From assembly GCA_944322625.1 (NCBI GenBank), contig CALUPN010000014.1, positions 1 to 34,331 on the forward strand: a stretch of 34,331 nt of DNA. Direction: 5' to 3'. This DNA comes from Candidatus Gastranaerophilales bacterium. GTDB lineage: Bacteria > Cyanobacteriota > Vampirovibrionia > Gastranaerophilales > Gastranaerophilaceae. Within the stretch, counting starts at the first letter, position 1, and each line of letters starts with the position of its first letter. The notes under the pieces are model-generated. The model was given only the letters and a program-made list of their open reading frames with translations. It did no database searches and was not told where the DNA came from. Shown piece after piece: positions 1-34,331 of the stretch. The position numbers were made by a program, and so were the translations under genes.

Positions 1-138
1 CCTCTCAATAAAAAAGACCAGAGAAAGTTAGAGCAAATGCAGGAAGAAGCAACAACTAATTATACTTCTAACAATACACTGCAAGGAGCTTCAACAGCTC
101 TTCCTCAAGAAAATCAATATGAAAATTGGAGTGAATAA
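1..138 (+). CDS. C-terminal end of a gene upstream of exbD (probable ExbB/TolQ-like protein)
   Basis: An open frame runs from the first base of the window to a TAA at 136-138, giving the last 45 residues of a protein that starts outside. The visible tail is hydrophilic (PLNKKDQRKLEQMQEEA, then Asn/Thr/Gln-rich, ending ENWSE) with no motif. The exbD-like gene starts two bases after the stop, and its ribosome-binding sequence (TGGAG) lies inside this frame, so the two are translationally linked. In most ExbB/ExbD or TolQ/TolR pairs the proton-channel subunit comes first, so ExbB/TolQ is the natural guess, but it rests on position only. Confidence 0.6.
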   Translation, partial: PLNKKDQRKLEQMQEEATTNYTSNNTLQGASTALPQENQYENWSE

Positions 139-140
139 AA

Positions 141-521
141 ATGCGTGATAGTTTCAATGAAATAAATATTACACCACTTACCGATATATTTTTGGTACTT
201 CTTATCATAATGATGGTAATAGCACCTCTTCTTGACCAGCAGGGGTTAAATCTTGCAGTGCCGGAAATTGTTAACGAAGAGCAGATTATGAAAGATCCTA
301 AAATAATGAATTTCAGTGTTACAGCGGATAACAAGTATTATTTTAACGATACAGAAATTCAAGCTGCAGACATAGAAAGTACTGTTTCTCAAAATGCTAA
401 AGATTTTCCTGACGGTCTGCTTATTCAGGCAGATGAAAACGCCGAGCACGGTGCTGTGGTAAAACTTATGGACAGCGCAAGAAACGCAGGCGTCACCAGC
501 ATTTCTCTCTCCAGAGGTTAG
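141..521 (+). CDS. exbD: ExbD/TolR-family biopolymer transport protein
   Basis: 126 residues, the usual ExbD/TolR size. A short cytoplasmic N-terminus leads into one membrane helix (about residues 13-31) that opens with the family pattern INITPLTDIFLVLL. Asp15 sits where the proton-translocating aspartate of ExbD/TolR lies. The rest (about 35-126) is a periplasmic domain with the late motif LLIQADENAEHGAVVKLMDSARNAG, close to the family's 'v.i.aD....y..vv.vmd..r.aG'. ExbD works with ExbB to couple the proton gradient to an outer-membrane process such as TonB-dependent uptake. No tonB is in the window. The gene follows the upstream frame by 2 nt. Whether the partner is TonB-like or Tol-like cannot be decided here. 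Confidence 0.9.
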   Translation: MRDSFNEINITPLTDIFLVLLIIMMVIAPLLDQQGLNLAVPEIVNEEQIMKDPKIMNFSVTADNKYYFNDTEIQAADIESTVSQNAKDFPDGLLIQADENAEHGAVVKLMDSARNAGVTSISLSRG

Positions 522-563
522 GGGGAAATAGGGGAGGGTAAATAGGGAGGGTAAATAGGAAGG
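521..563 (+). repeat. G-rich GGGTAAATAGG tandem repeat
   Basis: Directly after the exbD stop there are four imperfect copies of a G-run followed by (T)AAATA, each about 11-14 nt. Related G-run/TAAAT arrays lie at 3095-3133, 8570-8597, 25579-25661 and 27597-27648. The stretch has no coding potential of its own. Confidence 0.6.
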
Positions 564-667
564 ATATATTCAGACTGCTCTTATACAAAATACAAGCAGG
601 TATTGATTACTCTAAAACCGCTATAAAGCGAAATTACAACAAGAAAAGAAGGTAAGGAAAAAGATTT

Positions 668-1507
668 ATGATACAACCGTTTATTTGGATGTTTAAGCAC
701 AAAGATTTTAAACAACATTTTGGGTACCTTGCCGGCATATTGATTAAATTTTTTATTCCGGCAATTATTTTATCAATATTTTTATTTCTTTTTCCTAATT
801 TTTTACAGATAAATTTTCAAATTGCTCTTCTGATTTTAACAGCACTGCTGTTTGCAGCTCCGTTTTTATGTTTGCAAGGGTATATGTGGGAACTTACCGA
901 AAACATTATATCCAGAGATTGGGATATCGTTGCAAATAATGTTTATAACGGCAGAATTAAACAAGTATACAAAATCGAACTTCCTGAACTTCGAACATTT
1001 AAATTAATTTGGCGCGGAATAGCTTCTGTTGTTGCAAATATACTAATGGCAATACCGGTTATTCTTCTAATTCTGATAAGTGGTATTCTGGGAGTAATCG
1101 GCTGCAAGTTTTTTAATACAACAGTCTTTGCTAATCCCGCTTATCCTTACGCATTAATAGGAGCTGTATTAATTTATTGGTTTTTGGTTCCGGCCTTTTT
1201 ATGGAATTATGCAAACCGAGACTCCGTTGTAGCAGTCTGGAACCTTAGAAAAGCAGTCTACATTGCAGGAAATTATACCGGAAAATATATTCTTAATAGC
1301 ACGGCTTTTTGTACATTTAATTTTTTAGTCTCACTTTTAATCTCACTTATAAAAGCTATTTTAAGCTTCGGGCTGAGCATTGCAAATATTCCGTTTATGT
1401 TTGCGACACTATTGATAATAGGAATCGCTATATATTTTATTTATATATATAGTGTTTATGTTAATGCATACTTACTTGGTACAATAGCCCCTCCCCATGA
1501 AGGATAA
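668..1507 (+). CDS. Polytopic membrane protein, DUF4013-like
   Basis: 279 residues with about six membrane helices (near 22-44, 50-70, 118-145, 159-180, 207-232 and 240-268). The loop after helix 2 reads LQGYMWELTENIISRDWD, followed by a helix beginning near residue 112. This resembles the DUF4013 layout, in which 'GY..r..r.vi.g...lPew' precedes a long hydrophobic half. Function is unknown for that family. The start is chosen for the GGTAAGG sequence a few bases upstream. The gene sits 146 bp after exbD, with a G-rich repeat between them, so it may or may not be in the same transcript. There is no signal peptide and no catalytic motif. The membrane-protein call is safe; the family assignment is tentative. 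Confidence 0.75.
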   Translation: MIQPFIWMFKHKDFKQHFGYLAGILIKFFIPAIILSIFLFLFPNFLQINFQIALLILTALLFAAPFLCLQGYMWELTENIISRDWDIVANNVYNGRIKQVYKIELPELRTFKLIWRGIASVVANILMAIPVILLILISGILGVIGCKFFNTTVFANPAYPYALIGAVLIYWFLVPAFLWNYANRDSVVAVWNLRKAVYIAGNYTGKYILNSTAFCTFNFLVSLLISLIKAILSFGLSIANIPFMFATLLIIGIAIYFIYIYSVYVNAYLLGTIAPPHEG

Positions 1508-1602
1508 CAGATTAAAATAAACTAAAATTTAATAATTAATTTTCCCCATGTACGCCAGTTTATCTGATTTAAGGTTCTTTGTTGTAAAAATACCCCATAC
1601 TA

Positions 1603-1670
1603 AATGTAAAGTTTTGTAACAAAATAAAGCCGTTGTGAAATTGAATACTTTTTAAATACTTTATATATAT
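1603..1670 (+). promoter_or_regulatory. RpaB-type HLR1 operator plus conserved promoter module
   Basis: 1603-1620 read on the minus strand is GTTACAAAACTTTACATT, a perfect match to the RpaB operator HLR1, (G/T)TTACA(T/A)(T/A)NN(G/T)TTACA(T/A)(T/A). The AT-rich core TAAATACTTTATATATAT ends at 1670 and contains a likely -10 (TATATA, 1663-1668), with TTGAAT at 1641-1646 as a possible -35. The operator is about 55-72 nt upstream of the predicted start, where activator HLR1 sites usually lie. The same module, with identical internal spacing, is repeated at 22261-22328. HLR1 is known from photosynthetic cyanobacteria; its use here is inference. Confidence 0.65.
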
Positions 1671-1702
1671 AACAGATGTAAGAAACCAACGAGGTACAGA
1701 TT

Positions 1703-2833
1703 ATGGCTAGAATTAATTGTCACAGCGCATTTAAACATTATGAAATGTTCCACTCACGCGGCGGAGACGTAATTAATATTGGCAGCAATAACACTACAAT
1801 ATTTAACTGCGGCGGAAGCCATTTAGGCGGCGGCTTCTGGGGCGGATTCGGGTTAGGACTTGGAAATGCCTTTGGCAGTTTATTCAGCGGCTTTGGCGGT
1901 TTCGGAATGGGCGGTTTTGGTTTCCCTTCATTCGGCGGCGGTTTCGGTAACTTTGGCGGCGGCTGGAGCAATCCGTGGGGTAACTCTGGCGGAAGTACAC
2001 GTTCTGCAAACAGTTCCAATAATACTTGTCATTGTAATGATAACACTTCAGACATAAAAGAAGATGCTGACCAAAAGAAATTAAAGAATTTAATCAACCA
2101 AATTAAAGGCTTTGTAAAAGATAAAAATGACGGAAAACCTGTTGATCCAAATGCTATTGCAAAGCTCAGACAAGAACTTAGAGATCGAATAGCAAAACCG
2201 CTTGATGATATTTACAAAGATAACAATATCAATCATTATGAGCTTTTGCTAAAAGATCTTAACGAGGCATTTCCGGAAGCAACGGAGGCTACGACGACTC
2301 CGGCAGCTACTACAGAAGCAGCTACTACGGCCCCAACGACAACAACTCCGGCAACAGCTACAACGACTCCGGCAGCAGAAGCAGCAACACCAGCTACAGA
2401 AGCAGCAACTCCTGCCGCAGAAGCAGCTACTGCAACAGAAGAAACAGAGGCAGCTGCTAATAATGAAGAAACAGAAAATCCTCATACATACTTACCAGGC
2501 TATACAAACTATGACGGAAAAACTGAATTAAACAACGGTGATGTCATAAGAGCACACGATAAAAGCGGAAAGACAAGAGATACAGAAAGTGTTAACGGCA
2601 AACCGTCTACAATTACTAAATCTGAAGGCTCTCATCCGCAAATAATTGTTATACATGACAAGAAAGATATAACATATAAATTTGACAAGAAAAATGAATA
2701 CGGTGAATATATATACGTAAGCGATCAAGACCATCAGGAATATATACTCCAGAAACATGGTGATAAATATGAATTAATTCAATACGATTGGCACGAAGGA
2801 TATGGTAAAAAAGACTGGAGTTCTAAAGAATAA
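1703..2833 (+). CDS. Gly-rich / Thr-Ala-rich protein of unknown function
   Basis: 376 residues in four blocks: a short N-terminus (DVINIGSNNTTIFNCGG); a Gly/Phe-rich segment (about 37-100, many GGFG units); a charged helical part (about 115-195); a Thr/Ala/Pro/Glu-rich linker (about 196-258); and a C-terminal domain rich in Lys, Asp and Tyr (about 260-376). There is no signal peptide or membrane helix, so if it is exported the route is unusual. The composition resembles a structural or surface protein. The start is supported by GAGGT upstream. It has its own RpaB-type promoter module at 1603-1670 and a strong terminator just after the stop. I do not recognise a family. The Thr/Ala linker has biased codons (aca/gca/act), typical of a slippage-prone repeat. 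Confidence 0.85.
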   Translation: MARINCHSAFKHYEMFHSRGGDVINIGSNNTTIFNCGGSHLGGGFWGGFGLGLGNAFGSLFSGFGGFGMGGFGFPSFGGGFGNFGGGWSNPWGNSGGSTRSANSSNNTCHCNDNTSDIKEDADQKKLKNLINQIKGFVKDKNDGKPVDPNAIAKLRQELRDRIAKPLDDIYKDNNINHYELLLKDLNEAFPEATEATTTPAATTEAATTAPTTTTPATATTTPAAEAATPATEAATPAAEAATATEETEAAANNEETENPHTYLPGYTNYDGKTELNNGDVIRAHDKSGKTRDTESVNGKPSTITKSEGSHPQIIVIHDKKDITYKFDKKNEYGEYIYVSDQDHQEYILQKHGDKYELIQYDWHEGYGKKDWSSKE

Positions 2834-2838
2834 AATAT

Positions 2839-2870
2839 AAACCTCTCTTAAAAAGAGAGGTTTTATTTTA
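2839..2870 (+). terminator. Rho-independent terminator
   Basis: AAACCTCTCTT pairs with AAGAGAGGTTT across a 3-nt loop, followed by TTTTATTTTA. It ends the 1703 gene and overlaps the last codons of the convergent small gene at 2863-3036. Confidence 0.9.
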
Positions 2871-3036
2871 TAAAAACATATTTTTCACCATAAGGACTTG
2901 GTAAATCTTTAACATTTTTCAAAAATTCTCCAAGGTTGTATAAAGGATTAATAGTGAATGCATTATTATTTTTAACATGCAAAATCTCATTAGAAGATAA
3001 AAGTCTTGTAACTATTTCCTCGTTTGTGGGCTCCAT
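2863..3036 (-). CDS. Small unknown protein (57 aa)
   Basis: On the minus strand an ATG at 3036 preceded by AAAAGGAGTACAT (a strong ribosome-binding site) opens a 57-codon frame. It begins MEPTNEEIVTRLLSSNE and ends PYGEKYVFIK. The protein is soluble, has no Cys, and shows a predicted helix at the N-terminus and Asn-rich middle. I know no family. Its 3' end runs into the terminator hairpin of the convergent 1703 gene, so the two transcripts overlap tail to tail. The start-site quality, codon use and lack of a competing frame argue that it is real. Confidence 0.65.
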   Translation of the reverse strand: MEPTNEEIVTRLLSSNEILHVKNNNAFTINPLYNLGEFLKNVKDLPSPYGEKYVFIK

Positions 3037-3094
3037 ATGTACTCCTTTTAGAATATATGCAGTTTAGCACTAAAACAATATTTCTTCAAGTCAT

Positions 3095-3133
3095 ATTTAC
3101 CGCTTATATTTACCCCCTTATATTTACCCCCTT
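3095..3133. repeat. ATTTACCCCCTTAT tandem repeat (three units)
   Basis: Three near-identical 13-14 nt units, the reverse complement of the GGGGGTAAATATAA repeat seen elsewhere in the window. It lies between the 57-aa gene and the rpsU promoter; its right edge touches the rpsU -35 box. Confidence 0.65.
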
Positions 3134-3160
3134 GAAATTCTGTTTTGCTTAAGGTATCAT
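3132..3160 (+). promoter_or_regulatory. sigma70-type promoter of rpsU
   Basis: TTGAAA (3132-3137), a 17-nt spacer, then TATCAT (3155-3160), 43 nt before the rpsU ATG. The -35 box abuts the G-rich repeat array. Confidence 0.6.
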
Positions 3161-3202
3161 AAATTTGTACACATGAAATGCTGAAAAGGTGGTGAAATAT
3201 AA

Positions 3203-3376
3203 ATGGCAGAAGTTAAAGTGGGCGAAAACGAAAGTATCGAAAGCGCTTTAAGAAGATTTAAGAAAAAAATCCAGAAGGCTGGTATTTTATCTGAAGTCAA
3301 AAAACGCGAAAGATACGAAAAGCCCAGCGTAAGAAGAAAACGTAAATCCGAAGCTGCTCGTAAGCGTAAGGTATAA
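3203..3376 (+). CDS. rpsU: 30S ribosomal protein S21
   Basis: 57 residues, typical for bS21. It starts [20 protein letters not shown] and carries the family pattern 'esie.AlrRFkkk...aGil.e.krRe.yEkPs.rrkrK', ending in a basic tail ([12 protein letters not shown]). S21 binds the small subunit near the anti-Shine-Dalgarno region and helps start translation. The ATG follows AAAGGTGG. It has its own promoter (3132-3160) and terminator (3384-3416), so it is a single-gene unit upstream of tRNA-Cys and dnaA. The length and residue pattern leave little doubt. Confidence 0.95.
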
Positions 3377-3383
3377 TATATCA

Positions 3384-3416
3384 GACGGTTCATTTCTTGA
3401 ATGAGCCGTCTTTTTT
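3384..3416 (+). terminator. Rho-independent terminator of rpsU
   Basis: GACGGTTCATT pairs with AATGAGCCGTC (one G-T wobble) followed by TTTTTT. Confidence 0.9.
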
Positions 3417-3450
3417 ACATCATAGCCGTAAATATCAGCCAACAATCCTC

Positions 3451-3479
3451 TTGCAAATCATATATGTTTATAATATTAT
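3451..3479 (+). promoter_or_regulatory. Promoter of tRNA-Cys
   Basis: TTGCAA (3451-3456), 17 nt, TATTAT (3474-3479); the tRNA begins 9 nt downstream, as expected for a tRNA promoter. Confidence 0.55.
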
Positions 3480-3487
3480 AGTCCTGT

Positions 3488-3558
3488 GGCGACATGGCCA
3501 AGTGGTAAGGCAGAAGCCTGCAAAGCTTTTACCCCCGGTTCGAATCCGGGTGTCGCCT
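3488..3558 (+). tRNA. tRNA-Cys (GCA)
   Basis: 71-nt cloverleaf: acceptor GGCGACA/TGTCGCC, D loop with GTGGTAAGGC, anticodon stem GAAGC/GCTTT with loop CTGCAAA (anticodon GCA at 3520-3522), and T loop GGTTCGAATCC. CCA is not encoded. A T-run right after the gene could end transcription. Confidence 0.95.
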
Positions 3559-3597
3559 TTTTTTATTGAATAATAACTAACACAAATCTAGAGTTGT

Positions 3598-4986
3598 ATG
3601 GAAAGTATTGAATTAAAACAGTTTTGGGAGCAGATTAAAGAAGAATTAATCGGGAGTTTACCTGAAAATGCTCATCCCTGGGTTTATCCGCTGGAAGTCT
3701 CCGGATATGATAAAGGGGTTTTGACTCTTGTTACCGGGCAGATGATTGGAAGAGATTTATTAAGAAAAAATCATGCTGCTCAAATGAATGAAGCCTTGAG
3801 AAAAGTCTCCGGAGAGGCTGACAGTCGAGTTGTTATTATTTATGATGAAGATTTTGCTAAAAAACTTAAAAAAGAAACTGAAAAGTTTCAAAAAAAGATT
3901 GATGAAGCTGAAATAAAAGAAAAGGCTATGGAAAATCTTTCTTATATGCAGTCGGCTTCTAATCTTAATTTAAAATATAAATTTGAGAATTTTGTTATCG
4001 GTGAAAATAGTAAATTTGCATACGCCTCATCTATGGCTGTTGCAAAAAATCCGGCGGGAAAATATAATCCGCTCTTTATTTACGGGAATTCAGGACTCGG
4101 TAAAACCCATTTGATGCAGGCTATCGGACATTATACCATTTTTCACAATCCTAAATTAAAAGTTAAGTATACTAAAACAGAGGATTATGTAAACGATTAT
4201 ATTTCCAATAGCCGCAAAAATCAGGGCGGGAATATCGAAAACATGTCAAAATTTAACAAAAAATATACAAACATAGACATTATTTTGATTGATGATATAC
4301 AGTTTATTGAATCGAAAATGAAATCTATGGATAATTTACAATACACTTTTGATAGTTTGTACAATAAAGGGAAGCAGATTGTTATAACTTCCGACAGGCT
4401 GCCGAAAGAAATTCCGACGCTTACTGCGGCTTTATGTTCGAGATTTGAAATGGGATTAATGGTTGAGATAACCCCGCCGGATTTTGAAACAAGGTTGGAA
4501 ATCATTAAGAAATTAGCTGTTGATAATGACTTAAAGTTTGAAGAGGAAGCTCTAAGGTATATTGCTGAAAATTTTAGTAATAATGTCAGGGAGCTGGAAG
4601 GTGCTTTTACAAGAGTTTGTGCGTATGCAGAAGTCTCTGAACAGGAATTGACGCTGGATTTAGCAAGAGAAGTCCTAAAATGCAGCGGTAACAGTCAGGA
4701 AATTAGTTTTGATAAAATTGCAAGAGTTACGGCGAGCTATTATGATGTTGATATGAATGATATTAAAGGTACCGCAAGGGGACAGAAAGTGTCTCTTGCA
4801 AGACATGTCTCCATATATTTATGCAGGGATATTACAAATCAGAGTTTTGTTAATATAGCCAAATATTACGGGAAAAAACATACGACAATAATGTTTGCAT
4901 ATGACAAAATAAAAAAAGAAAAAAACACTAATCCGGAAATTTCAACTGCCTTAAGAGAGATTAGACAGGTGTTAAAAGTTTTATAG
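3598..4986 (+). CDS. dnaA: Chromosomal replication initiator DnaA
   Basis: 462 residues with the four DnaA domains. Domain I covers about 1-85, a short charged linker follows, and the AAA+ domain runs from about 125. Walker A is GNSGLGKT (163-170), Walker B is IIILIDD-type (228-233), and sensor-I-like TSDRLPKE and arginine-finger-like SRFEMGL follow. The C-terminal DNA-binding domain ends in KKHTTIMFAYDKI. DnaA unwinds the origin and recruits the helicase. In the domain IV signature the usual GGRDHTT is GKKHTT, a substitution in the box-contacting loop. The start lacks a good Shine-Dalgarno sequence (only GAG nearby). No cluster of DnaA boxes was seen nearby, and dnaN is not adjacent. Confidence 0.97.
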   Translation: MESIELKQFWEQIKEELIGSLPENAHPWVYPLEVSGYDKGVLTLVTGQMIGRDLLRKNHAAQMNEALRKVSGEADSRVVIIYDEDFAKKLKKETEKFQKKIDEAEIKEKAMENLSYMQSASNLNLKYKFENFVIGENSKFAYASSMAVAKNPAGKYNPLFIYGNSGLGKTHLMQAIGHYTIFHNPKLKVKYTKTEDYVNDYISNSRKNQGGNIENMSKFNKKYTNIDIILIDDIQFIESKMKSMDNLQYTFDSLYNKGKQIVITSDRLPKEIPTLTAALCSRFEMGLMVEITPPDFETRLEIIKKLAVDNDLKFEEEALRYIAENFSNNVRELEGAFTRVCAYAEVSEQELTLDLAREVLKCSGNSQEISFDKIARVTASYYDVDMNDIKGTARGQKVSLARHVSIYLCRDITNQSFVNIAKYYGKKHTTIMFAYDKIKKEKNTNPEISTALREIRQVLKVL

Positions 4987-5074
4987 CTGACCTGCTACTC
5001 GTTTTTATAAAAATTTTATGATACATAATATATTATAAGCAGGGATAAAAAAGTCAGTTTAGGACGGAGCATTT

Positions 5075-6106
5075 ATGTTAGATAATATCAAATATTTAAT
5101 GTGTCTAAAATCGGTTGATAAATGTATTTCGGAAAACCGGTTTGATTTGGCTCTTGATAAATTGAACTTTTTAGTAAAAGAGGAATTCAGACCTTCGGAA
5201 ACTTTCTTAAAACGCGGCAGATTATGTCATAAACTCTTGATGCTTGAGGATGCGTATTCGGATTTTACTTATATAATTACTCATTGTGTAAAAAAAGAAG
5301 AAGCTTATTATGAAAGATTGTTTTTAAATTTTGAGATTTCTAATTATTATGAGGCTATCCTTGATGCTAACAAAATTCTCGGGTGGGATAAGGATAATTT
5401 TGATGTTAAGCGGATTAAGTTTTTATCGCTTGTTTATTCAAGTCAGGAAGGTATTGCCAAAGACTATATTTTAAATATTTTTGAATTCAACAAGTATAGA
5501 ACTATTAAATTTTTATTTGAAGAGGCTGCTAAGACTATTGCCGGCGACGAGCTTGCAAAGGCTTTAAAACTCTTATCTCTGGTAGATATGATTGATATGG
5601 ATAATCCGATTAAGTTATTGGAAGAGTCAAATATATACGGGCTTGCAAATATGAAGGACAGGCAGCAGGAAATCCTCAATAAAATTAATTCTGTTTTCCC
5701 GAAATATTTTGTTTCCCACTTTAGATTTACTGATATGTATCAGGATAAGGATTTGATGGAAATATGTTTTCTTTTAGAGCTGAAAATATTTGATAAGCAA
5801 AATTTATTTGCTTATCCGATGCATATTTTAGAAGGGTATAAAAATCATATGGAAGGGCATATCATAGATTCAAAGGAATGCTTTGAGCGTGCAATTGAGT
5901 TGAATCCTAATAAACCGGAAGCTTATGTTCTTTTGGCTCAAACTCTGCAATTAATGTCGGGATATGATAATCCGGAATATAAGAAAGATGCTGCTGAAAA
6001 TTATAAAAGAGCTATGGAAATATACAGGCGTGAAAATCTTTCAGATAAGGTTGATGAAATGAGGCGCCAGCTTAAGCATTTGAATTCTAACCTGCTTCTA
6101 AAGTAG
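5075..6106 (+). CDS. Tetratricopeptide-repeat protein
   Basis: 343 residues, largely helical, with degenerate TPR units. The clearest lies near residues 258-292, with SKECFERAIELNPNKPEAYVLLAQ, a textbook TPR consensus. Earlier units (about 15-110) carry 'ISENRFDLALDKLNFLV' and 'NYYEAILDANKIL'. There is no signal peptide or membrane helix, so it is probably a cytoplasmic scaffold. The start follows ACGGAG. It lies 88 bp after dnaA with no terminator between, so cotranscription is possible. Its last 20 bp overlap the 3' end of the convergent nadE. Confidence 0.85.
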   Translation: MLDNIKYLMCLKSVDKCISENRFDLALDKLNFLVKEEFRPSETFLKRGRLCHKLLMLEDAYSDFTYIITHCVKKEEAYYERLFLNFEISNYYEAILDANKILGWDKDNFDVKRIKFLSLVYSSQEGIAKDYILNIFEFNKYRTIKFLFEEAAKTIAGDELAKALKLLSLVDMIDMDNPIKLLEESNIYGLANMKDRQQEILNKINSVFPKYFVSHFRFTDMYQDKDLMEICFLLELKIFDKQNLFAYPMHILEGYKNHMEGHIIDSKECFERAIELNPNKPEAYVLLAQTLQLMSGYDNPEYKKDAAENYKRAMEIYRRENLSDKVDEMRRQLKHLNSNLLLK

Positions 6107-8078
6107 ATTTGACATAGTTTTCATTCACGCCTTTGTAGTTAATCTTTGATGATGTTATAGGCTGTCTGTAGTCGTATTTGTTTATTGAACGTGCTTCGAC
6201 AATTATAGACGGCGGGAGAATTGACCATTTATAAAGAGCTGTTGACATCCGTCTAAAGAATTTATCAATCCATTCGGTTTTTTGTTCTGTTGTAACCGGA
6301 TTATGAATTTCATAAACAAATTTTGTATTTAATAAATCCTGATAACCTTCATTTTTATTCTCAACCCGCCAGATAATTTCATCCAGAAATTCATATGGCA
6401 TAAGAGCATCCTCTGCTATAAGCGGTTTTCCTGTTTTAGGGTCTATAGCAAGTTCCGCTCCGGGTTTTTTAAGAATTATTGCTTCCGGTATAGCATTTTT
6501 TTCTTCTCTGTTTTTGTTTAACCATCTTGCAAACGCAAATAATTTTGTCTTTGGAACATCCGCAATCGGCGCAAAACCGCCGGACATATCGCCGTTTATG
6601 GTTGCATAGCCCATATAGAGTTCGGATTTATCCGAAGTTGCAATCGGAATACAGGAAGAAAATTCATTGCTTATTCCCCACAGGAACATCGCTCTTGAGC
6701 GTGCCTGAATATTATCCGGGGTAAATGAGGTTTTATATCTCCCATCCCAGTTTTGTTCAACTTCTGAAAAAAGTTTATTCAAACATTCGGTTGTTGTTTC
6801 AATCATAGGTTTAATTGAAGCTTCCGCAAAGTTTATACCGAGGTTATGTGCAAGCTCTTCCGCGTCTGAACGGCTCTCTTTGCTTGTAATTTTAGACGGC
6901 ATAGAAATTCCGTATACATTTTCTTTTCCGATAGCATCAGCAAGAAGTACAGCACAAACGGTTGAGTCCAGTCCCCCTGAAAGCCCGAGAACGGCACGTT
7001 TAAAGCCGCATTTTCTAAAATAATCCCGTATTCCCTGGATAATTGTTTTATATGTTCTTTCTAAATCCGATTCGTATTCAAGTGTAAAGACTTTTTGCTC
7101 GGTTAAGGATTTATCAAGTCCTCTTGTTAAGGGATAAATTTTTCCGGTATTATTGAGTGGGTTTACTATTAAAAGCTGCTCTTCAAAGGATTTTGCCCTT
7201 GCAATTAATTCTCCCTCAGAATTGAATACGCGGCTTGAGCCGTCAAAAGAGCTGTTATCGATTGCGCCTACCTGATTTACGTATACAATCGGGGTTTTGT
7301 ATTTTTTTGCGATAAAAGAGAGCATATTATGTTTTAACTGTTCTTTTTTTGCTCTGGTTGGCGATGCGGAGCAATTAATAAATATTTCCGGATTTTCTTT
7401 CGCAAGCTCATCTATAGGATCTTTTTCGTAAAAATGTTTTCCGAAAAATTCTTTGTTATTCCAACAGTCCTCGCAAATAGAAATCCCGTATTTTTCAAAC
7501 AATTTAGAGCGTTTTATTATATTTTCCTTATCAAATTTCCCGAGAGTTTCCGAAGGCTGTACTCCGACAACGGGAGACGGTTCCATATATCTGTAATCAT
7601 TGAATTCGGAATACGTAGGAAGCAGGGATTTTCTGACTATGCCGCTAATTTTTCCGTCTTTTAGGATTGCTGCAGAGTTAAAATATTTTTTCCCTTCCGC
7701 TTCTTTTTCACGCGGTTCAATAAATCCCACGAGTGCTGTTGTGCCTTTCGTTATTTTTGCAAGCCCTTTTAGCCACTTAATATTTTCATCAACAATAACA
7801 GGATGCCGGTCAATGGTGTCCTCTATAGGATATCCCATTAGCGCAAGTTCAGGAAATACTATCATTTCAAGACCTATTTTGCAGGCATATTTTATATATT
7901 TTGCAATTTTTTTTGCATTATATTCTATATTACCTGCAATAGGGTTAATCTGCGCCATCCCTATATAACCGCCTTTAGAGACAATTTCTCTTATGCTGCT
8001 TATTATATTTTCCGGGATTTCTTCTCCGTGTGAGAACTTCTTATCAACAATTTCGGATAGTGTGTATAATTTTTCCAT
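6087..8078 (-). CDS. nadE: Glutamine-dependent NAD+ synthetase
   Basis: 663 residues, the size of the two-domain glutamine-hydrolysing enzyme. The N-terminal nitrilase-like domain has the Glu-Lys-Cys triad: Glu77 in FPELALMGYP, Lys150 in RKSLLPTYSEF, Cys202 in SICEDCW. The C-terminal synthetase domain carries the ATP pyrophosphatase loop LSGGLDS (366-372). It makes NAD+ from nicotinate adenine dinucleotide, with ammonia channelled from glutamine. The ATG is 3 nt after the stop of the HAD phosphatase gene, with AGGTAA as a weak ribosome site, so it is the last gene of the fliO-neuB-HAD-nadE transcript. There is no evident functional tie to the upstream genes. Confidence 0.97.
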   Translation of the reverse strand: MEKLYTLSEIVDKKFSHGEEIPENIISSIREIVSKGGYIGMAQINPIAGNIEYNAKKIAKYIKYACKIGLEMIVFPELALMGYPIEDTIDRHPVIVDENIKWLKGLAKITKGTTALVGFIEPREKEAEGKKYFNSAAILKDGKISGIVRKSLLPTYSEFNDYRYMEPSPVVGVQPSETLGKFDKENIIKRSKLFEKYGISICEDCWNNKEFFGKHFYEKDPIDELAKENPEIFINCSASPTRAKKEQLKHNMLSFIAKKYKTPIVYVNQVGAIDNSSFDGSSRVFNSEGELIARAKSFEEQLLIVNPLNNTGKIYPLTRGLDKSLTEQKVFTLEYESDLERTYKTIIQGIRDYFRKCGFKRAVLGLSGGLDSTVCAVLLADAIGKENVYGISMPSKITSKESRSDAEELAHNLGINFAEASIKPMIETTTECLNKLFSEVEQNWDGRYKTSFTPDNIQARSRAMFLWGISNEFSSCIPIATSDKSELYMGYATINGDMSGGFAPIADVPKTKLFAFARWLNKNREEKNAIPEAIILKKPGAELAIDPKTGKPLIAEDALMPYEFLDEIIWRVENKNEGYQDLLNTKFVYEIHNPVTTEQKTEWIDKFFRRMSTALYKWSILPPSIIVEARSINKYDYRQPITSSKINYKGVNENYVKSTLEAG

Positions 8079-8081
8079 AAT

Positions 8082-8561
8082 TTACCTGACCAATGTATCT
8101 ACAATTTCCCTGAAAGCTCCTTCGCCGCTTCTTGCTGTTGTGATTTGAATTCCTTCGATTTCTTTTACTTTTTTTACCGCATCCGGAACTGTTATTGCAT
8201 ATTTTGCGAACTTCAATGAGTCCAAATCGTTTATATCGTCGCCTATATAGACAAATTCATCCTCTTTTAAATTGTATTTTTCTATAATCGATTTTAATAC
8301 ATCAATTTTAATTCTGATATTCTGATGAACTTCTACCACATCAAATTTTTTTGCAATAATATCTATTGCGGAATTTTTTTCTCCGGAGATTATTCCTATT
8401 TTATAACCGTTTTTTCTTAGGATAGAAAATGCCATGACATCTCTGAAATTAAGTTTCCGGCTCATGCCGCCTTCAGAATTAATATAAACACAGTTATCTG
8501 TTACAATTCCGTCAAAATCAGTAATAACAAATTTTATACTATCCGGTAAATGTAATGTCAT
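8082..8561 (-). CDS. HAD phosphatase of the KdsC/YrbI type (probable nonulosonate-9-phosphate phosphatase)
   Basis: 159 residues, a cap-less HAD enzyme of KdsC size. Motif I is ITDFDGIVTDN with nucleophile Asp15 and acid Asp17; motif II Ser is in IISGEKN; motif IV is YIGDDINDLDSL. KdsC removes phosphate from Kdo-8-phosphate. Here the neighbour is neuB, and no kdsA is present, so a sialic-acid-like 9-phosphate (NANP-type reaction) is the more likely substrate. That assignment is contextual. The AAGGAG ribosome site is formed at the edge of a GGGGTAA tandem repeat that fills the gap to neuB. Confidence 0.85.
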   Translation of the reverse strand: MTLHLPDSIKFVITDFDGIVTDNCVYINSEGGMSRKLNFRDVMAFSILRKNGYKIGIISGEKNSAIDIIAKKFDVVEVHQNIRIKIDVLKSIIEKYNLKEDEFVYIGDDINDLDSLKFAKYAITVPDAVKKVKEIEGIQITTARSGEGAFREIVDTLVR

Positions 8562-8569
8562 ATTTTCTC

Positions 8570-8597
8570 CTTACCCCTTTACCCCTTACCCCTTTAC
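8570..8597 (-). repeat. GGGGTAA(A) tandem repeat joining neuB and the HAD gene
   Basis: On the minus strand, units of GTAAAGGGGTAAGGGG repeat across the last codons of neuB, its TAA stop and the ribosome-binding site of the next gene. It is of the same G-run/TAAA type as the arrays at 521, 3095, 25579 and 27597. Confidence 0.55.
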
Positions 8598-9461
8598 TCT
8601 TCTTAGCTTTTCAATAATCGGAATTTCTCTCGGGTAAACAACTTTTACGCCGTCTCCGAGTAAATCAGGAGTTTGTCTTATATCTCTTACCAGATGGTAA
8701 AGCCCGGCCATTTCAAGACTTGCAGCCTGATCAGAGCCCCAGTTCGTCCTGTCTGTTGTAATATGCCGTTCTACTACAGCTGCCCCGAGAGCTGCTGCCA
8801 AAACAGAAGGGGTCACACCTCTTTCATGTCCCGAATAACCAATCGGACAGGAGAATTCTTTTCGGAATGTCTCAATCACCCTAAGGTTAGTTTCTTCTGA
8901 ATTAGAAGGGTATGTGGAAGTACAATGAAGTATTACAAGATTTTCTTCTCCAAGAATGGAAACGGCGTGTCTTATCTGCTCCATAGTACTCATGCCAGTT
9001 GAAAGCATGATAGGTTTGCCTTTGCTCCTCGTATATTTTAGAAGATTATCGTCAGTTAATGATGCAGACGCTATTTTGTAGCAGGGAATATCAAATTTTT
9101 CCATAAAATCTACGGAGTTTTCATCCCAGCAGGATGCAAACCACATAATACCCTTCTTTTTGCAGTATTCATCAATCTCTCTGTATTCTTCTTCTCCAAA
9201 CTCCAGACCTCGTTTTAAATCGCCGTTAGTGTTACCAAATACACTCTTTCTTTCTTTTGCAAGTTCTTCTTTTGTATAAACTATATCAACCGTTCTTTTT
9301 TGAAATTTTACGGCATCACATCCGGTTGTAACAGCAATATCAATCATCTTTTTAGCTAAATTAACAGAACCGTTATGATTAATTCCGATTTCTGCAATAA
9401 TAAAGCAAGGGCAGCCGTCACCTATAATTCTGTCTGCAATTTTCACACACTTTCTGACCAT
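8586..9461 (-). CDS. neuB: NeuB-family nonulosonate (sialic-acid-like) synthase
   Basis: About 291 residues forming a TIM barrel that condenses phosphoenolpyruvate with an N-acyl-mannosamine(-6-phosphate) or a related hexose. Family marks are IIAEIGINHNGS near the start, AVKFQKR, MLSTGMSTM, ILHCTSTYPS, IGYSGHERG and VERHITTDR. The C-terminal SAF (antifreeze-like) domain of classical NeuB (total about 340-350 aa) is absent; the protein ends after the barrel. The ATG at 9461 is preferred because GGAG lies 6 nt upstream. An ATG at 9473 directly abuts the fliO stop but has no ribosome site. The product (neuraminic, legionaminic or other) cannot be told. Adjacency to fliO suggests use in flagellar or surface glycosylation. 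Confidence 0.9.
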   Translation of the reverse strand: MVRKCVKIADRIIGDGCPCFIIAEIGINHNGSVNLAKKMIDIAVTTGCDAVKFQKRTVDIVYTKEELAKERKSVFGNTNGDLKRGLEFGEEEYREIDEYCKKKGIMWFASCWDENSVDFMEKFDIPCYKIASASLTDDNLLKYTRSKGKPIMLSTGMSTMEQIRHAVSILGEENLVILHCTSTYPSNSEETNLRVIETFRKEFSCPIGYSGHERGVTPSVLAAALGAAVVERHITTDRTNWGSDQAASLEMAGLYHLVRDIRQTPDLLGDGVKVVYPREIPIIEKLRRVKG

Positions 9462-9473
9462 CTGAAACTCCAT

Positions 9474-10265
9474 TTACAAATATTTTTTATATAACGCAAA
9501 TTCATCAGGATCCACACTGTGCTCAAGATTTTTTTCTTCGGTTTTTTCCTGCGGAGCCGATTCCTGAGCTGCAGTATGAAACAGCTTGTCAATTATTCCG
9601 TCCGGATTTTCTTCTTCATAAATATCAGAAATTTCAAATTTATCATCATCTTCCGTGTCTTTGGTTTCGTTTATCTCTTCATCCTTAGAGCTGGCAACAA
9701 CTTTAGTAAATCCGGGGATTTCAATTTTAGGTATTTCTATTCTCGGAATTCTTATATTAGGAATTTCTATTTTAGAGTATTTACCCTCTTCAATTTTTTC
9801 GGGAGGATAAGAGCCCAAATCTTTAATGAGATGTATTGAGTTCGCGGAAGCTCCGATAAGCATTCTTTTTCCGTCTAAATCCACAACATGAAGAGTCTTA
9901 TTGTTCCCTAAATGTGTTGTAGATACGACCGAAGCCCTGGATGCGTTAACATCTCCCATTTGTTTTTTCAAAGTATTAAACCCTAACTTATTAAGTTTTG
10001 CATAAATAATTCCGGTTGCATAAATCAAAAGAATTACAAATAAAAGAGAAAATACGATTGAAATCAGGTTTGGCTCTTGTCCGACTGTTTGAGTAACAGT
10101 ATTTGCGGTATCTGAAACAGTTGAAACAGAAGACGCTTGAGCAGCACTATTCAATAAAGGCTCCGGAAGGTCCGGCAGTATTTCAAATTTTTCGGCCGCC
10201 CAACATTCCAGCGTACAGAAAAAACAAAAAGCCCCCAAATATAATCTCGTCAAAATCTTATTCAT
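9474..10265 (-). CDS. fliO: Flagellar biosynthesis protein FliO-like
   Basis: 263 residues from the ATG at 10265. A signal-like N-terminus ends CTLECWAAE, a membrane helix lies at about 68-90, and then comes the FliO core (115-151) THLGNNKTLHVVDLDGKRMLIGASANSIHLIKDL, matching the family's 'sLg..ksL.lVevdg..lLiG.t...i.lL..l'. FliO assists FliP assembly in the flagellar export gate. The C-terminus is unusual: four tandem IxIP pentapeptides (165-184) and an acidic tail. A TTG start at 10301 would add 12 residues but would mask the signal sequence. No other flagellar gene is in the window. The stop lies next to neuB. Confidence 0.78.
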   Translation of the reverse strand: MNKILTRLYLGAFCFFCTLECWAAEKFEILPDLPEPLLNSAAQASSVSTVSDTANTVTQTVGQEPNLISIVFSLLFVILLIYATGIIYAKLNKLGFNTLKKQMGDVNASRASVVSTTHLGNNKTLHVVDLDGKRMLIGASANSIHLIKDLGSYPPEKIEEGKYSKIEIPNIRIPRIEIPKIEIPGFTKVVASSKDEEINETKDTEDDDKFEISDIYEEENPDGIIDKLFHTAAQESAPQEKTEEKNLEHSVDPDEFALYKKYL

Positions 10266-10365
10266 CTCAACCGTTTCTTTCTTAAAAATTTTTCTCCCCA
10301 ACTATACCGGCCTGTCAATTTATGATATAATTGTACCATAAAATTTTAAAATAGGATAGTTCGCC

Positions 10366-11712
10366 ATGCCTTTTGAAATTATAAGTTGTTTTATGGAAGA
10401 GAACAGTTTGTTTTTAATACATGTACTTAATCTCTTTGTACTTTTGACATTGATTTTACTTTTTATTTTTACCCGCAGAACCAGAAAACGCTGGACGAAG
10501 TATAATGATTTTCTGGGGATATTAACAAATACTGTTAATTCAGTAAGATATGGCGATTTGTCAAAGAAAATTGAAAAAATTGATATTCCGAGTTCAAGCC
10601 AGCTTACGGAGAGTGTTAACAGAATGATAGAGTCTTTAAAAGACCGGGAAAAAATGATTACGGAATATCAAAATGAACTTCATAATCAAAACAAATTCTT
10701 AGAAGCTGTCTTTAATTCTCTTTCTGACGGGTTAATTATTTATGACGGCGATTATAAGATTTTGAGAGCAACAACTAAGATTAGTGAATGGTTTGATGCT
10801 CCTGTAAAGGAATTATACGGAGAAAATATCTTCGATTATATTCTGATTCCGCAGGGGAAAAGACTTGAAAAACTTAAAAATGATGATGTTTTTGTGAAAT
10901 CCGATAAGGCGTCTAACTTTACTGCAAGTTCAATGGAGCTGAAACTTGAGGATAATGTAAAGCGTTTTATTCTAATATTAAAAAATGTTACAAATGAGCG
11001 CGAACTCGAAAGTTTAAAAGATGATTTTGTCGCAACACTAACTCACGATTTGAAAGTGCCGATTATTGCAGAAACAAACATGCTTGAATTGTTTTTAAAC
11101 GAAAGCTTCGGACATGTTTCAGAAAAGCAGAGGACAGCATTAAAGAATATGCAGGCTTCAAATAAAGAATTGCTGGATTTGGTGCAGATTGTTCTTGAAA
11201 CTTATAAAGTTCGAGACGGTAAAATCAGGCTTTATAAAGATAATATTATGCTTAAAGGGTTCATAGAGGAAATCGTTGAGGAGATGAAGCCTATTGCTGA
11301 TAAGACAAAAAATAATCTGGAATTTATGACTCCGCGTGATATAAGAGTATATGCAGACAGAATTCAATTAAAACGTGTGGTTAAAAATCTCATACAGAAT
11401 GCAATCTCTTATGGAGAACCGAACTCGCCGGTTGAAATTAAGATAGGTGAAATTCCAAGATATATCGTAATTACTGTTAAAGACTACGGTGCCGGAATTT
11501 CTAAGAGTGATATTAACAAAATTTTTAACAAATATTATTCAGCAGCAAAGAAATTCAGAAAAATTGGCACCGGCTTAGGGTTATATCTTGCACTGCAGGT
11601 TATAAAGTCTCATGAAGGCGAGCTTGTCGTAGAAAGCGAAGAGGGGAAATATACGGAATTTATGATTAAGCTTCCGGCTGTTGAAAATATGAATTTGCAT
11701 TACGGAGAATGA
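10366..11712 (+). CDS. Membrane-anchored PAS sensor histidine kinase
   Basis: 448 residues. One membrane helix (about 14-35) is followed by a HAMP-like linker (about 45-100), a PAS domain (about 108-175, FNSLSDGLIIYDGDYKILRA), and a HisKA domain with phospho-acceptor His227 in ATLTHDLKVP. The HATPase follows, with N box (VVKNLIQNAISYG), G1 (KDYGAGIS) and G2 (GTGLGLYLALQVIKSHEG). There is no periplasmic sensor, so the signal is probably sensed through PAS or the membrane. A TATAAT box lies at 10326-10331. The gene overlaps the next in a run of five. It could pair with the lone receiver at 12607 or with the RpaB homologue at 33393 (as NblS does in cyanobacteria); neither can be shown from sequence. 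Confidence 0.93.
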   Translation: MPFEIISCFMEENSLFLIHVLNLFVLLTLILLFIFTRRTRKRWTKYNDFLGILTNTVNSVRYGDLSKKIEKIDIPSSSQLTESVNRMIESLKDREKMITEYQNELHNQNKFLEAVFNSLSDGLIIYDGDYKILRATTKISEWFDAPVKELYGENIFDYILIPQGKRLEKLKNDDVFVKSDKASNFTASSMELKLEDNVKRFILILKNVTNERELESLKDDFVATLTHDLKVPIIAETNMLELFLNESFGHVSEKQRTALKNMQASNKELLDLVQIVLETYKVRDGKIRLYKDNIMLKGFIEEIVEEMKPIADKTKNNLEFMTPRDIRVYADRIQLKRVVKNLIQNAISYGEPNSPVEIKIGEIPRYIVITVKDYGAGISKSDINKIFNKYYSAAKKFRKIGTGLGLYLALQVIKSHEGELVVESEEGKYTEFMIKLPAVENMNLHYGE

Positions 11713-11714
11713 GA

Positions 11715-12263
11715 ATGATTTTATTTGATACTAAATATCTTCAATTAAAAAGTACACCGTCTAAGTCCGGTAAAGAATGGGTTTATGCTCATCGTCCAAA
11801 TGCTAAAGATGTTGTAATAATTCTTCCGTTGATTAACAACGAAAAAATATTGTTTCTAAAAGAAGAGCGTCCGCCTTTACAGGCAGAAGGAATTGCAAAG
11901 TTTTGCCTGGGATTTCCGGCTGGACTTGTCGGAGATGAAAGAAAAGGTGAAACAATTGAAGATGCTATTAAAGCGGAACTTATGGAAGAGGCCGGGCTTG
12001 AAGCTGATACGATAAAGATTATGACAAGAAAAACGGCAAGTTCTGCCGGTTGTGTTTCTGAAACAATAACTATTGCAATTGCTTATATAAATAATTATGA
12101 GTTAAAGTCAACTCCGGTAAATGACGGCGGTGTTATTGTTGATAGAATTCTTATAAACAGAAATGAAGTATATGCCTGGCTTAAAGAGCAGGAGAAAGAG
12201 GGGATTGCACTTACTGCCTCTACTCTTGCGGCTTTATATTTTTTAGATGAGGAGGAAAGATGA
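11715..12263 (+). CDS. NUDIX hydrolase
   Basis: 182 residues. The NUDIX box follows GX5EX7REUXEEXGU: Gly73, Glu79, Glu88, Glu91-Glu92 and Gly94 are all present, but the conserved Arg is Ala87 (DAIKAELMEEAG). The flanking FCLGFPAGLV and SAGCVSETITIAIAY resemble ADP-ribose/nucleoside-diphosphate-sugar pyrophosphatases. These enzymes split nucleotide diphosphates linked to another moiety; the substrate is unknown. The start at 11715 has GGAG at 7 nt. The earlier ATG at 11709 overlaps the kinase stop but sits too close to that site. It overlaps aroH downstream by 4 nt. Catalytic Glu residues are intact, so the Arg loss probably does not abolish activity. Confidence 0.9.
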   Translation: MILFDTKYLQLKSTPSKSGKEWVYAHRPNAKDVVIILPLINNEKILFLKEERPPLQAEGIAKFCLGFPAGLVGDERKGETIEDAIKAELMEEAGLEADTIKIMTRKTASSAGCVSETITIAIAYINNYELKSTPVNDGGVIVDRILINRNEVYAWLKEQEKEGIALTASTLAALYFLDEEER

Positions 12264-12610
12264 TTTCAAGAGGTATAAGAGGAGCAATTACTGTTGAAGA
12301 AAATACACAGGAAGCTATCGGTGCTGCAACAATTAAGCTTTTATCAGAAATCGTAAAGAAAAACAATATTGATACGGATATGATTTCACATGCAATTTTT
12401 ACATTGACAGAAGATTTGAATGCGGATTTCCCTGCAAAATATGCAAGAATAAACTTAAAGTGGAAAGATGTTCCTATGATGTGTTTTCATGAACTTGATG
12501 TTCCGGGAAGTCTCAGAATGTGTCTGCGTGTTCTTGTCGTTGTTAATTGCGGTGAGGGGTTTATACCGGAATTCGTTTATCTTGAAGGAGCTTCGGGGTT
12601 AAGAAAATGA
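12260..12610 (+). CDS. aroH: Chorismate mutase, AroH class
   Basis: 116 residues of the trimeric Bacillus-type chorismate mutase. Active-site residues fall at the same numbers as in the B. subtilis enzyme: Arg7 (SRGIRGAI), Cys75 and Glu78 (MMCFHELDVPGS), Arg90, and a late Tyr107 and Arg115. It turns chorismate into prephenate for Phe/Tyr synthesis. The C-terminus is about 10 residues shorter than in B. subtilis. ATG overlaps the NUDIX stop (ATGA) with GAGGAGGAAAG just upstream, and it overlaps the receiver gene by 4 nt. No other aromatic-pathway gene is near; why it lies between signalling genes is unclear. Confidence 0.96.
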   Translation: MISRGIRGAITVEENTQEAIGAATIKLLSEIVKKNNIDTDMISHAIFTLTEDLNADFPAKYARINLKWKDVPMMCFHELDVPGSLRMCLRVLVVVNCGEGFIPEFVYLEGASGLRK

Positions 12611-13008
12611 AAAGATTTTTGATAGTTGATGATATAAAAGGCTGGCGCGATTATAATTCAAACATTATGCAGGAGCTTTTTCCGGCGGAAGAAATTGAGA
12701 TTGATACAGCAGAATCCGCAGCACGTGCTTATGATTATTTGCTTGAAGGGAAGCCTTATTATGCAATAATAACAGACTTACAGATGGAAGATGATTATGC
12801 TCCAAAACATGCCGGAGAATGGCTCGTTGAACAAATAAAAACATTTAGTCGTTATAACAGTACAAAAGTTGTAATGATTTCAGCGACGTACAATATAAGG
12901 CATATTGCAGAAACTTTAGGAGTGTCTTGTATTCCGAAATCTACGGCTTTAAAGTGTTTTTCAGCATATGAGGAACTGTTATCGGATGAAAATAAAAATA
13001 TTCACTAG
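12607..13008 (+). CDS. Stand-alone receiver (CheY-like) domain protein
   Basis: 133 residues and no output domain. Receiver landmarks are the acidic pair Asp8-Asp9 (FLIVDD), phospho-acceptor Asp57 (IITDLQME), Ser92 (MISATYN) and Lys111 (IPKST). The loop after Asp57 has an insertion (MEDDYAPKHAGEW) compared with classical CheY. It overlaps aroH by 4 nt and the secreted TPR gene downstream. A single-domain receiver in the same transcript as a histidine kinase is a natural partner for it, acting by protein-protein contact; that pairing is inference. Confidence 0.88.
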   Translation: MKRFLIVDDIKGWRDYNSNIMQELFPAEEIEIDTAESAARAYDYLLEGKPYYAIITDLQMEDDYAPKHAGEWLVEQIKTFSRYNSTKVVMISATYNIRHIAETLGVSCIPKSTALKCFSAYEELLSDENKNIH

Positions 13009-14215
13009 TTTAATTTGCATTATATTATCTCTGGGGTATGCTTTTGCAATTAATCCCAAACCCGATTATGCAAAATTTTATAATATTTCAAACGATTTAA
13101 ATATAAAATTTAATCAGCTTGATAAGGATAGGCAAAAAACACTCTCAAAAGAGGATAAAAAGCTTTATAAAAAACTTCTAAAGAATGAGAAGTATATTGC
13201 AAAAGGAAAAATTGAAAAAGCTGATAAATATTATCCAAACCTCATTCCGAATTATATCAGGCTTATGGATTTTTATAATGCAAAAAGTGAGTATCAAAAA
13301 GCCCTGGACTATGCGAATAAAATTAAAGAAGAAGACAAATGGAATTTAGTCCAGAGACCTGTTATTGACTACAGAATAGCTGTATTATATTCCGGGTGCG
13401 GCGATTATTTAAATTCCAATAAAATCCTGGCGGCATATATAAAAACAAAAAATCCTGTCTATGACGCTTCTCTGTTTCAGTTAGGGCAAAACTATTTTTA
13501 TATGCAGGATTATAAGAATGCGGTTTTGTATGAGTCAAAAATATCTAATGATTCACGGTTTTTTGTTCCCGCCCAAGAAATTCTTTTTACGGCATACACT
13601 GTTATGAAAAATCCGGCCGGTGCATATAAAGCTGCTGCGAATCTGATAAAATACTGTCCGAATGAACCGAATAACTATATGAGGCTAGCTTATACAACAT
13701 CTAATCCTGATGAGAAACTCATAAATTACTATAAAGCTAAAAATCTCTATTTTGCACAAAATTCTCTTTCTATGGTGAAGAAGATTAATGAGCTTATTGT
13801 ACCTATAGAGCAGAAAAGAATAGATAAAGCTTACGACAAAATAACTAACTATTGCAAAAAGCCGGACTGGATAAAAATAAGAAAAAGAAATCAAGATTTA
13901 CTGAAAGATGATATTATATACTGGGACAGGCGCCAGGATGATTTTTTTGAAACTGCTAATGACTGCATAAAAAGATATTCCGGAAACAACCTGATTGCTT
14001 GTTTTTCCGAGTTAAACAACTCTCAAACATTATTAGATAAAGATTTGAACGAAGAAAATGCAAGACGCATGGAAGCTAAACAGAGGGAAGAACAAAATAT
14101 TTTGTTACAGCAGCAAAACGCTCTGCTTAAGGAACAAAACCGTTTAAGATATTATCAATGGTATTCTCCGAGGTATTATGACTATTATTTCGGACGTTAT
14201 CCTTACTACTGGTAA
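12986..14215 (+). CDS. Exported TPR-like protein with Gln- and Tyr-rich C-terminus
   Basis: 409 residues from the ATG at 12986, which gives a clean signal peptide (MKIKIFTSLICIILSLGYAFA). An ATG at 12968 would add six residues. The middle (about 60-260) contains degenerate TPR units such as NAKSEYQKALDYANKI and YFYMQDYKNAVLYESKI. Near 350-385 is a Glu/Gln-rich coil (EENARRMEAKQREEQN). The last 20 residues are nearly all Tyr, Arg and Trp (QWYSPRYYDYYFGRYPYYW). Probably periplasmic or outer-membrane linked. It overlaps the receiver gene by 23 nt, so it ends the kinase transcript. Function unknown. Confidence 0.83.
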   Translation: MKIKIFTSLICIILSLGYAFAINPKPDYAKFYNISNDLNIKFNQLDKDRQKTLSKEDKKLYKKLLKNEKYIAKGKIEKADKYYPNLIPNYIRLMDFYNAKSEYQKALDYANKIKEEDKWNLVQRPVIDYRIAVLYSGCGDYLNSNKILAAYIKTKNPVYDASLFQLGQNYFYMQDYKNAVLYESKISNDSRFFVPAQEILFTAYTVMKNPAGAYKAAANLIKYCPNEPNNYMRLAYTTSNPDEKLINYYKAKNLYFAQNSLSMVKKINELIVPIEQKRIDKAYDKITNYCKKPDWIKIRKRNQDLLKDDIIYWDRRQDDFFETANDCIKRYSGNNLIACFSELNNSQTLLDKDLNEENARRMEAKQREEQNILLQQQNALLKEQNRLRYYQWYSPRYYDYYFGRYPYYW

Positions 14216-14278
14216 ACATTGTACTATTAGTTATTGCATTTTGCTTTGTGACATTCTATACTTTTGAACTCCAATTAT

Positions 14279-14431
14279 CACCCACCCCACCCCTGTCTTG
14301 GATTTGCTCCAAGCTCACATTTACCCTCCGTCCGCAAATCCGCTCCCTCAAGGGGCAAAGCACTACGCCAGGCGCGGAAACTACCCGCCCCCTGCGGGAG
14401 GGTCGAAATCTTTGATTTCGGGGAGGGGTTC
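14279..14431. repeat. GC-rich dispersed repeat (CACCCACCCCA family)
   Basis: An abrupt GC-rich block in AT-rich flanks. It starts CACCCACCCCACCCC and includes hairpins CTTGGA/TCCAAG (14297-14313) and CGAAATC/GATTTCG (14404-14420), plus CCCTCAAGGGG and GGGAGGGT segments. The CACCCACCCCA end and CCCTCAAGGG-type arms recur inverted at 23207-23242. Confidence 0.7.
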
Positions 14432-14527
14432 AATAAACAAAAAGAAAAGTTTGCCGTTGAGACAATGGCAAACATTAAATAAACACGAGGATATTAAGAG
14501 AGAGTATAAAAGGGGGAAATGAACTTC

Positions 14528-14555
14528 ACGGTCTTATTTGACCGTTCTGTTTTTG
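14528..14555 (+). terminator. Probable terminator (six-bp stem)
   Basis: ACGGTC pairs with GACCGT over a 6-nt loop, followed by TCTGTTTTTG. It is a weak stem, but the only candidate for ending the kinase-aroH-TPR transcript, 300 bp after its last stop. Confidence 0.45.
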
Positions 14556-14592
14556 TAAAATTTGTTTTTAAACTTTTTTTATTTATCCCTTA

Positions 14593-14651
14593 CGTATATA
14601 TAAAGTAATTTTGTTTAAAAAAATTGCCAGATTTTACAAAAACGTTACACT
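14593..14651 (-). promoter_or_regulatory. Orphan minus-strand promoter module with HLR1-like half sites
   Basis: Read on the minus strand, AATTACTTTATATATACG resembles the conserved core seen upstream of genes 1703, 22232 and 27290. TTTACAAA (14633) and GTTACACT (14644) lie upstream as HLR1 half sites, but are spaced 11 nt, not 10. No gene follows on the minus strand. A second core (14686-14706) lies further up. Confidence 0.4.
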
Positions 14652-14685
14652 CCTTAAAAGCTTATTACATAAGGATTTAAGGAGT
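14649..14685. repeat. 37-bp imperfect palindrome upstream of gyrA
   Basis: Arms ACTCCTTAAA and TTTAAGGAGT with an inner CTTAT/ATAAG pair around TAC. It lies 32 bp upstream of the gyrA -35 box, where an operator would sit. Confidence 0.7.
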
Positions 14686-14716
14686 ATATATAAAATATTT
14701 TTAAATAATATCTTGC

Positions 14717-14744
14717 TTTACACAAAGCTTTTTTGTGCTAGCAT
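14717..14744 (+). promoter_or_regulatory. gyrA promoter with extended -10
   Basis: TTTACA (14717-14722), a 16-nt spacer, TAGCAT (14739-14744) preceded by TG one base upstream (extended -10). The start codon is 34 nt further. Confidence 0.55.
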
Positions 14745-14778
14745 GTAAATAGTTATAGTGGGATAGAGGAGAAAGATT

Positions 14779-17328
14779 TTGGCACAGCAGAATATGTTTT
14801 CAGACGGTAAAATAGTTCCGGTTAATATTAGAGAAGAGATGAAAAAGTGCTATATAGATTACGCAATGAGTGTAATCGTAGGGCGTGCTCTTCCGGATGT
14901 AAGAGACGGATTAAAGCCTGTTCACAGACGTATTTTGTATGCAATGAACGAGTTAGGAATGACACCTGATAAGCCGTTTAAGAAATGTGCACGTATTGTC
15001 GGTGAAGTTCTCGGTAAATATCACCCGCACGGTGATAGCTCTGTGTATGAAGCTCTTGTGCGTCTTGCACAAGACTTTAATACGAGATATCTTGTAGTTG
15101 ACGGGCATGGTAATTTCGGCTCAGTTGACGGTGACAGCGCTGCTGCAATGCGTTATACAGAGGCAAGGATGCACAAAATTACTACTTCTATGCTTGCTGA
15201 TATTGATTGTGAAACTGTTGACTTCGGACCAAACTTTGACGGTTCTTTAGAGGAACCTTCCGTTTTACCGGTAAGACTCCCCATGCTTTTATTAAACGGG
15301 GTATCCGGTATTGCTGTAGGTATGGCAACCAATATTCCGCCTCATAACTTAAGAGAAGTCGTAGACGGAACAATTGCATTAATTGATAACCCGCAGATTA
15401 CCGTTGAAGGTTTGATGGAACATATTAAAGGACCTGATTTCCCGACTGCTGCAACCATTGTCGGCTTAAATGATATAAGACAGGCTTATGAGACAGGAAG
15501 AGGCTCTATTAAAATGTCTGCTGTTGCTACGATTGAAGAAATTCCGGGCGGAGCAGGCAGACAGACCAGAACTGCAATCATTGTCACTGAAATTCCTTAT
15601 CAGGTTAACAAAGCACAGTTAATAGAGAAAATTGCGGATTTGGTTAAAGAACAGAGAATAAACGGTATTTCAGATTTGAGAGACGAATCCGACAGAGAAG
15701 GGATGCGTATTGTAATCGAGCTTAAGCGCGATGCTAAGCCGGAAGTTGTTAAAAATAATCTGTTTAAATATACACAGCTTGCAACGACTTTCGGCGTAAA
15801 CATGGTTACATTGTGCGGCAAACAGCCAAGGCTGCTTAACCTCTATGAAGTGTTAAACGAATTTGTTGAGCATAGGGTTGAAATTGTTACAAGAAGAACT
15901 ATTTATTTCTTAAAGAAAGCTAAAATCAGAGCTCATATCTTAGCAGGTTTGTTGATTGCTTTAGGTTCTTTAGATGAAGTTATTGAACTGATTAAGAAAT
16001 CCAAAACTACTGACGATGCAAGAGTCGGCTTGATGAGCAGGTTTGGTCTTGATGTTGATCAGGCTAATGCAATTCTTGAAATGCAGTTAAGAAGATTGAC
16101 AGGATTAGAGCAGGACAAAATCAAAAATGAATATGATGAACTGCTTAAAAAGATTGAAGAATATGAGGGAATTCTTGCAGACAGACAAAAAGTTCTTGAT
16201 ATTATTAAGGCAGAACTTTTAGAAGATAAAGAGAAGTACGGGGATGACAGAAAAACTCAAATCGTTCCGGAGCAGGGCGAAGTTACAATCGAGGATTTGA
16301 CTCCGAATACTCCGATGGCTGTATTTATTACCCATCAAGGATATTTGAAGAGAATCGCTCTTGATACTTTTGAACGCCAGAACCGTGCAACACGCGGAAA
16401 AGCCGGCATGAAAACCAAAGATGACGATGATATACAACATTTCTTTACTGCAATGATGCATGATAAAGTATTGTTCTTCTCATCTAAAGGTATTGTATAC
16501 AGCTTGAATGTATACGATTTCCCAGAAGGAGGAAGACAGTCAAAAGGCTTGCCGATTGTAAACGTTCTTCCTATAGAGCAGGGAGAAACTATTACAGCTG
16601 TTGTTCCGGTAAGTAATTTCTCTCATGATTTGAACCTTATTATGCTGACTCAAAAAGGCTATATCAAACGTATTGAGCTGGATAACTTCGCAAGTATCAG
16701 AAGAAGCGGTATTATTGCAATTTCACTGGAAGAAGGTGACAAACTCAATTGGGTTAAACTTGCAAAACCGAATGATGAAATTATAATCGGTACATCCTGC
16801 GGTATGGCAATAAGATTCCCGATTGAAGATTTAAGACCGCTAGGCAGAAGCGCAAGGGGTGTTACATCTATGAAACTCCGTGCTGCTGATACAATTATCG
16901 GATGCGATATTGTACCGAGAAATTATGATGCAGATCTGCTTGTTGTAACCTCAGACGGTTTCGGGAAACGCACAAAACTCTCTGAATTCCGTACACAAAA
17001 CAGAGGCGGTATCGGTTTGATAGCAACAAAATTTAAGTCTAATATGTCAAGACTTGTTGCATTAACTATTGTTGAAGAAAGCGATGAGATTATGCTTGTT
17101 ACTGCAAACGGTATTGTAACAAGGATTAAAGCCGGTGATATCTCTTGTCAGGGCAGACCGGCAACGGGTGTAAGAGCTCAAAACCTTGTTGATAATGATA
17201 CAGTTGTTTCAGTAAATAAAATTGTTAATACAGATAAGGATGATGAAGATACTACTCCGTCCGGCGGCTGTACTATTGAAGATATGTCAGCAGGTGAGCA
17301 GACTTCTATTATTGGAACAGAAGAGTAA
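14779..17328 (+). CDS. gyrA: DNA gyrase subunit A
   Basis: 849 residues starting at TTG, with AGGAGA 7 nt upstream. The breakage-reunion domain has catalytic Tyr126 ([10 protein letters not shown]). The quinolone-pocket positions are Ser87 and Glu91 in [14 protein letters not shown], equivalent to E. coli Ser83 and Asp87 and of wild-type character. The six-bladed C-terminal domain begins near 515. The canonical GyrA box QRRGGKG, needed for DNA wrapping, is replaced by [10 protein letters not shown] (534-543), a form I associate with cyanobacterial GyrA. The acidic C-terminal tail ends SIIGTEE. The protein introduces negative supercoils with GyrB, which is not in the window. ParC cannot be fully excluded, but length and similarity favour GyrA. 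Confidence 0.95.
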
Positions 17329-17344
17329 TATAAAATAAATAGAG

Positions 17345-17371
17345 AGCGGGCGAAGCAAAGCTTCGCCCGCT
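17345..17371 (+). terminator. Perfect 12-bp hairpin between gyrA and ilvC
   Basis: AGCGGGCGAAGC and GCTTCGCCCGCT pair around AAA. It is strong but followed by AATATTT rather than a T-run, so it may be a poor terminator or an mRNA-processing/stability hairpin. The ilvC ribosome site (GGAGGT) starts 8 nt later. Confidence 0.6.
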
Positions 17372-17387
17372 AATATTTGGAGGTAAT

Positions 17388-18413
17388 ATGGAAAACTTAC
17401 AAATTTATCTGGATAAAGATATAAACCGGGATTTAATAAAAAATAAAAAGATTGCAGTAATTGGTTTTGGCTCGCAAGGTTACGGTCAGGGGCTAAATCT
17501 TAAAGATTCCGGCTGTGATGTAATTTTTGGCTTAAGGCAGGGGGGAGCATCTGATATAAAAGCGAAAGATTACGGACTAACGACAATGCCGATTGCGGAT
17601 GCGGTAAAAGAAGCTGATGTTATTCAAATTCTTATTCCTGATGAAATTCAGGCGCAAGTTTATAAGGAAGAAATTGAGCCGAATTTGAGAGCCGGTCAGT
17701 ATTTGATGTTTGCTCACGGGTTTAATATCCACTATGGATTTATTAAACCGCCTAAGGATATAAATGTCATTATGGTTGCTCCAAAAGCTCCGGGGCATAC
17801 AGTAAGAAGCGAGTATAAAGCAGGCCGCGGGGTTCCGTCTCTAATAGCTGTTTATCAGGATTATAGCGGTAATTCAAAAGAGATTGCTCTTTCTTATGCT
17901 TCTACTATCGGATCCGGAAGAACCGGAATCTTAGAAACAACTTTCAGGGAAGAAACCGAAACTGATTTATTTGGAGAGCAGGCTGTTTTATGCGGCGGGT
18001 GTTCTGCTTTAATAAAAGCGGCTTTTGATACTCTTGTGGAAGCCGGATATTCTCCGTATATGGCATATTTTGAAGTATGCCATGAACTTAAACTGATTGT
18101 TGATTTAATTTATCAAGGCGGAATAGAGGATATGCACTATTCTGTTTCAAATAACGCAGAGTACGGCGATTTAACAAGGGGCGGAAAATTAATTAATTCT
18201 GATGTTAAAAACGAAATGAAAAAGATTTTATCAGATATCCAGAGTGGAAAATATGCGAAGGAATTTATGGAAGAGATGGCATCAGGGGCACCTAATTTTA
18301 AAGCGTTAAGGGCAGCATCTCAAGGGCATTTAATAGAAAAAGTCGGCTCTGAAATCCGCTCTGCGTTTAAATGGAATAATGAGAATAAGTTAATAGATAA
18401 GACAAGGAATTAG
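17388..18413 (+). CDS. ilvC: Ketol-acid reductoisomerase (class I)
   Basis: 341 residues, the short class I form. The Rossmann loop GFGSQGYGQG starts at residue 26; the cofactor-selecting loop is FGLRQGGAS; conserved MVAPKAPGH and catalytic Asp193/Glu197 in TDLFGEQAVLCGG follow. The C-terminal knotted domain has CHELKLIVDLIYQGGI and the NNAEYGDLTRG segment. It converts acetolactate to dihydroxyisovalerate in valine/leucine/isoleucine synthesis, using NADPH and Mg. The ribosome site GGAGGT is ideal. No other ilv or leu gene is adjacent. It is separated from gyrA by a strong hairpin. Confidence 0.98.
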   Translation: MENLQIYLDKDINRDLIKNKKIAVIGFGSQGYGQGLNLKDSGCDVIFGLRQGGASDIKAKDYGLTTMPIADAVKEADVIQILIPDEIQAQVYKEEIEPNLRAGQYLMFAHGFNIHYGFIKPPKDINVIMVAPKAPGHTVRSEYKAGRGVPSLIAVYQDYSGNSKEIALSYASTIGSGRTGILETTFREETETDLFGEQAVLCGGCSALIKAAFDTLVEAGYSPYMAYFEVCHELKLIVDLIYQGGIEDMHYSVSNNAEYGDLTRGGKLINSDVKNEMKKILSDIQSGKYAKEFMEEMASGAPNFKALRAASQGHLIEKVGSEIRSAFKWNNENKLIDKTRN

Positions 18414-18468
18414 CCTTCCGGTTATAAATATTTTCTCCGTGCGGGCTATGGTAATTACCGTACACTTT

Positions 18469-18498
18469 TTTACAATAGAAATGTATTGAAGATACAGT
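18469..18498 (+). promoter_or_regulatory. Candidate promoter of the Cys-rich protein gene
   Basis: TTTACA (18469-18474), 18 nt, TACAGT (18493-18498), 27 nt before the ATG. The sequence TTTACAATAGAAAT around the -35 recurs at 27429-27442. Confidence 0.35.
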
Positions 18499-18525
18499 TC
18501 GTTAATTTAAAAAAAGGAGTACGAG

Positions 18526-18864
18526 ATGAAAAAAACATTATCTGTATTAGCTGTTTTAGGTATCGTATCAGTAATAGGGACACAAAGTGCCAATGCTTTT
18601 GACTGGTCAAGCTTAAATCCTGCTTATTGGGGACATTGTCCGAAATGTGAAAAGAAAAAGCCCGATTGTTCCTGCAAGAAACAGAAGAAGTGCGACCCTT
18701 GTGAAACAGGCGCTGCAGCACCGTGCGATCCGTGTGCTAAAAAACAGCCTATTCAATGTGATCCTTGTGCAAAAAAGCCTGCACCGTGTGATCCATGCCA
18801 AAAACAAGTTACACAGCCGCAGCCTTGCGATGCTTGCGACAGATTACAGCAAATGAATAAGTAG
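18526..18864 (+). CDS. Small exported Cys-rich protein with CDPC repeats
   Basis: 112 residues. A signal peptide (cleavage probably after QSANA near residue 24) precedes a short FDWSSLNPAYWGHCPKC segment. The rest is a Lys/Pro/Gln/Cys-rich tail with six CxxC pairs spaced 8-15 residues apart: CEKKKPDCSC, then CDPC four times, then CDAC. Paired cysteines in this form usually bind metal or form disulfides. No known family is recognised. AAGGAGT lies before the start and a strong terminator follows, so it is a single-gene unit. It could be a secreted metal-binding or cell-surface cross-linked protein; the sequence does not decide. Confidence 0.85.
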   Translation: MKKTLSVLAVLGIVSVIGTQSANAFDWSSLNPAYWGHCPKCEKKKPDCSCKKQKKCDPCETGAAAPCDPCAKKQPIQCDPCAKKPAPCDPCQKQVTQPQPCDACDRLQQMNK

Positions 18865-18874
18865 CTAAATTTTT

Positions 18875-18904
18875 AACCCTGCTCAATAGTTTGGGCAGGG
18901 TTTT
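18875..18904 (+). terminator. Rho-independent terminator
   Basis: AACCCTGC pairs with GCAGGGTT across about 12 nt, ending in TTTT, 10 nt after the Cys-rich gene. Confidence 0.85.
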
Positions 18905-18976
18905 CCAAACTCCTCTATTTGTTTGATTACAAATTTGAACAAATATTTTAAACTTAAATTGTTAATGGGGAGAGAT

Positions 18977-19849
18977 ATGGCTAAATCGAATTTAAAAGAG
19001 AAGAAGGCTAAGGGAGCCGGATTAAGGGTTGTTAAAGAAAATGCGGTAAAAACTACAGCATACAGCGACATAAATTTAAAGCAGTGGCGGGATTATGAAC
19101 ATGTAAAAACAGATACATTGTGGGAATTCCCGGCTCGTTTAAAAGAAGGCGGGCATTCTAATGAATACCACGGGAATTATATTCCGCAGATTGCCCAGCA
19201 GATTTATGAAAGATTTACAAAGAAAAACGATATTGTTTTGGATTTATTTTTTGGCTCCGGTACATCCGGTATTGAGGCTGTAAATATGAACAGACGCTGT
19301 ATCGGTGTTGAATTAAAAGAGGATTTGGCAGAGAGTGTCTCTGAAAAATTTACGCCAAAACAACTTGTAACAGATGTTAATATTATATGTGCGGATTCTG
19401 CAAGCGAGCTTGCAAAAGAAAAAATTCAGGCAAGGCTTGATATCATGGGAAGAAAACAAGCCCAGCTTTTAATGCTGCATCCGCCTTATGATGATATTAT
19501 TAAATTCTCGGATAAGAAAGAGGATTTATCTAACTGCGCAACAACAGAAGAATTTTATGATTTATTTGAAAAAGTTGCTAAAAACGGATACGACCTGTTG
19601 GAAAAAGGCCGCTTTGCCTGTCTTATAATCGGAGATAAGTATGCTAATTCACAGCATATTCCGCTCGGATTTGAATGTATGGCAAGAATGAATAAGCTTG
19701 GATTTATTACTAAAGCTATTATTATAAAAGATATGCAGGGTAATGAACGAGCTAAGGGCAAGACTGCAAATTTATGGCGCTACAGAGCCTTAGCAGGCGG
19801 TTTTTATATCTTTAAGCATGAATATGTAATGGTATTTCAAAAAGTATGA
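18977..19849 (+). CDS. DNA methyltransferase, N4/N6 type (solitary)
   Basis: 290 residues from the ATG at 18977, chosen for GGGGAGAG directly upstream; an ATG at 18923 has none. The SAM-binding motif I is DLFFGSGTSGIEA (89-101), preceded by a helix-forming NYIPQIAQQIYERF. The catalytic motif IV reads HPPY (168-171) in LMLHPPYDDIIKFS, where the usual form is (D/N/S)PPY. FxGxG-to-HPPY order places motif I before IV. It should methylate adenine N6 or cytosine N4. No restriction enzyme or specificity subunit is adjacent, so it may be an orphan regulatory or protective methylase. It overlaps the DUF167 gene by 4 nt. Confidence 0.88.
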   Translation: MAKSNLKEKKAKGAGLRVVKENAVKTTAYSDINLKQWRDYEHVKTDTLWEFPARLKEGGHSNEYHGNYIPQIAQQIYERFTKKNDIVLDLFFGSGTSGIEAVNMNRRCIGVELKEDLAESVSEKFTPKQLVTDVNIICADSASELAKEKIQARLDIMGRKQAQLLMLHPPYDDIIKFSDKKEDLSNCATTEEFYDLFEKVAKNGYDLLEKGRFACLIIGDKYANSQHIPLGFECMARMNKLGFITKAIIIKDMQGNERAKGKTANLWRYRALAGGFYIFKHEYVMVFQKV

Positions 19850-20133
19850 TAAAAGAAGTTCAAGACGGCCTTCTGGTAAAAATAAAGATAGTTCCCAATT
19901 CTTCTAAAAATGAACTTATAATAGAAGAAGATTTCATAAAAGTGAAGGTTACTGCGCAGCCTGTAGAAAATAAAGCTAATAAGGCTCTTGTTGAATATTT
20001 ATCAAAACTTCTCAGACTGCCTAAATCATGTATAGTGATTGTAAAAGGAGAAACGTCTAAAGATAAAACACTATTGTTTTCGATAAACGATAAAAATAAG
20101 AAGGATTTTATTATTTCTCAATTGACAAAATAG
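19846..20133 (+). CDS. DUF167 / YggU-family protein
   Basis: 95 residues, the typical YggU size. Family pattern: VKIKIVPNSSKNEL, then VKVTAQPVENKANKALVEYLSKLL, then IVIVKGETSKDKTLLF. This matches 'v.V.P.a..n.i......lkv.v.apP..GkANkal...la..l.v....v.i..G..sr.K.v'. The function is not established. It overlaps the methyltransferase stop (ATGA), so it is translationally coupled. Confidence 0.93.
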   Translation: MIKEVQDGLLVKIKIVPNSSKNELIIEEDFIKVKVTAQPVENKANKALVEYLSKLLRLPKSCIVIVKGETSKDKTLLFSINDKNKKDFIISQLTK

Positions 20134-20150
20134 ATTAAAAAATATACTAT
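20122..20150 (+). promoter_or_regulatory. sigma70 promoter inside the end of the DUF167 gene
   Basis: TTGACA (20122-20127), exactly 17 nt, TACTAT (20145-20150), 22 nt before the next ATG. It is the best consensus promoter in the window and should drive the 20173-21799 pair. Confidence 0.7.
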
Positions 20151-20172
20151 AGAAATAAAGAGGAAAAGGTAT

Positions 20173-20475
20173 ATGTATAAGCGCTGGTATGATGTAGACC
20201 CGACAGTAAGTTTAGCCGTAAGTTTGATGCGTAATGCAAATATAATGACGCAGTACAAATGTGCAGATTTGATTGTAAGTAAGTCAAAAGAGAACGGTAT
20301 CGACTTAGCTGACAATATTTTAACCGATGCATTTACCTATGTATTAAGGCGCTGGTATGATACGGATCAAAAAATAGCGGAAGCGTTTGAGTATTTGAAA
20401 TGCTTGCCTCCGGATGTCCAGAAAGAAGTTGCAATAGATTTAATAAATCTTTTGCAGGAAGAGGAAGTAAAATAG
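20173..20475 (+). CDS. Small unknown protein with duplicated RWYD motif
   Basis: 100 residues, soluble and helical. It contains an internal repeat: KRWYDVDPTVSLAVSLMRNA at the N-terminus and LRRWYDTDQKIAEAFEYLKC near residues 58-77, so two halves related by duplication. No signal peptide or known catalytic motif. Strong GAGGAAAAGG ribosome site and a consensus promoter just upstream. The antiporter gene starts 4 nt after its stop. Function unknown; the context suggests expression together with the transporter. Confidence 0.85.
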   Translation: MYKRWYDVDPTVSLAVSLMRNANIMTQYKCADLIVSKSKENGIDLADNILTDAFTYVLRRWYDTDQKIAEAFEYLKCLPPDVQKEVAIDLINLLQEEEVK

Positions 20476-20479
20476 TTCA

Positions 20480-21799
20480 ATGAATTCACTCTGGCATTTA
20501 TGCATTAATCCGGCTCTTATTTCAGTTGTTTTGTTATGCGTTTTGTGCTTAAAGAAAGTTAATGTACTTCTTGCTATTATAATTGCGACATTGACCGGCG
20601 GTTTGCTTGCAGGACTAAATGTAAAAGATGTAATGCACGTTTTTATTTCAGGCATGGGAGATAACTCGGAAACGGCATTGAGTTATATTCTGCTCGGTGC
20701 ATTTGCGGCAACCATGGCTCATTCAGGTTTTACGGATGTGGTTTCATCAAAAATTACTAAAATTGTTGCCGGCAGAAAAATGGTTCTGCTTCTTATTCTA
20801 ACCTTAATTGCTATGGCTTCGCAGAATATTATTCCTATTCATATAGCCTTTATTCCGATTATTATTCCGCCCTTGCTGGGAATAATGAATAAACTAAAAA
20901 TTGACAGAAGGGCTGTTGCCTGTACCCTGGCTTTTGGCTTAAAAATGCCCTATATTGCAATTCCGGCAGGTTTCGGTTTAATTTTCCAAAACCTGATTGC
21001 GGATAATATGATACAAAACGGCGTTTATGTTATGAGAAACGACATTTGGAAGTATAATTCAATACTGGGTTTAGGTATGGTAGCGGGCCTTTTGACAGCA
21101 GTATTCATAAGCTACAGAAAACCGCGTATATACGAAGATAAACCTATCGCCAATATGACAGTTGCAAAAGAGGTAAAATTTTTGCCGAAACATTGGATTG
21201 TTATGCTTGCAGCTCTTGCAACTTTTATAGTTCAGTTGTTGACCCAATCTCTGCCTTTAGGCGCGCTTGTTGGTCTGGGAATAATTTTTTCCTGCCGCGT
21301 TATTCCTCAGGATAAAATGGATCATATGATGAATGAAGGTATTTATCTTATGGGTTATGTAGCTTTTGTAATGCTTGTGGCAGCCGGGTTTGCATCTGTT
21401 CTTAAAGAATCGGGTGCCATTAATTCTCTTATTACTTCCGTAATAAGTTTTATGCCTGAAAGTGTCATGATTACTTCTCTTGTAATCCTTTTGCTGGGCC
21501 TGTTTATAACAATCGGCATCGGAACTTCTTTCGGGACAATTCCTATTCTTGCGGTACTGTTTATTCCTGTATGTGTCCATATGGGATTTAATACTCCGCA
21601 GATGGTTATTCTGTTAGCTGCCGCCGCGGCTCTCGGTGATGCAGGTTCTCCCGCTTCCGATACAACTTTAGGCCCGACTTCCGGCTTAAACGCTGACGGA
21701 CAGCATAACCATATTTTTGATACCTGTATTCCTACTTTTCTTCACTATAATATAGCTTTAATTATCTTTGCTTTATTAGGAATATGGCTTTTTGCTTAA
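20480..21799 (+). CDS. NhaC-family Na+/H+ antiporter (YuiF-like)
   Basis: 439 residues, about 11-12 membrane helices. The C-terminal signature GDAGSPASDTTLGPTSGLNADGQHNHIFDTCIPTFLHYN is characteristic of the NhaC-like subgroup with an extra N-terminal domain (B. subtilis YuiF and H. influenzae relatives). The N-terminal part carries LLAIIIATLTGGLLAGL and the middle ASQNIIPIHIAFIPIIIPPLL. These carriers exchange Na+ for H+ or may move amino acids; the substrate has not been settled for the subgroup. It follows the RWYD protein by 4 nt and converges on the 21804 gene, with only 4 bp between stops and no visible terminator. Confidence 0.92.
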   Translation: MNSLWHLCINPALISVVLLCVLCLKKVNVLLAIIIATLTGGLLAGLNVKDVMHVFISGMGDNSETALSYILLGAFAATMAHSGFTDVVSSKITKIVAGRKMVLLLILTLIAMASQNIIPIHIAFIPIIIPPLLGIMNKLKIDRRAVACTLAFGLKMPYIAIPAGFGLIFQNLIADNMIQNGVYVMRNDIWKYNSILGLGMVAGLLTAVFISYRKPRIYEDKPIANMTVAKEVKFLPKHWIVMLAALATFIVQLLTQSLPLGALVGLGIIFSCRVIPQDKMDHMMNEGIYLMGYVAFVMLVAAGFASVLKESGAINSLITSVISFMPESVMITSLVILLLGLFITIGIGTSFGTIPILAVLFIPVCVHMGFNTPQMVILLAAAAALGDAGSPASDTTLGPTSGLNADGQHNHIFDTCIPTFLHYNIALIIFALLGIWLFA

Positions 21800-21803
21800 T
21801 TTA

Positions 21804-22232
21804 TTAGCTCAAACTGTAATCAAAATCTTCTTGAATATTGCTTGAAAGCATAGATTGAAGTGATTCCATATAAGCATTTACTTCTTCTAATTCAGCACTG
21901 TCAGTTGTAATTTGTGCATCAATAGCAGTTTCCCAAGCTGTTAAATCGTTAAACATTTCCTGGTATTTTGCAGTAATCTTATCAATTTCTTCTTCAAATT
22001 CAGGGATTTCAGTATAGTCTAAATATTCACCCTGTAAAGATTCGTCTTGTTCAAATAAAGATTTAAAATAGTCTCTGACAGAATGAGATTCTGCATTTTT
22101 AAGAGATTGAGCATCAGCTTGTGAATAAGTTGCAAGAGATTTCTGAGATTGAAGCTCGGTAATTTCGAGGTTCAATTGATTTCTTCTTAACTTGTAGCTT
22201 AATAATGTTTCGTGTAAATTTGCGATTGCCAT
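21804..22232 (-). CDS. Coiled-coil protein of unknown function
   Basis: 142 residues, acidic and almost wholly helical. A start-proximal coil (LHETLLSYKLRRNQLNLEITELQSQ) is followed by further heptad-like stretches (about 75-125), with no Cys. There is no signal peptide; the size and helical hairpin look resemble secretion-system or flagellar accessory coils, but no family is recognised. It has its own RpaB-type promoter module (22261-22328) lying in the 3' end of rnhA, nearly identical to the one before the 1703 gene, so the two proteins are probably coregulated. A modest GGTGA ribosome site lies 9 nt upstream. Confidence 0.85.
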   Translation of the reverse strand: MAIANLHETLLSYKLRRNQLNLEITELQSQKSLATYSQADAQSLKNAESHSVRDYFKSLFEQDESLQGEYLDYTEIPEFEEEIDKITAKYQEMFNDLTAWETAIDAQITTDSAELEEVNAYMESLQSMLSSNIQEDFDYSLS

Positions 22233-22260
22233 CTTCGTTCACCATCATTTTAAATCTTAC

Positions 22261-22328
22261 ATATATATAAAGTATTTAAAAATGATGTGATTTCAATAGG
22301 GATAAATATTGTTACAAAACTTTACATT
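22261..22328 (-). promoter_or_regulatory. RpaB-type HLR1 operator plus conserved promoter module (second copy)
   Basis: 22311-22328 is GTTACAAAACTTTACATT, identical to the operator at 1603-1620 (opposite strand, same orientation to its gene). After an equal 28-nt gap comes the core whose minus strand reads TAAATACTTTATATATAT (within 22261-22282). The operator overlaps the rnhA stop codon at 22322-22324. Confidence 0.65.
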
Positions 22329-22792
22329 TCTTTCAAATTTTCTGATTTTGATGCTTTTACGGCTAAAGTGTCACATCGCTCATTGTATTCATGACCGGCA
22401 TGGCCTTTTACCCAGATGAATTCTACATTGTGTTGTTCTTTTGCTTTAAGCAGGCGCTGCCAGAGCTCAACATTTTTAACCGCTTTTTTATCTGAATTTT
22501 TCCAGCCTCTTTTTATCCAGCCGTCAATCCATTTATCATTAAAAGCTTTAACAACATACTGGCTGTCAGAATACAAAGTAACATCGCAAGGTTTTTTCAA
22601 AGCTTCAAGCCCGGCAATAACAGCCATCAATTCCATCTGGTTATTGGTCACATTTTTATAACCTTCGGAAAGTTCTTTTTCATGCTTTATGCCGTTATCA
22701 TCAATATGGACTAAAATTGCACCGAATCCTCCCGGTCCGGGATTACCGCTGCAAGCACCGTCAGTATAAATATTTACCTTTACTTTATCCAC
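22322..22792 (-). CDS. rnhA: Ribonuclease HI
   Basis: 156 residues with the complete active site: Asp11 ([15 protein letters not shown]), Glu54 ([10 protein letters not shown]), Asp76 (LYSDSQYV) and Asp141 (NERCDTLA), and the catalytic-cycle His134 ([10 protein letters not shown]). It cuts RNA in RNA-DNA hybrids such as R-loops and Okazaki primers. The start is GTG, 2 nt after the stop of the HEAT-like gene, with no clear ribosome site; translation is probably coupled to that gene. Its stop codon lies inside the HLR1 operator of the next gene. Confidence 0.97.
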
Positions 22793-22794
22793 GT

Positions 22795-23076
22795 CTAAGC
22801 AGCAACACCTTTAATTTCAGAGATAAGGTATTTAGCAACCCATTCAAAATCTTTATTATTATTAGCAGCTTTTTTAAGATATTCAACAGAAGCTTCGCCG
22901 ATTCTGATAAGAGTCATTGCAACAACTCCGCGTTTAACACCTCTTACAACCTGCAGTTGATTAACAAGTTCAGGAACAACAGCCGTGCCTTTGTCTACCA
23001 AAATATTTTCAATTTTGTTTTTAGTTGTATTGTCTGCTGTTTCTAATTTGCCAAGCATTTCTTCTACTGATTGCAT
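22795..23076 (-). CDS. Small HEAT-repeat-like protein
   Basis: 93 residues from the ATG at 23076, which has AAGGAG 6 nt upstream; the ATG at 23091 has none and itself lies before that site. Helical, with HEAT-like pattern: [45 protein letters not shown], i.e. 'a.p.Ll..L......r..aa..L..ig....e.L..a'. It ends GVAA. No catalytic residues. It precedes rnhA by 2 nt in one transcript. A TATAAT (23116-23121) provides the promoter. Function unknown. Confidence 0.8.
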
Positions 23077-23115
23077 ATCTTTCTCCTTCATATTTCATTC
23101 GTTCTTTGCATTATT

Positions 23116-23187
23116 ATTATAGACTAAATTTTTCTGATATTAAGATTTCCTTACATAATCTTAATATCGATTGTAAAGATATGTAAT
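23116..23187 (-). promoter_or_regulatory. Promoter (TATAAT) with upstream near-HLR1
   Basis: TATAAT on the minus strand at 23116-23121 serves the HEAT-like gene. At 23170-23187, ATTACATATCTTTACAAT (minus strand) matches HLR1 at all defined positions but the first (A for G/T). Its orientation would also suit a plus-strand promoter toward speD. Confidence 0.45.
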
Positions 23188-23206
23188 ATTTATATTGGCA
23201 TACGCA

Positions 23207-23242
23207 AGGCCCCTCCCTTTTGAGGGAGGGCTGGGGTGGGTG
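23207..23242. repeat. Short GC-rich hairpin repeat (CACCCACCCCA family)
   Basis: CCCTCCCT/AGGGAGGG hairpin (23211-23230) followed by CTGGGGTGGGTG, the inverted counterpart of the CACCCACCCCA end at 14279. It has a REP-like layout. Confidence 0.7.
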
Positions 23243-23333
23243 CTGATTGAGCTTAAAATATTAAGGGAGTTTATAAGTTAAGGAGAAATATATTTTATTG
23301 CGTTAGACTAAAGTCTACCCTATACTCTGCTGC

Positions 23334-23490
23334 AAACAAGTTCCACGCCGCGAACCTGCTAAGAGTAAGCATAACAATAGTGAGCGAAAGAGTGCGGGTT
23401 TACCCGCAGCAGCCATTCAATCCCACGCCCGTAAGGGCGTAGAAAACATTTGCGCTTTCTCTTTCATTTGGACCTTTTCTTTCCCTTTTA
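23334..23490 (+). repeat. Structured dispersed repeat, copy A
   Basis: It starts around CACGCCGCGAAC, contains ATAGTGAGCGAAAGAG, hairpin TGCGGGT/ACCCGCA (23393-23408), hairpin ACGCCC/GGGCGT (23425-23440) and a C/T-rich tail. Copy B lies inverted at 27650-27846, and both stems show paired base changes between copies. A small palindrome TAGACTAAAGTCTA (23304-23317) lies just before it. No gene is seen between 23077 and 23657. Confidence 0.75.
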
Positions 23491-23657
23491 CTCGCAACAA
23501 AATAGATATAAAAGGACATGAAAAATTGTAACAATTTCTTAATAATCATGGGAAAAAGTGTAAAAAGTACAAATTTTTAGTTTTTTATAGTAATATATAG
23601 AAGTTAGTAAAAATTGATTGGTGCAGTATTGCACCGGTAGCAAAGGAGGCACATGAA

Positions 23658-24116
23658 TTGACAATTGTATCATCATCACTTGACGAGCTCGAAAAGCAGA
23701 ACTTGGACAAAGTAAACTTGGGACAACACGTCCTTGCGGAATTTTTTGAGTGTGATCCTAATACACTCAACAGTAATGACAAAGTAGAAAAGTACATGAT
23801 AGACGCGGCTCTTGAGTGTGGTGCCACAATCGTTCAAAAGTGCTTTCATATGTTTAACCCGTATGGCGTAAGCGGAGTTGTTATCATTTCCGAAAGCCAT
23901 CTGGCCATTCATACCTGGCCGGAATTGGGCTATGCTGCTGTAGACTTGTTTACATGCGGTACAAAATGCGATCCGAAAGTAGCATATGAATTTTTGAAAA
24001 AGAAATTTAACTCTAAAAAAGCTTCTTTCACGGAACTTAAAAGAGGTATTATCGACAGAGAAACTTTGAAACTCGCAGAACAACCTTTTGAAATCGCGGA
24101 ACAATTTGAAGAGTAA
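23658..24116 (+). CDS. speD: S-adenosylmethionine decarboxylase proenzyme
   Basis: 152 residues, bacterial class with an N-terminal extension of about 17. Self-cleavage should occur at Glu79-Ser80 in IISESHLAIHTWPE, leaving Ser80 as the pyruvoyl group; His85 and Cys100 (FTCGTKCDP) match the processing and catalytic residues. It makes decarboxylated SAM for spermidine synthesis. No speE is nearby. The start is TTG, 8 nt after AAAGGAGG. An ATG between them opens a two-codon frame (ATG-AAT-TGA) whose stop overlaps the TTG. Upstream DNA is 560 bp of repeats; a terminator follows. Confidence 0.95.
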   Translation: MTIVSSSLDELEKQNLDKVNLGQHVLAEFFECDPNTLNSNDKVEKYMIDAALECGATIVQKCFHMFNPYGVSGVVIISESHLAIHTWPELGYAAVDLFTCGTKCDPKVAYEFLKKKFNSKKASFTELKRGIIDRETLKLAEQPFEIAEQFEE

Positions 24117-24130
24117 TTTTTTGTTTTCAT

Positions 24131-24171
24131 AAAAAAAGACAGCCTAAATGCAGGCTGTCTTTTTTATTTTT
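24131..24171. terminator. Bidirectional terminator between speD and the sugar transferase
   Basis: AAAAAAGACAGCCT and AGGCTGTCTTTTTT pair around AATGC, giving A-runs and T-runs on both sides, suited to the two convergent genes. Confidence 0.92.
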
Positions 24172-24184
24172 AAGATATTGTATA

Positions 24185-25528
24185 TTATTTGCATTTACCG
24201 CTTAAAACCTTCACAACATATTGAACCAGAATGACAAATTCCCAAATAATATGTCTGTGTTTAATATAATATAAATCGTATTCAAGTCTTTCTTCCGCAG
24301 ACGGTTCACAAACATTTACCTGCTGCCAGCCGCACCAGCCCGGCCGAACCCAGTTTCTGCTTTCCCAGAAAGGAATGCGGTCTTTATTTTCATAATAAAC
24401 TTCTTCCCTGACAGGTCTTGGCCCTATAACACTCATATCTCCGCGCAGAACATTTATCATTTGAGGGATTTCATCAATATGGAACTTTCTGAGCCACTTA
24501 CAGAACGGCATAATCCTCTTGTCATCTGCCAGAACTTCGTTCAGATCATCGTCAAAATCTTCTTCCACTTTATCCTGATACATTGTTCTGAATTTTAGCA
24601 TTTTAAAAGGCCGGCCGAATTTACCGATTCTGGTTTGCGTAAAGAATACCGGCCCTAAATCGGAGAGCTTTATTCCAATCATTGCGATGATTGATAACGG
24701 AGATGTTAATATCAGAATTAATATTGATGCAACAATATCACAAAAACGTTTGATATTAGCGTATAAAAGAGCTTTTTTTCTTACACAGTCGTAGAAAAGC
24801 CAGTTTACAGTCATTTTAGATACAAGATATTTGTGTGTGATTTTTTCATAGAATTTCGGCATTCTCCATACCTTTACGCCCAGCGGAATGCCTTTTACAA
24901 GGTCTGTAAGGATTACTGAATCCATGCGGGATTTTACAGCTATGATAACTGTTTTTACGTTATTATCTTTTATTACAGCTTCCGAATCACAGGTTAATCC
25001 TAAAATAGGGATAGTTGAGTCCTCATCTTCAATATTATTCATATTATCATCAAGAAATCCGACAACTCTCATGCCTAATTCCGGACGTGCTTGAATTTCT
25101 TCGGCAATAAGCTTTCCGTCCTGTCCGGCGCCGACAATAAGTACATTTTTTACGGATTTAAAGTTTTTAGACAACAAATGTATTATTCTCCAGACTAAAA
25201 TACAGACAAAAGCCCCTACAGCATTTATTGCAAGCAAAAGAAACGCTATAATACCGGAGCCCGCAATTAAAAGCGGGATTGCGGTGATAATTGCCGCAAC
25301 GGCAACAGCTTCAAATAACAAATATATGTCAGTAAGCCGGTATTTTTTATTTTGATAAAAGCCTTTAAAGAACATAGAAATTAATAAAACCGCAAGAAAC
25401 CACAATGTAATTATAAAGAGCTGTAACGCGTTATTTGTAAAACCCGCAAAAGTGTACATTGTAGTAAACACAATAATCAAAGCATCAACTATTGCAGTTA
25501 TATAAACAGACTTGGAAATATCAGCCAT
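24185..25528 (-). CDS. Polyprenyl-phosphate sugar-1-phosphate transferase
   Basis: 447 residues. Four N-terminal membrane helices (about 8-28, 35-56, 70-90, 92-117) are followed by a Rossmann-like domain with VLIVGAGQDGKLIAEEI (about 129-145), then the bacterial sugar transferase domain from KRFCDIVASI (260). KFRTM (312-316), the catalytic Asp-Glu pair (352-353) in HIDEIPQMINVLRGDMSVIGPRP, and QQVNV near the end are seen. Such enzymes attach the first sugar phosphate to undecaprenyl phosphate for capsule, O-antigen or exopolysaccharide. The sugar is unknown. AAGGAG precedes the start; a TATAAT (minus, 25566-25571) lies 38 nt upstream, and its -35 falls in the G-rich repeat. Confidence 0.93.
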   Translation of the reverse strand: MADISKSVYITAIVDALIIVFTTMYTFAGFTNNALQLFIITLWFLAVLLISMFFKGFYQNKKYRLTDIYLLFEAVAVAAIITAIPLLIAGSGIIAFLLLAINAVGAFVCILVWRIIHLLSKNFKSVKNVLIVGAGQDGKLIAEEIQARPELGMRVVGFLDDNMNNIEDEDSTIPILGLTCDSEAVIKDNNVKTVIIAVKSRMDSVILTDLVKGIPLGVKVWRMPKFYEKITHKYLVSKMTVNWLFYDCVRKKALLYANIKRFCDIVASILILILTSPLSIIAMIGIKLSDLGPVFFTQTRIGKFGRPFKMLKFRTMYQDKVEEDFDDDLNEVLADDKRIMPFCKWLRKFHIDEIPQMINVLRGDMSVIGPRPVREEVYYENKDRIPFWESRNWVRPGWCGWQQVNVCEPSAEERLEYDLYYIKHRHIIWEFVILVQYVVKVLSGKCK

Positions 25529-25578
25529 AAAATCTCCTTATTATAAACACTTTTTCAACTCTTCTATTATACCACACA

Positions 25579-25661
25579 GGGGGTAAATATAACAGGGGGT
25601 AAATGAAAGGGGGGGGAAATGAAAGGGGGGGAAATGAGAGGAGGTAAACAAGAGGGGTAAA
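25579..25661 (+). repeat. G-rich GGGGGTAAATATAA / GGGGGTAAATGAAA minisatellite
   Basis: Six or more 14-15 nt units of a 3-8 G run followed by (T)AAAT/AAAC and three or four A/T-rich bases. It is the longest of the five G-run arrays here and sits upstream of the sugar transferase promoter. The rest of 25529-25977 holds a terminator and tRNA-Glu. Confidence 0.75.
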
Positions 25662-25727
25662 TATAGCAGAAGCAGATATGGCAGGGAGAAACCTAAATTA
25701 AACAGAAAAAACACTCCCAATGTATAT

Positions 25728-25756
25728 ATAAAAAGAACCGGTCATATGACCGGCTA
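25728..25756 (-). terminator. Terminator of tRNA-Glu
   Basis: A perfect 16-bp palindrome CCGGTCATATGACCGG (25738-25753), followed on the minus strand by TTCTTTTT. Confidence 0.75.
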
Positions 25757-25791
25757 TATCCTAATTCCAAAATAAACAAACTTTTAAATGG

Positions 25792-25864
25792 TACCCCCAA
25801 GCGAATTCGAATCGCTGTCTACACCGTGAAAGGGTGTTGTCCTAGGCCTCTAGACGATGGGGGC
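25792..25864 (-). tRNA. tRNA-Glu (TTC)
   Basis: 73-nt cloverleaf: acceptor GCCCCCA/TGGGGGT, discriminator A, anticodon stem ACACC/GGTGT with loop CTTTCAC (anticodon TTC, complement of 25828-25830), T loop with GATTCGAATTC. It closely resembles cyanobacterial tRNA-Glu. CC-A follows the discriminator region (25789-25791), so CCA appears encoded, unlike in tRNA-Cys at 3488. Confidence 0.95.
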
Positions 25865-25977
25865 TCAACTGACAATTTCTATACTACCAAATCAATTTCT
25901 AAAGTCAAGCACTCTGATTTAAAACTTGAATTAGGGGTATGTTAAGCGTAAAATTAGGGTAAGAAATAGAGGTTATT

Positions 25978-26730
25978 ATGATTAATAGAAAATCCAGAGA
26001 CGAAATTAAAAGAATGAGACATGCCGGTCATATTGTGGCTTTAGTTCATAAAAAAATGAGAGAAGTTGTTGAACCCGGTATTTCTACGAAAGAATTAGAC
26101 AATATTGCAATGAAAGTTATAAAGGAAAACAAAGCTATTCCGACTTTTCTTGGTTATAACGGTTTTCCTGCAAGTATTTGTACATCGATTAATGAAAAAG
26201 TCGTTCATGGAATACCTTCTGATAAAGAGATTTTAAAAGAAGGAGATATTATAGCAATAGACGTAGGAGCAACATATGGCGGTATGGTAGGTGATAGTGC
26301 CTGGTCTTACGCTGTAGGTAAGATTTCTGATGAAAAAGCGATGTTAATGAAAGCAACAGAAGAAGCGCTTTTTGCCGGTATTGCAAAAATGAGAGCCGGG
26401 AATGTTCTGGATAATATTTCAGGCGCTGTAGAAGATGTTGCAAATAGTTACAAGCTTGGAATTGTACGCCAGTACGGCGGACACGGAGTCGGACACAGCA
26501 TGCACGAAGATCCGTTTTTGTTTAACTACAGGGTCGGAGATCAAACGCTTATAAAATCCGGTATGGTAATAGCCATTGAACCTATGTTAAATTTAGGCGG
26601 TGATGAAGTATTTGTAGAAGATGACAAGTGGGGAGTTGTCACAAAAGACAGAAAACCGTCTGCGCATTTTGAACATACTGTCCTCGCTACAGACGGTGAT
26701 CCGATTCTTATGACAACTTTAATGGATTAA
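25978..26730 (+). CDS. map: Methionine aminopeptidase, type I
   Basis: 250 residues, standard type Ia length. Metal ligands Asp95 and Asp106 (IAIDVGATYGGMVGDSAW), His169 (YGGHGVGHSMHEDP), Glu201 (AIEPML) and Glu232 (FEHTV), with substrate His77 (KVVHGIP) and His176. It removes the initiator methionine from new proteins. AGAGG lies 6 nt before the ATG. Its stop overlaps that of the convergent 26727 gene by 4 bp, with no terminator between them. It is often linked to secY/adk or infA, but here it stands alone after tRNA-Glu. Confidence 0.97.
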   Translation: MINRKSRDEIKRMRHAGHIVALVHKKMREVVEPGISTKELDNIAMKVIKENKAIPTFLGYNGFPASICTSINEKVVHGIPSDKEILKEGDIIAIDVGATYGGMVGDSAWSYAVGKISDEKAMLMKATEEALFAGIAKMRAGNVLDNISGAVEDVANSYKLGIVRQYGGHGVGHSMHEDPFLFNYRVGDQTLIKSGMVIAIEPMLNLGGDEVFVEDDKWGVVTKDRKPSAHFEHTVLATDGDPILMTTLMD

Positions 26731-27290
26731 TGACTAATCCAACTAAAAAACCTTCCGATAGTTCCTGTAGGTGAACCGTCAATATTTATTTCTGATACAG
26801 GAATATTTATGACATCGCCGACTTCAAGCTCAACGTTATCAAAATTGCCATCGGGAGCTGTTCTTGGAATAACCCCTTCATTGCCGTGTTGAATTCGGTC
26901 TTTATTTACAAGTACGCCATCCCTCAGCCCAAAATCACTTTTTATTACGGACAGGTTTGGATTTTTGCAGAAGAAACCCGCATCTTTGATTTTAACTTTA
27001 AAGTATTTTTTATCTGCACTTAGTGTAATATCATAATATTCACTAAATTTATTCATTTGTGCTAATTTCAATTTCTCGCCCGCACCTAAATCGCATTGTT
27101 CCAAAATCCCGGCATCACCTCCGCGACGAGCAACTTCTTGTAATTTTTTCATGTCAGCTTCTGTTATAGTATCATTAGAACGAATGGTTATAACAGAGCT
27201 AATTAGTTCTTTGTCTCCATCCACTTGAATAGAAAATTTACGTGTTGCGTTATTTCCGTTTGCAACATTTAAAGTAATAATGTCTGTCAT
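26727..27290 (-). CDS. Unknown protein with beta-rich C-terminal region
   Basis: 187 residues with no signal peptide or membrane helix. The N-terminal strand-rich segment ITLNVANGNNATRKFSIQVDGDKELISSVITIRSNDTI is followed by a helical stretch (TEADMKKLQEVARRGGDAG). The second half (about 85-187) has repeated short strands (YDITLSADKKYFKVKIKDAGFF; VELEVGDVINIPVSEINIDG). It ends GRFFSWISH. No family recognised. It has an ideal AAGGAGT and the same AT-rich promoter core as genes 1703 and 22232 (at 27321-27343), but no clear HLR1. Possibly one of a group of lineage-specific proteins under shared control. Confidence 0.83.
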   Translation of the reverse strand: MTDIITLNVANGNNATRKFSIQVDGDKELISSVITIRSNDTITEADMKKLQEVARRGGDAGILEQCDLGAGEKLKLAQMNKFSEYYDITLSADKKYFKVKIKDAGFFCKNPNLSVIKSDFGLRDGVLVNKDRIQHGNEGVIPRTAPDGNFDNVELEVGDVINIPVSEINIDGSPTGTIGRFFSWISH

Positions 27291-27320
27291 TTTTATACTC
27301 CTTATCTCTTTGTATGCCCC

Positions 27321-27343
27321 GTATATATAAAGTGTTTTTATAA
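27321..27343 (-). promoter_or_regulatory. Conserved AT-rich promoter core upstream of the 26727-27290 gene
   Basis: The minus strand reads AAAAACACTTTATATATAC, matching the TAAATACTTTATATAT core of the two HLR1 modules, about 35 nt before the start codon. The HLR1 operator is not evident at the expected distance. Confidence 0.5.
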
Positions 27344-27461
27344 GAAATAATTGCTTTTTTGTTATATAAAAAAACTAAAAAAAATATATAATGCAGTAAT
27401 ATTAAGCAAAACGCAGGTTAAAATTTCTTTACAATAGAAATATGTTTTATTTTCCGGGCTT

Positions 27462-27525
27462 ATTGTAAAGATTTGTAACAATATCGAGAAAAATATTAAA
27501 GTTTTTTTGGAAAATGTCGTTAATA
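27462..27525 (+). promoter_or_regulatory. Third HLR1 operator with degenerate promoter
   Basis: 27462-27479 on the minus strand is GTTACAAATCTTTACAAT, a perfect HLR1. At a spacing like the other modules a weak core follows (TTAATA, 27520-27525) and then ATGTAAG, also present downstream of the other two cores. The next plus-strand gene (28069) is separated from it by the inverted-repeat element. Confidence 0.5.
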
Positions 27526-27646
27526 GAGAATGTAAGATATGTAATCAATCGCTAATGTAACACAATACCTATTGTGTTACATTGGGTCTTTTATTTTAGG
27601 GGTTAAATATCTGTTTTTATTGATATTTATCCCTTTCATTTACCCC

Positions 27647-27692
27647 TACTTTTCTTTCTCTTTTTTTGCGATAGAAAAGAGAAAGAAAAGTA
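27647..27692. repeat. 18-bp perfect inverted repeat
   Basis: TACTTTTCTTTCTCTTTT and AAAAGAGAAAGAAAAGTA flank a 10-nt loop (27665-27674). The right arm is followed by further C/T-poor GAAAG sequence shared with the repeat family. Confidence 0.8.
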
Positions 27693-27846
27693 GCAAAAGA
27701 AAGAGAAAACACGCGGCTGTTTCCTATGCCCTGACGGGCATTGAGTACGTTTTGCGCTTACCCTCCTTGACTAAGCCGGTGAACCGGCTCTCTTACGCTC
27801 ACTATCGCTGCTAACGCAGTACGTTCGCGGCGTGCCCCTTGTTATA
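27650..27846 (-). repeat. Structured dispersed repeat, copy B
   Basis: The minus strand matches copy A at 23334: CACGCCGCGAAC, GATAGTGAGCGTAAGAG, then hairpin GCCGGT/ACCGGC (27775-27788) in place of A's CGGGT stem, then ATGCCC/GGGCAT (27726-27741) in place of ACGCCC/GGGCGT, and the C/T-rich tail. Stem pairs differ but pairing is kept. Confidence 0.75.
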
Positions 27847-28068
27847 TTTGGGTTTTAGCTTCTATTCTGCGCACTTCCCGCTCCAATCCGGGGAATTAGG
27901 GAGTAAGATAACTTTTTGTTGTACATTCTGAGCCCAAAACACGCTCCTTTCTTTACTTTTGCCCCCAATGTAACACAATAGGTATTGAGTTACATTGAAA
28001 GTAATAAAAATTAGCTAATTTATTATAAAAAAATTAAAAGTTAAACAAAACGAAAGGAGTATTATTTT

Positions 28069-29373
28069 ATGACAGTAGATTTAAGCAAAATTTCAAAAGC
28101 AGTACAAAAATTTGTAGCTGATGTTGCAAAACAAGAAGGAAGTAAGAAAGAGATTGATACTAAAAAAGAGTATGATCAGCTAAGCAACTATCTTGCCGGC
28201 AACACTGGTTCTATGAATGTTCATGAAAAAGAATTCATTCAAGGTTTTATGATAGAATACGAGAATAAAACCGCCAAGCAAGCAAGAGAAGATGAACAAA
28301 AACGTATAGAAGAGTCGACTACAGAAAATACAAAAGATGCAGTAAAAGATATCAAAAAATGGATGAGTGATAAAAGAAAAATTGATAGTGACGTAGAAGC
28401 TCAAGCTCTTGCTTCAATGCTGAAAAATACCGCAGGTGATTTAAATAGTGCTGATATAGAATATATTAAAAATGTTCTTATAGAAAGCGGTTACGAATCG
28501 TATGTCCCTAAAGAAGAAGATGCAAAACCGGATGGAACAGCTCCAAAACAGGAAGAGAAACCGGCTGTTCAGCAAGCAAAAACAGAAACTCCTGAAACAT
28601 CAAAAGAGAAAAAGGCTGAAAATAACGCAAGTACGACAAATGATACTCCTCAAGCAGCAGAAAAGCCCGCAGAGCAAGCTCCAAATCCTGAGCAGAAAGA
28701 AGATCCGGCAGCCCCTGCTGCGCCCAAAAGAAGAAAAGCAGCAAGACCTGCACGCCATCCTCATATTCAGGTTGAAACCATTCGCACCCCGGAAACACCT
28801 TCACAGAAAGAAAAAGAAGTCAAAGGTGCTTCCAGCAACGAAGTAATATCAGATAAGCCTGAAATAAAGCAAAAGGAAATTAACAAGTCTACAACAAATC
28901 CTCCAAAAGCAAAAACTCAAAAAAAATACCAGATTACAGAGGTAGGTAGAAACAAGGGCTTAAAACTGGCAGGTGAAGTAAAGAAAGAATTAGCAGCAGG
29001 AGTCACAGACAATGAACGGCTGGTAGGTCATTTAAAAAGTGTTAACACGGGCAGTGCATACAGTTTTGTAGGACAGTTTGCTAATATGAGAGGGCCTCAA
29101 CTTAACCAACAAGTCTTTTCTGTCAGCGACGTATTTGATAAAATTGACTATAATGCGACCCTTCATGTTATGAAAAAGTTATTAGAACAAGCTAAAGATG
29201 TCGGTCTTGCCGGAACCCCTGCTTATAATAATCTGCAAAGAGTAATAACAACAGGAGAAACAAATCTCAAAAACAGAACTTTGGATGATGGTGATCCGAA
29301 TGAACGAACACAGGTTGAAGCAGACGGAGCTATCAGTTGGCTTTATAACGAAATGAGTAAAGTTATTAAATAA
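28069..29373 (+). CDS. Unknown protein with duplicated N-terminal domain and Pro/Glu/Ala linker
   Basis: 434 residues. Two related N-terminal units, about 28-66 (KEIDTKKEYDQLSNYLAG.. SMNVHEKEFIQGFMIEYENK) and 104-142 (RKIDSDVEAQALASMLKN.. DLNSADIEYIKNVLIESGYE), share 'kID...e...L...L....g.lN..d.e.I....Ie'. A long Lys/Glu/Pro/Ala linker (about 147-275) follows, then a helical C-terminal domain (about 280-434). No signal peptide or membrane helix. An excellent GAAAGGAGT ribosome site. A strong terminator follows. No family recognised; it may be a lineage-specific structural or effector-like protein. An HLR1 operator and a MITE-like element lie upstream. Confidence 0.85.
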   Translation: MTVDLSKISKAVQKFVADVAKQEGSKKEIDTKKEYDQLSNYLAGNTGSMNVHEKEFIQGFMIEYENKTAKQAREDEQKRIEESTTENTKDAVKDIKKWMSDKRKIDSDVEAQALASMLKNTAGDLNSADIEYIKNVLIESGYESYVPKEEDAKPDGTAPKQEEKPAVQQAKTETPETSKEKKAENNASTTNDTPQAAEKPAEQAPNPEQKEDPAAPAAPKRRKAARPARHPHIQVETIRTPETPSQKEKEVKGASSNEVISDKPEIKQKEINKSTTNPPKAKTQKKYQITEVGRNKGLKLAGEVKKELAAGVTDNERLVGHLKSVNTGSAYSFVGQFANMRGPQLNQQVFSVSDVFDKIDYNATLHVMKKLLEQAKDVGLAGTPAYNNLQRVITTGETNLKNRTLDDGDPNERTQVEADGAISWLYNEMSKVIK

Positions 29374-29381
29374 CAAAACTG

Positions 29382-29410
29382 ACCGGCGGATTAAATCCGC
29401 CGGTTTTTTT
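29382..29410 (+). terminator. Rho-independent terminator
   Basis: ACCGGCGGATT pairs perfectly with AATCCGCCGGT around one A, followed by seven T. Confidence 0.95.
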
Positions 29411-29426
29411 ATAAAAGAATTACCTC

Positions 29427-29455
29427 TGGACAAATGTTTATGTGTGTTATACAAT
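29427..29455 (+). promoter_or_regulatory. Promoter of the rpoZ-like gene
   Basis: TGGACA (29427-29432), 17 nt, TACAAT (29450-29455), 27 nt before the ATG. Confidence 0.6.
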
Positions 29456-29482
29456 CAAGGAAAACAGTGAATGAGGTAAATA

Positions 29483-29725
29483 ATGGATCAGATTATTAAA
29501 GTAGCATGGGAATTGAATGAAAATACGGATAATCGCTATAAATTAGTTTATGAAATTGCAGAATTGGCTAAAAAATTAGTTGATGAGATGCAAATGAAAA
29601 AAGCCCGAGATGAGTTCGGTTTTGAGGAAGCTGTTAATGAAAATGCTTACAAGAAGGAAAATCCTGTTGAGCATGCAATCATGGTTAAAGCTTCCGAGAC
29701 GGATGATACCGAACTTGTAGGCTGA
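29483..29725 (+). CDS. rpoZ: RNA polymerase omega subunit (probable)
   Basis: 80 residues, the omega size. The N-terminal helix has NTDNRYKLVYEIAELAKKLVDE, matching omega's 'NRYeLv...a.rAr.l'. The C-terminus (ENPVEHAIMVKASETDDTELVG) parallels the cyanobacterial form 'mKPVirAIiEms.e...peiiG'. Omega binds beta-prime and helps assemble RNA polymerase. A consensus-like promoter and a terminator make it a single-gene unit; GAGGT precedes the start. Similarity is moderate and the middle (QMKKARDEFGFEE) is atypical, so some doubt remains. Confidence 0.7.
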   Translation: MDQIIKVAWELNENTDNRYKLVYEIAELAKKLVDEMQMKKARDEFGFEEAVNENAYKKENPVEHAIMVKASETDDTELVG

Positions 29726-29746
29726 ACTTAAGGTTTGAAATAAATC

Positions 29747-29781
29747 AAAAAGAACTTCCTATAAGCGGGAAGTTCTTTTTT
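29747..29781 (+). terminator. Rho-independent terminator
   Basis: AAAAAGAACTTCC pairs with GGAAGTTCTTTTT around 9 nt, ending in a T-run. Confidence 0.92.
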
Positions 29782-29862
29782 AGTCTTTTATTTGTAAAAA
29801 TTTGTTAATAGTTTGGCAATTTTTATTCTTTATATGACTTAAGATGAAAGGAAGGTCGTAGT

Positions 29863-29910
29863 ATGAACAAACACAGTAAAAAATTAATGAATTTAAAATG
29901 GGGGTTGTAG
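29863..29910 (+). CDS. 15-codon leader frame, possibly the true N-terminus of the next gene
   Basis: An ATG with a strong AAGGAAGG ribosome site opens MNKHSKKLMNLKWGL and stops at TAG (29908). It overlaps the next gene's assigned ATG (29898), which has no ribosome site. The join lies on a run of five G (29900-29904). With six G, or a -1 slip, the leader would read LKWGVVGYMIWN straight into the main frame. Either a coupled leader peptide, a frameshift, or a sequence error. Confidence 0.5.
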   Translation: MNKHSKKLMNLKWGL

Positions 29911-31196
29911 GCTATATGATATGGAATGCAGCGAAAATATACTCTACATTGGGTAACCCCAATTCACTTATACCTTTAGCCGTAAAAGACGGAGCACAAT
30001 GCGCGGGAATGACAACCGGTTCATACATTACGGGGAAAGAAGAAGGCGTTGACAGATTAATCGATGAATTCGGAACAGAAGCTCTCTGGCTCGGCGGAAT
30101 TCCGGGACTAAGATGGTTATTTGATAAAACAGTTTTTAAAGCTTACGGATTAGATGCAAAAATTGACCCCAGAAACCTCAAAGATATGGAGCTGTATAAA
30201 AAAATTAAAGAATACGCTCCGACCGATGAAATTAAAAAAAGTTTAGAAAAAGCTGAAAAAAACAAAAGATTGTTTAAAAACCTTGCTGCTACAAAATTTG
30301 TCTTTTCTACATTAACGGCAGCTGCAGCTTATATAGGTTTTACCAGATTAAAACAATATTATACTCAACAACAAATAAGAAAAAATTTAATAAAAGAATA
30401 TCAGACAAATCAGAAAAAACAGGAAGAGGCAAAACAAAGTTCTCAAAATCCGTCTTTCAAAGGAATCGGAAGGATTGTACAAGAATTTGCATTCTCTCCG
30501 GTTAAAAATATGTATATTTTAGACGGATTTATTACGACCGAAAGATTAACCGATGCAAGAAGCCCGCAAGAGTTTGCAGGATATGCTATAAAAGAAGGCT
30601 CTTGTTTGTTTTTCCTATATTTTGCAGGGAAGAAAATTCAACAATGGATGGAAAATGCAGCTAAGAAAAAACATAATAAATCTATTACGCTGGATGCAAG
30701 AGTTTTAGAGGGAGAGGCACTTAAGAAATCTTTTGAGGACGGCTCTATCTTAAAATGCATTAAAGAATTTGAAACAGCAAACAGCTCAAAAGAAAGTTTG
30801 TATGAATTTATACACAAAAATCCTGAAAATAAAATTATTAAAGCTGCAAAAAAATCAGATATTATAAAACTTCTAAAGAACACTGACAAAATTGACACAA
30901 GAGAATTTATTGATTTAGAAGAAGTAAAGGGGGTAAAAGATAAAATAGCGGAACTTTACGGTCAATATAAAGATGCTCTTACCAAGGGTGAAACTTCGGA
31001 TAAGTTCTTTAACAATGTAAGAAAATTAAAAAGAAAATCTATAATAGGCAATATCGGAGCCTGTATTACGGCACTCGGAATAATCACCCCGGCTATTATG
31101 CTTTTAAAAAGATATACAGATAAATCCGGCAAGGAATTCCAGACTAAAAGAGAAATCAAAGAACAATTAATCAGAGAAGGGGTTATAACGGCATAA
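29898..31196 (+). CDS. Membrane-associated protein of unknown function
   Basis: 432 residues from the first in-frame ATG. Probable membrane or buried helices lie near 131-152 (ATKFVFSTLTAAAAYIGFTR), 225-247 and 378-402 (IGACITALGIITPAIMLL). The ends are amphipathic and Lys-rich. Notable segments are LVKDGAQC-type turns near residue 30, TTGSYITGKEEGVDRLIDEFGTEALWLGGIPG (about 39-70), NPSFKGIGR (about 184), and FSPVKNMYILDGFITTERL. I know no family. The assigned start lacks a ribosome site; the upstream leader frame (29863) probably supplies translation, and the true protein may begin there. Confidence 0.8.
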   Translation: MGVVGYMIWNAAKIYSTLGNPNSLIPLAVKDGAQCAGMTTGSYITGKEEGVDRLIDEFGTEALWLGGIPGLRWLFDKTVFKAYGLDAKIDPRNLKDMELYKKIKEYAPTDEIKKSLEKAEKNKRLFKNLAATKFVFSTLTAAAAYIGFTRLKQYYTQQQIRKNLIKEYQTNQKKQEEAKQSSQNPSFKGIGRIVQEFAFSPVKNMYILDGFITTERLTDARSPQEFAGYAIKEGSCLFFLYFAGKKIQQWMENAAKKKHNKSITLDARVLEGEALKKSFEDGSILKCIKEFETANSSKESLYEFIHKNPENKIIKAAKKSDIIKLLKNTDKIDTREFIDLEEVKGVKDKIAELYGQYKDALTKGETSDKFFNNVRKLKRKSIIGNIGACITALGIITPAIMLLKRYTDKSGKEFQTKREIKEQLIREGVITA

Positions 31197-31244
31197 GATT
31201 GGTGGGTATAGCCGCTTAGGGATTAAAGGTTTGGAAAAGTTTGT

Positions 31245-31250
31245 TATAAT
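31245..31250 (+). promoter_or_regulatory. -10 box of a probable leaderless transcript
   Basis: TATAAT ends 6 nt before the ATG at 31257, so transcription should start at or next to the start codon. No Shine-Dalgarno sequence is present. The -35 region is weak. Confidence 0.5.
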
Positions 31251-31256
31251 ATTAAT

Positions 31257-31691
31257 ATGAAAAAATTTATAATGTCTTTTATAATCTTTAGTATTCTGGC
31301 TCCTGCAGTTTTTTCAGAGTCCATATATACTTACAGTCCTCAAGGGGAACAAAGAAGTATTCTAAGACGCTCCGCGAGCGGTTATAACATGTATGATAAT
31401 ATGGGTAACAGAAAAGGACGCATAAGAGAATATTCAAACGGTACGAATGTTCTTTATGACCAAAATGGAGCGAGAACAAAAGTTTTTAGAAAAACTGCCG
31501 GAGGGCATACCAATGTTTTTGATAATTCCGGCAACAAAGTCGGTACAATAAGGACTCTATCCAACGGGCAAGCCTATTCCTATGACCAGTACGGCAACAG
31601 GACGGGGGCTTTTAGAACTTACCCCGGTGGACGCGGAGTTATGTACGACAACTTCGGGAACAGAAGAGGAACCTTTAAAACAAGATATTAA
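31257..31691 (+). CDS. Exported protein with YDxxGNR repeats
   Basis: 144 residues. A signal peptide (MKKFIMSFIIFSILAPAVFS) is followed by five or so repeats of about 23 residues, each containing (Y/F)D..G.(R/K).G..R and a following 'sgG' or 'sNG' turn: MYDNMGNRKGRIR, LYDQNGARTKVFR, VFDNSGNKVGTIR, SYDQYGNRTGAFR, MYDNFGNRRGTFK. The motif resembles the YD/RHS and similar beta-repeat elements of surface proteins, here as a very short stand-alone form with no toxin domain. Likely periplasmic or extracellular. It is possibly translated from a leaderless mRNA. A terminator shared with convergent gltX follows. Confidence 0.85.
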   Translation: MKKFIMSFIIFSILAPAVFSESIYTYSPQGEQRSILRRSASGYNMYDNMGNRKGRIREYSNGTNVLYDQNGARTKVFRKTAGGHTNVFDNSGNKVGTIRTLSNGQAYSYDQYGNRTGAFRTYPGGRGVMYDNFGNRRGTFKTRY

Positions 31692-31703
31692 TAAAAAAAA
31701 TAA

Positions 31704-31736
31704 TGGGCGCGGGGAAAATCGCCGCGCCCACTTTTT
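31704..31736. terminator. Terminator between convergent genes
   Basis: TGGGCGCGG pairs with CCGCGCCCA, flanked by A-rich sequence on the left and CTTTTT on the right, so it can act on both strands. Confidence 0.9.
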
Positions 31737-31744
31737 AAACTTTA

Positions 31745-33211
31745 CTATTTTATAGCAGCTTTAGCACGTTTAAGAGAATTCTCTTTCCCTAATATTGCCA
31801 GAGTTACTACCATATCGGCGCCGCAGAGCCGGCCTGTTACAGCAGCTCTTATTGCCCACATTGTGAATTTAGGTTTGTATCCTTTTTCTTCTTTAAAATC
31901 AGCTCTGAATTTTTCGAGTTTTTCATGTAGATTTTCTTCTGTCCATTCCCAATTTTCGGCCTGTTCGACAAAAGTTTTTAATACATCTTGAGATAAATCC
32001 GTTTGAAGATTTTCAGCAGCTTTTTCATCAATCTCAACTTTATCTCCGCCAAAGAAGTATGAAACAGCGTCTGTAATATCTGATAATAAAGTTAAAGGTT
32101 CATATGTAATATCTATCATGCGATTATACTGTTCTTCCGTAAGCTCGCTCAAATCGTATTTTGTAAGATATTTTTTGAGTTTTTGTCTTAATTCTTCTTT
32201 CGGAAGCATTTTGATATAGTGGCTGTTCATCCATTTAAGTTTGTCATACTCAAAAATAGAGTTAGAAGATGAAATCTCGTTAATTCTAAAGTCCTTAGCA
32301 ATTTCATCAACTGTTTTGATTTCGACTCCGTCAGAAGGAGACCAGCCTAAGAGCGCAACAAAGTTTACTAAAGCTTCTGTTAAATAACCCTGTTCAACAA
32401 AGTCTGAAACGGCAGTTGCTCCGTGCCTTTTTGAAAGCTTACTTCTATCGGGCGCAAGAATCATTCCTAAATGCCCGAATTTCGGGACTTCAAAACCTAA
32501 AGCCTCAAAAATAAGAATTTGTTTATAAGTATTTGAGATATGGTCTTCGCCTCTTATTACGTGAGAAATTTTCATCAAAGCATCATCAATAACGACCGCG
32601 TAGTTATATGTAGGAGCTCCGTTTGATTTCATAATAACAAAATCTCCGATAAGGTTGGTATCCATATGGAGCTTACCTTTAACCATGTCATCAAATTCTA
32701 AGATTGAAGAATTATGGAAAGCTTTTTGGGCTTTTGATACATTAAATCTTATTGCAGGTTTTCTTCCTTCGGCTCTTAATTTAGCTTTTTCTTCTTCAGT
32801 AAGATTTTCGCATTTTTTTGAATAAACATAAGCTTGTTTGTTTTTTGTAGCTTCTTCCTTTTCAGCCTCTAATTCTTCGGGAGTGCAGAAGCATTCATAA
32901 GCATAACCTTCATCAAGAAGCTTCTGTATATATTTAGGATAAATATCAAATCTTTGAGACTGCGTATAAGGGCCGTATTCTCCGCCTACATCAGGCCCTT
33001 CATCCCAGTTAAGCCCTAAAGCTTTTAAGCTGTCAAAAATATTATCAACATACGCCTGACTTGTTCGTTCCGCGTCTGTATCTTCTATTCTCAATATAAA
33101 TTTGCCGTTATTTTTTTTAGCAAACAAATAATTAAATAAAGCTGTTCTAGCCGTTCCGATGTGTAAGTTTCCGCTCGGAGAGGGTGCTATTCTTACTCTA
33201 ACTTCTGACAT
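31745..33211 (-). CDS. gltX: Glutamyl-tRNA synthetase
   Basis: 488 residues, full length. The class I signature APSPSGNLHIG (9-19) is the HIGH motif; KLSKR (258-262) in DRSKLSKRHGA is the KMSKS motif. A zinc site is present: Cys107, Cys109, Tyr130, Cys134. GEDHISNTYKQ and the anticodon-binding C-terminal part are in place. It charges tRNA-Glu (one copy at 25792) and possibly tRNA-Gln for later amidation. AGGAAGG lies 12 nt before the ATG. The 181-bp gap to the rpaB-like gene holds divergent promoters. Confidence 0.98.
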   Translation of the reverse strand: MSEVRVRIAPSPSGNLHIGTARTALFNYLFAKKNNGKFILRIEDTDAERTSQAYVDNIFDSLKALGLNWDEGPDVGGEYGPYTQSQRFDIYPKYIQKLLDEGYAYECFCTPEELEAEKEEATKNKQAYVYSKKCENLTEEEKAKLRAEGRKPAIRFNVSKAQKAFHNSSILEFDDMVKGKLHMDTNLIGDFVIMKSNGAPTYNYAVVIDDALMKISHVIRGEDHISNTYKQILIFEALGFEVPKFGHLGMILAPDRSKLSKRHGATAVSDFVEQGYLTEALVNFVALLGWSPSDGVEIKTVDEIAKDFRINEISSSNSIFEYDKLKWMNSHYIKMLPKEELRQKLKKYLTKYDLSELTEEQYNRMIDITYEPLTLLSDITDAVSYFFGGDKVEIDEKAAENLQTDLSQDVLKTFVEQAENWEWTEENLHEKLEKFRADFKEEKGYKPKFTMWAIRAAVTGRLCGADMVVTLAILGKENSLKRAKAAIK

Positions 33212-33320
33212 AATGTAATAATCCTTCCTCTATAAATTTATTTTACTCCCTAATTATTGCACAAATAGAAAACAGGGTAAAGGAATTCCGAAATACTACT
33301 TTATCCCCCTTGCAAATTTC

Positions 33321-33349
33321 TTTAAATTCTATTAAGATATATGTATAAA
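33321..33349 (+). promoter_or_regulatory. Candidate promoter of the rpaB-like gene
   Basis: TTTAAA (33321-33326), exactly 17 nt, TATAAA (33344-33349). A single HLR1 half-like TTTACATA (minus strand, 33359-33366) lies just downstream of it. Confidence 0.45.
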
Positions 33350-33392
33350 TATTAAGCAATATGTAAAGTAAATTTAATTAAAGGGTGGTAGC

Positions 33393-34181
33393 ATGGCTGA
33401 AAATGAAGAATTACAGGAGATGGGAACAGAAGAAGGGGCTCATCAAAAAATATTGGTTGCAGATGATGAAGCCAGTATCAGAAGAATTTTAGAAACCCGT
33501 CTTAAGATGGTAGGTTATGATGTTGTTACAGCTGAAGACGGCGAAGAAGCCGTTGAAGTATTTAATAAAACCAATCCGGATTTGGTAGTGCTTGATGTTA
33601 TGATGCCAAAAATGGACGGATACGGTGTTACAAGAGAAATTCGCAGAACTTCTGATGTACCGATTATAATATTAACTGCCTTAGGTGATGTTTCTGAAAG
33701 AATTACAGGTCTTGAATTGGGTGCAGATGACTACGTTATAAAGCCTTTCAGCCCTAAAGAGTTAGAAGCCCGCGTTAAAGCTGTTTTAAGAAGAACTATA
33801 AGCAAGGATATTATAATTCCGGCATCATCAGGCGCAGGCGCAAGTATACCAAATTCTAAAAACAGCAAAAATATAATAACAGCAGGTGCTATAAAGATTG
33901 ATACAGCTCGCAGACAAGTATACAGAAAAAATGAACGCATAAGATTGACAGGTATGGAGTTCAGTTTGCTTGAACTGTTGGTTAATAATTCCGGACAAGC
34001 TTATTCAAGAAACGAAATCTTACAACATGTATGGTCATACCCTGCAGACCACAGAATCGATACTCGTGTAGTTGATGTTCATATTTCAAGACTTCGTTCG
34101 AAGTTGGAAACAGACCCGACAAATCCGGAATTAATATTAACAGCACGTGGAATCGGTTATATGTTCCAAAAGATTAACTAG
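33393..34181 (+). CDS. rpaB: RpaB-like OmpR-family response regulator
   Basis: 262 residues. The receiver domain (18-135) has Asp24-Asp25, phospho-acceptor Asp68 (VVLDVMMPKMDGYG), Thr95 and Lys117. A Ser/Ala/Asn linker (about 138-160) leads to an OmpR-type winged helix (about 165-260) with RLTGMEFSLLELLVNNSG, RNEILQHVWSY and RVVDVHISRLRSKLE. The sequence is closest in my recall to cyanobacterial RpaB (Ycf27), including ADDYVIKPFSPKELEARV and DPTNPELILTARGIGYMFQ. RpaB controls high-light and other genes through the HLR1 operator. HLR1 sites occur in this window at 1603, 22311 and 27462. The partner kinase is not adjacent. AAGGGTGG precedes the ATG, and a perfect terminator follows. Confidence 0.9.
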   Translation: MAENEELQEMGTEEGAHQKILVADDEASIRRILETRLKMVGYDVVTAEDGEEAVEVFNKTNPDLVVLDVMMPKMDGYGVTREIRRTSDVPIIILTALGDVSERITGLELGADDYVIKPFSPKELEARVKAVLRRTISKDIIIPASSGAGASIPNSKNSKNIITAGAIKIDTARRQVYRKNERIRLTGMEFSLLELLVNNSGQAYSRNEILQHVWSYPADHRIDTRVVDVHISRLRSKLETDPTNPELILTARGIGYMFQKIN

Positions 34182-34191
34182 TATTAAAATT

Positions 34192-34232
34192 AAAGCAAGA
34201 GGTCGTAGTAAGATACTACGACCTCTTGCTTT
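34192..34232 (+). terminator. Perfect 18-bp terminator hairpin
   Basis: AAAGCAAGAGGTCGTAGT and its exact complement flank AAGAT, ending ...GCTTTATAATCTTTATT. It is one of the strongest stems in the window. Confidence 0.9.
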
Positions 34233-34253
34233 ATAATCTTTATTTGATATACT
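34226..34253 (+). promoter_or_regulatory. Candidate promoter of tRNA-His
   Basis: TTGCTT (34226-34231), 16 nt, TATACT (34248-34253). The -35 lies in the descending arm of the rpaB terminator; the tRNA begins 17 nt after the -10. Confidence 0.4.
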
Positions 34254-34269
34254 AGTTGTTGCAAAGTAT

Positions 34270-34331
34270 GGCGGATATCGTCAAGTGGTTAAGACCTCGG
34301 ATTGTGGTTCCGATATACGTGGGTTCGAATC
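34270..34331 (+). tRNA. tRNA-His (GTG), truncated by the window end
   Basis: It starts GGCGGATA, with the extra G(-1) typical of tRNA-His. D loop TCAAGTGGTTAAGA, anticodon stem TCGGA/TCCGA with loop TTGTGGT (anticodon GTG, 34304-34306), then the start of the T arm (GGGTTCGAATC). The 3' acceptor strand lies outside. Confidence 0.93.

Follow-up and report, generated by a model that had tools for sequence, protein, structure and literature searches.

Fixed spacing of the HLR1 operator before sigma-28, SigF-like and other core promoters suggests a role for RpaB outside photosynthesis in Gastranaerophilales

The site at 1603 in this Candidatus Gastranaerophilales DNA matches HLR1, the operator of the cyanobacterial response regulator RpaB, and the same motif precedes distinct core promoters throughout the genome, in a fixed orientation and at fixed distances. 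The original prediction described an RpaB operator before a gene with no link to photosynthesis, with RpaB encoded in the same stretch of a non-photosynthetic lineage, and this much stands; its further suggestions, that such control is ancestral and that the proteins controlled are surface-like, are not supported, and it overlooked that the site belongs to a regulon linked with sigma-28 and SigF-like promoters. Our best reading of these sequences is that RpaB, acting together with several sigma factors, switches on flagellar and lineage-specific genes in Gastranaerophilales, and that the RpaB encoded in the window (the whole 34,331-nucleotide stretch analysed, contig 14 of a 2.1-Mb assembly of 156 contigs) probably operates a programme quite different from light control. 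We are evenly balanced on the wider proposal that RpaB is an integral co-activator of nearly the entire sigma-28 regulon and of the SigF-like promoters in some Gastranaerophilales, one response regulator gating three holoenzyme classes and a cyanobacterial light regulator serving flagellar and lineage-specific genes without light.

The 1603 site has no mismatch to the HLR1 consensus KTTACAWWNNKTTACAWW, which specifies 16 positions (the figure of 12 given at first was a miscount), all of which match; read along the direction of transcription, the consensus is WWTGTAAM-NN-WWTGTAAM. The site had been predicted to lie where activating HLR1 operators lie relative to a -10, and this holds in part: a -10-like element and a start codon at 1703 do follow it (Table 1), but if TATATA at 1663–1668 is taken as the -10, and the transcription start is placed from it, the operator would span about -72 to -55, slightly further upstream than the -66 to -45 from which HLR1 activates in cyanobacteria (PMC13421787). 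We consider it probable that this is a working HLR1 operator, which RpaB would bind and through which it would activate.

Table 1. Operators, promoter elements and genes of the window, with strand and remarks
Feature	Position	Strand	Remarks
HLR1 operator upstream of gene 1703	1603..1620	-	GTTACAAAACTTTACATT; promoter-forward AATGTAAAGTTTTGTAAC
TGAAATT, putative -35-like element	1636..1642	+	15 bp after HLR1; kept in most orthologues
ATACTTTATATATA core, -10-like	1656..1669	+	35 bp after HLR1; 28 copies in genome versus 1 for control
Target gene 1703	1703..2833	+	Gly-rich N-terminal half, Thr/Ala-rich linker, C-terminal beta domain
Target gene, 142 aa	21804..22232	-	no Pfam or NCBIfam family
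ATACTTTATATATA core	22262..22275	-	35 bp after HLR1 22311
Second perfect HLR1	22311..22328	+	18-mer identical to 1603 site; upstream of gene 21804-22232
Candidate HLR1, one mismatch	23170..23187	-	reversed relative to downstream gene 22795-23091 (minus)
Third perfect HLR1	27462..27479	-	promoter-forward on plus strand
Sigma-28-type promoter TAAAGTTTTTTTGGAAAATGTCG	27497..27519	+	17 bp after HLR1 27462
Candidate HLR1, one mismatch	29791..29808	-	promoter-forward, then GGCAATTTTT; candidate for gene 29898
rpaB, proposed regulator	33393..34181	+	NCBIfam RpaB equivalog NF045944

Searching 58 genomes of the genus for orthologues of gene 1703 gave 40 with a match, from which 30 loci were fetched; setting aside one locus cut off at a contig end and another (L200) that is the window itself left 28 readable orthologues. 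Alignment of their upstream regions, a check proposed with the original prediction, revealed HLR1 with 0–2 mismatches in all 28, at a distance of 76–113 bp (mostly ~80) from the start codon and followed by ATACTTTATATATA or a close variant, in most cases after a TGAAATT-like element. The promoter is better conserved than much of the protein, since orthologous proteins are as little as 24% identical to that of the window. A family search found no known domain in the 1703 product, and its predicted structure (mean pLDDT 63.8, with confidence limited to a helical part at ~121–190 and the C-terminal beta domain at ~265–360) had no PDB match at E ≤ 0.001; with neither a known domain nor a matching fold, the description of the protein as surface-like is not supported. 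Four residues at the N-terminus (C6, H7, H12 and H17) are invariant among the orthologues and possibly form a metal site.

The identification of the gene at 33393 as rpaB is sound: its product scores 355.8 bits against a cut-off of 330 for NF045944, and it is the only one of three OmpR-type regulators in the assembly to pass. Compared with the consensus of 30 cyanobacterial RpaBs, it shows 72% identity overall and an identical recognition helix, DTRVVDVHISRLR; the other two regulators are ~40% identical and lack DTRVVDVHISRLR. One of these two, the RpaA orthologue on contig 37 (so assigned by its best PDB match, 9dvt) or the PhoB-like regulator on contig 20, might instead be the main binder of a real operator, an alternative that we judge unlikely. 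Both are OmpR-family proteins, the targets of RpaA and RpaB overlap in cyanobacteria, with promoters common to the two in Synechococcus (PMC13421787), and RpaB was not found in some assemblies with an HLR1 excess. Their recognition helices (MLRVHVGALRNKIE and AVDVQIVNLRRKL) differ, however, from RpaB's VVDVHISRLRSKLE, and it is RpaB's helix that is conserved with cyanobacteria, where binding of HLR1 by RpaB is established. RpaB exceeds the cut-off in 371 of 386 genomes of the phylum. Seven assemblies of the order Gastranaerophilales have no RpaB above the cut-off yet hold HLR1 above control (in G280, 25 versus 2 in 10 contigs), and the absence is likely due to missing contigs; presence or absence of RpaB was uninformative as a natural knock-out, since incompleteness may explain the few assemblies that lack it.

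The main finding is the geometry of the promoters. Simple patterns applied downstream of the 60 perfect HLR1 sites in the genome assigned 20 core promoters to the sigma-28 class, 7 to the SigF-like class and 9 to the ATACTTTATATATA type, and 24 of the 60 sites had no core promoter classable in this way. Firstly, HLR1 stands 16–17 bp before 26 of 34 sigma-28 promoters in the genome (TAAAGTTT-N-GCCG; counted as distinct strict promoters, HLR1 with ≤2 mismatches, gap 15–18), as compared to a mean of 0.04 and a maximum of 2 in shuffled upstream DNA. This count is free of HLR1 selection bias because the set came from its own genome-wide search, in which TAAAGTTT followed after ~11 bp by GCCG had 35 matches versus 1 for the control, and promoters without a perfect HLR1 were fetched separately. 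Where HLR1 is perfect, the gap is 17 bp at 15 promoters, 16 at two and 28, about one helical turn further, at one, and no perfect HLR1 stands in reverse orientation at the sigma-28 promoters. Secondly, HLR1 lies 14–15 bp before all nine SigF-like promoters, those of flagellins included (shuffled maximum, 1), a count favoured by the fetching of these loci mostly for their HLR1. Thirdly, about half of the 28 promoters of the ATACTTTATATATA type, which serves gene 1703, have a forward HLR1 at a gap of 35–36 bp (25–26 in two); the remainder carry a GCAATTTTT element, joined in several by a repeat that resembles HLR1 and points the other way. At four loci (L260, L276, L286 and L287), the reversed HLR1-like repeat (such as CTTTACATTTCTTAACAAA) and the GCAATTTTT element upstream of ATACTTTATATATA make up a second promoter subtype.

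The pairing of sigma factors with these promoters is a putative one. The genome encodes a FliA/WhiG sigma factor (232.3 bits, above the cut-off of 189.6), and its SigB/SigF/SigG-type sigma factor has TIGR02980 as best match at 152 bits; because this falls below the curated cut-off of 234, we call the GTGTTA...GTGGMAT promoters SigF-like only.

Judged from sequence, binding by RpaB, activation rather than repression, and a signal could be fitted together as follows. The RpaB of 33393, probably phosphorylated, would bind the 1603 site upstream of the -35 region as a pair arranged head to tail, one on each of the half-sites set 10 bp apart, and would help RNA polymerase to initiate transcription of gene 1703. 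The same arrangement would operate genome-wide with different holoenzymes, at sigma-28 promoters, at SigF-like promoters and at 1703-type promoters, ~15 bp ahead of their -35-like element, making RpaB a general co-activator that sets the level of flagellar and lineage-specific genes. The signal would possibly arrive via an NblS-like kinase encoded on contig 11 (best match 321.8 bits, below a 1000-bit cut-off that no control genome reached either). It seems quite improbable that the sites are RpaB operators that mainly repress, as at cyanobacterial high-light genes: RpaB represses where HLR1 lies at -38 to +23 (PMC13421787), but in this genome all three main promoter types have HLR1 ahead of their -35 element, with a fixed spacing and helical phase that fit activation.

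A genome scan, also proposed with the original prediction, revealed a clear excess of perfect HLR1, with 60 sites (33 forward, 27 reverse) as compared to 2 for a control consisting of the reversed HLR1 pattern, of the same composition. This is the opposite of the outcome, a scan with no excess, that was named as refuting the prediction. All 60 are intergenic, with none inside long ORFs. Among 155 TTACAWW...TTACAWW pairs with spacers of 0–24 bp, 60 have a 10-bp period, while the control has 57 over all spacers; the dominance of this period led us to reject the 11-bp period of the PhoB type. The case for HLR1 rests on genome-wide perfect matches because the window by itself, which has three perfect copies, carries little signal when ≤3 mismatches are allowed (54 HLR1-like matches versus 41 expected). 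The genome is AT-rich and the consensus mainly A and T, but a chance match, or a promoter part such as an UP element, is scarcely credible in the face of this excess over a composition-matched control, the strict 10-bp period of the half-sites, the G/C positions kept by orthologues and the presence of the same motif before three unrelated core promoters.

The genes behind these sites include flagellins, which lie downstream of SigF-like promoters, as well as LysM proteins, a lysozyme-LysM protein, EF-hand proteins, a 5'-nucleotidase-type phosphoesterase, an HD-GAF protein, SurE and the RNA polymerase beta subunit gene. A family search of the targets found no Pfam family for most of them and no photosynthesis families among those scanned. 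For ClpP, 19 bp from an HLR1 site, and a few other genes, the proximity may be accidental. The sigma-28 promoters at four loci (L005, L007, L190 and L193) are followed by genes of one protein family, whose members begin like MGMAASQARLLTLT and may leave the cell through the flagellar apparatus; the three scanned (L005, L007 and L190) had no Pfam match.

Two features set the assembly among the non-photosynthetic relatives of cyanobacteria: an RpaB above the curated cut-off, and neighbours of its genus within a phylum that includes large cyanobacterial genomes too. HLR1 counts were compared across the phylum. The motif is abundant in genus g1 (621 versus 43 for control, 13 genomes) and in g15 (232 versus 23, 4 genomes), and shows no excess in the other Vampirovibrionia families f4–f6 (4 versus 11, 10 genomes; all three comparisons summed by hand), although nearly all f4–f6 genomes have RpaB. 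Ancestral control is accordingly doubtful, and an origin ancestral to Vampirovibrionia is not supported. Many photosynthetic cyanobacteria have a moderate HLR1 excess, and family f32, with genomes mostly of 1.6–3.7 Mb, has almost none. The sigma-28 composite, HLR1 plus TAAAG, occurs 229 times in g1 versus 0 for control (summed by hand), and since it is concentrated in g1 and g15, the coupling to sigma-28 looks like a lineage elaboration instead of an ancestral state. Composite matches listed elsewhere in the phylum mostly have a different look, with TAAAG often within a third TGTAAAG repeat. In 84,980 species genomes, the HLR1-sigma-28 composite matches listed came mainly from Candidatus Gastranaerophilales or MAGs, gut or rumen appearing in many of the source names, and a few scattered exceptions were in Thermodesulfovibrio, Saprospiraceae, Pontibacter and Pleurocapsa.

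This arrangement shares with the RpaB-HLR1 regulon of Synechocystis PCC 6803 and Synechococcus PCC 7942 its 18-bp direct-repeat operator, an orthologous regulator with the same recognition helix, and the placing of the operator ahead of the core promoter, near the activating position if the putative transcription start is right (PMC13421787). It differs in its targets, which are flagellins and lineage-specific genes rather than photosynthesis or high-light genes, and in the fixed spacing that couples the operator to sigma-28 and SigF-like promoters. The CRP-activated sigma-28 promoters of E. coli, aer and trg, also have a DNA-bound activator that aids the sigma-28 holoenzyme from a defined distance; there, two promoters have CRP centred at -49.5 (PMC2859248), whereas here 26 of 34 strict sigma-28 promoters carry the operator, which lies at a greater distance upstream, and a response regulator would take the place of CRP. 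CtrA is likewise a response regulator that controls flagellar genes, in alphaproteobacteria (PMC6180460), with another operator and in another lineage. Homologues of RpaA, RpaB and NblS have been reported in Melainabacteria (Di Rienzi 2013; Soo 2014; PMC3787301, PMC4040986), in passages that give the genes alone, with no operator or target gene; the RpaB homologues have been on record since 2013, 'another function' being suggested for them (PMC3787301), and flagellation of Melainabacteria was already known. While RpaB homologues in this group are known, then, we found no earlier report of the operator, the regulon or the sigma-28 coupling in a search of openly available journal articles. The ~60 candidate target promoters, with their testable geometry, offer a direct route to the role of RpaB without photosynthesis and entry points into the little-studied gene regulation of a gut lineage; the coupling, if true, would be a large addition to the few known activator-dependent sigma-28 promoters (PMC2859248).

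The window also holds two dispersed repeats. No gene was found within ~550 bp of the sigma-28-type promoter at 27497, a span occupied by a MITE-like insertion of 444 bp (27554–27997) with 33-bp terminal inverted repeats (97% alike), just after the HLR1 and promoter; it has a relative in L017 (72%), and its end repeats recur in L190 and L001. The other repeat, at 23191–23560, has copies 74–92% alike in L057, L030, L045, L035, L282 and L014.
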